Positions 1 through 64,000 of a stretch of 64,000 nucleotides of DNA are shown here, one piece after another. This DNA comes from Telopea speciosissima (taxonomy: Eukaryota; Streptophyta; Magnoliopsida; Proteales; Proteaceae). Where the stretch lies: NCBI RefSeq assembly GCF_018873765.1, contig NC_057919.1:66768984-66832983 (forward strand), written 5' to 3'. Under the pieces are notes generated by a model. The model worked only from the letters and a program-made list of their open reading frames with translations. It made no database searches and was not told the origin of the DNA. How positions within the stretch are numbered: the stretch's first letter is position 1; each line of letters starts with the position of its first letter. The position numbers and the translations under genes were made by a program.

Positions 1-673
1 TATAGTGTTACAAGTAGTTAAGTACAAGTGTACAACCAAGGTTAAAGACCTTTAGGAACTGTTCCTCCAACTGTAAGTCAGTACCACATAGAGTTCTGGG
101 AAAGCTCAAAACCTTTGTGGAAAAAGGGTATACCTCTAGGTTTGGATTTTGCAAATCTTGCTCAAAAGCGGTAAATAGTTGTTGTCGATGCATTGTAGTA
201 GTGTCCAACATTTTGTTCCTCTAGGAAATGTTGGTGATTTGGCCAAAAATACCAAATATGGGTTTTTCGTTTTTGGAGTTGCCTCCATCTAACAGGCGAA
301 ACCACTTGAAACTCACAAATGGGTCACATTTCATTGGAACAATGCTTTAATATGCAGTGTTTTGTGTTGAAATGATACCGAAATTGAAATTTGGCGAGAA
401 CTGTAAAATTTTGGTCGAAATTCTGCATATCTAGTGAATCGACCTGCATTTCACTTTGCCTTTTGTCGAAACGAAAATGTTTCACGAAATCTCAGTCCTT
501 TCAACTGAAATTTCGAACCGTGTTTTGGGATTGTTTGTATGGACATTGATAATTTTGGAGGGAGAGTTGTTGTAGGATGACGTTTGACTGAGTTTGGGGG
601 TGGGTAAAGCAATCCCCTCACCTTCCCCCGAAAAAAAAAATGAAGAAAAGTAAGTTGATATTTGGGTTAAACA
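1..673. other. Non-coding left edge, probably inside the long KNOX intron
   Basis: I see no supportable exon here. Bases about 380-540 are an AT-rich stretch rich in GAAATTTCG-like words, and a similar stretch recurs around 7570-7750, so both are probably remnants of one dispersed repeat. The plus strand runs toward KNOX exons at 6072, and class I KNOX genes usually have a large intron just before the ELK-homeodomain exon. The segment is therefore plausibly intronic. Confidence 0.4.
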
Positions 674-690
674 AGGTCACAAAAAAGAAG

Positions 691-2841
691 GTTTTTTTTT
701 TGAAATAAAAAATTTATTGAAGATTAAAAAGGAGGCAAACAAGCCTAAAGATAGACAAAAGCAAAGAAAGCTAAAGCCTAAAAAGGGGACTCAGTCCTAA
801 AAGACATATTGGCGAGGGCAACAAGCCACTCGCTCATCCAAGAGAAATAATAAAATAAGGTTACGGAGGATCTGTGAGCCGCACCGAGGGGGTTCTTATC
901 TTATTCGATCATCGAGGGATCTCAGCATATACACCAGGCTGATCAAGAGCCACACGGGCCAAAAGAGCCGCCTCCTCTGGTGAAAAAGGAGATGGATTTT
1001 TTTGCAACCCCACTCCTAACTCCTTTTCAACCTCTCTATGAGAATTTTTAATGGTCTCAGCGACTTATCCAGCTTCAGTCTCTTGTCGTCGACGGTGTGA
1101 TCCAGGGATAATGTTCGCCTGCTCCACATTCCGATCCCGAACTTGCCGGCGTCGCGACACTTTTATGAAAAGAGCTTCACTCCCTGCTTCATCATCTTGC
1201 TCATTCGTAGCGTGAACCACAACTGCAGTTCTACCAGTATCACAGCTTGTGACAGAAATTGGTGAAAGAACCACTTCTAAACGACCCTCCTCTTGAGGTA
1301 CTAAACTCATTGAACAAACCGGGCTTGAATGCATTGATGGAACGTCATTACTAAACTCATTTCCACTGCTCATTGAATCGCTTGACTTATCCAACATAAC
1401 CTTCTGGGAAAGTGAGTGAGAGACTCTAGTTATAGCGTGTCTATTAAATTCCTGATTTTCCTCCCTTGAGTTTGAAAAATCCGAAGATTTTGCAACTGCC
1501 TCCGCAACATGCTCCTCCCTTTCCTTCTCAGAGTTAACCTCATTAGTGCCGACCTGCACCACCGCCATCCCTACCGACTTCTCCACGCCATTATTATCCA
1601 AACTCCTACCTCGTGAAGAGTGCACAATAGGGAAGTTAAGATTTGAAACAGCTGGACCACCTTCCTTAGTGCCCAAGCTAATAGAATTGAAAACAGAATC
1701 TAACACCCTGGCCCACTTGTCATATTGCCAACAATAGTAGAAGTTGACACAATTTCTACTACCTCACACTCCCGAGAATCATGTTTATCCAATGGCGAAG
1801 ATTGAATCTGCTCGGATTGACCATCCTTGGTAGTATTTGTAACCACCTTTGGCCGCCACACCTTTCGACGATATTCCACCAGCCGTTCATCCACATAATT
1901 CGCTCCTGGTGTTGTAAAGTTCTCTCTCTCTTGATATCGGGCAGAACAGTTATCCACATGATGGCCATAACGACCACATGAAGCACAACGGGACGGAGGA
2001 TCCTCAAACTCCACCAATTGCTTGAACACAAAGAGCTTTGACGTATTTGGCTGATTCCTCTCCACGTAGATCTCCTTCACCCTTGATTGAGTATCGTCAA
2101 TGTCAACACAAACACGAGCAAAATGGCCAAAGTGTGACTCCTTGGTACGTCGATCAATAGCAATAGGATGACCCACCGCTTTGGCCATAGAAAGTAGGAT
2201 CTCTTCATGCTAGTATTCTTGGGGGAGATTGGGGAACCTCATCCAAGTTAGTGTATGAGTAATATCGTCATCCTCCACCCTAAAATTAGGTCTTCATCGC
2301 TGGAAGCGAAGTAACTGTCCATCCACCCTAATGGGACCCCGTTTCCACACTATAGCCACGTCTACTTCCGAATGAAAACGGAAAAGAACAAATCCCTTAC
2401 CCAATGATTTCAAGATCACGTCCTCCATCAAAGTCCAGGACTCGTTCACAAACCTTCTCAGCGCATCCATTGAAATCATTCTGAAGTTCACACACCCAAG
2501 GAGAGCAAAACGATGCCTCTCTAATTGAGAATCATAAGCCGCTTGCGGAATTCTAATCCTCATTAGCCCTCCTTCATCAGTTACTGGATTTGGCAGGTTC
2601 TCCACTGAGGGAATAGTAGGCCTCCCCACCACAAACGCAAAGGTCCTCGGTGGCAGAGAGCATGACTCCTTAACCCCAACATTTTCAGTCTGAATGGGCC
2701 CTGGAGAGCGGCAGATCACCGGCGTCCTGCAAGGCATCAGATGAGGTTCACCTAATATGAAAGGATCTGTCCAGATGCCATTATCCCTCCCGCCGGAGCC
2801 CTCACGACACCGAGGATAATCCATTTTCTTATGCGGTGCAG
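691..2841 (-). mobile_element. LINE-derived element with ORF1 but no ORF2
   Basis: The element lies on the minus strand. A run of T at 692-701 is its poly(A) tail. Near-identical 17-bp direct repeats flank it (674-690 and 2842-2858, beginning aggtcacaaaaaa, 16/17 matches), which is a typical LINE target-site duplication. The 5' part encodes an ORF1-type protein. The ORF1 end near 909 is followed by only about 200 bp before the tail, and I find no endonuclease or reverse transcriptase. It therefore looks like an internally deleted, non-autonomous LINE derivative. It probably sits inside the long KNOX intron. Confidence 0.8.
909..2824 (-). pseudogene. LINE ORF1-like protein remnant (DUF4283 plus CCHC zinc knuckle)
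   Basis: The N-terminal part (2824 down to about 2294) resembles the DUF4283 nucleic-acid-binding region of plant LINE ORF1 proteins. A zinc knuckle follows at about 2000-1960, with spacing C-x2-C-x4-H-x4-C (CASC...H...C). The C-terminal region is Ser/Glu-rich and ends near 909 after a segment reading SPEEAALLARVALDQPG. An in-frame stop separates the DUF4283 part from the knuckle part (about 2210), the frame changes near 1703, and another in-frame TAA lies near 1065. In autonomous LINEs this protein binds the element RNA; this copy is broken. Confidence 0.75.
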
Positions 2842-2858
2842 AGGTCACAAAAAATAAG

Positions 2859-5800
2859 TTGATTGCTTCATTATCCAACCTAACCAACCTATTTTACATA
2901 TTTGTTAAGACGGTTATTTAGGATATTAGGTTTAGATAAACCAATTGAGGCATCAACAAGAGGTGTTTGAAGGCCACTTATGGAGCGCAAATCTGCCTTA
3001 GATCTATATACATGAGTTCGACCTCCCATCCCCCTTCTGATTAGGTTGCTGAGTGGCCCGTGTAGAGTTAAGACCATGTTTCAATGGTTCTCTAAATTAG
3101 TCTTCAGTTCCTGATTTGGTTTGGGACATGCCTTATTAGGCAACTGTTATTTTATTGCATGGTGTTGTAAATTTATAAACAGCTGTAATTTTTTGGGTTT
3201 TTATTCTTAAAAAAAAATACATTTGTTGGTTTTTTATGTGATCAAGTTTTGGCTTTACAGTTATTTTTGTCTGTGTCTGGGGTTTGTGTGAAGTGTGCTT
3301 TGTGCTTGATGCTGCACTCGTTGGGTGCGAATGTTCCTCATGTGCACAGGGGTTTTCTTGGGGAGGATAAAGAGAAGATTTGGGTTGAATGTGGTTTTTG
3401 CTGGGCAGTGCAGTGGTTACTGTAACTTCCTTATTTGGTGGAATTTTTTCTTGGCCGTCTTTGCCTATGCATTTGGGCAGAACTGGAAAAGGGATTAAGA
3501 TCTTGTGTTACTTTGCCTATTCTTTGTTGTGTGCTTTTTTGTGCATTCTGTGCTTTTTCTTTTGCACCACCAAGTCCTAAAGTTTTCAGTGTTCTTCTCT
3601 TGTCCCTTGGAATACTTGCCCTTGACTTCTTGTATTTGTATTTGTGTTGTGTTCTGTATGATCTTTGACAGTGACAATATTTCTCCATGACAACCCCTCC
3701 TCGGAGGGGAAGGGGGGGAATTTTCTTGTACTCGCAAATCTCAAAGACTAAAGTCATTAAACTGAATTAGTGCAGTACTTAATATTATGCATACGCTTAT
3801 GTAGGATGGATGCCTTGACACCTAGGCATCCTTGTTTCTTTAAGGATTTGTAGCTTTAAGTTTTGTGTTTATGATTGACAGAACTTTGTTTAGGTGAGCT
3901 AGTTTTAGCAGGTGTGGTTTAGAGGGAATTATTTAAAATCAGTAATGAAAATTTATTGTTGGATGGAAGTTAATGAAAACTTGTCATATGGCTCCATCAT
4001 AAGTACCATTCCCAGATTGTGACACTGCATCTATTTAGTTATAGAGTATGAAGTTGTTTACTGTTTACTCAGCCTGCATAAAGTCAGACACAAATACCCA
4101 CTGATAGAAAAACATACACACTAAATGCTTCACAAATCTGAGCTGGCAGTTGGTCTCCTCAGGTTCCTGGAGGTGCTCCTCAGAACTTTCTATAGCCTTG
4201 TGAGAACTCTCTTGTTTAAATTCTTTAATCTCTTCCTGATGTCTTATCTCTAAGTATCGGGCATTGTGGATTTCATGGGATGGGGTTATGGGTGAAACTG
4301 GTTTTTCTTCAAGGTTTCAAGCATTGATTCAACCTCTGTTAAACGATTTTAAAGTTTCTTGAGGATAATCTGGGAAGTATAGTTAGTGATGGATTATGAG
4401 TTGTTATTTAGAAAAGGGAATATTTCGAAAAACCATATGTAGAAGGGATGGTTTGTCACTTTGGAAGAAGGAAGTCATGTTAAAATCATATTCCAAACCC
4501 GAAAATAGAATTTCGGGCGGACACCATTGCAGGAGCCAGAATGCTGTTTAGTTTCTGACTGTTGGGTGGCTCATGGTTATCAATGTTCCCGTTTGTTAAT
4601 ATCTGTTACATGGACCACAGTGAGAAAGCTCATAGAATAGTTGGGAAGAAAATTTCAGAATGATGTGGTTGCCCTTTATTAAAAGTTACATTTAGTGTTG
4701 AGGAATCATACTCCAAGTCTGGAACTTTATGAACACCTTTAAGCCATCTTGGACACAATGATTATTCAACACTAGATACCCATGTTGAAAATTAGCTGTC
4801 TTCAATTGTTAAAATATATGTTTTTAAATACAGCTGTTAAGTATCCTCTGGTTTTCTGTATATTTAAATGAACAAGATTAGTATCATCTGAAATTGGCTT
4901 GGTGGTAGAGATGTTACTTTAATAGATAGAGGTTTGAGTTCAACCTTTGCTGACTAAGTGTGTACACGACATTCAATGTTATGTCCTCCGGCCAACCCAT
5001 TTTAACTATTCCCCCCCCCCCCCCCCAAAAAAAAAAAAAAATGTAGAAAGAAAATCCAAAAACCATGCTGTTGGATTTGTTTTAATGATGGGAATGATTG
5101 AACCAGGGATGGGATCATGATGGGTTAGGGTTTAAGTTTTTTTCCCCCCTATTGTAGCATGGCCATTACCTAATATAGCCCTTCCCAGATAGCTCCTGTA
5201 GTTTTACTTCCTGTTGTAGACTTGTTGGATAATAGGCTAGGTTAGTAAAGAAACTCGGTCTGTATCAAGAAAAGAATTTGTAAATTTTGTTTGATTTTTT
5301 GAGAGAAAAAACAGTTTCTTATCTTTGGAAGAAGAAGAGGGGGGGGGGGGGGGTTAAGAAAATGCAATATGTAGTTCCCAGTACATATTCACAAATAGGA
5401 TCGTATCGTCTCTTATATCTCTGGCATTTAGAATTAATGTTCAGTTAAATTCACCACATTGGACTTTATGGTACTTGGTATTCAATACGGATTTTTCTTT
5501 TTCTTTTTTTTTGATTGGGGGGTGGGTTACTGGTATGCATTACGGATTCACTAGTTAAGAACTATTATTGTAAAACTAGTTAGTTGTATGGAAACTGACA
5601 TCAATAGCAGACAGAAATTTTATGTCAAAATAATACACAATTCAAACTAGGAATTAACATGTTTTAGCAGTGTGCTCATGTCCAAACAATACTGCAACAC
5701 CTGGATTTATATGGATGACTTCAGTTCCAATATGTTACAATGCGGACTGGGAAGGGAATGTAGCTGACTTCACATAACGAAAATCATAGGGGAGCCTACA

Positions 5801-6071
5801 AATATACTCTCTCTAGATATTTGTTGCCATCTCAAGTTTCTTAGTGTTTATTAAGAGAACGGAATTCCCTTCTTTTATTGGCTCAAGGAACAACTCCTTT
5901 TGTCCTCTCTTACTGGGATTAGTTGGGGGGGGGGGGGGGAGACATCTCATATGAGGAGCTACACAAAATATCTGGAATTTTATGTACCTTAGATGTTATT
6001 TTCCTTGAGCTCTATTTTCTGGAATCAATTGTGTGTGTGCTCTTCGTGATTCATGTATGTCATTTTTCCAG
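2859..6071 (+). other. Long intronic stretch upstream of the KNOX ELK exon
   Basis: No exon is recognisable. The stretch is AT-rich with several homopolymer runs: about 15 C followed by about 15 A near 5012-5040, a G run near 5339-5353, and a G run near 5925-5939. I looked for sequences encoding KNOX1 and KNOX2 domains and found none, so the upstream exons most likely lie left of the window. Confidence 0.5.
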
Positions 6072-6420
6072 ATGAAGCACCTGGGATGTCAGAAGAGGAG
6101 CTAAGCTACAGGGACGTGGAGGTGGTGGATGGTCTGGAATCTTCTGGTCCCCATCATGGTGACAGGGAGCTGAAAGAAATGCTTTTGCGAAAGTACAGTG
6201 GCTATCTTAGCAATCTCAGGAAAGAATTCATGAAGCAAAGGAAGAAAGGGAAGCTACCTAAAGATGCAAGGATGGCATTGTTGGACTGGTGGAATAACCA
6301 CCATAGATGGCCATACCCCACGGTAAGACTCTTGCATATAGGCTTCCTAGCTTTACATTGTAGTGAGTTGTCTAGCAAATGAGGATTTCTATGCTAGTCT
6401 CAATTGATAGGATATGCTTC

Positions 6421-6455
<35 letters not shown>

Positions 6456-6891
6456 TGGGGTGCTACTAACATGGTCTCCGAATAACCAATCTGTGACTGT
6501 TTGCGTTGTATATTCCCCCTCCACTCCCCCTCCACTCTATCTAACAGTGTTTAAGCCTCTGATCAATGGAATGAAACAATGATAATGATCGTAAGTAGTT
6601 TGCTCTTCAGTAATACTGATTTGGAAATGTTTCTTTGAAATTAAAAAGAAAGAAAAAAATGCGGTTCAAGCTGGATCTTGATTACTTAAACATTGGGTGC
6701 CTGATGTACAGGAAGAGGAGAAGATGCAGCTCTCTGAAGTGAGTGGATTAGACCATAAGCAGATTAACAATTGGTTCATCAATCAGAGGAAGCGGCACTG
6801 GAAGCCATCGGTAGACATCGGTTTTGCACTGGTGGACAGTATCACCGGTGGCAGTTCAGAACCTCAAATACACCAGAGGAACTGGCAATAA
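6072..6891 (+). CDS. Class I KNOX homeobox transcription factor, last two exons
   Basis: Two exons are visible. Exon A (6072-6322) follows a ...tttttccag acceptor and ends at an ACG|gtaaga donor. It encodes an acidic spacer, the ELK domain ([21 protein letters not shown]) and the first part of a TALE homeodomain, ending in WPYPT with the diagnostic PYP loop. Exon B (6712-6891) follows ...gtacag and encodes helix 3 ([16 protein letters not shown]) and the C-terminus. The junction is phase 0, so the homeodomain is continuous. KNOX class I proteins pair with BELL proteins and keep shoot meristem cells undetermined. The KNOX1 and KNOX2 exons are not in the window. The tail after KPS differs from the usual EDM pattern. 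I cannot assign the subclade. Confidence 0.9.
6421..6453. repeat. (GT)n microsatellite in the last KNOX intron
   Basis: About 15 uninterrupted GT units lie in the short intron between the two homeodomain exons, about 100 bp after the donor. It is a potential length-polymorphic marker. Confidence 0.9.
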
Positions 6892-7138
6892 TGATATTTT
6901 TGAAGTTTGAATAGCACCAAATCTTCACTGCACCTTCCTTTTAGTCCCAAGAAACTGTTTTCTGGGTAGGTGCTGCTGCTTCTCGTCTGCTTATTTGTAC
7001 AAAGTTGTATAATCTGCAAATGTCGTTTTAGAATGTCTGCTATTTTGTCTATAGAACATTTCCTTGCTAGTTTCCATTTTCCACTCTCATATTCCAAAAC
7101 CCTTCTCACCTAACTGCCTAGCAAGAAATAAGTTTGTA

Positions 7139-7144
7139 AATAAA
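7139..7144 (+). terminator. Candidate KNOX polyadenylation signal
   Basis: A canonical AATAAA occurs about 250 bp after the KNOX stop codon, in an AT-rich 3' flank. Plant poly(A) signals are loose, so this is suggestive only. Confidence 0.4.
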
Positions 7145-8371
7145 GAAGGGTAGTTATCCATGTAACATTGTATTGTGATGTTTTCGAAAGTAACCAGATA
7201 AATCCAAGCCATCTATTTTATGATTTTTTTAATCTAGAGCGTCTGTTCTTGGGAGAGTGCACAATAACATCTAGAGTACAAATACACATGTATAGATATT
7301 CATATCTAACACGTGATTGATCTAGATCATATTTTTTCTATTCAATTGTAGAAATGAAAAGGCATTGACACATAATACCAAGACTTGTCACGCCCCCAAT
7401 GCACAAACTCGGTGGGGCCTACAGTACCAGATCCGGTTGGGACCGTACAAGGAAAAGACATCGCATGACTTAAACATCTAAATCATATAGGGTGGACATA
7501 AACTGCCTAGAACTCCATTCATTAATCAGTCATATATATCAGAGTCATTTGTAACCATGGAACAAAATCTTAGTCGAAATTGATCGAAATTTTGGAGATA
7601 TCTTTGTATAAGAAATTGAGACGAAACTTCAAAGGAGTTTGAAAAGTTATACGTTTTTACTAGTTTTGACTAAGATGTTGGTAATTTTGTAAGTTTCGAC
7701 ATTTATGTCCATCGAAACTTGGGGAAACCTGGTTCGAAACCAGTACAGACATTTATGTATGTTAGAGACCAGAAACCAGGACATACAATTATTTATGTTC
7801 AATATCAGTTAAGTATATGTTTTTGCCGACTCCATTTAGTTGGGATAAGGTTATGGTTGTTGTTGTATTAGTTAAGTAAATGTTTTTATATTTGTTATTT
7901 CATTTTATTAAGATATTATTCATAAATAAACAAATATCCTCTATTTGAATCCAATAAAATTAGTTAAAAAATCAAATTCCTAAAGGATAAAAAGTCAACC
8001 CTCAGTTAATGAACAAAAATTGGATTTTCAACGGTATTTCCAATTTTCAATTTTCTAATGTTGAGTTTTTTTTTTTTTCTCAAATCTATAACTTTCATAA
8101 AATTTAATACGGTAAAACATTGCTAAAAACAAAAAATATAGTGAAATATTCATTTGTTTTGATGTCTAAATTATTTTCATTTAGAGCCATTTTGATAGCA
8201 TTCGTGTACACCAAATTAACTTTGATCGAAATATAACTCCTTCAATATAAATCAAATTTAAAGAATCTTGGATATGTTGGAAAGCTTCGAATATTTCCTG
8301 ATCGTCGTTCAAGTTACTATAGGTTTTTGTATATTTTTGGCAATTCTCTTATCTTATGGCACTCCTATCAA
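7145..8371. other. Intergenic AT-rich DNA between KNOX and a Copia remnant
   Basis: No gene is seen. Near 7386 a TGTCACGCCCCC-like start resembles some plant LTR ends, but no partner was found. At about 7828-7868 the sequence TTTAGTTGGGATAAGG followed by GTT repeats resembles the 3' end of tRNA-derived SINEs with (TTG)n tails. A similar fragment lies at about 14195-14230. Confidence 0.35.
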
Positions 8372-8735
8372 TTGTTTCTTGTTCCAGTAGTGAAGCTGAG
8401 TATCATACGTTTACCGATACTACATCTGGAATAATTTGGCTCTGATGGCTCTTACAAGATACGAGTGTTTTTGTGTCTTCACATACTCCACGTCTCCACT
8501 TTACTGTGATAACATGAATGCTATTCAAATCAGTCATAACAAAGAGAGATTGATTGCGATTTTGTTTGGCATCATTTTCGTCAAGGAACGGTTCTTTTGA
8601 CACACTTTCCCTCCAAATATCAATAGACAAACCTTGTTATAAAGGCTCACACATCTATGTGTCTACGGTTTCTAACATCAAAACTTCAAATGGTCTCTCA
8701 TGAACCATCTTGAGTTTGAAAAGGCGGCAGGGGGG
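8372..8735 (+). pseudogene. Ty1/Copia pol 3' end (RNase H remnant)
   Basis: Translated on the plus strand, the stretch starts with the hallmark Copia RNase H motif SRSSSEAEY-like (SSSEAEYHT), then IIWL.WLLQD and a YCDN(M)NAI block. The reading is broken by a TGA and frameshifts. It ends at a purine-rich tract just before an LTR-like TGTTAG start at 8736, as expected for the 3' end of a Copia element. The rest of the element is absent. Confidence 0.75.
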
Positions 8736-8929
8736 TGTTAGCTATAGACATTATCTTGTCGCCATATATTATAAGTAGTCAACCTACCTTGTATAGATCC
8801 TGCATATATCTTGTCTGAGTTAGCCTATCTTATATAACATACCTTGTATAAGTTATCTCTCCTTGTATTTATATCTTTCTACTTAGTGAATACATACACA
8901 CAAAATTACAGAAATCTCATATGTTATCA
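8736..8929 (+). mobile_element. Probable Copia 3' LTR
   Basis: The segment begins TGTTAGC directly after the polypurine tract ggcaggggg and contains TATA-like words (cttatataac). A plausible end is ...gttatca near 8929. The 5' LTR is missing, so the outer boundary and a target duplication cannot be confirmed. Confidence 0.5.
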
Positions 8930-9454
8930 TGATTATAGTTTGATAGACACTCGACTAGGATGGTAATCGACCATTAGAGGTAGATACGGACCCATGTGGA
9001 GTATGATCTCATTATTCGTCCTTCGTGGGCACTGTAAAAAATGCCCCATTCAAATCTTCAATGTCGAGTTTGAATCCCTCTCTTTAATGTTTTCTCTAAT
9101 GAATAATAGAGAAAAAGAATGCTTCTTGGTCGTGTGGCTTATGTTGCTTCTTCGCCTAGACCTAGAAGCAAGTGAAAATACTGCATTGCCCCCATAAAAC
9201 AAAAAATGACACATATATTCATGTCTTTGCGTGTGTTCTCATTGGTATCTGCACTGGTAGAGAGGCTACATGCCTAGACAGCAATCTCTTGCCCGTAATA
9301 ATAACTTGTGATTTTCTGTGCTGGGCTTGAAATGGGAAGGGCTGATCAGACCCGACTGGACCGATCTGTTGACGACACTATTTAATAATCCGATTATGCC
9401 AAGTAGAACCAGTCTCGTCACCGACATCTCTCTTCTTCTTCGTGTCGACGAAAA
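8930..9454. other. Upstream region of the PPR gene
   Basis: No gene, repeat or clear TATA box is evident. The leader just before the PPR start is CT-rich (9425-9440), as is common in plant 5' UTRs. Confidence 0.3.
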
Positions 9455-11227
9455 ATGAACGTGTCTCTAAATCTTCATTCCCTAGCAAAACCAGTCCAAA
9501 GAGTTGTACTCGGCAACCAGCAACAACTACAATCCCCAGCCCAGCAAAGAGAAAAACGACAGTCGCCACAGAAGAAAACTGATGCCGCCATTTCGCTCCT
9601 GCAACTTTGTAAAAATAGCAAAGAACTTGTCCAGGTACACTCCCTCCTCATTAAAACCTCACTCATTCGAGAAAAACATGCATTTGGTCGCCTACTTTCC
9701 TTTTTCGCGGCCTCTTCCGAACCGGGTACTCTTGATTATGCCCAAAGGCTCTTTGACAATGTTGATTTTCCGAGGAATTCCTTCATCTACAACACCATGA
9801 TCAAAGCTTATCTGATTCGGGGTAATCCGAGGATCAGTTTTCTTGTCTACTACCAAATGTTATGCGAAGGCTCCATTTTTCCTGACGAGTTCACTTTTAC
9901 TTTCGTTTTTGCTGCCTGTTCTAAGTTGTCCTCTGTTTCCGAGGGTAAGCAGGCCCATGCTCAGATGGTAAAATACCCACTTCGGTTCGGAACCCAATCT
10001 TGGAATTCGTTGTTGGATTTCTATGCGAAGATAAGAGAGATGGGATCGTTGGGGCAACGATTGTTTGATCAAATTGAGGAACCCGATATCATTTCTTGGA
10101 ATTGTTTGCTTGATGGGTTTGTGAAATCAGGGGAGCTTGATGCTGCACGGGCGATTTTCGACGTAATGCCTCAGAGGGATACTGTTTCTTGGACCAGTAT
10201 GCTTGTGGGTTTTGCCAATGCGGGCTTGATGAGCGAAGCTTCTAAATTGTTTGATAATATGCCAGAGCGCAACTTGGTTTCTTGGAGTGCGATGATTAGT
10301 GCGTGTGTGCAAATGGGTCGATATAGGGAGGGGTTGGATCTTTTCAAACAGATGCAAGTTGCAGGCATCAAGACAGATAAGATCACGATGACGACATTGC
10401 TGTCTGCTTGTGCGAGGTTGGGAGCGCTTGATCAGGGTCAATGGTTTCATGCCTATATAGACAAATATATGATAGAAATCGATGCCCATCTATCTACTGC
10501 TTTAGTTGATATGTATGCTAAATGTGGGAAGATTGATATTGCTCTCAAAGTCTTTCGACGTTCAGGACATAAGAAGGTGTTTTTATGGAATGCCATTCTA
10601 GGAGGCCTTGCTATGCATTCGCGTGGGAGGGAAGCTGTTGAACTGCTATCGGAAATGTTAGAGGAAGGGATAAAGCCCAACCAGATCACCTTCCTTAGTG
10701 TTTTAGCAGCATGTAGCCACTCGGGTCTAGTTGATGATGGGTTGCGAATATTTCACATTATGATGAATGACCACAATATTAGGCTTACCATGGCGCACTA
10801 TGGATGCATAGTGGACCTTTACGCCCGTGCGGGCTTGTTGAATGATGCAAAACGGTTTATAGAAACCATGCCAATGGAAGCTGATGGAAGTGTATGGAGA
10901 GCGCTCCTTGGTGCTTGTAGACTTCATGGTAATGTCAATTTGGGAGAGCACATAGGGAGGATCTTACTTGAACTGGAGCCATCAAATGATGGAAATTACG
11001 TGCTTCTATCAGATATTTATGCAATTGGTAAGAGGTGGGAGGATGTTGGTAAGCTGCGAAGGGAGATGAAGGTGAGTGGGGTTCGGAAGATGCCCGGTTG
11101 CAGCTCCATTGAGTTAAATGGTGTCATCCATGAGTTTGTTGCAGGTGACGGTTCCCACCCAGAGAGTCTTAAGATTTATAGAATGTTGGATGAGATGGCC
11201 CCTTTACTAGGTGCCAGGCATGCATAG
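9455..11227 (+). CDS. PLS-class pentatricopeptide repeat protein, E subgroup
   Basis: This is an uninterrupted 590-residue, intronless ORF, the usual form of plant PPR genes. After about 45 residues of poorly conserved N-terminus (a candidate organelle targeting region), P, L and S type repeats run to about residue 500. Typical signatures are YNTMIKAY, SWNCLLDGFVKSG, SWTSMLVGFANAG, SALVDMYAKCG-like and LAACSHSGLVDDG. The C-terminal E/E+ region (VWRALLGACRLHGNV, NYVLLSDIYA, PGCSSIELNG, HEFVAGDGSHP) is present, and there is no DYW deaminase domain. Family members bind single-stranded RNA in plastids or mitochondria, and E-type members usually specify C-to-U editing sites. The target is unknown. 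The start is the first ATG, after a CT-rich leader. Confidence 0.95.
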   Translation: MNVSLNLHSLAKPVQRVVLGNQQQLQSPAQQREKRQSPQKKTDAAISLLQLCKNSKELVQVHSLLIKTSLIREKHAFGRLLSFFAASSEPGTLDYAQRLFDNVDFPRNSFIYNTMIKAYLIRGNPRISFLVYYQMLCEGSIFPDEFTFTFVFAACSKLSSVSEGKQAHAQMVKYPLRFGTQSWNSLLDFYAKIREMGSLGQRLFDQIEEPDIISWNCLLDGFVKSGELDAARAIFDVMPQRDTVSWTSMLVGFANAGLMSEASKLFDNMPERNLVSWSAMISACVQMGRYREGLDLFKQMQVAGIKTDKITMTTLLSACARLGALDQGQWFHAYIDKYMIEIDAHLSTALVDMYAKCGKIDIALKVFRRSGHKKVFLWNAILGGLAMHSRGREAVELLSEMLEEGIKPNQITFLSVLAACSHSGLVDDGLRIFHIMMNDHNIRLTMAHYGCIVDLYARAGLLNDAKRFIETMPMEADGSVWRALLGACRLHGNVNLGEHIGRILLELEPSNDGNYVLLSDIYAIGKRWEDVGKLRREMKVSGVRKMPGCSSIELNGVIHEFVAGDGSHPESLKIYRMLDEMAPLLGARHA

Positions 11228-11673
11228 TGTGCAGGAAGTATAATGCCTCTACTGATTTGGATGCCAATTGGCTTTCACAGTGACCTCTACTTGACTGGTT
11301 TTTCAGTTTACAGGTTGCCAAGCCATATAGCTTTATTTCATTTTTGTTGCTGGATGCATGGGGCTTTAGAAGTTGGTTTCCTGAATGGTGCCAGGATTGT
11401 GTGATAGAAAAGAAGAGATGGGAAGCACTCATACTCAGTTGATCTCAAGGTTCCTTTACAGGGACGAGAAGAAGTTACCTGTATATTGTACAGCCCTTAG
11501 ATCTATATACTGTATATCATAATTTAGAGCTCCTTTTCCAATGGTTCCTCTTTAGGTCTGAGTTGTTTCTGTCACAAGGAATGACGAGGCTTGTCTCAAC
11601 ATAGAAGAAGTAGAAAATTTCGTCAAGACTAGCCCCTGCAGGAAAAAACATGTGAGTTGAAGATGTAATGTAA
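11228..11673. other. 3' flank of the PPR gene
   Basis: No gene is seen. The stretch runs to the 9-bp target duplication of the adjoining MULE at 11674. Confidence 0.4.
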
Positions 11674-12056
11674 TTGTAATAAGGGTTTTTTTCAATTACC
11701 ATCCCAAAATCTTTCATATTTATTATTATCCCCCCAAAAACTTTGAAACAACTGTTACCTCCTCTGTTGTATATTAATAACTAATTGGTCTCCACCGTTA
11801 CATACCCGTAACAGAGGGGGTTAACCGTGAGCATGTACCGTTGTCACATTTTTTAGGACCAAAATACCCTTTTTGGGGTGGTAATTATAAAAAACTCTCA
11901 CCCCATCACCGTCCCTCCTCCTCCTCCTCCTCCTCCTTTAGAGTCTTGGGAATATTCTGAGATTGAGAATAGCTTCTCCTTCACGCTCAAGAAAGGATCA
12001 AAATTTTGAAATCCCGCCCCCCACCCTCACCCCCACCCCCCATTCAAGCTCTTCAT

Positions 12057-12070
12057 CTATATATAAAAAC
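12057..12070 (+). promoter_or_regulatory. TATA box of the MULE-borne small gene
   Basis: The sequence ctatatataaaaac is a strong plant TATA motif. Removing the nested element at 12165-12772 leaves about 110 bp between it and the ATG at 12789, a normal promoter-leader distance. Confidence 0.6.
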
Positions 12071-12164
12071 ACATCTATCCCAGCCTTTCCACTTCACCAA
12101 CTGAGCTAATCGTACTGGTTAGAATCACTAACCAACTTCAGAGCAGAGAAAGATTGGAAGAAAC

Positions 12165-12772
12165 TTGGGGTGTCAATACCCAACCCGAATCGATGAAACC
12201 GGCCCGAACCAGCCCGAACCACACTGGACTGAACTCTTAATGGTTCAGTTCGGTTTGTGGATCCAGAGAGGCAAACGGTTTGGTTTGGTTTGGGCTAGCC
12301 CGACGGTGCATCGTTAGGCCCGAACCCAAACCGAACCGACCTAACCCGATAAATGAGTAAATTAGTAAATGCCTAATGCCCCATTGCCCCCTAAATGTGT
12401 TGTGATAGTTTCTCACTTTATCTCATATCCTTTGTTAGTGATTACCCAACCAATTGTATCCATAGGCCATAGGACATAGGATACAAAAATGCATTGTATT
12501 TGAAATATTTTATGTACTTATAAGAGAAAGAGAAGAAAAATTAGCACTAACCGAACCTTACTAGTTATATAAAACCGGTACCAAACCGAATCCAAACCGA
12601 TATCAACCCGTTATCATAAACCGAAACCGACACGAAACCAAACTGCACCGAAACCGAAACCGCACCGAAACTGAACATTTCTTAATGGTTTGGTTTCGGT
12701 TTCTATAAAAGTCACACCAAAATCGAAAAGCTCGAACCGAAACCGGCCCGAACCGGCCCGTTGACACCCCTA
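12165..12772. mobile_element. hAT-like non-autonomous element nested in the leader of the small gene
   Basis: The ends are TTGGGGTGTCAA and TTGACACCCCTA, which are inverted repeats with one mismatch. A perfect 8-bp direct repeat, GAAGAAAC, flanks the element (12157-12164 and 12773-12780), as expected for hAT. A 9-bp reading (GAAGAAACT) with slightly shorter ends would instead suggest Mutator. The inside is made of degenerate aaccgaaacc/cggcccgaacc words and has no ORF. The insertion lies 8 bp upstream of the GAAGAAAC-side junction and 16 bp before the ATG. Confidence 0.75.
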
Positions 12773-12788
12773 GAAGAAACTATCAGAG

Positions 12789-12995
12789 ATGGAGGGTAGA
12801 TCTGGTGAAGGAGCCGTTCAGTATCAAGCCAAGGCACCCAGCTGGATCGATTTGCAGAAGAACAAGAAGAAAGGGTCATCAGTACTTCCACCAAGGAGGA
12901 GGTCGGTGAAGAAGCAGATGTATGATTATATAGCTCAAGTCTTGATTTCTGCGCTAAATAGTTCCCTGTCCGAAACAGAGATCAATCATCGATGA
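12789..12995 (+). CDS. Small basic protein of unknown function, carried by a MULE
   Basis: The ORF is 68 residues and intact, with no signal peptide and no membrane segment. A basic central region reads APSWIDLQKNKKKGSSVLPPRRRSVKKQMYDYIAQVL, which I give as two motifs: APSWIDLQKNKKKG and PPRRRSVKKQMYDYIA. This looks like a conserved short plant protein, but I cannot assign a family. It lies between the MULE terminal repeats with its own TATA motif upstream, so it appears to be a captured gene with its promoter. The nested 608-bp element now sits in its presumed leader, which may alter or abolish expression. Confidence 0.55.
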   Translation: MEGRSGEGAVQYQAKAPSWIDLQKNKKKGSSVLPPRRRSVKKQMYDYIAQVLISALNSSLSETEINHR

Positions 12996-13220
12996 TTATT
13001 GTGTACACTACAGATATGTGAGCAAGAGATTTTGAGAATTTCAGTAGTTATGAAGTGTTAGATTAAAAGAGTCAGATTTCGATTTTCCATTTGTTGTACA
13101 TAAAGAGATGTAGATTGTTGTATCAGTGAATGTAAATGAAGTGTTTTTTTTCCTTTTCTTTCGTTTTGGCCCATCATTCCCCTATCATTTCCGTTGTGCT
13201 AAGAAAAGAAAAGGGTCTGT

Positions 13221-13460
13221 CATGATGTTGGAACTTGAAATTCTCCCCTGTTTTTTGAGAGAGAAGAAAGAGGTTTGATTGTTACAGTGACCAGAAGCCG
13301 CCAATTTGTAGTTGCAGAGTAGAGCTTTAACATTATTTATCATGATGTTGGAACTTGAAATTCTCCCCTGTTTTTTGAGAGAGAAGAAAGAGGTTTGATT
13401 GTTACAGTGACCAGAAGCCGCCAATTTGTAGTTGCAGAGTAGAGCTTTAACATTATTTAC
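13221..13460. repeat. Near-perfect 120-bp tandem duplication
   Basis: Two adjacent units, 13221-13340 and 13341-13460, differ only in their last base. The pair lies inside the MULE between the small ORF and the right terminal repeat, and the near identity implies a very recent duplication. Confidence 0.95.
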
Positions 13461-13765
13461 CACCGAGGAGGAAGAAGAAGAAGGAGGAGGAGAAGAAGAA
13501 GGAGAAGGAGAAGGAGATGGAGAAGGGACGGTGATGGGGTGGGAGTTTTTTACAATTACCACCCCAAAAAAGGTATTTTGGTCTTAAAAAATTCGTGACA
13601 ACGGTACACTCTCACGAGTAATCCTTCCCGTTACGGGTCTGTAACAGTGGGGCCAGTTAGTTATTAGTATGCAAGGGAGGCTAACATTTGTTTCAACGTT
13701 TTTGAAGAGGTAATAGTAAATATGAAAAATTTTGGGATGGTAACTGTAAAAAACCCTTGTAATAA

Positions 13766-14868
13766 TGGTAAATATGTACATTTATGAATTAATTTACTTA
13801 TTATAAGAAGACGCCTCTTACCAGTGGTTTGAGAGATCTGATAGTGATACAACATCCAGTGTTCTAATCTGGTGACTCAACACAAGCTTCTCCATATATA
13901 AGGTCCCTGTATAGTGTGGCAAACTTTACCTTAGAGCAGGTCTCCCATACATTCATAAAGGTGAAAGATGATGAAAACATTTAGAAACGTAGTACAATTT
14001 GTCGACACCATGTAGTTGAGATTTTCTTGATTTCTGGGTTATTTTCCTTCCTCTTACTTTTATGTTTCATTTTCCATTTTTCACTTTTCTTATCTCATTT
14101 CTTCATTTTTATTCTTCATTCCTCTTACTTTCATTTCCCTTTGTTAAGACCTCAGTTTTCCCTACTTTGTTTTTGAAAGGATTCATGTGATTGACCCCAT
14201 TTAGTTGGGATAATGCTGAGTTGTTGTTGTTGCCTATTGGAAAAGGCTAAGCAGTATATTCCTGTGTTTTATAAGAAAAAAACCTTTATGTGAAACCAGA
14301 GAAAGGAAAGAGAAAAAGGCAAGAGTCCTTCACCTGAAATAAAAACCTCTCATGATTCCAGTTTATACTTTGACAAGTAGGCAGTTAAGAATGGGATATG
14401 TTAAATGAAAGAATAGGATTTGTGGGCAACTAAAAGTAGTTTTTTGTGAAGCTTAGGGGGGTTGAGTGGAGTTACTATGCATCCAAGTTGGGTGGGAAAA
14501 ATCTGTTCTGAAGTGATGGGTTAATTGAGATGGATGTGAGAATCGTTTAAGAAGGTCAACCCAAATGATGGTGGGAAGTTTTGAAGATAGGAGTCAGTCT
14601 CACTATTCAGAATTTCAGATTCGAGAATTAGGAATATCATGATAGAAGGTAGGGACTACAATTTGATTTAGTTTTTATTAAAGCAACTCAATATCCTAAC
14701 TACTAGCATCATGTACTGTTAAACAACTTAAATCATTGCACTAATTATGCATTTTTCTCACTATTCAAATCCACTCCATTTGGGCCCTCTACTTGTCCTT
14801 AACAGTTTCAAGTTGGACTATATCATCCTTTGTCATTTGTACAGTCATTAGTCTTCATTATACATTAT
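13766..14868. other. Intergenic DNA right of the MULE
   Basis: No gene is seen. A fragment at about 14195-14230 (CCCATTTAGTTGGGATAA followed by GTTGTTGTTG) resembles a SINE 3' end with a (TTG)n tail and matches the fragment near 7828. Confidence 0.4.
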
Positions 14869-14930
14869 GACTCTCCCCAGGCCCCTTATTGGCAGGAGTC
14901 TCGTGCACTGGGTACGCCCTTTTTTTTTTT
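14869..14930 (+). mobile_element. Au-type SINE 3' fragment
   Basis: The stretch ends with tcgtgcactgggtacgccc followed by a T run, the characteristic 3' end of the widespread Au SINE family. The tRNA-related head is missing, so this is a 5'-truncated copy. Confidence 0.7.
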
Positions 14931-15713
14931 CCTTACCAGTGCTACAATCTGGTCTGGAAAGAATTCATATATATGGTGAGATCACTACTCTCATTCAAAT
15001 ACTCCTGAAAACTTTCACAATATGCTTGAGAATTATGGCTTCTCTAGTTCCAAAAGGGGAAAAAAAGTATGGCTTTTCTATGGGCCAAATCCCAATCTTT
15101 TAAACTAAAAGTCATTAGTAAACTAGAAATTTAGGGAATTATTTGATTTTAACATGACAAGATATCCCTAGTGACTAAGTGCAAAGGAGTAAGGTATGAT
15201 TAGATGTCTTGATCTACTAAGGGCAAAAGAAAATTTTCTGAACTTTCAGCTCTTCTGCAAATCCACATTAACATGTCAATCATAAATGAACTAGAAAATA
15301 GGGTCTGGAACCAACATTTCATGACAGCAGCTTATATGTTTACCAATGCAGAATACAGTATACAGAATGCAGAATGAGCCCCTCTTCACAAACCTACAAC
15401 TGGTACATAACAGTTACAAAATTTTCTTACAACTATCTAGCTTAGGAGTGAAGTACAAAGGAAAGATAAGAGCTATACTAACCAGAAGAAAGAAAGTGAT
15501 GTAAACAATTCCTGTTAAGGGTCAAAATCGCAATTAGCAAGTGCGTAGAAAGCCTTTCCAGGGGAGAAATTGCTTAGGACATAAGTAGTCATATTAGGTC
15601 ATACTATGCTTTTGTTCTTGTGGCACTTCTGGCATCCTGGAAGGCCTGCATAAAATTCTTGAATCCAACAAAATAAACATCCTTAGTGAGTGAAAAATGA
15701 ATTTGTCAATCAC
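14931..15713. other. Intergenic DNA between SINE copies
   Basis: The stretch is AT-rich with no gene or RNA gene recognised. Confidence 0.3.
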
Positions 15714-15728
15714 ATACAAAGACGACAA

Positions 15729-15973
15729 TGGGAAGTAAGGCTGCGTACATTTGGCCCTCCCAGACCCTGCAATAGTGAGAGCTTTTTGTATTGGGACACT
15801 CTTTTTAGTGGGTAAGCCTTGGCGTAAAGGTTAAATTGTGCTATTGCAATCACTAGGTTGTGGGTTTGAAACATGGAAACAACCTCTCCATGAAGTAGGG
15901 GTAAGACTGCGTATATTTGCCCCTCCCAGACCCTGCAATAGTGGGAGCCCTGTGCACTGAGACGCTCTTTTTA
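15729..15973 (+). mobile_element. Dimeric Au-type SINE inside one target duplication
   Basis: A 5'-truncated SINE 3' half (about 15730-15815) is directly followed by a nearly full copy (about 15820-15973). The second copy has B-box-like ggttgtgggtttgaaac and the Au tail (gcgtatatttgcccctcccag ... gtgcactgagacgctcttttt). One pair of 15-bp direct repeats, atacaaagac(g/a)acaa at 15714-15728 and 15974-15988, flanks both units together. This suggests insertion as one dimer. Confidence 0.7.
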
Positions 15974-15988
15974 ATACAAAGACAACAA

Positions 15989-16378
15989 CAAAAGAGTAAT
16001 CATGCAGCCGTAAGAAAGTGAATTCTGTTTGAGATATCTGTAGTCTGATGTGCTTTACAATATTTTGGTTTCATTTTCAGAGTTTCTCATCTCCTCATCT
16101 TCATCTAATAATGGGAAAAGAGAAGGAAGACATAGAGATATATATAAATGATTTAGTCATAAAGACTATTCTTATTCATTGAAAACCATGAGAACACAGA
16201 ATACTTGAGAAGGAAACATTGATGCAAATACATATATAATGAGTCAGGAATGCCTAAAAATTTCTTTTTCTTTTTTGTAAAAAGGGGGGAGAGGGAGGTG
16301 AACAGTCAAAAGAAGGATTCATAAGAATGAAGATCATCATGGATGTTGATCATCATGTGCATGCATTCAAAAGATCAA
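15989..16378. other. 3' flank of nicotianamine synthase
   Basis: No other gene is seen. The stretch contains AT-rich 3'-UTR-like sequence for the minus-strand gene that follows. Confidence 0.3.
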
Positions 16379-17338
16379 TCAAGAAGTTTGCTCCTCAATA
16401 GCCAACTCTTCAATCATGTTGCCATGGTTGAGGGGATTAAAAGCTTGAATCTCAGAACACTTGCCAGGTAGAATTATAGGTCCAAGGCCTTGTTGATCCA
16501 ATGAAAGGACTGGAACTGGGTATTTGCGAGCGATCACCACCGAGTTTATCACTTCGTCGGTTGGATGATAAATCGATAACACCTCAAAGCCTCGAAGATC
16601 ACAGGGTTCAACAATTGGGTAGAGGAAAGCCCTGGCACCATGAGCACTCCTAAGCATGAGGAGAGCACCAGGAGCCATATGCTTGTTAAGGTGTTCGATG
16701 ATTTGGGTCTTCTCTTCCTTGTCCATACCCACAAGGGCTGCCAAGAAAACAACTTCATAGTCTCTAAGAGCAGTGGAAACCTCCATGATATCACTAGTAT
16801 GGAAGAACATACGTTGAGAGAGGTCAGGATCAGAGGAAATCAAATTAAGGGCAAGTGAATTGGCTGAAGCATCAATATCATAGTTATGGAAAGTGGTGGT
16901 TCGAAGGTGATTGGAAGCCAAGACTATGGAGGTGAGGGGAAGAGGACCAGAGCCGATGAAGGCAACACTAGTAGGGACATGGGTGAAGTGGTCGATGAGG
17001 AGAGTGAATTCAAGGTGACTGAGTTTGAGGTAATTGGAGTAGTAAGGGAAGAGTTTGATATGGTCAAGTGGGTTATGGAAAGAACCCAAAAGGGAAGAGA
17101 AATGAGATTCCAATAGACCCTCAGCTTCTCCACAGAGTCTAATGAGTTTGGACCGAATGTGTTGGACATGGTTGGAAAGCTTGGCGACATCGATTGGGAT
17201 TGGTGGGATACATGTGTGAACAAGCTGTGTGAAGAGCATGTCGACATGTTTTGATGGTTTCAGGGATTCGAGGTTTGAGATGCTTTGGTAGATCTCACAG
17301 ATCTTCTCTACAACTATGTCTTCATCTTGGCAACCCAT
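16379..17338 (-). CDS. NAS: Nicotianamine synthase
   Basis: This intact, intronless 319-residue ORF has the usual length and structure of plant NAS. The enzyme joins three S-adenosylmethionine aminocarboxypropyl groups into nicotianamine, a chelator of Fe, Zn and Cu used for phloem and cell-to-cell metal transport. Family hallmarks are visible: LFPYYSNYLKL (about residues 96-106), the SAM-binding VAFIGSGPLPLTS (125-137), NYDIDASAN (152-160), VFLAALVGMDKEEK (about 197-210) and RSAHGARAFLYPIVEP (about 231-246). The start is the first ATG after a short leader, and a TTAAATA TATA-like motif lies at about 17451-17460 on the minus strand. No frame lesion is seen. Which NAS clade it belongs to is not resolvable here. 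Confidence 0.96.
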   Translation of the reverse strand: MGCQDEDIVVEKICEIYQSISNLESLKPSKHVDMLFTQLVHTCIPPIPIDVAKLSNHVQHIRSKLIRLCGEAEGLLESHFSSLLGSFHNPLDHIKLFPYYSNYLKLSHLEFTLLIDHFTHVPTSVAFIGSGPLPLTSIVLASNHLRTTTFHNYDIDASANSLALNLISSDPDLSQRMFFHTSDIMEVSTALRDYEVVFLAALVGMDKEEKTQIIEHLNKHMAPGALLMLRSAHGARAFLYPIVEPCDLRGFEVLSIYHPTDEVINSVVIARKYPVPVLSLDQQGLGPIILPGKCSEIQAFNPLNHGNMIEELAIEEQTS

Positions 17339-17471
17339 GTCGACACTATGAACACACTATGAGGTTAGAAAGTCTTCTTCCCCTTCTCTGTTTTACTTTG
17401 AAAGGTAAACTAAACCAGGCAGGACACACTTCAATATCTCCAATGTGGGTCTTTATTTAAGAACACAAATA

Positions 17472-17486
17472 ATGTGGGACCCACAT
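17472..17486. promoter_or_regulatory. Palindromic TCP-type site in the NAS promoter
   Basis: The sequence atgtgggacccacat is a perfect palindrome around a central base. It contains the class I TCP consensus GGNCCCAC in both orientations. It lies about 135 bp upstream of the NAS ATG, just upstream of the TATA-like motif. Function is inferred only from the motif. Confidence 0.4.
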
Positions 17487-17629
17487 AAACAAAGAGAAAG
17501 AGAGATATGATTGGTTGTGTAATTATATAATTATGAGACGAAGCCTTTGTTTATTATATTATGTTATGTGTACTATTTTAGGTCATGACATGTTTGCTTA
17601 AAAGAATGAAAGAGAGAATGAGCACATAT

Positions 17630-19644
17630 ATATATGTATTTATGATAAAGAGAAATATATTAAAAACAAACTAAACGAAAAATGTAAAGATTTTTTAGTC
17701 TGGGCATGCTTCGCTAGATTAAAGGCTATAGTTATACAAAAGTTGTCTCCCTGTCTGTTATAGCATATATCTTGGGATATTAGATATATAAATTAAGTCT
17801 TTTATAAGATGCCAAGGCCAAGGAGATTTGGTTGGAGATGGAAGAACATCAGTGATCTATTGGTTGGAGCACCACACTTCTTTTATCTTCAACCCCATAC
17901 TGATAGCATGGTCGAGGCCTGATCGGATGCTCATTAGTTCTAGTTCCATATGAGTAGTAGCAGTTATATGCCCAGCAGCAAAACATCTGAACTTTCCATC
18001 TAACAAAAAGATATAGGACCATCCTGCCAAAGTTAGTCCAGGTGTATGGTATCCTGCACAGATTAAAATAGGAAAGTTAAGTTTTGGTAATGAAGAGAAG
18101 GAGTCAAAAGATGGACTTAAGAAATCCTCCTCAGAACTACAATATGCATTATGGGACGAAATTAATGGTGGGGATACTTTCAAATCAGCTAACCACTGTT
18201 TAACCTGTTTCAACACCCAAATTGGATCAGGCTTTTCTGACCCAATGACTACCTTGTTCCTGATTGTTCAAATAAAGTAACAAGTAATAATAAAAACACT
18301 AAAAAATAAAATCAGAGATTGTTTATCTAAAGTACGGTTGAAAAGGATTGCCAAGCAAAAATCTTTTAGGGATGGATGATCCAAAAACTCAGTTCACAGC
18401 CCCAAAGGTCCAGCTACCCAAATATGTTTAACCCAATCGCAAGATAGGAATAAGTGCCATAAGGATTCAACACAATTCCCACATAGAGCACAGGAGGGGT
18501 CAATCTGAAGCCATTTGGATAGAGTAGCCTTGATTGGAAGACCAGCATTTAGCACCCGCCAGAAGAAGATTTTAAATTTGGGGTGAATCTTAAGCTTCCA
18601 GAAGAATTTCCACCAAGAGGCGATAAAAAAGTAATTATTGGTAACAAAAACAAAAATTAGCTCTTTAGCAGCCAGTTTAGTGCTAAAAATTCCATTCTTG
18701 GCCCTGGTACACCAACTGTCCTCAGAAGTAGATGGAATTACCTGTTGAATGTGAGATGAGATGTGCAAAGGTAGTAAATCGTTTAGTAAATCAGATTTCC
18801 ATCTAGATCCCATGGTAACAAAATCAACCTTCCTAATTCGATCAGAAGGATTAATGGAGTTCAACGGATAGTTTATCAGCCTACCAGGCTGAGAAGGGAT
18901 CCAATGGTCAGTCCAAAAAAAAGTAGATTTGCCATTACCTATTTTTCGGACCACGATTTTCTCTAGGGATGGAATGATATGAGAGATACTGTTCCAAGTC
19001 CAGAAGCCCTTCCTCGCACGAGTTTTGGGATCAAAGATTGAGAGTTTAGGAAAGTATCTAGCTTTTAGAACACGAGACCATAAAGAAGAACAATCAGTGA
19101 TAAGTCTCCAACCTAATTTCATTAGTAAGGCTTTATTGTGGTATTCAGCCTTATGAAACCCCACTCCCCCCTCTAGCTTTAGGGAGACACATTTTATCCC
19201 AGGAAATGAGAGCAGATTTTTTCTTCTTTTTCCCCAAATTTCCCAACCAAAAATTAAGACAAATAGAGTCAATATTACGACAAACTTTAAGGGGAAACAA
19301 GAAATAATTCATTAAATATGCTGGAGTAGAAGTTAGCACAGATTGAATTAAAACATTATGCCATGCATAAGATAAAAAATTGGATTTCCATGAGGAAAGC
19401 TTTCTCTCCATTCTTAAAACAACTCCACTCAATTCCTTCACTTTAGACCTGCAATGGAAAAGGTTAGTTCCCAGATAAATGGAGTCTTTAGACATTTCCT
19501 TAATACCCATTAGAGAACTAAGGTGAATTTTGTCCCTGGAGGAGACATTCCTGCTGAAGTGAATTCCACTCTTGGAGAGAAATGGGGTAGTTTAATTAAG
19601 AGGTATGGGCTGAGGGGACATCCCTGTCGGATACCCCTCGAGGT
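17630..19644 (-). mobile_element. 5'-truncated LINE insertion with 15-bp target duplication
   Basis: A perfect 15-bp direct repeat, agaatgagcacatat, flanks the segment (17615-17629 and 19645-19659). The interior encodes LINE ORF2 C-terminal domains on the minus strand. No clear T run (poly-A tail) follows the left repeat, only AT-rich sequence, so the tail is short, decayed or absent. The locus around the target also has a local duplication of a motif starting acatgtttg.ttaaaag. Confidence 0.8.
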
Positions 19645-19645
19645 A
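17857..19645 (-). pseudogene. LINE ORF2 remnant (RT end, zf-RVT, RNase H)
   Basis: From the minus-strand 5' side, the remnant begins at the RT motif RGIRQGCPLSPYLL-like (about 19640-19600). The connection region follows, then a zf-RVT-type segment with FFWRVLNAGLPIKATL and the cysteines of CALCGNCVESLWHLFLSC (about 18560-18430). An RNase H-like end follows (18216-17857, ...HITATTHMELELMSIRSGL). At least two frame changes and a missing first RNase H aspartate show that it is dead. The endonuclease and most of the RT are missing through 5' truncation. Confidence 0.85.
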
Positions 19646-19680
19646 GAATGAGCACATATTTGCTATAACATGTTTGGTTA

Positions 19681-19711
<31 letters not shown>

Positions 19712-19737
19712 TTGGTCCCCACCAATTTTGATCTGAA

Positions 19738-20016
19738 CCATGGTTTGAGGAACCGGTAACGGATCGGTCGATCCGACCAATTTGTATCCGTATCAGTGGA
19801 GATCAATACCAATCCCTGACCGATCTCGTATTAGTGGATCGGTATGGACAAGGGTAGAAATGAAAAAAAAAAAAAAAGTATTTTTTTTTATGAAAATAGA
19901 GCGGATCCAGGCCGATATAGCCGATCCAGATCGGTTGATCCAAACGGATACAGCCAATCTAGATCGGTATCGACAAAGGCCGATACCGATACTGATACAT
20001 AAAACCCTGATCTGAA
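19738..20016. repeat. Member of a GATCGG-rich dispersed repeat family
   Basis: The unit starts aaccatggtttgaggaaccgg, is full of GATCGGTATC-like words, has a central A/T run, and ends near ataccgatactgatacataaaac. Related but diverged stretches occur near 20870-21120, 26500-26690, 34850-35330, 49130-49290 and 50700-51020. No ORF is credible. The transposon class is not clear. Confidence 0.55.
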
Positions 20017-20126
20017 TTGGTCCCAACAACCGTTCTCAATTTTTGATAGGTCCTATTCTATTCTATTTTAAAGGAAAACAGATGTGAATGACGACTTGAA
20101 CCTTATTAAGACCTCCTAGTAGCAAT

Positions 20127-20355
20127 TAGGGGTGTAAATGAATAGCCAAAATCCGTTTCTGTATCCGTGTCCATATCCGTTTAGCACTATCCGAATCCAT
20201 CTGAAAGCTAAACGGATGCAAATACGGATAGACTATAGCTATTCGAAAAGCTATATTTACATGTAAATTAACAAAATATCTAATCCGTATCCGTGTCCAT
20301 ATCCATTTAGGGATATAACACTATCCAAACTGAATCCGATCCGTTTACATCCCTA
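20127..20355. mobile_element. hAT-like MITE
   Basis: The 229-bp element has ends TAGGGGTGTAAA and TTTACATCCCTA, inverted with one mismatch. Flanking 8-bp repeats are GTAGCAAT (20119-20126) and GTAACAAT (20356-20363), 7/8 identical. The interior repeats ATCCGTATCCGTGTCC-like words and has no coding capacity. Confidence 0.75.
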
Positions 20356-20363
20356 GTAACAAT

Positions 20364-22199
20364 GGGCTTTTAAGCACCACAGCTACCATTTGTTCACAAA
20401 AAGTATAAGACCCCACAAAAAGGATTGTTTGAGTTAAACAGTGAAAGAAGAGCAGAAACTACAGCCAAAGAGGAAGTTGCATGATATTGTTGACCAATTG
20501 GGATCAAACCCATGGGGCCACGAGGCCTCATAACCATGAGACCTAATTGTGTGAAGGGGGCAGTCACTAGTGGCACAGGCATTTTGGGCCTTCAGGTCAA
20601 TACCAGTAGGGTTGGTATCAGTGAGGATTTGAGGTCCTTGTCTACCCCACTTGTGAGAAAAGGAACCAAATCTGTGAAAAGTATTGAGAAGTCGCTATTT
20701 GTTACTCGCTTAAATCTTAAGCCGTCTCAAAAGCTACGAGGACTATGTGGGTTATGCCAGGGTTCTCAACATGTGTCTCCTGCTCTCCTTCCTCTTTAGA
20801 AAAGATCTCTTTGTCCTCTTGTGTCTAGTCTTACGATTGGTGTATGCCACTAGTTTACCAAAAGCTGGCAACATGGCCAATCAATAAGGAACCGATTTGG
20901 GTTGGTATCGGTAATATATCAGTTTCGATCTGATTTTCTATGTTTGGTTTATTTCTGATTGATTTGGTGCTGTCCCGTTTCAGCCAGTCTGATAAGAAAC
21001 CGATTCGGTTTGGGTGAATGCTTTCGATCAGTTTGACCGGTTCATTTTTGGGTTTGACACCTCCAGCTAAAACCATCCGGTCTTATATGGATGGTTTAAG
21101 TAATCGGAACCAGATTGGGTGCATTGCCCGATTTGGATTTTTTTAAAAAAAATTTGATCCTGATTTGAGTTGATTTTTTAAAATCTTTTGTTGAATAGGT
21201 GGTGAATCATGTTTTGTCTTTGTTTTTTGTTATTGTTTCCTTCTTTTATTCGGTATAATAGCAGAAAAACCAACAAAATTTATCTCTTGAAGATTTCCAA
21301 TTGTATTGAATTAAAAATTTTATAAATACAGAATTTGAAACTTTTTTGTTTGTTTGTTTGTTTGTTTTTTTTTTCTGAGTCCAATTTTTAGGGTTTCAAC
21401 TGATTCTCGGGTTCTCACTGGCTGATTTGATCAATCTAAATTATTAGATTGGAATCGGTGGAAGTCGATCCAATGTTCCATTCCGTGTACTTGAGCCATA
21501 CTAGTATGAGGGAAGAAAAGAAAGGTATTTAGGGGTATTTCTATAAAGGTAAAAGATTTGTACAATGCTAGTTTTATTTCAAAATTACATGCTGGCACCC
21601 TCATAAGATTGAGATTAACGTAGTACACCCCCTGTAAAATGTCTCATATGCCCCTTATTTTTGTTGTCCCATATGCCCCTCTTCCAAGGCATGAAACAAC
21701 GCACTGTCTGTGTAGTAAACCCTCTCCCTTCTATAAATATAAATACATCAGGTTGACTAAGGTACCCTTGACACTTCTTTTTTGCTCTTGATATGTTGAT
21801 TTTAAATGAATTGAAAACAAGTTTTAAAATACCTTTGTTTGTCTTTCACAAATGTTGAATCCACAATCTTCGATGTTGCTTTTAGCAAAGTATATGACTG
21901 GGAGAACTTTAGTCTCACATTAGAAATGGAATAGAATGAAGTGAGCTTTATATATTAAAATGAGAACTATAAGGGTAGGGTTTCATGAAATTAAGTAAGG
22001 TGCATTATGCTCTCTTATCTATGGGGTTTGGGGTTTATTTCTACATACATGAGCCGAGCCAGGGCATGATGCAGTGTGGTGCTATTGTGTGGTTTCTTTT
22101 TTGTTGGCGGTTCAATGCATAAAATTGTTCTTTTTTTTTATCTACATTGGATTTTATTTTTTATACGTTGGCCACAATACGACAACATCAACCAAGGAA
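20364..22199. other. Gene-poor repeat DNA
   Basis: No gene is supportable. It includes a diverged GATCGG-family stretch (about 20870-21120). At 21905-21950 an AGTCTCACATTAG word is followed by a TATA-like tttatata, an arrangement seen in some plant LTRs and snRNA promoters. An ORF-like stretch at 20512-20799 has no recognisable domain. Confidence 0.35.
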
Positions 22200-22583
22200 T
22201 ATCTCTCCTCTATATATAGAGGACGTCCTTAACACTTTAGATAGAAATTTCTTAGTGCTCTCTCTCTCTCCCCCCTATTGTGTGTGTGCATTCAAGATAC
22301 ACATTACTATTTTCTATTCTATTTTACCAATTTTGTTTCAAAACTTTGTTCGAGCTTGAGCACAACTTTGTAGAACTTGAAGGGAAAGGGGTATCTCTCC
22401 TCTATATATAGAGGATGTCCCTAACACTTTAGATGGAAATTTCTAAGTGTTTTCTCCCTCTCTACTCTTGTGAGTGAGTGTGCATTCAAGATACACACTA
22501 CTATTTTTCATTTTGTTTTGCCAATTTTTTTTTTCAAAGTTATTTTGGGTTTGAGCACAATTTTATAGACCTTGAGGGCAGAC
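22200..22583. repeat. 192-bp tandem duplication with a palindromic TATA
   Basis: Two diverged units with a period of about 192 bp (22200-22391 and 22392-22583) share tctcctctatatatagagga, gcattcaagatacac and gagcacaa blocks. Each opens with the same palindromic TATA-like word, as a promoter-bearing LTR end might. Confidence 0.7.
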
Positions 22584-23779
22584 ACGAGGAGAGTGTACTA
22601 CTACTTGCAGAAGCCCATGATTGTTTATCATAGAGATCAATTCACACCTATTGTATTTGCACCATTTGGAGCATGTATGATGACGTAACTTAGCACAAAC
22701 AAAGTTGACAAAGTGACAAAATAACATGTTGGAAAGTCCAAGACTATAGCAGGGTGCATGCAATAAATGAATAGCTAAAAAATTATAAGGGAAGATGACA
22801 ATACATTGAACGGTTTATAATTGACTTTGAATCGTAGTTGGAAAACCAGGTTTTGATTAGGGCCGAGTCTTTCGAGTGAGTCAAAATATTCGAAAACCTG
22901 GTCAAGAGTCGTGTTGATTAGGCTGGGGTAAAAAACGAAAAGAATCGGTCACAACTCATCCAAGTCAAATGAGACTTTGTTTCTTCACCCAAGTCACCAA
23001 CAAAATCGGTGACTTTGGTCAATTTTAAAAATCCCATAAAATTGTTCTACTTGAATTGAGTACAATGGTAAAAACCCTCAAATCCTCTTGGTCGATAGTT
23101 CATTAAGTGAAAATAAAATCCTAAGTTACTCTGCAACTTCTCGACGGATAACAACCGTGAAACTCTTTCCTTTTCTTCTCTCCAATTTATCAAATTATTC
23201 TTGAATCGAACAGTATACAAAATGAACCTGTATAGAACTTACACTACAAGAATACATGTCTGTTTAATCCATCACATTGGTCCTCATGAATGAAGCTCCA
23301 CCCCTTTTTTGGAGGGGTGGGGATGAGGGAGAGGATTCTATTTATGTTTTTCCATTTGATGAATTATTATTCACTTATAAACAGAAAATTTAGATGAACA
23401 CCGAATTCGTAACATATACAACAAAAGCTTTAAGAAACTTCAACCAAACTTTTCAATGAAGAAGAACAAGTTCATGGTGTGTTTTTTTTCTTCTGGTTTT
23501 TTTATATTTTTCATGTATTTTTCTGATTTCTTTTACTAATTTATATATATTTATCATATTTAAAAATAAGAAAAACGTGACTCACCTTGACTAGGTTTAA
23601 CTGGGCCAAGTGACCAGGTTTTTTTGAAAGACGAGTCGAGTTAGAAAATCTGGTTTTCCATCTATCCTTTGAATATAAATTTAATACAATGGTTAGTTTA
23701 CCACATCACCCTTCCACGAGGCAGAATTAAATGTGCAGTCTAAAGGCACTCTGTACAACGCTAGTTTTTCCTAAATACT
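22584..23779. other. Intergenic AT-rich DNA
   Basis: No gene or RNA is recognised. Two stretches (about 22830-23000 and 23580-23660) share words such as gactc.gtcaag and resemble decayed dispersed repeats. Confidence 0.3.
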
Positions 23780-23955
23780 TTTTTTTTTTTTTTTTGTAAA
23801 AGATAATTCATTCAAGAGGAGATCAACCTAAGGCCTCATGAACAATAAGTTCATGAAGCCAAGGAACGGAATGTGGCCATTCTATCTTGCACGAAATCGA
23901 TAGGGCCTTCCTGGCCAGGTTATCAACAATTCCATTACTAATCCTGAAAATACAA
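23780..23955 (-). mobile_element. LINE 3' end fragment
   Basis: A T run at about 23780-23797 is the poly(A) tail of a minus-strand LINE. The following reverse-strand translation gives NGIVDNLARKALS and WPHSVPWLHELIVHEALG, the typical C-terminus of a plant LINE RNase H. The copy is extremely 5'-truncated, to about 170 bp. Confidence 0.75.
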
Positions 23956-24252
23956 AAGAATGAAATTGAATAAAATGTAGCGGCTACAAAAGTTACATCA
24001 TGGTTAATTGGTGCAATGGTGAGATGAAATGTGCCTTTTCTCTGGATTGGTAATTGAGGAAAAATGTCTCTGAATCAACAGGGTTTCTTATATCCCCTCG
24101 TGTGAGGTTTTATTAAAATTTTTCTCTACTTAGAAAATAAATATAAAAAACCCACATGAGGAGGTGTATGAAAAGTTGTTGGTTCAAAGAACTTCTTCCC
24201 TAATTTTTTTCTTTTTCATGAGGATCATCCTAAAACGATAAATCTAGGCTTA

Positions 24253-24653
24253 GGCCACATTTGGTATGATTTATATTTCGATTTGGATTGATTTCATGAA
24301 ATCGTTAACAAATAGAGTTTTGGTTAAAAAACTGAAATCATTTTGGTTGCATCAATCTTAAATATTTTAAGAATAAAAAATCCATTTGATAGTTCAATTT
24401 CTAAGAATAATTCTTTATTTTTTTTTAGGAGAGGTTGATGGTGGTGGTGAGACCATTAAGAGATGAAGGGTGTGGTTTTATTTTTAACATGAAATTATAG
24501 TTTCGCCCATCAAATTAACCATGTGCTAAAGAGCAATAATAAAATTAGTTTCAATTTCAAAACAGAAATGGCTCGTCAGCTATTTAAGAATTGTTATTTC
24601 TTTTGATTTCTATTTCATTGAAATAAAATGTAAAAATCATACCAAATCAGGCC
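24253..24653. mobile_element. PIF/Harbinger (Tourist-like) MITE
   Basis: The 401-bp element has ends GGCCACATTTGGTATGATTT and AAATCATACCAAATCAGGCC, good inverted repeats. It is flanked by TTA on both sides (24250-24252 and 24654-24656), the 3-bp target of this superfamily. No ORF is present. Confidence 0.75.
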
Positions 24654-24656
24654 TTA

Positions 24657-25400
24657 ATGATGGTCATGAAAATGAGATTTAATTGATTAATATATGACAT
24701 TGTACTTTTAGGCACGCCTTGATGGTATTACCATAGTAGGATTATCTGGGCTTTATTTATTTATTTATTATTTTTTAAAGATGGAAGAACCAAACTAATT
24801 AATCTGGACCAGTTTAATTGCCTAATTCAGCTCACATTGGGTGACTTGTTTTAAGCAATAAATTAATGGTAATTAGGAGCGTTTCTAGATTTCTTTGTTT
24901 CTTTAACTAATTCTTTTTCATTAAATTAATAAAGCATATCCCTTTCTTTTATTTGGAATCTATGACTTCGTTCACAACAGCTGACCACCCTTCCATGTTA
25001 TCCATGAGAATATATATATATATAATCATCATACCTAATATCCTGCATTATAACTTGACAAGTGTTGCATTGTGACAGTATTATTAAAAGGGTTTCAAAA
25101 AGCGAATTAGAAGAATAAACCATGGATCAGCTTTAACAAAAGTCGTACCAAACAGTTTTAACGAATTTCTTGGGAGTGGAATGCAACTTACGCCACTCCC
25201 CCCCACATTAATGGTTACCAAAATTTCGTGTGTGTTTGTAAGTTTGTTAAGAGTGGTATTACTTCTAATACTTTCGCGTGTACGAAATAAAAAGAAAAAG
25301 CTTTCTTAATTAAATACAGCCGTGCATGTGTGGTTTTATAAGACGAGAGTAGGCGACAACAAAATCAAAACATGGACAAGTAATATTCTCTCTCTCAATT
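24657..25400. other. Intergenic AT-rich DNA
   Basis: I see nothing gene-like here. A short (AT)n run lies near 25013-25024. Confidence 0.3.
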
Positions 25401-25401
25401 T

Positions 25402-25576
25402 GGATCCTTTATTGCCGAGTTGCTCGGTAGGATCGTGTTGTTCAAACACGATATTACATGCAATGATCGTTTTACCATTACTCGGGTAAGATGCTCGAGA
25501 AGAGGTAAGATGGACATTATGCATGACACTGTGTCTGAGCAGAACGATCTTACCAAGCAACTCGACACTAGAGGAT
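25402..25576. mobile_element. Foldback MITE
   Basis: The arms of about 35 bp (GGATCC...TTGCCGAGTTGCTCGGTAGGATCGT at the left, and ACGATCTTACCAAGCAACTCG...GGATC at the right) are inverted repeats. Both strands give near-mirror ORFs, a sign of palindromy. The target duplication was not resolved. Confidence 0.6.
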
Positions 25577-25867
25577 CTGAATCCTTCTCTCTTCTCCCCT
25601 ACATCTGGTTCTTCTTATGACTTCTCCTGTGCTTTCATTGGCTTGGTTTGGCTTAGATATTTTATCCCACGATGGCTACATGTCAATTCTTTATTTTATT
25701 TTAAGGCTGGGCATGCCATGCACACGCGTGCCACACATTAGTAAGAATTATGTCTACCACCCTCTTGCCCCCTTAGGAATGACCTTGTTCCTCGTATATG
25801 ATGATTCGTCCTGCACCTTCATTGGTGTCGTCCGCTAGCGTGAGCAAATCTATTCCTCTCCCATATT

Positions 25868-25868
<1 letters not shown>

Positions 25869-25913
<45 letters not shown>
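25869..25913. repeat. (AG)n microsatellite
   Basis: About 22 uninterrupted AG units. Confidence 0.95.
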
Positions 25914-25915
<2 letters not shown>

Positions 25916-26032
25916 CTTTTCTCTATAAAGGGATGGGGGGAGGGATTGAAAATCATGCACATAATCCAATCATGGATGAATAGTTGTGTATTGAGATTAT
26001 GGTTTTAGGGATTGGTATTGGATCACCGGAGT

Positions 26033-26490
26033 TAGGACTACAACAGGTTTGGGTTGGGCTGGGCCTTTTAAAGCCCCAGTTCAACCCTGAATTCCCTTAG
26101 CTGAGTCCAAGCCTGATCCAACCTTGACTCAGGGCCAGAAAAATCCAATCTTGATCCGCCCTCAGGATTGGGTCGGGCTGACCCTGATTGGTCCTGACCA
26201 TGGGAGAGAGGGAGATGCATGGACTGGCTAGGTTGGGAAAGGAAGATGCATGGGTTGGTCAAGCTAGGAAGAAAAAGAAGAAAGAACCAAAAGAAGAAGA
26301 CAGGGTCAGGTTGGGCCAGATCGGCAAGACTCAACCCAACCCAAGGCCTCAACCCTGACCCAGCCCGACTCTGACTCAGGGCTAAAAATTCCCAATCCTG
26401 ACATGCCTTCAGGGCCAAGATATCTCAACCCAAGCCCTGTTTGGGATCAGGGTGGGCTTGGGCCATTAGGGCCAACTTGCATCCCTAATC
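26033..26490. mobile_element. Candidate hAT-like repeat rich in GGGCTGGGCC words
   Basis: The stretch runs from TAGGACTAC to GCATCCCTA, which are roughly inverted. The interior is rich in gggttgggctgggcc and ggccagatcgg words. A similar fragment lies at 35640-35780. No clean 8-bp target repeat is visible, so the boundaries are tentative. Confidence 0.35.
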
Positions 26491-27587
26491 AGAGTTGCCC
26501 GATCCGTATTGTTATTGACAGTCAACGATACTAATTCTGGGGTAATCTTCGATAGATCGGTACAAACCAAAGGTAAAAGATTTTAAACAAAATGGTGATT
26601 TTTATTGAAAACCAAAGGTAAATCTGTCCAATATGAGTTAATCTAGATCGATATCCTCCGAGACGGATCCCCCATCTGATATTGATTCCTAAACTATGAT
26701 TGGGACTTGGGAGTTGGGAAGCACTTGAACAGTTGTCTCCAATAAGCCACAAAAATAGGAGTTCAGATCTACTACGATGTGGATTTCACACCCCCATGGA
26801 AGGGTCAGATCTATCACCACGCGTACGTCCCCATGTGAGTAGCTGATCCGAATTCGAAAAATAGGTGTCCTTAGACAATCCGGAATGGCCATCTTAAGAG
26901 CCCTATGATAACATATTATATTATGTCAACATCTGATGATGTCAGACATGACACCTTACAACATGTCCCTCTAATTAAAATTCCCCCGTACCCCCGCCCC
27001 TGCCCCTTCCATCTATCTTCGAGTCCTCCCTTACGTCAGAGATACTGTGATGGTGATGTGGGTGGGGTATTCGTTTACTTATCTAAGCCTCCCATTTTCT
27101 TGATTGTTTTGTTGAAGTCCTTAAAAATATATCTACTTTTCCTACCCTCCTCTGTTTTCTAAATTTCAATGATGCAAAAGGGACGTCTAGCAATGCCTTT
27201 ACACGATTGCTGCCTTTCCACTCCATTTTCCGCAGACCTTGCATGTTTCCTAATTATTTGACTTTTTGAATGAAACCCACCAAATAAAAAGTCTTCCCTT
27301 AAGATGTAGACATTTCCGTTTATATATGGCAATGTGTGATGTCATGACATTATATTTATGAATCATAAGTCATAAGTGACTTTTGGTGTGGTCTAACGAG
27401 ATTTGCCTTGTAATTTTCAAAAACATTACTAGCACATTGATGTTGCTTGTGATTTTTGCATAAAAGAGTGAAAATCAAAATGCGATATTGATAGATTGAG
27501 TATCTGTTGGTATTCTGACAATTCACATTATTTGAGTCCGCGTTGTTGGAATTGCAATAAGTTCAATAGCGAAAAAGATCAATCAAT
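26491..27587. other. Intergenic DNA left of the solo LTR
   Basis: A GATCGG-family stretch (about 26500-26690) is followed by AT-rich DNA without a recognisable gene. Confidence 0.3.
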
Positions 27588-27592
27588 ACATC

Positions 27593-27812
27593 TGTTAGGG
27601 TTTAGGGCTTAAGCACAAGGTTGCTTAAAGCAATACACCCTGCATATCAAGTTTTGGAATAAGCAGGTTGCTGCTTCCAGCCAATATTTATAGGAAAAAT
27701 TAGGATTTTAGGTTAGATGAGTTTTATCTAGTGGGACCCACTATAGCCAGATCCTTTATTCAAGTAAACTTATATTAGAACATATATTAGGATTATAGAA
27801 TATACCCAAACA
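27593..27812 (+). mobile_element. Solo LTR, family member 1
   Basis: The 220-bp unit begins TGTTAGGGTTTAGGG and ends ...ACCCAAACA, with a perfect 5-bp repeat ACATC on both sides (27588-27592 and 27813-27817). It is clearly related to the unit at 37080-37296, sharing aaggttgcttaaagca, accctg and tatattagaacatat. The LTR shape and 5-bp target duplication without internal sequence indicate a solo LTR. Confidence 0.85.
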
Positions 27813-27817
27813 ACATC

Positions 27818-29939
27818 AAGCATTACACTTAGATTTATTAGGTTAATTTGTTACTACAATATCAGTATCAAACCCGAAACTCTTTGCAAATGGCCAGTAA
27901 CCAAATGTTATTATGTGAGATTAGTAAACATATTTGAGGAGCAGGACCATTAGGGTTTATAACTGAATATTTAATTAGTAGTTATACTTTATCCCAACTC
28001 TTTCATCATATGGTGGATAATTCTTGTTTTTCCAAATCAGACGGTGCTTAACAATACTAGTCGGAATCCTACTAAAGTTCATAATTTGATTTTACAATTT
28101 GTGTACATTTCAATACTTTTTTCTACTCATAGTTATAATCCTCTATCTACGATTGATAATGATAAAGATGTATCTTTGTCAGTCAATTCTGGTCTTGTGA
28201 TACTTGAAGGATTATCATTTGTGGATTGGTTGATTACCATACTTGATGGTAGCTATGATCAACAAACACGAGAGGTTTGCTTGTCATCTGTATTCCTTTA
28301 TAAGTCTTAATTACTTGTGCTTTTAACAAATTATGGATTTGCAGGGAACACAAAAGATTCAGATATCGGAAGAATTCTGTAAGGACTACAACCGGCCAAA
28401 AACAATGATGGAAAGAGGTAGACATTTTTTTTTTTTGATTGAAGAAAGATGTAGACATTTGAACTGATTGTAAAAAGGGAGTTAGTTGATTAACCCAGGA
28501 GACTAAAGAGGGATGGATATGATGGCCATGAGATCTTTTTGTGTTGTTAATTGAGGGTGTTAAGACTATGAACTCATTTAAGTCTATAAAATTTGCAAGA
28601 TGGATAGGTTGCTTATAGATTTGGCTCAAAACTTAACCATGAGAGTTAGGTTAGGTATTATAAGTTAAGCTGTGTATGATGATTTGTATTTAATTTTTTG
28701 TCATAAAAAGAACTGTCGGGGTTTTCTACCCCTTCTCACATGAATTTTGTTAACCATTTCTCTTTTTCTTAAAAGTAATGAATAAAAACATTTCATGTGA
28801 AAGGGCATAGGAAACCCTTGTTCTAAAAAGCTAGGGAAAATTGTCTCCATGACATGAGTACAATTTTCTTCACATATTTTTCTCTTTTTTGCATTGAATA
28901 TATGGGTCTCATATGAATGATGCCATTTTAAGAACAAGTATTAGCGTCACATGTAAATTTCTTTCCACACTAGCATTGTTGGAAACTCTCTTCCTTATGA
29001 AAAGAGGTTCTCTCAACCATTAAGGTAGGATATACCATCTATTTGTATGTCTATCTTTTTTTCATACATGAAATAATTTCACTACCCTCCAATATAAGAT
29101 ACCATTTTACCACATTTTATTAGTGCGTTCCTGTATGACCGTTGCCCCTTTCTTAAAGTTATATACAAAAAAAAAAAAGTTGAAAAGACAGGTCTCTTTC
29201 TTTAGTTACTTTAGTATCCGTATCTTCTCTTCTTGGCCAATACGAGCACTTTCACTCTTTTGGAAAGAAGATTAATGCGACTATTCGACGCTGAGACTCT
29301 GTGGACCCCCTTTTTGTCTCCTTAGAAACGGAGGTCAGAGAACCCCTTTTTTTTAGGGCGTTTTTGCTTCCAATCCTTTTTCATGTTTTTTGCTGCCTTA
29401 TGCTTTAAAAAGCAACGGTGAAGGTCCTTCTTGTTTGAGAATCAATGATTAGCCAGATAAAAGTTTCTAACAAGCACTAGCCACTCAACAAGATCCTGAT
29501 TCAACGATTCGCCCGAGTTAAACCCGTTGACCAGGGTTTAAATAAGTGGAATCGGCAATGGATTGCTGAATCAGCTTCATCCGTTCCAATTCTGATTTGG
29601 CCGAATTGGCTGGTATGGGTCTGAAACAGTGAAACCTGGCTAGATATCTTTTTTGTATTTGTTTATTTGTTTTAGGATGTTTCAACTCTTTAACTCACAT
29701 GGATACATTTTATAAAAAAATTTAGATTAGGTTTGAGAACTGTGGATTACGGCTCTAATTGTCAAAAAAAATTGAGAGACTATTAATGCACTTGTAAATT
29801 AGTTAAGGTCCACACATTTCAAACGATGAATTTTTATAATTTTGACTATTGCAATATTATTGATTTTAAAAAGTCATCTTGATCTGATCATAATATTTTA
29901 TGATATGCAGAGATCGACTTTACACGAAGGCAAAAGGTT
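27818..29939. other. Gene-poor DNA with one unassigned ORF
   Basis: An ORF of 88 codons at 28044-28310 (plus) starts in non-repetitive sequence and is followed by a cag acceptor-like site near 28345. I recognise no domain in it, and it may be a decayed exon. The rest is AT-rich with poly-T/A runs. Confidence 0.3.
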
Positions 29940-29942
29940 TTA

Positions 29943-30062
29943 TATACGATCGTGTATGTACATGGTCGTGCCTTGAATCGTTAGATGGGGGGGGGTCAAG
30001 AGGGGAGGTGTTATCCACCCAACTCCATCCAACAGTTGAAAGGCACGATCATGTACATTTTA
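29943..30062. repeat. Foldback repeat
   Basis: The arms tgtacatggtcgtgcctt...gttagatgg and ccatccaacagttgaaaggcacgatcatgtaca are inverted, giving a MITE-like hairpin of about 120 bp. No clear target duplication was found. Confidence 0.55.
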
Positions 30063-30165
30063 TTCAAACTAGCATAATTAGGATAATAAATATGAATTTA
30101 TGATAGTACATAGATATCATTTAAACAAAAAAAAAAAAAAATATAACATAATTAATAGGCCAAAT

Positions 30166-30272
30166 GTTCTCTGTGTAGTAGCGCAGGCTGCACCTAGACA
30201 CATGAGAGTGGGCGAAATGACCACCCTGCAACCCATGTGTCTGGGCACAGCCTGCGTTGCTGCACAGAGAAC
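30166..30272. mobile_element. Palindromic MITE with ATGACCACCCT core (copy a)
   Basis: The arms GTTCTCTGTG...GCAGGCTGCAC..AGACACATG and CATGTGTCTGGGCACAGCCTGCG..GCACAGAGAAC are inverted. The centre contains aaatgaccaccctgc. The same arms and core occur at 40244-40365. Confidence 0.75.
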
Positions 30273-30528
30273 TTCCGCCCTAGAATTAGTGATTAAGGAT
30301 CAAATTAAAATTATAATTATTAATAAAAGGAAAAAATATTCCAACACGCTTCACTTGGAAGTTGATCAGCACGCCTGCTATTTTTTTGGCATGTGGAATA
30401 ATGATGTGAAAATTATGACCATCAGGTGTTTACAAAATGGCATGGATGGATTACTTGTTAAATTTTATCGAGATTCAATACATCCTCTCATATGCAGGCA
30501 TACCCTCCCCCCTCCCGTATGTCCATGC

Positions 30529-31995
30529 GGATCCACATCCTCTACTTCCAAAGTTGGTACTTCCATCCTACTTCCCTTAGCTTACAGTGCACCACCTGGC
30601 CTAATATCCATCCAACGGTTGATGTTAAATAATTCAAAATATTTTGAAAAGCACATGAGATGGTTGTTTGAACTACCTTGAACCCCAAACCAAACCCATC
30701 GACCGGTTCAAATTCAACTAAACCCATTTCACTCCAACCAAATCCATCAACACTCTTCTCTCTTCTCTACCTTTCTCTGCAATCCCCTGGCGGTGCTACC
30801 TACAACCCCTTCTTGCTTAGAATTAACCATGTCAGTTCCTGGGTTCACCGCCGTTAGAGTTCTCCTTCTGTTTCTTCTTTTTCTTCATCCCCAACAGGCG
30901 CTTGAACCATCTCATTGCTCTTCCCATTTTCCGAAAAATCTCAATTGAAGAGACCTTGAGGAAGTGCTGGTAGATATTCGATGAGAGCCTCTACAGAGCA
31001 GGAAATTAGCTCGATAAGGAACAAAATGAGAAAACCCAAGTCCAGCTTTCCATGTTGCAAACGGGGAACTGAGTAAGCTGACAATTCAAGAGTAGAGAAA
31101 AAATTAAATTACGTGCAGCAAAATCTTAAAATAATCAGAGAGAGAAAGGATTAAAAGAAGAAAATGGGAACCCTGCATAATTTTGTGAAGAACTAACTAC
31201 ATTAGAAGACAAAAGAATGTCACGGAAAGATACAGAGACTTTAAAATAAAACCTTGACACTCAAATTAAACAAATGAATTATAGACGAAACCCAATACCC
31301 AGCACAGAGAGCCACTAATTGCAGAGAGAAAGACCAATCCACCTTCTGAAATTTCAGGGGTAGAAAAAAAAAATCAGAATTTTTCCCCTTTGTTCAATCC
31401 GCTTTCAATCCGCCTGTCTCTCTTTCACCCTCCTCCCCTCACAGTATTCCCTTCCTACACTTTTTAACCCTCAAACTTTCTAGAACGATATGTCCTCTAA
31501 AATAGTAAGATACCTCAACGTTCACAGCCACTGACGCTCTCGTGAATCTCTTCAGTTTCTCTATGATTCGCACTTTTTACCCTCTTCTTTTTTTTTTTTG
31601 GTTTTCTGGTTTCTTAGTATGTATTTCCTTTTGGGTTTCTTAGTATAATGAGGATCGAGTGAACCCCGGAACTGACATGGTTGATTCTAAGCAAGAAGGG
31701 GTTGTAGGTAGCACCGCCATGGGATTGCAGAGAAAGCTAGAGAAAGAGGAAGGTAGAGATGAGTGTTGATGGATTTGGTTGGAGTGAAATGGCATGGGTT
31801 TGGTTGAGTTTGAACCGGTCGGGTGGGTTTGGTTTGGGGTTCAAAATGGTTCAAACATCCATCTCTTGTGTTTTTCAAAATGTTTTGAATTTTTTTTAAC
31901 ATCAACCGTTGGATCCATGTCAGGCCAGGTGGCACACTGTGAGCTCAGGGAAGTAGGATGGAAGTACCAACTTTGGAAGTAGAGGATGTGGATCC
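30529..31995. mobile_element. MULE with terminal inverted repeats of about 320 bp
   Basis: The left arm (about 30529-30850) and right arm (about 31665-31995) match as inverted repeats, starting GGATCCACATCCTCTACTTC. A perfect 10-bp direct repeat, atgtccatgc, flanks it (30519-30528 and 31996-32005), in the Mutator size range. The 800-bp centre has no transposase, and I recognise no captured gene in it. Confidence 0.85.
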
Positions 31996-32108
31996 ATGTC
32001 CATGCACAACCTCATAATCCCTTATTTTTAAAATACATTGTTTTGCCACTTGACAAACTGTCATATGAAAAGAAGACCTTGCCAATCCCCTCTATCATAT
32101 TTATGTTA

Positions 32109-32197
32109 AGGAGAAGTTCTCTGTGGAGTAGTGTACCACCATGCTTAGACAAGGGGTTGAAAAGACCACCCCACCCCTATGATGCCAATGCACATGT
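32109..32197. mobile_element. Decayed MITE related to the ATGACCACCCT family
   Basis: The stretch has gttctctgtg at its left, gaccaccccacccct at its centre and acatgttctcc at its right. It is diverged from copies a and b. Confidence 0.45.
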
Positions 32198-32272
32198 TCT
32201 CCTTAATCCCCGCATTCACACTAGACCGCGATCCCCCAAAGAGAATGCCAACCCTTATGTTAACTAATGAAA

Positions 32273-34423
32273 GGGTAAAGTACACATACCCCCCTATAAT
32301 GCACCCAATATTCCTCGTAACCCCCTAAGCTTCTGATAAGTCCACGTACCACCCCTCACTATTCCACGTACCACCCTTTCTTTACCCCCCTAATGCCATT
32401 TAAGTTCACACCAGGTATTAAATGCTATAAAATAACCAAACTATCCTTTCTTCTATCTTTTCTAAAATTTGAAAAGACCTAATTACCCTGACCTATTTGC
32501 TAAAATTTGAAAAGACTAAAATACCCTCATCTTCCCCAAATCATCATCTTCTTTTACATACCCACCACCACCACCACCCCCGCCACTATTGTTATATTCT
32601 CGCGGATCGAGTTCATTCGGTGCCGTGTAACTATAAATAAAGCGGTAAACTCCGATCCGCAAAAACATTGTCAGCTCTAGATCATCCACTCCCATTTCAT
32701 GAATCCTCTCACCTTCCCATGGTTCACCCTCCCGCTCTCAAACTCGAACTTCGGTCCTCGCTTCCAACTTATCCCTCCACGCTCTGTAGCGGGGTCGTAA
32801 TGGGTCGAGTTCATCTGAGCCACAAGGGGCTTCACCAGATTGAACGTAGGAGACGCCGGAGCTGCAGAAGGTGATGATGCTGCCGTTTGAAAGCTGACCC
32901 ATCTGCCGGAATCAACAGTAGAGGAGTCGGATTCGTCGCATTCGGGAATGGTGGCAGGATGGAAATGGTGGCCACGAGTTGGGCTTGCAGGGGCTGAGGC
33001 GGCAAACAGTGGGTGGCGGAAGGAGGCCATGGAGGAACTGTTGGAGAGTAAATCCCAGTCAGGGACGGGTCTCATCTTTGGAGTTCTGGAGGTAGGGGAT
33101 GAGAGTGGCGGAGTGACAGGTGCGCTGTTGGAGATGCGTAGAGGTGGAAGTGACGAAGGGATGGAGGCCAGGTTTCGGAGAAATGGTAGGAGATAGGAGG
33201 AGGACGAAGCGTTGGCATCATAACGAGAAGGGCTTGGGAAGGAAGAAGAAGCTGGGCTTGCATGGTAAGAAGGAACAGGGCTTGGGAATGAAGAAGTTGC
33301 TGGGCTTGGTTGGTGTGAAGAACATGGACTGATGTTGGTTGAAATGCCCGCGGCTTCAGTTTGGGGTGGCTTGCATCCCTGTTCAAGAAGAAAAAAAAAA
33401 CAGAAATTTAAGCAATGTTGTGAGAAGAATAGCATGAATGACTGAATGGATTGTTCAAATGGGTTCACTGATTCCTCCCTTCTTCAATCCCAAATCCTAT
33501 TAAATTCGGGAAGGAACCAGAGATCACAAACTTGCAGTTCCGGCCAAGATTGTTGTCAGATCCAAAACAGAACACCAAAAAGGGGAAAAAATCATCGGAA
33601 TTTTCAATACCATCCATTTCAGCTCACAGAACGGACAGCCAAATAGGGATTTTGTTTTCAAGAGCCAAAATATACAAGATCTCCCGAATACGATAAGTTT
33701 GCTAGCGATTTCCAAACACCAAAGCCGAAAAATTCGAAGAACACAAGGAGGAAATGTTAAAAAGGGGGAAATTTTCCAACCTCCATAGGAAAACCAATAA
33801 GAGATTGGCCAGAAACCATTTCCTGTTCCCAAATTCGAATTACATCTAAGACCTTACATATACACTAATATGTTTTTGCGGATCGGAGTTTACCGCTTTA
33901 TTTATAGCTACAGGGCACCGAATGAACTCAATCCGCGAGAATGTAACAATAGTGGCGATGGTGGGTATGTAAAAGAAGATGATGATTTGGGGAAGATGAG
34001 GGCATTTTAGTTTTTTCAAATTTTAGTAAATAAGTCAGGACAATTAGGTCTTTTCAAATTTTAGAAAAGATAGAAGAAAAGATAGTTTGGTCAGTTTATT
34101 GTATTTAATACCTGATGTGGACTTAAATGGCATTAGTTTGGTCATTTTATAACATTTAATACCTGATGTGGACTTAAATGGCATTAGGGGGTAAAACAGG
34201 GTGGTACGTGGAATATTGAGGGGTGGTACATGGACTTATCAAAAGCTTAGGGGGTACGAGGAATATTCGGTGCATTATAAGAGGGTAAAGTACACTTAAA
34301 TGGCATTAGGGAGTAAAACAGGGTGGTACGTGGAATATTGAGGGGTGGTACATGGACTTATCAGAAGCTTAGGGGGTACGAGGAATATTCGGTGCATTAT
34401 AGGAGGGTACGTGTACTTTACCC
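32273..34423. mobile_element. Pack-MULE carrying a BES1/BZR1 exon
   Basis: Terminal inverted repeats are about 395 bp at the left (32273-32668). At the right (33870-34423) they are longer because of internal duplications. The ends are GGGTAAAGTACAC and GTGTACTTTACCC. Flanking 9-bp repeats are ctaatgaaa (32264-32272) and ttaatgaaa (34424-34432), 8/9 identical. The interior is host gene sequence, an intron plus an exon of a brassinosteroid transcription factor, and no transposase is present. The right arm contains an extra internal copy of the terminal about 120 bp (about 34169-34290 repeated at 34291-34423) and a 50-bp tandem repeat just inside it. Confidence 0.9.
32669..33378 (-). pseudogene. 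Captured exon 2 of a BES1/BZR1-family gene
   Basis: A splice acceptor (TTGAACAG) at about 33379-33380 precedes [11 protein letters not shown], the known start of the second exon in BES1/BZR1 genes. The Ser/Pro-rich GSK3-substrate region follows ([11 protein letters not shown]-like repeats, [21 protein letters not shown]), then the PEST-like [25 protein letters not shown] and FNLVKPL. Near 32735 a one-base shift moves the C-terminal [17 protein letters not shown] segment out of frame, and the copy ends exactly at the MULE repeat. The DNA-binding exon 1 is absent, and part of intron 1 (33379 to about 33850) is present. The parent protein is a brassinosteroid-signalling transcription factor, so a truncated product, if made, would lack DNA binding. 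Confidence 0.9.
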
Positions 34424-34432
34424 TTAATGAAA

Positions 34433-36904
34433 TGATGAAATGACATGAAGTTATGTTAAGTTAGACTTTGGAACAAGAGGGAATGGTCCATTAGATCGAC
34501 ATGGATACAACTATTGCAAAATGTTTAGATTGTGAGCTAATATATGAATTGAAAGATCAATATGAGCATAAAGCAAAACCATAAGCATGATATCGGAATG
34601 AAATCGGCCGATTCAATTCAAAATCAGCTGACCACAATTCCTATTATACCCGATTTCTGAACACTTATTTAGATTCAAATTATAAGTACACTTGGATCTT
34701 CATTTTTTGCTTTCTTGTTTTTCTTTCAATCAAACAGTAGAAAATCTACCAAACTTACCCTCTATTACCAAATTTACAAATCCTTTCTATAAAAAACAAC
34801 TCTAAAAAATCCAAATTTATGAAAATTCTTATTTCATATTTTCGATTTCAATTTCTAGGTTTTGGCCAACTCTGGGCCAGTTCCGACTGATTCTAATTCG
34901 CTTAAATCGAAATCTATGGAAGCCGATCCCATGACCGATTCCTGGCTTTTAAACCTGCTTGACTACATGTGTATGAGTAACCCAAAAAAACTAACCATAT
35001 TTATTGACACAGGACCCTTGATATACTATGACAGAGATCAAATGGCCAAGAACCAAGTCTATCTCTACCAGTTGTTACTTAGCCAACATTCGCAAATGAA
35101 ATTATTATCAGGTGGAGAAGGGGCAAGATTTAAAAACACAGAATCAGGATTTGTAAAGGTCCCAATCGATTATGCTCTGATCCGGATCAAAATCGGCGTG
35201 GATTGCCTTTGAAATCGGTGTTTTAATGTCCTCTAGGGTTTTTCCATACAAGGATCAAAGCCGGATCAGTCAAAATTGGGATCAACCTCGACCGATTCTT
35301 ATCCGAATTGACCAATCTGGCTTAGACTGTCCAATTGGTGCCGCATACTAGCTACCGCACACGGGCGGTAGCTAGTGATGTGACCTAATGACTGAACTAA
35401 GAAACGATATTTCAGACCTTCAACAACAATAATCCGTGTTGCACACTTGCACAATGAGGATGGGCCGCTTTGATAAAAAATGGGCTGCTCAAATAAAAAT
35501 TGGACAAGAAGGTGAGAAGATGATTTGGATAAAGGAGAAGGGGCCGTTTCCAAAGGGAGAGGAGAGAGGATTACACATGCTAGACACCCTAGTGGAGTGC
35601 CCATCCTTTTTCCTTGTATTTTTGACATTCATATATGTAGGGCTAGATCGATCAAGGTTCATCCTTAGGTCTCAATCCTGGCCCAACCCAACCTTACCTT
35701 ACCCTGGGCCTAGAAATCTAAACCCTAGCCCAGCCTGTGGGCTGAAAAGCCCAACCCAAGTATGGTTAAACTGCTTAGAACCTTGACCGTGGAAGCCATT
35801 CTGTCGCTATGTGTGCTAAAGCTTGGCAAGAAGTATGTGATTCCACATTTTTTTTACCTTAAATCTTTTTTTCTTTTTATCGTTGGCTTTGGTCATTTAC
35901 CTTGAGAAAGAATAAAGGCATCACGCCCGCTACATTTTTGAGTTTTGGGCTTAGAGACCTCATTGGATTGGACAATGGGCATTTGGGCTCCCATTGCAAT
36001 TTGTACAGGATTACGAAGAGTATTGAAATAGGAAAAGTTACTATTGAAATTCAAGCAAGAGTTATATGTGGAGACAGAGGCTACATATGTTTCAAGCGAT
36101 GAACAAGTGCAAGTCTAAAAAGAAGTGGGTATCTTTCACTTCGTATTTTATAAGTGATAGTAATCTCTTTGAGTGGGTTCTAGTGGTAGGAGAGCTAGAA
36201 CCGAGTCTATAGGTACTGCATTTTGACACCTTGGGAGACCTTATTTATCCTTTTTAAGCCTGTGCGTAAAGTTTCACCAAAATCCGACACCTTTAATGCA
36301 TTTTGCCCCTGGTACTTTCCTCGATTTGAGCCAAAACTCTCCATTTAACCTCATATGGCTATTTTAAGCATGTAAAGTTTCGTTCAATTCTGACGTTGTT
36401 TGATGTTTCATAAATTATAAATTGACCATATTTTGCCTTTAGTACTTTTCTCGATATCCTTCCAGACCATTGGATGTAACCCTAAACCCTTCGGAAGACC
36501 TTATTTGATCATATTAAGCCTGCACACAAAATTACATGTAATCTCGGTACCATTTGGACCTTGATGGACGTAAAACAACATTTTTACTCTTTTCGCCATT
36601 TTAGTGTCACTATTCCATAGCATCTGGCCATAGCCACCAAACGGATGGAAAGTATGTGCCGAGAACTTCATGACGACATGTGACACGTCAAAATTGGTCA
36701 CACGAATTGGGAAAAATTGATGCTTCGTGTCTCATATTCGTCCCAATGTTGGTGATGAGAGTGACGTGATCGGCCATTCTAATCCGATAGTCGACAATCT
36801 CTGTGAATGCTATTACGATAGCGTCTTAGGTTAGTTCTAATGTTCGGTCTCACATTACCACATTTTACAGTATTTAATGATTTTTTAATTCATTAAATTT
36901 TTCT
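34433..36904. other. Repeat-rich DNA, no gene
   Basis: It contains a diverged GATCGG-family stretch (about 34580-35330), a short hairpin gctaccgcac/gcggtagct near 35350, and a GGGCC-rich fragment (35640-35780). A segment at 35900-36210 matches 39290-39560 (shared cattggattg.acaatgggcat and gatgaacaagtgcaagtct). The ORFs here show no domains. Confidence 0.4.
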
Positions 36905-37570
36905 TAGATATATTTGATTTCTTTGATACACCCGATCTGAGAATAGACCTGAACAAATTCATGACAATGATGATCCTTTTGGCGGATTACCATCCGGTGA
37001 AAGAAGACGACAATAGACTCTCCCTGAAGATTCTTATGCCTGGATTGGCCAAGGAACATGTGAAAGTTTATGTGGAAGATGTTAGGGTTAGGGTTTAAGC
37101 ATAAGGTTGCTTAAAGCATTATACCCTGAGTATCTAGTTTGGAATACCCAGACTGCTGCCTCCAGCTAGTATATATAGGGAAACTAGGGTTTAGATCAGA
37201 TGAGCTAATTATTAGATTGCCCTTCACAGCCTGGGCATTAACACAAGTAGTATTATATTAGAACATATGAAAAGATATTACATAAATACCCTTACAGAAG
37301 ATAACACAATCATATCGTTAAAGATGAATCTAGCGGGGAAGGAAGAAGAAAGTATCTCACCAATAGAGAATTTTCCATAAAACGAGAGACAAAACCATTT
37401 TGAAGAAGATGAAGTTAAAAGCTGGGTAAACGTGGATGCATGCAAGAAGTAATTTATATAGGGGAAGGAGAATGGATTTTTATTCCCCTACAGGGAATCT
37501 CTACAATATTGACGAAATCAAGATGAACATGAAAAACTGGAGATATGAAGTTGAATCTTTCCAAGCTGAA
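36905..37570 (+). pseudogene. Small heat-shock protein (HSP20) remnant split by an LTR
   Basis: Before the LTR, one frame reads VKEDDNRLSLKILMPGLAKEHVKVYVED, shown here as VKEDDNRL and LMPGLAKEHVKVYVED. This is the beta2-3 start of an alpha-crystallin domain and is most like organellar HSP20s. The other side resumes with EDNTIIS, a region like SSGEGRRKYLTNR in another frame, and later NLYNIDEIKMNMKN (about 37493-37540), the end of the domain. Frames disagree and the C-terminus is lost, so it is dead. HSP20s are ATP-independent holdases. The 5-bp duplication GAAGA dates the LTR insertion to the coding sequence. Confidence 0.8.
37080..37296 (+). mobile_element. Solo LTR, family member 2, inside an HSP20 remnant
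   Basis: The 217-bp unit begins TGTTAGGGTTAGGG and ends ...ATACCCTTACA. Perfect 5-bp repeats GAAGA lie on both sides (37075-37079 and 37297-37301). It matches the unit at 27593-27812 along its length. Its short length would also fit a TRIM-type element. Confidence 0.88.
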
Positions 37571-39276
37571 TGAGGATCGGAGGATATGAATGAAGTGTAG
37601 TACGTTGGTATAATACTATAATGGGTTATTCAGTAGATTATCTAAAACTAACTATTAAACCAATCTAATACGAGGCATTCTCTTCACAAATTATATGAAA
37701 ATCAGAATATAAAATTAGGAACAAAATCAAAGCAACACACAAAAACAGAAGACAATACAGCAAGCATATATAATACATAACAAGCTCAGAGAATGAATCA
37801 AACATAAAGGGAAGAAAAATAATATATTGAACATGGAATGCAGCACAGATAATGAATCAAACATAAATAAATCAAGAGCAGCGCGCATGGACAGAGATTC
37901 AAAGCAGAGGGTATGGGGGTCATTGTTCATGAACAGAAAAGGGAAATAAAGCTCAAAAGAGTTTAATGGATTACCTGAACGATTGAAGCTCCTCCTGCTC
38001 AGCAGCAAGCTTGCGATGAAGCCCGAAGACAGGCTAGCAGATTGAACAACAGGGGAATGGGGGGTTTATTACAGACCAAATAAACTGAAATCAAAATACA
38101 ATGTAGCCAAAGAAGAGGTGAGAAGAGATTAGTGGTTGCTGGACAGCTGGAGTTGAATCACCGTACGTCCAGAGTATTCGGGCTTTTGCTGGAGGAGTGA
38201 GCATCGTTTTAGTGTGAGTAGCCGAGTATAGGCCAGGTCAGTTTCCAAAATGGGTGTCGTATCAAATATTCGTATTTGTCTGTATTGGCCGTATCAAATC
38301 AAACGTTTTTGTCCTTTATCATCTCTGTTATGTGTCTATTTTTATTTAGGTGTAGTTCTTTGTGATTATAGTTAGTTATTATAAATTTATTATTAATTAT
38401 ATGTATATACGGGATGGTGGTTATTTATTATATGTAGTTATTAAAAATGGGATAAGTTTAGAGAGATATTTTAGGAGTTAGAGAGAAATTGTAGGAGTGG
38501 GGAAGTGGATAATAAATATTAGCAGTGTATTTATTGATGTATGAAGAAGTAGAAAAGAATGAGAAAAATATTAATTAATTCTTGTGTTTATCTTGAGAGA
38601 GGATTGGTGACCTCTCAATTGCGTCAGGAAACCATTGCTTCGTCTCTAAAGCAAAACTCTATTTCAAATTTATCTATCTTCCTCTCTTTCCATCCCTACT
38701 ATTTCTTTTTTATTTTCAGATTATTTTGCTCGTAACAAATCATCGATCTTATATTGACAAGTATGGCATAGTATAAATAAAATCGATTCAATCTCCCTTT
38801 CTTTTCTTTTCTTCTTTTTTTTCTTTTTTTCCTTCTTTTTTTTTGTTTTTTTTTTTGGGGGGGGGGGGGGAAGGTGGGGGGTGAGGGGAGTGGTTGACTT
38901 GGGTGACTAGTCAAAAATAGGTAAAACCTGATCAAGAGTTACATAGACTCGATCAAGGTGAAAAATGATCAGACTCAACCTGAGTTTGCCCTGAATCACA
39001 AGAGACTAGGTGTTTTTACCCGTATCAACTAAAACCCGCCGAGTCCAGACATCTATCGTGTCTATGTTTCTCTCTCTCTCTCTCTCTCGAAGGGGTTTAT
39101 GAATAGCAATAAACACAAGGGGTGGGGAAGAGAGAGACTTTTTTAAATAATGAAAACAACAATAAAAGAAAAAGAGAAGAAAAAAAAAAAGGTAAAGGCA
39201 TCACGCCATTGCCAAATAATGAACCACTTTTCTTAAAGAATGAAAACAACAAAAGAAAAAGAGAAGAAAAAAGAAT
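37571..39276. other. Gene-poor DNA
   Basis: No gene is supportable. There is an AG/T-rich stretch with a G run near 38860-38870 and a CT microsatellite near 39070-39088. Confidence 0.3.
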
Positions 39277-39279
39277 AAA

Positions 39280-40205
39280 GGCATCACTCCATTGCCCAAA
39301 TAATGCCTCTACACTTTTTGAGTTGTGATACAGTCATTGGATTGCACAATGGGCATGTGGGCTTTCCATTATTGTAAGTTCTTTAGAATTGTAGGGAGTG
39401 TTGAAACAGGTTGTTACTATTCGAACTAAAACAAGAGGTATAGCTGGACGAAAGAGACTGTAGATGATTTAAGTGATGAACAAGTGCAAGTCTTAAAAGA
39501 AGATGGTATCTTTCACTTTGGATTTGGAAAGTAGGAGTGATCTCTCATAGCAGGTTGTAGCGATAGGGGAGGTGGAACCACATCATATCGTGCGACGTCG
39601 ATAGGTTGTATCAGACACCCTCGGGTGGGGGTGTAATGTAGTTTAGTGTAAGTCGTGCTAGTTTAAATTATGACGGATAGGTTAAGACAATGACGGAGTT
39701 TGCAGAATCAACAACAACATTAGTCTTCTTCAGAGTGGCTTACATAATCCAAGCCAATGTGGAGATTGTTGAGTTTTCTATCTTGTAATCTGTAGTGGTC
39801 CACATAATTATTGTTGGGCTTGTATTTGTAATTAGGTCAATTTTGGGTCCATTCCATGTATGAGGGTAAAACTGTAATTGTGTGGGATTAGGATTCTAGG
39901 GTATTTATATATTGTCTCTGTGTTACATACAAGCAATGTGAGTTTACATTGTCAGGTGAAGAATGGTGTAGAGAGTTTTTTCTGGATTAATGAAAAATCT
40001 CTGATACTCTCGGGTGATAAAGGCATTCGTAGCAAACTACGTTAAATTTCTCGTATTTTATATGATTGTTTGCTTGGTTTCTTCTTCGTGCAATTTGTGC
40101 ATTTGTTCCCCAACCATATAGAGGAGTGGTCAAAACACTGAATTTATCATTTCCTCTGTTGAGCATATTTGAATATGGGCATTTAAAGTTCAATAGTTGC
40201 AGAGA
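39280..40205 (+). repeat. LTR-like repeat unit 1 with preceding internal sequence
   Basis: Sequence ending ccaatgtggagat (PPT-like) precedes TGTTGAGTTTTC at 39767. The LTR-like part runs to about 40116 (ttcttcgtgcaatttgtgcatttgttccccaac). The same arrangement recurs about 1.13 kb downstream at 40600-41345, moderately diverged. No pol ORF is present, so these are decayed or non-autonomous retrotransposon ends. Confidence 0.6.
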
Positions 40206-40243
40206 ATCATAGTGGCAAATATTATAAAAAAAATTGGGAGAAT

Positions 40244-40365
40244 GTTCTTTGTGCTGGGGGCACAGGCTGCACCCAGACACATGGGGGTGGGCACAATGAC
40301 CACCCTGCCCCCCTGAGTGGCAAGCCCATGTGTCTAGGCACAGCCTGCGCTGCAGCACAGAGAAC
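40244..40365. mobile_element. Palindromic MITE with ATGACCACCCT core (copy b)
   Basis: The arms GTTCTTTGTGC..GCACAGGCTGCACCCAGACACATG and CATGTGTCTAGGCACAGCCTGCG..GCACAGAGAAC are inverted, with centre acaatgaccaccctgcccccc. It closely matches copy a at 30166 and lies between the two LTR-like units. Confidence 0.78.
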
Positions 40366-40599
40366 ATGAGCCCAAAAAAATTATACTACTATGACATTGA
40401 TTATGCGTGTGTTGGTAGAGGCAAGGAAAAAAAAAACCACTAATACAATATTAAATAAATAAAAAAAAATCCTTTGTTCTCCCATTTGACATCTCACTTG
40501 TGAATCTTTGTTCCCAATAACTAGAAGGATCTCCTTATAGGGATCTTAGGTTAAACTTTGGCATGACTTGCAGTGTGTTGCTCGTAGGAGGTGGGCCAT

Positions 40600-41345
40600 A
40601 GTAATATCACTACACTTCTACTTCAACTTCAGCAATAGCTAGTTTGGTCATGGTATGTTTCATTTTGAATTGGTAAGTGACAGTGATCTCTGCAAGCAGA
40701 TCGTAGAAATAGGAGAGATGGAGCCACATCACATCGTACGACAGCAATGAGCTATACGGGACACCCGGGTGGGAGTGTGAGCCATGCTAGTTTGGTTATG
40801 GCGAATAAACGAAGACGACAATGGAGTTTGTAGAATCAATAGCAACATAAGTCTTCATTAGGATGACTTATAGAAACCAAACCAAAGTGGAGACTGTGGG
40901 TTTTATATTTGTATTTTGTAGTGATCCACATAATTATTATTGGATTATATTTGTAATTAAGTCAGGTAATAGGTCTATTACATTTACAAGTGTAAAATTA
41001 TAATCGTGTGGGGTTAGGATTTTGGAGTTTCGTATATATTGTCTTTGTGTGAAAAAACCTACATACAAGCAATGTGAGATTATATTGTCAAGTGGAGAAT
41101 GGTGTAGAGAGTTTTTCTGGATTATTGAAAAATCTATGGTTCTTTCGGATAAATTTAAGCATTCATACTGAATCACGTTAAATTTCTTGTGTTGTGTGTG
41201 ATTGTTTGTTTGATTTCTTCCTCGTGATTTGCATATTTATTTCCAACCATACAGAAAAGTGGTCATAACACTGAATCTATACATTTCCTCTGCAGAGCTT
41301 ATTTTAATGTGGACATTCAAAGTTCACCAGTTGCCAAAGAATATG
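40600..41345 (+). repeat. LTR-like repeat unit 2
   Basis: This is the second copy of the 39280-40205 arrangement, with the LTR-like part at about 40895-41250. It shares tagtgatccacataattatt, catacaagcaatgtgag and gtgtagagagttttt.ctggatta blocks with unit 1. Confidence 0.6.
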
Positions 41346-42195
41346 GTGGATCAAAAAGTTATATTGAAGTGCAATTTTTTATCTTTCTTATGACATCCAA
41401 CACAAAGACCACCATGGTTATAGTTGTCTAATTTCTTATTTAAATTGTGGCCATGGATTTTGTTAGAATTGTTTGTTTACTTGCATATAGGTTTAACAAT
41501 CACAAGTGGGATGGCCCCGCTCTTTGTCTATGGTCTATTTTATCTTTTATATTGAAAATGAAGGCTGCCAGTAATGTGTTTTGTCGGGGAAAAAAAATCA
41601 AAAAACAAGTGATGGATAATTAAATGCCTTTTTACACCCCCCACGTCACTTTTTTTCCCCCCTTTAAGATTACATAGCTATTTAGGTGGTCACTCTCTTG
41701 AGTTATGCTTAATTTTTAAGTAAATTTCAGGCCAATCATATGAGACTTGTGAAGAAGGGATATAAAGTATTAGAATTAAAGGGTGTTAAACGGTTCGGTG
41801 CAAGTTTTTTTAAGGTAAAACTAAAATCAAACTACTTAATAAACAGTTTCACATGTTGAAATTGAAATCATTTATAACTAATTTTGGTATAATCGGTTTT
41901 AAACGGTTTTATCAGTTTTTTTTATTTTTTATTTTTTATTTATTCAAATGGCTACTTTCCCTACGTCTCACGTAGAGAATATTTCTTCATTTATTAATTA
42001 TTTTACAAAGTAGGAAAATATGTATAAATTACCAAAATTTACGAGTGAATCTATAATTTTACTTTACCTCATGGAAATACACGTAAATGACCCATAAAAG
42101 AAAAAAAAACCCCAATGATAAAGCTTCTGGTTATCTGTAAAAAAATTTATGGAGGTCTGTCTAATTTACTTTTTTTAAAATCCTTTGGGAAAAAG
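41346..42195. other. Intergenic AT-rich DNA
   Basis: No gene or clear repeat boundary is seen. Confidence 0.3.
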
Positions 42196-42199
42196 ATCT

Positions 42200-42340
42200 C
42201 TGTCCGGGAGTATGGTCTACATCAGCACTCCCACGAGTCTATCTCTTTTTTTTCTATGTGAAAAAACACATCTGCCCCCTTGTTTTAAGGAGAGAGATAG
42301 ACACATCGGAGTGCTAGCGTAGGCCACACTCCCGGACAAA
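42200..42340. mobile_element. MITE with TGTCCGGGAG ends (copy 1)
   Basis: The arms TGTCCGGGAGTATGGTCTAC..CAGCACTCCCA and GGAGTGCTAGCGTAGGCCACACTCCCGGACA are inverted, and inverted similarity extends a little further out (ttgggaa). A second copy at 57421-57573 is interrupted by another element. Target repeats are unclear. Confidence 0.7.
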
Positions 42341-42480
42341 AAACTACTTCCCAAAACCTTTTAGAGGTTCCACTCTTTTTCTTAGTTTTCTTTCTAGAGA
42401 AAATTTTCATACACGTGCACATGCACGATCATGCCCCCTCTCACACAAAGAGTTGAAAAAGTCATAAACCTCCACCCCCT

Positions 42481-44248
42481 ATTAAATAAGGCCAAAAGGT
42501 CGCAGCGCCCATTATAAAATAATGATGACAACGCTCCATCAATCTCAGTCATTGATTTTCTGACATAAAATTTGAGCCATTTAATTTTGTAAAGTACAAA
42601 CAAAATGGTGACTTATTCTTTACCCACATAAATTGGGTTATTTTCAAATGCTCCCTATGTTATAATGGATTCCAGTTTTTGAACATTGATGGACCATTCT
42701 GTCGTTGATAAACTAAAGTGACAAAAATACCGTTACCTTAAAAATAAAAAATAAAAAAAACCCTGCAACTCCTTCCCTTATTGTTTAAGGTTTGATAAAA
42801 GGGAAAAAAATTTGCAGGTTTTTAGTTTTAGCTCTTGGTGGTTTCCATCGACTCCATTCTCACTGACTCTGGCCTCTCCTTAAGCCCCCTTTATTACCGT
42901 CGCCTTCACCTTTTCCCTCGTCATCAGCTTCGTCGTCCTTCTCACCATCTTTTTCTTCTTCTTCTTCTACGTCTTCGCCTCTTCCCCCTGCGTTGCCTTC
43001 TCCGGTTCTGCCTTCGAAGTCACCAATCCACTGGGGGAAGGACGATGTTCAGCTCTCCGTCTCTCCTCTCCATCCGCTATTTCGAGAACTTAATAATTAC
43101 TGTTCTCTTCTAATCGATTCTTTCCCCTCCCCATCCTGGGCGTTAGCCCTAGTTATCCTTCTCTTTGACGTTGCTTCTGTTGATATCTGCCTGCTCTTAT
43201 TTTTCCTTTTTTTTTTTTTTCTAGGATTTCAATTTTACTTCTAGATAAGGGTTTCTTCTGATCGGATCTATAAAATCTTAATATGATATTTGATGGTATC
43301 ATATTTTGCAGCTCGCCTTGTGTTTCGTTTGTTACTTTCAAGGATTGGTGGATGCTGTTGTATAAATGAATCAGTCAAGTTTCTTCTCTTTTGAGTCTCT
43401 CATTGATCTTATATTTCTCTTATCTTTATTTTTGTCTGAGCTTTCTAAAAATTCATGCTTTGACAAATTGGGGTTTGGATATGAAACTAGAGATTTTTGG
43501 ATCTGCAGAGATTGGCCTTCCCTGGGTCACGTTTCTTAATCAGCGATGTTCTGAGACCATCCATGCTAACCCGCTTGAGTGTCCAGCTGTGAAAGATGCG
43601 GATGGGGCTAGGGTTTTACGATCTGGGAGACGGTTGTGGTCTGAATCTACTGACGGGATGCCAGGGAAAGGTTCAGAAGCTGCGGTGTGGTTTTGGCTGC
43701 TTCATCATTCTGGCGATGTGGATGATGTTCTCTATTGCAAGAAATCCCTACAAATCTAACCAATCTTAAGGAATGAAGAGAATATATTAAAAGAAAAAAA
43801 AGAAATGGGTTATGATTTGCAGGGATGATTGCAAATGGGTTCAATTGAAGGGGTTTGCAGGGATAATTGCAAATGGGTTGAAGGTTATGCAACTCATCTT
43901 CCACAATCGATTTGGAGAAGATGCGTTACAGATTTTTTTAGTTTACAAGTAAGGGTATTTTTACCATTTTATTTTATCAAAGGGCAGAATGGTTTATAAA
44001 TATTCAAAAACTAGGATCCGTTAGATGGGAGGGACTATAGTGGTATTTAGTTTGAAAAACAGGAGTGTCCATGAAATTAGGGAAAATTCAGGAAGGCTAT
44101 TTGGATAAAGAGAAGGTCATCATTTTATTTGTGCTTTAAAAAATTGAACGACTCAGATTTTATGTCAAAAAATCAATGATTGAGATTGATGGAGTACTGC
44201 CATCATTGTTTTATAATGAACGCTGCTATCGCTTGCCCATTAATTAAT
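42481..44248. mobile_element. Probable fourth MULE, carrying gene-like exons
   Basis: Inverted arms of about 250-300 bp (42481-42738 and 43949-44248) match moderately, for example cattataaaataatgatg and tcattgattttctgacataaaat. The outer ends and target duplication are not clean. The closest direct repeat is aaacctccacc versus aaactcccacc. The centre has GC-richer, exon-like DNA. It ends about 260 bp before the NLR start codon. Confidence 0.55.
43510..43759 (+). pseudogene. Exon-like captured fragment of an unidentified gene
   Basis: After an acceptor-like atctgcag at 43502-43509, an open frame encodes IGLPWVTFLNQRCSETI and DGARVLRSGRRLWSES, and ends at 43759. An upstream stretch (about 42900-43030) could encode a hydrophobic segment in another frame. 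The codon usage looks genic, but I do not recognise the parent. It lies between inverted MULE-like arms, so capture is the likeliest origin. Confidence 0.4.
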
Positions 44249-44511
44249 GTCTTGAAACTCCCACCAGCCGGTTATAAAAACTTTCCTGTTTTCTCAAACT
44301 CAAACTTAAAAAAGTACTGTATATACTTCTGAAACCAATTTAAAACATTGATAATGATGTTAGGTGACTTTAACCCATCCTTCTCAGTTTTCAACTTTCA
44401 CATTCGCAACAAAGCTCTGCAACTCTGTTTCATATTGAATTTAAACTGCAACTCTGTTTCAATATACCCCATCCTCCCCCAATAAAAGAAAAAGCTCTGT
44501 TTCAGATTTTA

Positions 44512-47500
44512 ATGGCTGCCGCGCCCACTGCCGTCCCGTCTTCTTCATCCTCATCCTCCGTCTCTCTATGGACTTATGATGTGTTTTTGAGTTTCAGAGG
44601 AGAGGATACACGGAAAAACTTCACAAGTCATCTCTATGCCGCCCTGGTCAGGAAAGGAATCGAAACATTCAAGGATGACGAGAAACTGCAAAGAGGAGAG
44701 CTGATCTCTGAAGCCCTCGAAAAGGCAATCAAGGAATCCAAGTTTTCCGTTATCATATTCTCAAGAAACTATGCTAATTCGAGATGGTGCCTACAAGAAC
44801 TCGCCTTGATTATGGAGGAATGCTGCAGGGAAAAGCATCATGTCCAAAAGGTTTTTCCAGTTTTCCTCACGGGCGTGGATCCTTTGGACGTACAGCACCA
44901 GAAGGGGAGCTTTGGAGAGCCTTTTAGAGAGCACGAAAAGCGCTTCAGCCCTGAGATGGTGGGAAGGTGGAGGTCAGCCCTAAGTGCAGCTGCTCAACTC
45001 TCCGGATCCGGATGGAGTTTAACAGATTTTGGGTAATTACTTCGTCGCAGAGCCTCTCTTTTATTTATTTATTTTTCTTTTATTAAAACATAATTTACTG
45101 AAAATTAATTCAAGTAGATTTGTCTAATGGGAACTGATTGGAGGAGGGTGGAGGGAGGGTCAAAAGGTAAGGAATGGAGTGGGACCGCGTGTACTGTAAG
45201 CAGCTTTACTTTCATCTGAATATCTAAATAAGAGAATTCTGTGAGCCATTTCGATTCAGAGTTCTAAACCTTTAGAATTTTCGGATCAAAGTTCTGCAAC
45301 TTTGCTTTAGATTGATGGCAACTCACACTGTTATCCCATCTTCTTCCGACTGTGGATGGAATTACGATGTAATATTGAATTACAAAGAAGATGAAGAAAC
45401 GGGAAACAATTTCGCAAGTAACCTCTACGCTTCCCTGGAGAGGGCCAATTTCAAAACATTTCTCAAGGACCACCATGAGAACTCGAAGAGAGGAGAGCAG
45501 ATGATCTCTGAGGAGCTCAAGAAAAGAATCAAGGAATCAAGATGCGCAATTATCATATTCTCTAGGAACTATGCTTCTTCAAGACGGTGCCTTGAAGAGC
45601 TTGCCTTGATAATGGATTGCAGGAAAAATCTTGGCCAAAGGGTAATTCCTGTTTTCCTCATGGGTGTGGAAGGATCGGATGTACGGCGTCAAAAGGGGAG
45701 CTTTGAAGAGCCTTTTCGCAAACACCAAGAGTGCTTCGAGGGAGAGGTGGTGGAAAGGTGGAGATCAGATTTGAAATTAGCAGGTGAACTCTGTGGGTTG
45801 AACTTGAAAGACTTTCCTAACGGGTAATTAATATTTACTTATTCCTCCTCCCTTAAGACATTTTTATTATTAATTTCTTCCGTAGTTGTTAGAGATGGAG
45901 AATCATGAATATTGTTATATAAATTGGATTCTCATGCATTTGAAGAGCTTAATTAGCTGAAAACGTTTTTAATCGAAATCTTTAGGGAGAATTGAGACAA
46001 TAGTGTTTTATGTTAAGAGGAGGAAGGAGGGTGGGGGTGAGGACTGTAATCTTTGGTTACTTCAGTTGTTTTGTCTTAATTTCAGCTATGTAATTTTGGC
46101 TAATTTTATCTGCTATTTTCGTTTCCTTTCTATTCTATTGTGGATTCCTATTGCAGGGATGAAGAGAAGTTGATTAAAAAGATAGTGAAGGACGTCTCCA
46201 ATGCGCTGGGTATGATCCCATTTGCCAAAAAAAGAAAGCGAGTGACAAGGCCGTCTTCTCCAAAGCCTGTGATAGAGATCCCAGCCGAGGCAATTATAAT
46301 CGAGAATCAGTCATCTACTCAACGCACACTACAACAGATGCTTGATTGCATAGGTGATCCTGATCCACGTTTTGGCATCATTGGAGTGTATGGTATGGGG
46401 GGAGTAGGTAAAACCACTCTTGCCAAAGAAGTAAACAATCACTTCGAAAAAGATTTGGCCAGAGGATTAAAGATACCTTTTGAGACTGTGATAATGGTCA
46501 CAGTGTCTGCCATTCCCGACATACGAAGTATCCAAACCAATATCAGTAAGCGCCTGGGATTACAAAATAATAGTGAGGCTGATGCATTGTTTGAAGTCCT
46601 AAGGAAGAAGAAATTTCTTCTAATTTTGGATGATGTGTGGTGTGAATTAAAGCTCGAGGATGTTGGAATCCCTTACCCTCCAAACGACAAAGGGAGCAAG
46701 ATCCTAGTGATTAGTCGGATTCAAGATACTTGCACTGATATGGGTGCTAGTAAAACAATAAAAGTGCATCCATTATCTAATGCCGAGTCGTGGAAGCTCT
46801 TCGTTAAAAAAGCTGGTGAACATGTTGCTGCTGATGATATAAAGCTTTTAGCTGAAAAAATTGTTGGAAGGTGTAAGGGTCTTCCTCTTGCAATTGTCAC
46901 TGTTGCTCGAGCAATGGCAAATCGACATGGAGTTCGGGTGTGGGAGAATGCCTTAAGGGAAATGAAGCAATCAGCAAAAGATCTCCGAGGTATGATAGAT
47001 AAAGTATTTGTTCCTTTGAAATTCAGTTTTGATAGTTTGGAGAATGATATGGTAAGGAGTCTATTTCTTTACTGTGCCTCTTTCCCTGAAGATTATAGCA
47101 TATTGAGGAACCCCTATTTCCCTGACCTAGAGGGAAACGAGTTTTTAAATTATTGCGTTGCAGAGGGATTAGCAGATAAATTAGGGAGTTTGAAAGCTGC
47201 TAGGGATAAAGTTGAGGATCTGATTGAGAGCTTGAAAATTGCTTGCATGTTGGAAGAAGGAGAGTCTAAAGGCAGTGTGAGGATGCATGATATGATGCGG
47301 GAGCTTGCACTTTGGATTGTTTCTTCAGATGCTAATAGTAGCCCCAATTTCTTGATAAGGAGTGGTGCATCAATTAAAGAGGCACCACAAGCTCACGAGT
47401 GGCTAGATGCAACAAGGATTTTGCTACTAGAGACCCGGATAGAAAAGTTGCCGGAGTTGGGAGAGACGTGTCGAAAACTAACAACTTTGTTGTTCACGCA

Positions 47501-48776
47501 GAATAAGAGCCACATTGTTATCCCCCCAACAAATTTCTTTCAACACATGGATCATCTTATCGTACTCGATCTATCTTACTCATTTTTGGAATCTCTCCCA
47601 GATTCCTTGTCATGTTTAGTGAAACTTCAGGTGCTTAGGCTACTGTATTGTAAAAGGTTGAGAACATTGCCTGCAGTGGGAATGCTTCGACAGCTCCAAA
47701 TTTTAGATTTATCTGGTTGTGATATGTTAGACCAGAAAATCCTCGGATCTGAATGCATGCGAGGTGTAAGTAATTTAAGATACTTAGATGTGCGATGGAG
47801 CAAGGTTTCTATTCTAGTTGGGGTAATTTCTTGTTTGCACAAATTGGAGGAATTGAGAGTGTGTGGTGCTGATAAAATAAAATGGAGGGTGAGTGTTGCT
47901 GAAGATGAAAAGTGGGATGAGAGTGGGTGTAGTGACGATCATCAACCCTCCATCATCGATGTGGGGGAGTTGTCCCAATTGACCTATTTAACATCTCTTT
48001 CCATTTCCTTGGAAGATATCATTATTTCTGATTGGTTCAAACCTTTGGCCAAGAAGATTATGTGGTTGAGTCTAACACGTTGCAGAGTCATTAAACAAGA
48101 AGCTCTAGAAGCTCTCAATGAAGCCCAAAATCTGCAAGACTTATGCATTGAGGATTGCTCAGGTGTGACAAGTGTGCGCATTGCTACTCTGCATACTACA
48201 TTGATAAACTGTGAAGACTTGGAGTTGGTGTGGGATCATGGAGCAGAGTTCTACCACCGAGATTCCTTTACAATATTAGCCCTAACAAGATTACCAAAAT
48301 TGAAAAGGATATGTGTTAGTCTCGCACCACCACCAAATTGCTTTGGCCAACTATCGTGGATAGAAATAGCCCAATGCAATAGCTTGAAGATGGTCTTTAT
48401 GAGGGGAATGCCACGCTTGTTCAACAACTTAACACACTTTGCTGTTACTGAATGTGATAGAATGGAAGTAATAATTGAAGCAGAGGAAGAAGATGTTAAT
48501 GGAGGAGGAGGAGGAGGAGGAGGAGTTGGAGGTGTCATCATCTCACCGTTCCCAAGTCTAAAGACTTTAAATCTACGTAACCTACCAGCATTACATGATG
48601 TGTGCAGCAGCAACCACATCTTGCATTGCCCCCTTATAGAAAGTGTGACGGTGAGAAACTGTCCGAGGTTAAAGGATGATCCTCTCAACATACGAAATGT
48701 GGATGGGTTACTTGTCATTGAGGAGGAAGAATGGATAGAAGGCAATAAGGTCATAGAGGAGGAATTGAATTCTTGA
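44512..48776 (+). CDS. NLR receptor: two TIR exons joined to a CNL-type NB-ARC-LRR (locus 1)
   Basis: Proposed exons are 44512-45032 (TIR-A), 45311-45823 (TIR-B) and 46157-48776. Every junction is phase 2, giving 1217 codons, or 1046 if TIR-B is skipped. TIR-A has YDVFLSFRGEDTRKNF and the putative NADase glutamate E96 in WCLQEL. The TNL-like linker DEEKLIKKIVKDVSNAL opens exon 3. The NB-ARC then has GMGGVGKTT (P-loop), FLLILDDVW (kinase 2 ending in W), GLPLA, FLYCASFPEDY and MHDMMRELALWI. These are CC-NLR (RPS2/RPS5-like) signatures, not TNL ones. LRRs follow to the end, with a run of eight glycines near 48500. A KKRKRV stretch (46227-46244) could be a nuclear signal. Exon 3 has no CC domain and no start codon of its own. 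Splicing is inferred. Confidence 0.85.
45311..45823 (+). CDS. Second, divergent TIR exon (TIR-B) of locus 1
   Basis: The exon is 513 bp, a multiple of three, with phase 2 at both ends, so it could be included or skipped without breaking the frame. It follows a tttgctttag acceptor and ends at CGG|gtaatt. It begins with ATGGCAACTCAC (45315), so it could also start its own transcript. TIR identity is clear from KESRCAIIIFSRNYASSR, CLEELALIM and RVIPVFLMGV. The usual SFRGED motif is replaced (ILNYKEDEE) and the W of WCLxEL is R. The glutamate is retained at residue 95. It may be a non-catalytic or oligomer-shaping TIR. Confidence 0.75.
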
Positions 48777-51019
48777 TTTACAGAGATAATTCAAGCTCCT
48801 GGTTCAGTGCTGTGCTCACCTCACTACATTTCTGTACTTGAACTCTTTTTTTTTTTTATAATTCTTCATTGCAAAATTGTGCTCAATTTTATATGTGGCA
48901 ATTCCGTCAAGATCTCTTCGTTAGTTGAGGAGATTTTTTGAAGAACGTATCCAGAGAGAATTGACTTCACTATAATTACATTGTTGAGTGACTTGGGTCT
49001 TGAAGTCTCAGTATCTGAGTGGGAGAGGCATCTCATTGCACTCATCCTCTAGTTTTATTTTTTTTATTTTTTACTTTTTCTCAATGGCAATGCTCTTGCG
49101 AGTCCTTTTGATACTGGAGGATGGAGGTCCACCCATGGTTTTAAAAATCAGGAATCGGATGGGTGAATCAGTCAATTTAGATTGGAATTGATAATCACAG
49201 ATCCTGATGCTAACCGATTCAAGTCGCTCGTAGATGTATCGGAATCGGATCGGTCAATTTGTTCTCATAACTATTTCATATTATCAATCAATTATCATAA
49301 TGTGCAAGTAATATAAAAATTAGAATAACATTTATTTCATTAATCAGAAAAGCATAACAAAGATTCAAATAACATTCCCAACAACCAGTTAAATCTTCAG
49401 AGATCTCAAATTAAACTTTGGCATGACTTGTGCGTAGTACGTATTTGAATTATAGTAATATCTCTTTAGTTTTACTTCAACTTCAGCAATTGCATGTTGC
49501 CGACCTTCCCAGCTTGGCTGACTCTCTGGCAAGCAGAGCTCTATCAGTGATGTGTTGACTTGGCCCATTTTCGATTCGATCCATGGCTTGTTGAAATGTG
49601 TACTCTTCAGTCATGAGTTTTCACGTTTCATTCAATAAATTCATCTTACAAAAAAAACCTTCCCAGTAACTAAGTAGGATCTCTTCATCAGAAAGGCATA
49701 TTTTAATATAGCATCATGATCAAATTATTGCAACATTGGCCAAATTGTGTTGCACACATGTTCTCGCTAGTTTTAGCTTCTTTTTTATACTTAATATGGA
49801 TCGTAGTTCGGTACGTATATGCTAAATCCTGCAACAACACCTGTGTGCCATAACCAAGTTTCTATTGGATGAGAACCTTAGGCCCTGTTTGTTTTTTGGG
49901 GAAGATGGGGTGGGAGACTTATTGAAGTGTGGCCCATGTGTTGATGGGGTCACCAACCGGGACCGGGGTGATGAAGCCAAGGGATATTCCACTTTCCCAA
50001 TTCTATCCTGTGTTTGATTACGGGGAGGAGGGGGGTGGGAACTTTCTGGAGAGAGAGAGGGAGGGGGCAACAGGGGGGGTTCCTAACAAGGGGCTGGCAC
50101 AGGGATCAGGTGATATCAGCTTCATTTTCCTATTCGGTCCATTTCCCAAGTTCCTCTAAGTATGATTAAATCTCTTACCATATTTAATTATGATACATTT
50201 TACATGTAATTTTAATTAAAATTTTTAAACCAAAAATAAATTTATGCATAGTATAGTGGATAGATACGGTATTTCAAAAAATTTCTTCGGTAAAATATTT
50301 CAAAATGCTTTTTTTTTTGGTAGAAAAAATATTTCGAAATTTCAAAATTTAAAAATTAAAAATTTTAGAGGCCAAGAAAAACCTACATGGTCATTGAAGA
50401 GGATTCTTCTCCATTAATGCTCTCCTAAGGCCACGTTTCATAGACGTTCAAGGAGACTTAACTTCGTTTCCTCATTCTTTTTTCTTTTTTTCTATTTTTC
50501 TATTTTTCTTTTTCCTCTCTCCCGCTTTTTAAGGAATCCATAAAACGTGATGAACTTTGAAGAGGAAATAAGTAATTAAATCCGGAATCTTATCTCAAAT
50601 CTAAATCTCTCTCTCTCTCTCCTTATGCGAAACAACTCGACAACTCACATTGGTTCTGATGAACAACTACCGATTTGGTCCTGCATAAGGATGGCAAGGA
50701 AATTATATTGTCGGAGTGTTTACTAATGCTGGATCGAGTATTGGTCGCTTGAATCGGATTGGGTATCGATCACCTGTAAAATCGATATGATATCGATATG
50801 GCATCGACACTGATCGGTTGTATCAGATAACTTTACCCCCTGATTTTCTTTAAAAAAAAAAATTGGTTTTTTTACTACAATACTTTTTGTCTGTACCATT
50901 TCACCAATACGGTATCAACACAATATCAAGATCATAGTTTGAAGAATCAATATCGGATTGGTCGATTCGCATCAATATCGATTGAGACCATTACCGATTC
51001 CTTGCCGATCCAGTCTCTA
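48777..51019. other. Intergenic DNA between NLR locus 1 and the Copia element
   Basis: No gene is seen. It holds a GATCGG-family stretch (49130-49290) and a repeat at 49380-49500 that matches 40530-40630 (ttaaactttggcatgacttg, acttcaacttcagcaat). A ttaggccctgtttg start at about 49872 resembles a Harbinger or hAT end without a partner. Another GATCGG-family copy (50700-51019) is cut by the Copia insertion. Confidence 0.45.
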
Positions 51020-51024
51020 TGGAC

Positions 51025-51277
51025 TATAAGAGATGGACTTTGGAATGAATTCTCCCCCTTATCGTTTCTTGTGATAAGGTGAGGTATTTATAATTGTATT
51101 TCAAATATTTACAACAGCTATCTCAGTTACAGTGGATAAGAATCCCTTCTCATCTCTTCCTATCTTGTAGGAGTGAGTTTGGCTTGAGGAGTTGGGGTGT
51201 CTCTATCGGACTCTGACTTGATCAACGTTGTATTTGAATTGATCATGTTTGAATTCAAATTTGAATTATCTGTTACA
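51025..51277 (-). repeat. Copia 3' LTR
   Basis: This is the left copy on the plus map. It matches the other LTR except for four substitutions, all in its right half on the plus map, and has the same 253-bp length. Confidence 0.95.
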
Positions 51278-51287
51278 CTCCCCCTCA

Positions 51288-54200
51288 AGCGAAGTGGCCG
51301 CTCGCAGACGGTGAGCTTGTCCTTTAGTAGCTTGAACCATGGTGCTGATAAGCCTTTGGTGAGAATGTCTGCTACTTGATCTTAACTAGGCACAAACCGA
51401 ACACACAGTCGATTAGAGGCCACTTGTTCCCTGACAAAGTGGTAGTCTATCTCGATGTGTTTTGTGCATGCATGAAATAACGGATTGGATGCTAGATACG
51501 TTGCTCCAATGTTATCACAGTATAGAACTGGTGTTGTAATGTTAACACCTAGATCAAGCAGAAGCTGGCGAAGCCATATCAACTCAGCCGATGCATTTGC
51601 CACACCCTTATACTCTGATTCGGTTGATGACCGGGCAACCGTATGCTGCTTTTTTGAGCTCCAAGAAACCAAATTATTTCCAAGGTAGATGCAATACCCA
51701 CTTGTGGATCGTCTGTCATATGGGCAACCTGCCCAATCGGCATCCGTATAGGCATATAGTTGGACTGCTTTTGAAGGGCGAATTTGAATTCCCTGGCCAA
51801 CAGTGTCTTTTAGATAACGGAGAATTCTCTTGTCTGCGCCCCAATGCTCCACTGTGGGTGAATGCATAAACTGGCATACCCTATTGACAGAGAATGCAAT
51901 GTCTGGCCGAGTTAACGTCAGGTACTGCAATGCTCCCACAATACTTCGATACTGTGTGGGGTCTTCAAAGGCCGATCCAGTACCGGGTACGAGTGTTGTT
52001 GTAGAACTCGGGGTAGGCATCGGCTTAGCAGCAGCCATGTTTGCCTTCTGCAGGAGATCCAATGTGTATTTGGTCTGGGACAAATGTATCCCGTCGGAGG
52101 TCTTGAGTACCTCAACGCCTAGGAAGTAATGTAATTCCCCTAGGTCTTTAATAGCAAATTCATCGCCAAGCTTGTGGATGAGATCCTGCAGTTGGGAAGA
52201 GCTTGCTCCCGTTAGGATTATGTCATCAACATATACTAACAAATACATGGTATGATTCCCGATTGTGTGAACAAACAATGTCGAGTCTGATGATGATGGG
52301 CGAAACCCAATTGAAATTAGAAACGTGCCAAGCCTGTTGTTCCAAGCCCGTGGAGCCTGTTTAAGGCCGTAGAGAGCACGCTTGAGGTGGCACACATGAT
52401 TTGGATAGGCTGCATCAATGAACCCTTGGGGTTGTGTCATGTACACATTTTCCTGTAGGGAACCATTGAGAAATGCATTCTGAACGTCCAATTGGCGCAA
52501 GCTCCAGCCACGTGACACTGCAATAAAAAGGACAGTCCTGATTGTGGTCGGCTTTACCACAGGGCTGAACGTGTCAAAGTAATCAATCCCCTCACGCTGA
52601 TGAAACCCCTTGGCCACCAACCTTGCTTTGTAGCGTGCGACTATGCCATTTGAATTTCTCTTGATCCTATACACCCACTTGTTTCCAACCAAGTTCATGT
52701 TGGGTTGCTTGGGTACAAGCTGCCAAGTGCCATTTTTTAAAAGGGCATGTAATTCTTCACTCATGGCTTCTCTCCAGCGTTTGTCTTTGCTGGCCATGGT
52801 GTAAGAAGTTGGCTCAATGTCATTTGGGTGGGCTTGGGCTAGGTGTGCTGATGGGATAGGATACCGGGTAGCAAAAAGATTAAGTTTGGCTATTGGTTTA
52901 GTTACACCTGACCTAAGGCGAGTAACCATGTGGTGATGGGCTGGTTTAGGTGGTGGGTGGTTTGATTCGGTGATTTGTGGAATTGGTTCAGATAAGGTAA
53001 GAGGTGGTTCGGGTAAGGAGAGAAGTGGCTCGGCTATGGTGGGAATTAATTGAGTTGAAGGCTGAGTGATCAATGGTTCAGGTATTTGAGGACTAGATGG
53101 AGTGGGCCTTAATGGAATGGGCTGATTAATTGTTATTGATGAAGGAGTATGGGTCTGCACAATATTGTCATTAGTGACAATAAGTGGTAGGGAAGGCTTG
53201 GCTAATGGTGTAGGACTTGCACTTGGTTGCATGGCATAAGGGAAGCACCTCTCATCAAAGGTAACGTGACGTGAGATGTAGGTTCTGCCCATTGAAGGAT
53301 CGAAGCATTTATACCCCTTGTGATTGTTACTGTAGCCAATAAAGGTGCACTTGGTGGATCAAAATTGGAGCTTATGCCTTGTACGGCCGTAGCCAAGGAT
53401 AACAAGCGCAGCCATACGTTCTAAGCATTGTATAGTCAGGGTCCTTCTTGAACATCACTTGGTAGGGAGATTGATCATTTAGGACTAGCGTTGGCAGTCG
53501 ATTTATTAGATACATAGCTGTATCAAAGGCCGAGGCCCAAAACTTCATAGGAACAGAGGACCGTGCCATTAGAGTCAGACCCATCTCTACTATGTGTCTG
53601 TGCTTGCGCTCTGCCCTTCCATTCTGTTTAGACGTATGAGGGCAGGAATATTGATGTACTATTCCATTTGCTTTAAAAAACCTGTCAAATGATTGATATT
53701 CCCTTGCGCCATCTGATTGGAAGAATTTCAGTTTACGCTTAAAAATATTCTAGACATGAGCATAAAATTGCATAAATATTGATAATGCTTCAGATCGAGC
53801 TACAAGTGGGAAAATCCATGTGAAACGACTAAAATCATCAATGAATGAAATATAATAACGAAAGCCCTGAACTGAGGTAGTTGGTGCAGGTCCCCAGATG
53901 TCAGAGTGCACAAGTTCAAACGGTGCAGAAGCAATGGATTTATTGACGCCAAAGGGAAGTTTGTGAGCCTTTCCCATTTGGCATGAGACACAAACAGAAG
54001 AGGTGGTTGATGCTTGTAGTGGAAATGATGCCTGATGGAGCAAGTGGTTCATACACCTTGATGAAGGGTGACCTAGTCGATCATGCCAGATTGACTTTGT
54101 GACTCGTTCGCCAAGATGAACGGTGGGCAACGGTGGTGTTTGTGGAGATGAGGATGGATGTGGAAGCCGATAGAGCCCATCTTTAATCGGTCCTTTGAGC

Positions 54201-55345
54201 AGGGTGATCCCTATTTTTGGATCCCCGTTTCCAACTCGGACCAGATCTGAACCTGTGTAAGGATGACTAATATTCAGATTAGCCATATCATTTGTGATAT
54301 GATGGGTTGCACCCGAATCCGGGTACCAAGCTGCATCAAAGGATGTTGATGGAGCAGCTAACAAGGCTTCAGACTGGACCGAACTTTCTGTTGAAGATGA
54401 AGGTTGATAATTCTGATTAAACCTGCTGTAACAGGTTGCTGCAGTGTGATTGGTCCTATGGCAGATTTGACAGCGTGAACCAAATTGCACTTGGCTGTTG
54501 GTGTAACCTCTTCCACGACCTCCATTGTAATATGAATTTCTATTACCTCGACCTCTGTGGTAGTGGTTATAGTGACCACGGTTTCTTCCATTGTTGGAAG
54601 AGTTGTTGGCTGAACTCCGAGATATATTATTGACTTCTGCAGTTGGAAGATTGAGAGGAGCTGATCGTTGCTCTTTCAAGATTTCTTGGCTAAGGAGTAA
54701 GCCAGTGAAGACATCTAAAGGTAATGGTTCCAACCTAGTGGTGATGGAGGTGGCAAAAGACTCATACTCTGGGCCAAGCCCTTGAAGTATACTAAGTATA
54801 ATGTCTGATTTAGAGACTGGTTGGGCGGCAGCGGCAAGGTTATCAACCAAGCTTTTGATGTGTTGCAAGTACTCCACCATTGAAGAGGTGCCTTTCTTGA
54901 GTTGTAAAAGCTGATATTTCAGCTGCATCACTCTAGCTTGAGAGGTTGATGCGTAGGTCTTTTTTAGGGTACTCCACGTAGCATGGGCAGAAGTGAGGCC
55001 AACTATTTAGGCCAATGTACTCTCAGTCAAGGAGGAGATGATCCAGCGTAGTATTATCTGGTCTTGTCTTCTCCAAGCTAGGTAGGCTGGGTTAGGTGTG
55101 GAAGGATCTATGGAGGTAGATGTGGGAGAGGGAGATAGGGTTTGAGGTGGAATAGAATGACTACCATCAACATACCCGTAGAGATCATGGGCATGAAGAA
55201 GGGGTAGAAACTGAGACTTCCACAGGAGATAATTATTTTTGTCCAGTTTGACAAGGAGATGGGTGACGATATTGGTAGGAGAGATTAGGGCATTTGGAGC
55301 GGCGGTGGTTGCAGCGGTGGTGGTTGAGTTGTTGGAGTCACCCAT
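51288..55345 (-). pseudogene. Copia gag-pol polyprotein remnant
   Basis: In order on the minus strand: gag from the ATG at about 55345; the CCHC knuckle CQICHRTNHTAATC; protease core WYPDSGATHHI; the integrase region (WHDRLGHPS, SDIWGP); RT with VYVDDIILTG; RNase H with ARSSTESEYKGVA and CDNIGA. The frame is broken by stops near 55007 (TAA), 53750 (TAG), 53357 (TGA) and 51382 (TAA), and by a one-base shift near 53375. It cannot make a full polyprotein by itself. All four stops are one C-to-T change away from a sense codon. Confidence 0.93.
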
Positions 55346-55384
55346 TTGATCGTGTTGGACGTTAGTCACTGGCCGATGATACCA

Positions 55385-55637
55385 TATAAGAGATGGACTT
55401 TGGAATGAATTCTCCCCCTTATCGTTTCTTGTGATAAGGTGAGGTATTTATAATTGTATTTCAAATATTTACAACAGCTATCTCAGTTACATTGGATAAG
55501 AATCCCTTCTCATCTCTTCCTATCTTGTAGGAGTGAGTTTGGCTTGAGGAGTTGGAGTGTCTCTATCGGACTCTGACTTGATCAATGCTGTATTTGAATT
55601 GATCATGTTTGAATTCAAATTTGAATTATCTGTTACA
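55385..55637 (-). repeat. Copia 5' LTR
   Basis: This is the right copy on the plus map. The primer binding site lies just inside it and the TGGAC target duplication just outside. Confidence 0.95.
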
Positions 55638-56735
55638 TGGACCACTACAGACAAGGGTAAAATTTTAAATTGGATTTAGAGAGAAGAAATTATATTTCGT
55701 CTAATCATCTCTGCCTTTGCTTCATAGAAACACTAGTTGATCTTCGCCGAGGTAACTGGCTTGCCGATTCCACTTCCATAGCTCAAAGAATAGTCGATCG
55801 TCTCTATATCTGCAGGGCAATACCTGGTTTCTTCCTCGCTTCGACTTCACCTTAGAGTGGTTCCTCCCCTTTTCCTCATTTTCTCAAAGGTGACCCCGGG
55901 AAAAACAAAAAAATTTAGAAGGAAGTTGCCAAGAAGGCAACAAAAAGAAAGAATACCCCCACCCATATATAACTCCACTCCACTCCAAGTAGGAGATTGG
56001 CTTTCTCCCAATCTTTCTCAATTCTCAACTTTCACACTTTCTTCACAGCAAAGTTCTGCTACTCTCTGTTTCAGATTGATGGCTACCATGCCCACTGTCG
56101 TCCCGTCTGCTTCATCCTCCTCTGGATGGACTTACGATGTGTTCTTGAGTTTCAGAGGAGAAGACACCCGCAAAAACTTTACAAGTCACCTTTATGCCGC
56201 CCTGGTTAGGAAAGGAATCAAAACATTCAAGGATGATAAGGAAATAAAAATAGGAGAGGTGATCTCTGAAGCACTCCAAAAGGCAATCAAGGAATCAAGG
56301 TCTTTCATTATCATATTCTCGAGGAACTATGCTGATTCGCATTGGTGCCTAGATGAACTCGCCTTGATTATGGAAGAATCTCATGGCCCAAAGGTTTTTC
56401 CAGTTTTCCTGGAGGGCGTCGATCCATTGGAAGTACAGGACCAGACGGGAAGCTTTGGAGATGCTTTTGGGGAGCTTGCAAAGGACTGCGACGGAGAGAC
56501 GGTAAAAAGGTGGAGGTCAGCCCTTAGAGCGTGCTGCTCAACTCTCCGGATCCGGATGGTGCTTAAAAGATTTTTGGTAATTACTTTCCTCTCGCTATGT
56601 ATGTGTGTTTTTGTTTTTTTTTTAAATAAAACAGATTTTATTGAAAATCAATTCTAGTAGATTTGCAAATCCACCAACCTGCCTACTTTAATTTTTTTTC
56701 GCCAAACAAAAAAAAGTGACAGAACCAACTGACGC

Positions 56736-56889
56736 CCACTTCTTCCCTGTCCGGTCAGGTTCGTAGGTTCCTCTCATAGGGGATTGGAAATGATGACCTC
56801 ACCCCCTACCCGAACATACTACCTGAGTGAGGTGAGATCATCATTTTCGCCTTCCATATTTGAGGAACCTACGAACCTGACCGGATAGG
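56736..56889. mobile_element. Foldback MITE in the first intron of locus 2
   Basis: The arms TGTCCGGTCAGGTTCGTAGGTTCCTC and GAGGAACCTACGAACCTGACCGGATA, given in part, are inverted around a 95-bp centre. The target repeat was not resolved. Confidence 0.65.
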
Positions 56890-57059
56890 GAACCTGAGAG
56901 GAGAAAAATTCCACTTCTTTGCAAAAAAGAAAGATAAAGTAGAAGAAAATGAGGAAGTGACTGGGTACCAGTAGGGGAGGGTCAGAAGTTACGGCGTTAT
57001 TTGAGGTCCAGCTCAAAAGTTGAAGAAAATTGAGTAAGCTTCTTTACATTAATGTTCGT

Positions 57060-57215
57060 TATTTTGTTTTTATTTTTATTTTTTTTGATGAACGTGTAAT
57101 CACACAAATCACACATCAATCCCAAAAGGTTAATGATTTTTAAGATAAGACCGTGGAATGACGAATATATACAACACACATTATACTCACACACCCGATG
57201 TGGGACTAAACCCCT
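57060..57215 (-). mobile_element. LTR-like remnant with a USE-like promoter word
   Basis: On the minus strand the stretch contains AGTCCCACATCGGGTGTG, then TATATATTC about 33 bp further (centre to centre), then ACCTTTTGGGAT. This order is seen in some plant Copia LTRs and also imitates the USE-TATA spacing of RNA polymerase II snRNA genes. No snRNA sequence follows. Confidence 0.35.
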
Positions 57216-57420
57216 GTTCGTTATTTTGTTGAACTCGCCTAGGGTTTTTTTATCAATAAATTCACTCCTTATATTCGGGGTGGGTCAAAAGTTACGCATT
57301 ATTCGAGGTTCAGTTCAAAAGTTGAAGAAAATTGAAGAGTTAGTGGTAGGTTAGGTGGGGGTTTGGGGAATAGGGTCAAAAAGGTAACGCGTGCAGTACT
57401 GAACCACGTATAAAGTATTA

Positions 57421-57573
57421 GGAAGTAGTTTTCTGTCCGGGAGTGTGGCCTACGCCAGCACTCCCATGTGTCTATCTCTCTCCTCCTCAAAATAAGGGGG
57501 CAGAAGTGTCTTTTCAAATGGGGAGGAGAGAGATAGACTCATGGGAGTGCTGGCATAGGCCACACTCCCGGAC
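57421..57573. mobile_element. MITE with TGTCCGGGAG ends (copy 2), interrupted
   Basis: It matches the element at 42200-42340 (CTGTCCGGGAGTGTGGCCTA ... GGCCACACTCCCGGAC). Its right end continues at 58850-58866 (aagagaactttctccc) after the nested element at 57574-58841. Confidence 0.7.
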
Positions 57574-58841
57574 CATAGTTAGTAAGTTCGGGAACGGCAA
57601 TAATACGGGAACGGATACGTACGACAGTCAAACGGACTATACGACAATAATACTTTTCAAAAAAATCCGATATAATAATACGGTACGGTAATAATATAGT
57701 ACGTGTATAATACGGTTGCTATGTAAAAATCCGGGAACAAAAATACGGGCATATATTCTCTATGCAATAGACATGTACACCTAATAAACACAATAATAGC
57801 ATTTACTGATGTGCCTAAATATATAGTTTGATTGGTTAACAAGCCTAGATTCATTACATTCTTTATTGTAGAGATTAGAATGACCAATCAAAAGGGATGA
57901 TTGAAATGAATATTGCTTATAAAGAGTCTTTTTAGCTTTTATGTACCAAATAAGAAGTAAGATAACATGACTTCTTTTCATTCATAAAATCTTGTCGTCT
58001 CTGGAACAAGATAAACGTCTCTCCCGCAGCACTCTCCCCCCCCCCCCTCTTATATTTTTCTTTCTAATTTCTTCTCTAGTTTCAGATTCTATTTTCAATT
58101 TCTAATTTTAGGTTTCGGTTCTGCTGCTGAATTGAGTTTTGTTATTAAATATTAACTAAATCTGAGTTTATTTCATGCTTCATGGGTTTTGGACTTTAAT
58201 AAATCCCAAAGTTTGTCTCTTTGACCGTCAAAAACAGAAAGAATGGATGGTTCTGAATCTATAGTGATGGAGTTTTTAGCTAAGAAAAGTTTTGAGTTCT
58301 CACAGATTGTATATGTTTCGTTTGGTTGGGTTTCTTGAAAAAATCGAACGAGTTGTCTTGTGTTGTTGTTGGGCTTCAATTTCTAAGCCCTCCCAGCAAT
58401 TCTCCTCCATAGAATGGATGGGAAAAGGTTTCTGAAAAATACCTTAAGAACTGTCGCTTCAAGTGCACTGCTGCAATCGCCGGTAGAACGCAAGAAGTGG
58501 AAGAAGAGAAAGAGGAATGGAGAAGGGGAACCAACCACTTGAGGTTTGGTTTTCCGCTGGAGAAGAAACGAGGGTTTGGTAGATTTTAGGTTTTTTTTAA
58601 TCTAACGGTTAGTATTAGGAATTGGTTTAACGGTTAAGATAGATTTTAGTTTTTTTTTTTAATATATATGTAAACGTATTATACGTATATTATATGCATT
58701 TTATTCAAGTATCATACGACGACCCTTAAAATACGTATATTTTACCGATTCTAAAGTATTATACGCAATACGGAGTTTTTTTCATTCATACGTTCCGATA
58801 CACATATAATATACATATAATACGTGTATTTACTAACTATG
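57574..58841. mobile_element. hAT-like element nested inside the MITE
   Basis: The 1268-bp element has ends CATAGTTAGTAA and TTACTAACTATG, perfect 12-bp inverted repeats. Flanking 8-bp repeats are TCCCGGAC (57566-57573) and TCCCGGAA (58842-58849), 7/8. Its outer parts are rich in ATACG words, and its centre (about 58080-58560) is GC-richer and may be captured host DNA. No transposase is recognised. Confidence 0.7.
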
Positions 58842-59057
58842 TCCCGGAAAGAGAACTTTCTCCCAAAGAGTACTGAATCGCGTGTACTGTACTGTAACCA
58901 GTTTTACCTTCATCATCTGAATATCTCTACCTACTGAAGAGGGAGAAATCTTTGATCGATCATCTCATCGAATCTCACTTCGGAGAGTTCTAAATCTTCT
59001 TGGATCAAAGTAATTAAGTTGTGCAACTTTGGTTACTTCAGATAGATAGATAGATTG

Positions 59058-59575
59058 ATGGCAACCCACACTAAGGTTATCCCGTCCTCTTCCACCTCTG
59101 CTGGATGGAATTACGATGCAATATTGATTTACGGAGGAAGAAGAAAAAGGGAACATTAATTTCGTAAGTAAGCTCTACGCTTCCCTGGAGAGGGCCAATA
59201 TCAAAACATTCAAGGACAATGATGAGAACGCGAAAAGAGGAAGAGGAAGAGGAGGAGAGCAGATGATCTCTCCGACGATCGAGTAAGGAATCAAAGAATC
59301 AAGATGCGCAATTATCATATTCTCGAGTAAATACGATGCCTTGAAGAGCTTGTCTTGATGATGGATTGCAGGGAAAAGCAGGTTTGCCAAAGGCTAATTC
59401 CTGTTTTCCTCATGGGTGTCGAACCTTCGGACGTAAGGCATCAAAGGGGGAGCTTTGAGGAGCCCTTTCGCCAGCATCAACAGTGTTTCCAACCAGAGGT
59501 GGTGGAAAGGTGGAGGTAACTTCTCAAAAAGGCAGGTGAACTCAGTGGGTTGGTATTGAATAACTTTCGGAACCG
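59058..59575 (+). pseudogene. TIR-B relic of locus 2
   Basis: It aligns with TIR-B of locus 1 from ATGGCAACCCAC to a CCGG|gtaatt donor-like end. Recognisable pieces in different frames include SAGWNYDAILIYG, RANIKTFK and VFLMGVEPSDVRHQ. Several frameshifts and stops are present, including TAA and TGA codons near 59155, 59285 and 59517. Confidence 0.8.
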
Positions 59576-62500
59576 GTAATTACTTATTCCTTCCTTAATT
59601 ACAAAGATATATGTTTTTTTGATAGAATCCGTAGTTGTTAGTTGTTAGAGATGGAGAATGAATGATTATATAAATAAATTGATATAATTAAGTTGGCTTC
59701 AGAGATCATTCGTGGAAGAGCTTAGCTGAAAACATACAATTTAAAAGTCGAAATCTTTAGGGAGAGAGAGAGAGAGAATTGATAGAATAGCGTTTTTGTT
59801 AAGAGGGAGGGGAGCCGTAGGATTTCATGTTAGGATGACCAGCTAATAGCTATATATCAAGATTATTTAGGCCTTTTCTAGCTGCCGTTTGGATCAGTTG
59901 GTGAGTCCGGTCCCAGTATTTTGGTGTCCTTTTTCTATTCTATTATTTATATATATATATATATATATTGAATGTGTGTCTTTCTATTGCAGGGATGAAG
60001 CGAAGTTGATTGCACAGATAGTGGAAGACGTCTCGGGTGGGCTGAGTGAGATCCTTTCTCCAAACCCTGTGATAGAGATCCCATCGGAGCCAATTAAAAT
60101 TGAGAACCAGCCATCTACTAAATCCGCGCTGCTACAGATGCTTGATTGCATAGGTGATCCACGTTTTAGCATAATTGGAGTATATGGTATGGGGGGAGTG
60201 GGTAAAACCACTCTCGCCAAACTAGTAATTAAACAATCACTACTTGGAAAAAGATTTGGCCAGAGGAGTAAAGATATCTTTTGAGACTGTGATAATGGTT
60301 ACAGTGTCTGCCACTCCGAATTTGAGAAGTATCCAAGACAGTATCAGTAAGTGCCTTGGATTACCAGATAATAGTGGGGCTGATGCATTGTTTAAAGCCC
60401 TAATGAAGAAGAAATTTCTTTTAATTTTTGATGATGTTTGGTGCAAATTAAAGCTCATGGATGTTGGAATCCCTCACCCAGTTCTAAACAACAAAGGAAG
60501 CAAGATTCTTATAATCAGTCGGATTCAAGATATCTGCACTGATATGGATGCTAGAAAAACAATAAAAGTAGAGCCATTATCTGATGCCGAATCATGGGAG
60601 CTCTTTGTTGATATAGCTGGCGAACATGTTGCTGCCAATGATATAAAGCGCTTTGCTGAAAAAATTGTTGGAAGGTGTAAGGGGCTTCCCCTTGCAATTG
60701 TCATTGTTGCTCACGCAATGGCAAATCGACATGGAGTTGGGTTGTGGGAGAATGCCTTGTGGGAAATGGAGCTCTCAGCCACTGAGATTCGAGGTATGAA
60801 GGAAGAAGTATTTGTTCCTTTAAAATTCAGTTTTGATAGATTGGAGAATGATATGCTTAGGAGTCTATTTCTTTATTGTGCGTGTTTCTGTGAAGACTAT
60901 AATTTTGAAATTGGGGGATACGAGTTGTTAGATTATTGCATTGGAAAAGGATTAGTAGATAAATTAGGGAGTTTGAAAGCTGCTAGAAATAAAGTCGAGG
61001 ATCTAATTGAGAGCTTGAAAATTGCTTGCATGTTGGAAGATGGAGATCATAAAAGTAGTACTGTAAAGATGCATGATATGATGCGAGAGCTTGCATTGTG
61101 GATTACATCTTCAGAGTACACTGATAATAGCAGCCTCAACAAGTTCTTGATAAGGACTGGTGAATCAGTGATAGATACACCACAAGCTCATGAGTGGTCA
61201 CACGCAACAACGATTTCCCTAATAAATACCCGAATAGAGGAGTTGTCGGAGTTAGGAGAGAGGTGCCAAAAACCTAACCACTTTGCTATTCAAGGACAAT
61301 TTTCCAAATCTGAGGAACAAAATTCACAGTGTTATTCCCTCAACAAATTTCTTTGAATACATGGATCATCTTAGTGTACCTGATCTTTCCAATACATGGA
61401 TAATGAAATATCTCCTAGATTCTTTATCACGTTTGGTGAATCTTTGGGTGCTTAGGTTACAGATTTGTTCAAGGTTAAGAGAATTGCCTGTACTGGGAAT
61501 GCTCAGACGGCTACAAGTTTAGTTCTGTTTTATTGTGAAATGTTAGATCAACAAATCCTCGGATCTGAATGTGTGGAAGGTTTAAGTAATTTGAGATACT
61601 TGAACCCGGAAGGTACCAATGTTTCTATTCCAATGGGGATAATTTCTTGTTTGCACAAATTGGAGGAATTGAAATTGAGTCGAGCAAAAAAAATAAATTG
61701 GAGGGTGAGTACTGATCGTAAGGGACAAAGGGATGAGCAGGAGAGAAGTGGTGGGTGTAGTAGTAGTATTGATGACTACTCCATCAGTATGATTGATGTG
61801 GGGGAGTTGTTCCACTTGACCAATTTAACATCTTTTTCCATTTCCTTCCAAGATATCATTATATTTGATTGGTTCAAACCTATGGCCAAGTAGATTGTGG
61901 GATTGGAGCTGAGACGTTGCAGAGTAGTAAGACAAGACGCTCTACAAGCTCTGATCAATGAATCTCAAAATCTACAGTTCTTAACTATTGAGGATTGCCA
62001 GGGTGTGACATGTGGGCGCATTTGTGATACCGGTACTAAATTAATAAATTGTGAAGACTTGGAGGAGGTGATGGATGGATTAGTGGTCGACCACCAATGT
62101 CCCAATGGATTGTTAATACTAATAGAATTGCCAAAATTGAAGAAGATATGTGTTGGTCTCGCACCAATAAATTGCTTTAATCAACTAATGTTGATAGATA
62201 TAGAGCGATGCCATAGCTTGAAGATGGTCTTCACGAAGGAAATGCGACGACACTCGTTCAAGTACTTGTACAGTATTCTTGTTAGTGATTGCGAGAGAAT
62301 GGATGTAATAATTGAAGCAGATGATGATGATGCTAAGGAAGAAGAAGTTGGGGAGTTGTTGGAAGAGAATAATAATAATATTAATGGTGAAGTCATCTCA
62401 CTTTTTCCAAAACTCAGATTTTTCATTCTAGTAAATCTACCAACACTAGCAGAGGTGTGCACCAATCACATTTTGCATTGCCCCCTTATCAATGAAATGA

Positions 62501-62664
62501 AGGTGAGAAACTGTCCGAGGATAAACAAGGATCCTCTCCCCATACAAAATACGGATGGTTTACTTGTCATCATCGAGGGGGAAGAAATGTGGAAAGAAGG
62601 GAGCAATAATAAGGTCGTGAAGAAAAGGAAATTTAAGGAAATTCAACCTGGACCCTAATCTTCT

Positions 62665-62820
62665 ACAGCTCAGTTGTCCGAGCGGTCATAGCAGTGCAGA
62701 TCATGTGAGGCGTGCATTTATCGCCTTACCCCTGTCCAAGCATTTTGCCCGAGCAGGGATAAGGCGGCCATTTGCACGCCTCATTGTGCCTGCACTGCTA
62801 TGACCGATCGGGCAGCTGCG
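62665..62820. mobile_element. Palindromic MITE downstream of locus 2
   Basis: Arms of about 45 bp, including GGTCATAGCAGTGCAG and CTGCACTGCTATGACC, are inverted around ccttacccctgtccaagcatt. The element starts within about 10 bp of the locus 2 stop codon. Confidence 0.7.
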
Positions 62821-62945
62821 CCGTAAAGGATCTGTTTCGATTCAACCTTCTATGTGAACATGCATCACATCACATCACATGAGAGATACCAATTCTGGGT
62901 GAGTCCCACATCTTCTTGATTGGTTCCCTGCTGTATTGTGTGCTC

Positions 62946-62948
<3 letters not shown>

Positions 62949-62981
<33 letters not shown>
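62949..62981. repeat. (CT)n microsatellite
   Basis: About 16 CT units. Confidence 0.9.
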
Positions 62982-62985
<4 letters not shown>

Positions 62986-63171
62986 TACTCTTTTTGTATT
63001 GAATTTTTTTTCCATGCCTGTGTACTTATATATGTAGTTATCTATAAATATCTATTTTCTTTTTATCCTTCTTAGATTTATTTATTGTATATACATATTT
63101 TGATTATTATATTTTGACTTAACCAATCCATCATCACCAATGAATGGGATGAGGAGGCAATGAGGAGCCAG

Positions 63172-63275
63172 ATTACGTATGAGAATGACTCGCAGCCGTT
63201 TAGGTGGAATCCATTGTGTCGGATCCACATTGAGTAGATTCCATCTCAACGATTGTGAGTCATTCTCATACATGA
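63172..63275. mobile_element. Short foldback MITE
   Basis: The arms GTATGAGAATGACTCGCAGCCGTT and AACGATTGTGAGTCATTCTCATAC, quoted in part, are inverted and enclose a ggtggaatcca/tggaatctact-like inner pair. Confidence 0.7.
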
Positions 63276-63419
63276 AATTCTAAATTCCATATAAGTAACA
63301 ACAATATTGTTAATGTTATCCATTGTAATGATGTTGGGGTAGTAATCTCATATTACATAACTCAACTATATCTTATAAATCTAATTTTTGAGTAGGTGGT
63401 AGCAGAATAAAGCAGATCA

Positions 63420-63563
63420 TCATCCTCTCCAGTTCTCTACTAGGCTCAGTTCCCCCAGTGCCTCTAATAAGGGGGACGCAATGACCACCCTACCCCTGTC
63501 TGAACACTCTGCTCGGGTGGGGTTCACACCCCCTTATTAGAGGTACTAGGAAACTGGAGGTGA
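63420..63563. mobile_element. Palindromic MITE with GCAATGACCACCCT core
   Basis: The arms CTCCAGTTCTCTACTAGGCT..AGTGCCTCTAATAAGGGGG and CCCCCTTATTAGAGGTACTAGGAAACTGGAG, given in part, are inverted. The central gcaatgaccaccctacccctgt is shared with the MITEs at 30166 and 40244, although their arms differ. Confidence 0.7.
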
Positions 63564-64000
63564 TAATATTCTGAATAAAGCTGTACCATGTTTGCCTTAA
63601 ATCTTTTTCCCTTGTTTTTTTTTATCATTGCCTTTGTTCATTCTTAAGATCGTGTCTCTTTAGGGAATGGAAAATAAGTAATTTGTTTCTATTTGGCAGG
63701 TCAAATAGGGCCAGTTAAAATCAAAATGATTAAAATAAAATAAAAAAAAAAAGAAAACAAAGAGGAAAACCCCAGACACGAATACGTACAATAAGGATGT
63801 TGAACTATCATTAATCAACAATTAATCATCATCATCTTCTTCTTAAATCCAAACCAGTATTAATCCAACTATGCAATTCCAATATATCCAAGCTCACATC
63901 TTCAAACAGGCCAAACTGAAGCTAACCAGCAAGTACTCAGAGTATATGTCAAAAAAAGGGTCGGTGGTAGTGAAACATGACAAGAAATGATTGTTCTCAG
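63564..64000. other. Right edge, no gene seen
   Basis: The stretch is AT-rich DNA with A-rich runs. No ORF, repeat boundary or RNA gene is recognised. Confidence 0.3.

Follow-up and report, generated by a model that had tools for sequence, protein, structure and literature searches.

The window analysed here, 64,000 nt of Telopea speciosissima contig NC_057919.1, holds locus 1 (44512-48776) and a second locus of related layout, and both were compared with the rest of the genome assembly (822.9 Mb in 11 large contigs). Locus 1 begins with two TIR exons, TIR-A and TIR-B, which are followed by an exon that opens with a linker of the TNL type and continues as an NB-ARC and LRR of the RPS2/RPS5 (CC-G10) type. 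The features of both loci are collected in Table 1.

Table 1. Features of locus 1 and locus 2 in window coordinates; a slash marks a splice boundary.
Feature	Position	Strand	Basis
Locus 1: TATAAA, candidate TATA box, 239 bases before TIR-A ATG	44273..44278	+	motif scan upstream
Locus 1: TIR-A exon, ATG 44512 to donor GG/GTAATT (phase 2); FLSFRGEDTR, SRWCLQEL, catalytic Glu	44512..45032	+	frame, Pfam, alignment
Locus 1: possible in-frame acceptor TTTAG/A of TIR-B exon	after 45310	+	sequence
Locus 1: TIR-B exon, degenerate; ATG 45315; donor GG/GTAATT (phase 2)	45311..45823	+	frame, Pfam, alignment
Locus 1: linker + NB-ARC + LRR exon; acceptor TTGCAG/G (phase 2); stop 48774-48776	46157..48776	+	frame, Pfam
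Locus 1: TNL-type linker DEEKLIKKIVKDVSNAL	46158..46208	+	comparison with four TNL linkers
Locus 1: swap breakpoint interval, coding GMIPFAKKRKR	46209..46241	+	tblastn homology start
Locus 1: NB-ARC domain, Pfam PF00931	46332..47033	+	Pfam
Locus 1: kinase-2 LLILDDVW, non-TNL type	46617..46640	+	sequence
Locus 1: MHD stretch MHDMMRELALWI	47283..47318	+	sequence
Locus 1: RPS2-type LRR, PF23247 (LRR_RPS2), E=6e-24	48282..48674	+	Pfam
Locus 2: TIR-A; close to the end the frame no longer follows locus 1	56079..56575	+	Pfam, frame comparison
Locus 2: TIR-B, frame broken	59058..59577	+	homology
Locus 2: linker-NB-LRR exon; acceptor TTGCAG/GGATGAAG as at locus 1; several frame breaks	59993..62658	+	homology

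The original prediction had described TIR exons joined in matching splice phase to an NB-ARC exon, a kinase-2 ending in W with an RPS2/RPS5-like FLYCASFPEDY, and a TNL-style linker ahead of a CNL-type core. Each of these held on closer analysis, as the frames are open, the phase is 2 throughout, both motifs lie in open frame (FLYCASFPEDY being the RNBS-D of the third exon) and DEEKLIKKIVKDVSNAL stands at the start of that exon. Pfam E-values were 8e-47 and 4e-36 for the two TIRs and 3e-49 for the NB-ARC. When joined in silico, the A-NB, B-NB and A-B-NB splices are all open, over 1046, 1042 and 1217 aa, so that at the level of the gene model two TIRs in one protein are possible, yet single-TIR products are equally open. 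The C-terminal C-JID domain, which not all TNLs have, was absent from the 11 Pfam families that matched P0003 at E<=0.01.

A phylogeny of the NB-ARC, as the original prediction had proposed, was built from 37 of the 69 loci together with locus 1 and 10 solved chains, leaving aside repeat entries for a single place, fragments, and loci that had a stop within the core or did not match the P-loop. It placed the NB-ARC of locus 1 among CNLs, within a 17-row clade holding 9h2l (100/99), and not inside the TNLs, a placement that would have refuted the prediction; five TNLs form a separate clade (100/99). The TIR-bearing loci 1 and 3 nest within a CC-bearing family of this genome (100/100 for six rows, 95/89 for five). 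Counting against the chimeric-gene account, the grouping of TIR-bearing copies with each other was supported at only 78/97 in this tree and 92/96 in a tree of the NB-ARC half, and in the tree of the LRR half they do not group together. Against solved relatives, the NB exon scored best with 9h2l (217 bits), followed by ZAR1 (91), Roq1 (64) and RPP1 (56). The tree contained no RPS2 or RPS5, and the name of the clade rests on 9h2l, presumably a G10 protein, and on the RPS2-type LRR, which is also found at L032, L034 and locus 3. The G10 label of 9h2l, whose PDB title reads only 'NB-ARC domain-containing protein', is in part presumed, as is that of the N-terminal domain in the paralogues.

Of the features of TNLs, locus 1 has, in the gene model, an N-terminal TIR with the catalytic Glu and a TIR-NB linker opening the exon after the TIR intron, but its NB-ARC, with LLILDDVW and a place in the CC-bearing family, is not that of the TNL clade, where kinase-2 ends in D or N. 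Of the features of CC-G10 NLRs it has the NB-ARC in the G10 clade and the RPS2-type LRR, but the N-terminal G10 coiled coil is missing, as it is at locus 3.

The family to which the core belongs has at least 15 places in the genome, derived from 62 matches (51 of 669 candidates scored) after pieces of one gene were merged, with C4:67702940 and C4:67706264 counted as one presumably interrupted gene. At nine of them a G10-type N-terminal domain adjoins the NB-ARC, at three (locus 1, the decayed locus 2 and the intact locus 3) the linker and TIR exons stand in its stead, and three are unreadable upstream. Among the nine, the place on C6 shows the second part of the domain only, and at L039, L041 and L054 a stop or frame change interrupts the domain. 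These CC-bearing paralogues show mostly 66-73% identity, and a search for their N-terminal domain found it neither in the window (best E=8.3) nor in the 10 kb of locus 3 (best E=7.2). The domain matches nothing in the PDB at E<=0.5 and belongs to no Pfam family; it does match the N-termini of other CNLs of the same tree clade, e.g., L001, L004, L005 and L007 (E 2.6e-9 to 5e-13). InterPro had no CCG10 signature according to the part of the RefPlantNLR paper available (PMC8559963).

The linker shares 7-9 of its 17 residues with four TNL linkers (Roq1, RPP1, ADR2 and L067), versus 0-3 with the CC-bearing paralogues at three offsets tried, and a similar motif is reported from apple TN genes (PMC4169499). 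By tblastn, homology with the paralogues starts at exon residue 29-30, from base 46242 on, and the G10-type N-terminal sequence at the nine places stops just where the TIR-type linker stops, which places the swap point within 33 bases.

These results point to a chimeric NLR, in which a core that appears to be specifically of G10 (RPS2/RPS5) type had its N-terminal domain replaced in the exchange. The original prediction of an old recombination that put a TIR module on a CNL core thus stands as regards the module, its linker and the core, but not as regards age: CC-bearing paralogues from this very genome are its closest relatives, so that, compared with the NLR classes, the exchange is not an old one. 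The ancestor would have been a member of an NLR family with a G10-type domain immediately before the NB-ARC, and recombination may have exchanged this domain for the 5' part of a TNL gene, from its promoter side through the TIR exon and intron 1 to ~17 codons into the following exon, where the TIR-NB linker is encoded. Tandem duplication of the TIR exon could then have given TIR-A and TIR-B, and a crossover between A and B may have returned locus 3 to a single TIR.

Locus 3 lies outside the window, 2.9 Mb off, and is open over 1047 aa, with a single TIR exon, a phase-2 donor, a 2.2 kb intron, an acceptor and linker as at locus 1, and an NB-ARC and LRR_RPS2 by Pfam. In trees by halves, the 5' half of its TIR groups with TIR-A (100/100) and the 3' half with TIR-B (100/99), which points to use of the TIR-B donor for the NB exon. 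Between loci 1 and 3, dS was 0.67 (0.40-1.10) for the A-like 5' half of the TIR, 0.33 (0.15-0.58) for the B-like 3' half, 0.22 for the NB-ARC and 0.35 for the whole NB exon. The TIR 5' half is out of line, and the parts of these two loci have differing histories, which counts against the chimeric-gene account.

One alternative keeps the single chimeric gene but makes its TIR a recognition or regulatory domain, such as a decoy or part of a paired sensor, with a partner NLR doing the signalling. TIR-B would suit this, as its FRGEDTR has become YKEDEETG and the W of SRWC is R, although it retains the catalytic Glu, and sensor-type TNLs without the catalytic Glu that depend on a partner are known (PMC7282519, available in part). 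TIR-A and the TIR of locus 3, however, keep FRGEDTR, SRWC and the Glu, and dN/dS is well under 1 in the TIR comparisons, at 0.26 (0.15-0.43) for TIR-A and 0.34 for TIR-B, each against locus 3, which makes such a role unlikely.

It is also rather improbable that two adjacent genes are present, a TIR-only gene (A, or A and B) and an N-terminally truncated CNL that follows by chance. Retention of the TIR-A intron brings an immediate stop, TIR-A and TIR-B each have their own ATG, and the C1 locus has a TIR-A/TIR-B tandem, with stops, and no NB within 2.9 kb, all of which would fit separate genes. Against this, the NB exon opens with a TNL linker that is missing from the CC-bearing paralogues, acceptor and phase are identical in all three linker-bearing NB exons, and locus 3 is an intact copy with one TIR. 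Candidate TATA boxes (TATAWA) lie no more than 300 bases ahead of TIR-A at loci 1 and 2 and of the locus 3 TIR, but the 281-300 bases preceding TIR-B contain none at either of loci 1 and 2. The expectation that locus 2 speaks against a chance neighbourhood was confirmed by its A-B-NB order, though decayed. Contig C4 holds four of the at least 150 TIR matches scored (267 candidates), and since all four adjoin linker-bearing NB exons, the arrangement is more than chance; a further C4 TIR fragment, with stops, was seen at 31.5 Mb in the TIR-A search only.

Decay of locus 2, one of the three TIR-bearing copies, and of the C1 locus could mean that locus 1 is a functionless by-product of recombination on the same path, but loci 1 and 3 have stayed open over about 1040-1220 codons despite the NB-exon dS given above. 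Constraint acts on the TIR and NB-ARC, whose dN/dS values of 0.26-0.39 (NB-ARC 0.39) are well under 1, and there is little probability that the gene lacks a function; for the LRR, dN/dS is 0.68.

In CNLs, the N-terminal CC is the executor. That the chimera acts like a CNL-type resistosome, letting Ca2+ in through its ring while the TIR is a mere appendage, is very improbable with the CC of the paralogues absent at loci 1 and 3, even if its NB-ARC and LRR belong to the G10 type, relatives of which are reported to be octameric and to induce Ca2+ influx (PMC12856790, available in part). In pepper, G10 CC domains alone are reported to cause cell death in 17 of 24 tested (PMC7756659).

The chimeric gene is thus read, by analogy with known NLRs, as one in which a G10-type switch most likely gathers TIR NADases and signals via EDS1. 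The RPS2-type LRR would sense an effector or guarded host protein, upon which the NB-ARC would exchange nucleotide and oligomerise. In the oligomer the TIR heads would be packed in a way that allows NAD+ cleavage, by TIR-A at locus 1 and by the lone TIR at locus 3. The products would act via EDS1-family complexes and helper NLRs; the genome has nine EDS1_EP matches, six of them near full length without stops, and 26 RPW8 matches (25 over the cut-off), which are candidate helper NLRs only. A direct channel is unlikely, since the gene lacks the part of CNLs that makes up their Ca2+ channel. Splicing of the exons in vivo is predicted, TIR-B would more probably serve as an interface partner than act as an enzyme, and both oligomer number and chemistry are transferred from relatives.

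Among the closest known systems, locus 1 resembles CC-G10 NLRs (Arabidopsis RPS2 and RPS5, wheat WAI3) in the W of kinase-2, the RPS2-type LRR and the NB-ARC in the 9h2l clade, but has a TIR and TNL linker in place of the N-terminal G10-type domain, and an added intron; an octameric resistosome is reported for WAI3 and RPS2 (PMC12856790). With canonical TNLs (Roq1, RPP1, RUN1/RPV1, and L062, L066 and L067 of this genome) it shares the TIR exon, the linker opening the next exon and the catalytic Glu, whereas its NB-ARC and LRR lie outside the TNL class. Cotton GhRVD1 and the TTNL genes have a tandem TIR pair like that of locus 1 (PMC10170703, PMC3782705), but GhRVD1 is reported to stem from a TNL cluster, while locus 1 has a degenerate TIR-B and a non-TNL core.

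The TCNLs of apple and blueberry are alike in that a TIR is annotated with a CC feature before the NBS-LRR. From the parts of these papers available, the apple consensus bears the TNL motifs LVIVDNVD and FLDISCFF (PMC4169499), the single blueberry TCNL sits in the TNL clade (PMC5821885), and those of grape and poplar are cited as a 'possible mixture' (PMC3782705). A TCNL reading of locus 1 was rejected, as the CC of its family is absent by homology and its NB-ARC is not TNL, and the published TCNLs of apple and blueberry, as far as available, are TNL-type. In a Trifolium abstract (PMC10138078), 'TIR-CNL' seems to be written by mistake for TIR-NLR, which the text available uses.

N-terminal classes of plant NLRs are reported to track NB-ARC phylogeny, hence a deep origin (PMC10561179), and TNL/CNL chimaeras are described as appearing rare (PMC3782705). 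A TIR on a CNL core was not found in the available parts of a magnoliid NLR paper (PMC8724549), NLRexpress (PMC9519389) or 'Alien domains' (PMC7145615), nor in the rest of the literature searched, most subscription papers lying outside it. Locus 1 seems to be a natural domain swap that set an enzyme-type head from one class of receptors on the body of another, and since CC-bearing sister genes survive in the same genome, each gene can be compared in its states before and after the exchange. Two questions become testable: whether the output (channel versus NADase/EDS1) depends on nothing but the N-terminal domain, and whether TIRs are activated on the tetrameric TNL ring only or also on an octameric ring of the G10 kind. 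It could tentatively be speculated, again from relatives, that a G10 NLR of the Ca2+-channel kind was re-headed by a single exchange as an NAD+-cleaving one, its octamer-type NB-ARC driving a TIR assembly of a size that tetrameric TNLs have not shown, to which each subunit would contribute as many as two TIRs, a catalytic one and a scaffold. If this doubtful but possible scheme were true, the head alone would set NLR output, and the NB-ARC ring would not need to be tetrameric for TIR activation.

The window is nuclear DNA of a plant (contig C4, 66768984-66832983). At locus 1, on its plus strand, two TIR exons precede a third exon encoding a linker, an NB-ARC domain and LRRs (table). TIR-A and TIR-B share the phase-2 donor GG/GTAATT, and the third-exon acceptor, TTGCAG/GGATGAAGAG, is also phase 2, so that the matching splice phase reported in the original prediction holds. 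All predicted products are open (A-NB, 1046 aa; B-NB, 1042 aa; A-B-NB, 1217 aa), the A-B splice having a candidate acceptor, TTTAG/ATTG, immediately 5' of the TIR-B ATG. We infer from these signals that the TIR exons are spliced onto the third exon. The nearest solved chains to TIR-A are RPV1 and RUN1 of grape, and for the third exon 9h2l is nearest by far (217 bits); ZAR1 (91) and MLA13 (87) come next, and Roq1 scores 64 and RPP1 56. The PDB title of 9h2l gives no more than NB-ARC domain-containing protein; it is presumably an NLR of the G10 type (the RPS2/RPS5 class of CNLs).

Coordinates of the locus 1 exons and of other features in the window
Feature	Positions	Strand	Content
TIR-A exon	44512-45032	plus	Pfam TIR
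TIR-B exon	45311-45823 (ATG 45315)	plus	Pfam TIR
Third exon	46157-48776	plus	Pfam NB-ARC and LRR_RPS2
Ty1/copia-like frames, between loci 1 and 2	51382-55447	minus	gag, integrase and reverse transcriptase by eye
Nicotianamine synthase	16379-17356	minus	open frame; Pfam NAS, E=1e-132
PPR protein	9407-11227	plus	E and E+ motifs; one open frame

When the assembly (822.9 Mb in 1287 contigs, of which 11 are large) was searched with the third exon, at least 62 matches were found (51 of 669 candidates scored), and after merging into genes at least 15 places had at least 55% identity. Nine of these, some of them broken, carry an N-terminal domain (MDFVGPF...NCWSRYKLSK...) in frame at the junction, joined through VARPPSPK or a near form. 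This domain also matches the N-termini of other CNLs in the same tree clade and gave no Pfam family and no PDB match; we take it to be G10-type because of where it sits, the clade it belongs to and its likeness to such domains. Three places have a TNL linker instead of the CC domain, namely locus 1, the decayed locus 2 and locus 3 (L033, C4:63.9 Mb), and at three others (L044, L048 and L052) the upstream region was unreadable. Within the window, the CC-domain query found nothing better than E=8.3.

The sequence shared by TIR-type and CC-type NB exons starts at third-exon residue 29-30 (base 46242), while residues 1-17 are identical at 7-9 of 17 positions to four TNL linkers and at 0-3 of 17 to CC-type genes, with offsets set by hand. 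For apple, 98% of the TN genes are reported to carry a like motif, GYEAELIEKIVEEIWxK (PMC4169499). Since the first 17 residues are TNL-like and homology with CC-type genes begins at 46242, the exchange is placed within 46209-46241. At this point locus 1 also encodes KKRKR (46227-46241; FAKKRKRV), which looks like a basic nuclear localisation signal and is missing from the matching stretches of loci 2 and 3.

An NB-ARC tree of 48 rows (37 genome loci, locus 1 and 10 solved chains) pairs loci 1 and 3 (78/97) and nests them in the CC-bearing family (100/100, six rows; 95/89, five rows), and five TNLs form their own clade (100/99), which bears out the proposal of a TIR module on a CNL core. This nesting makes the CC form the older state, and the claim that the recombination was old finds no support when measured against how old the NLR classes are. 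In a DNA tree including locus 2, the three TIR-bearing copies group in the NB-ARC half (92/96, root not set) and do not group in the LRR half, which points to a probable exchange of LRRs with CC-type genes.

TIR matches occur at 13 of the 71 collected loci (L031 and L036 in the window, L061 at locus 3, eight from the TIR search, plus the contig C1 loci L070 and L071). Loci 1-3 and C1 together have seven TIR copies, which fall in a single clade (100/100) that excludes the five TNL TIRs sampled. Among those from loci 1, 2 and C1, A copies separate from B copies in both TIR halves, so A and B predate the split of these loci. The C1 pair (20.87 Mb) is another A-B tandem, with one stop in each copy; it retains part of the TIR-B intron, is followed by 2.9 kb in which no NB exon was seen, and represents a stray head module. 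Reading 4.5 kb 5' of L033 gave a single TIR exon whose donor is phase 2, followed by an intron of about 2.2 kb; the predicted product is open over 1047 aa and has NB-ARC and LRR_RPS2. The 5' half of this TIR groups with A copies (100/100) and its 3' half with B copies (100/99), and the TIR looks like an A/B crossover product that retained the promoter side of A and the donor and intron of B, implying that the TIR-B donor serves an NB exon. Loci 1 and 2 have a candidate TATA motif (TATAWA) within 300 bases 5' of TIR-A, as does locus 3 upstream of its TIR; at loci 1 and 2 the 281-300 bases 5' of TIR-B contain none, and neither do the 113 and 94 bases, all that was inspected, 5' of the C1 copies.

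Between loci 1 and 3, dN/dS was 0.39 (0.27-0.57) for the NB-ARC and 0.68 (0.52-0.87) for the LRR; against the locus 3 TIR it was 0.26 (0.15-0.43) for TIR-A and 0.34 (0.21-0.52) for TIR-B. Values of dS were 0.22 for the NB-ARC, 0.35 for the whole NB exon, 0.33 for the B-like 3' TIR half and 0.67 (0.40-1.10) for the A-like 5' half (44512-44800 against L061). Such unequal values speak against a simple history, and the excess of the 5' half over the NB-ARC suggests either that NB exons underwent gene conversion among themselves or that the parts differ in age.

CNL/TNL chimaeras are said to 'appear to be rare', the exceptions being TCNLs in grape and poplar, whose function is given as unidentified (PMC3782705). 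The TCNLs described from apple and blueberry are TNL-type by motif or tree, and the literature searched yielded no description of a TIR joined to a G10 core. TIR-A and the locus 3 TIR keep FRGEDTR as well as the counterpart of RUN1 E100, a residue termed the putative catalytic Glu (PMC7282519); TIR-B keeps the Glu and has lost FRGEDTR and the W. The TIR signalling pathway appears to be available in this genome, as judged from nine EDS1_EP matches (six near full length without stops) and 26 RPW8 matches, some of which may belong to helper NLRs. Most likely, the RPS2-type LRR and G10-type NB-ARC would sense and switch, oligomerisation would turn on the TIR heads as NADases, and their output would pass to EDS1 and helper NLRs; enzyme activity, the size of the oligomer and dependence on EDS1 are all putative here. 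Of 24 pepper G10 CC domains tested, 17 caused cell death on their own (PMC7756659), and it is this output module that the locus 1 gene has lost. As octamers are reported for WAI3 and RPS2 and tetramers for TNLs (PMC12856790), the stoichiometry of the locus 1 product, with octameric G10 relatives on one side and tetrameric TNLs on the other, would be informative.
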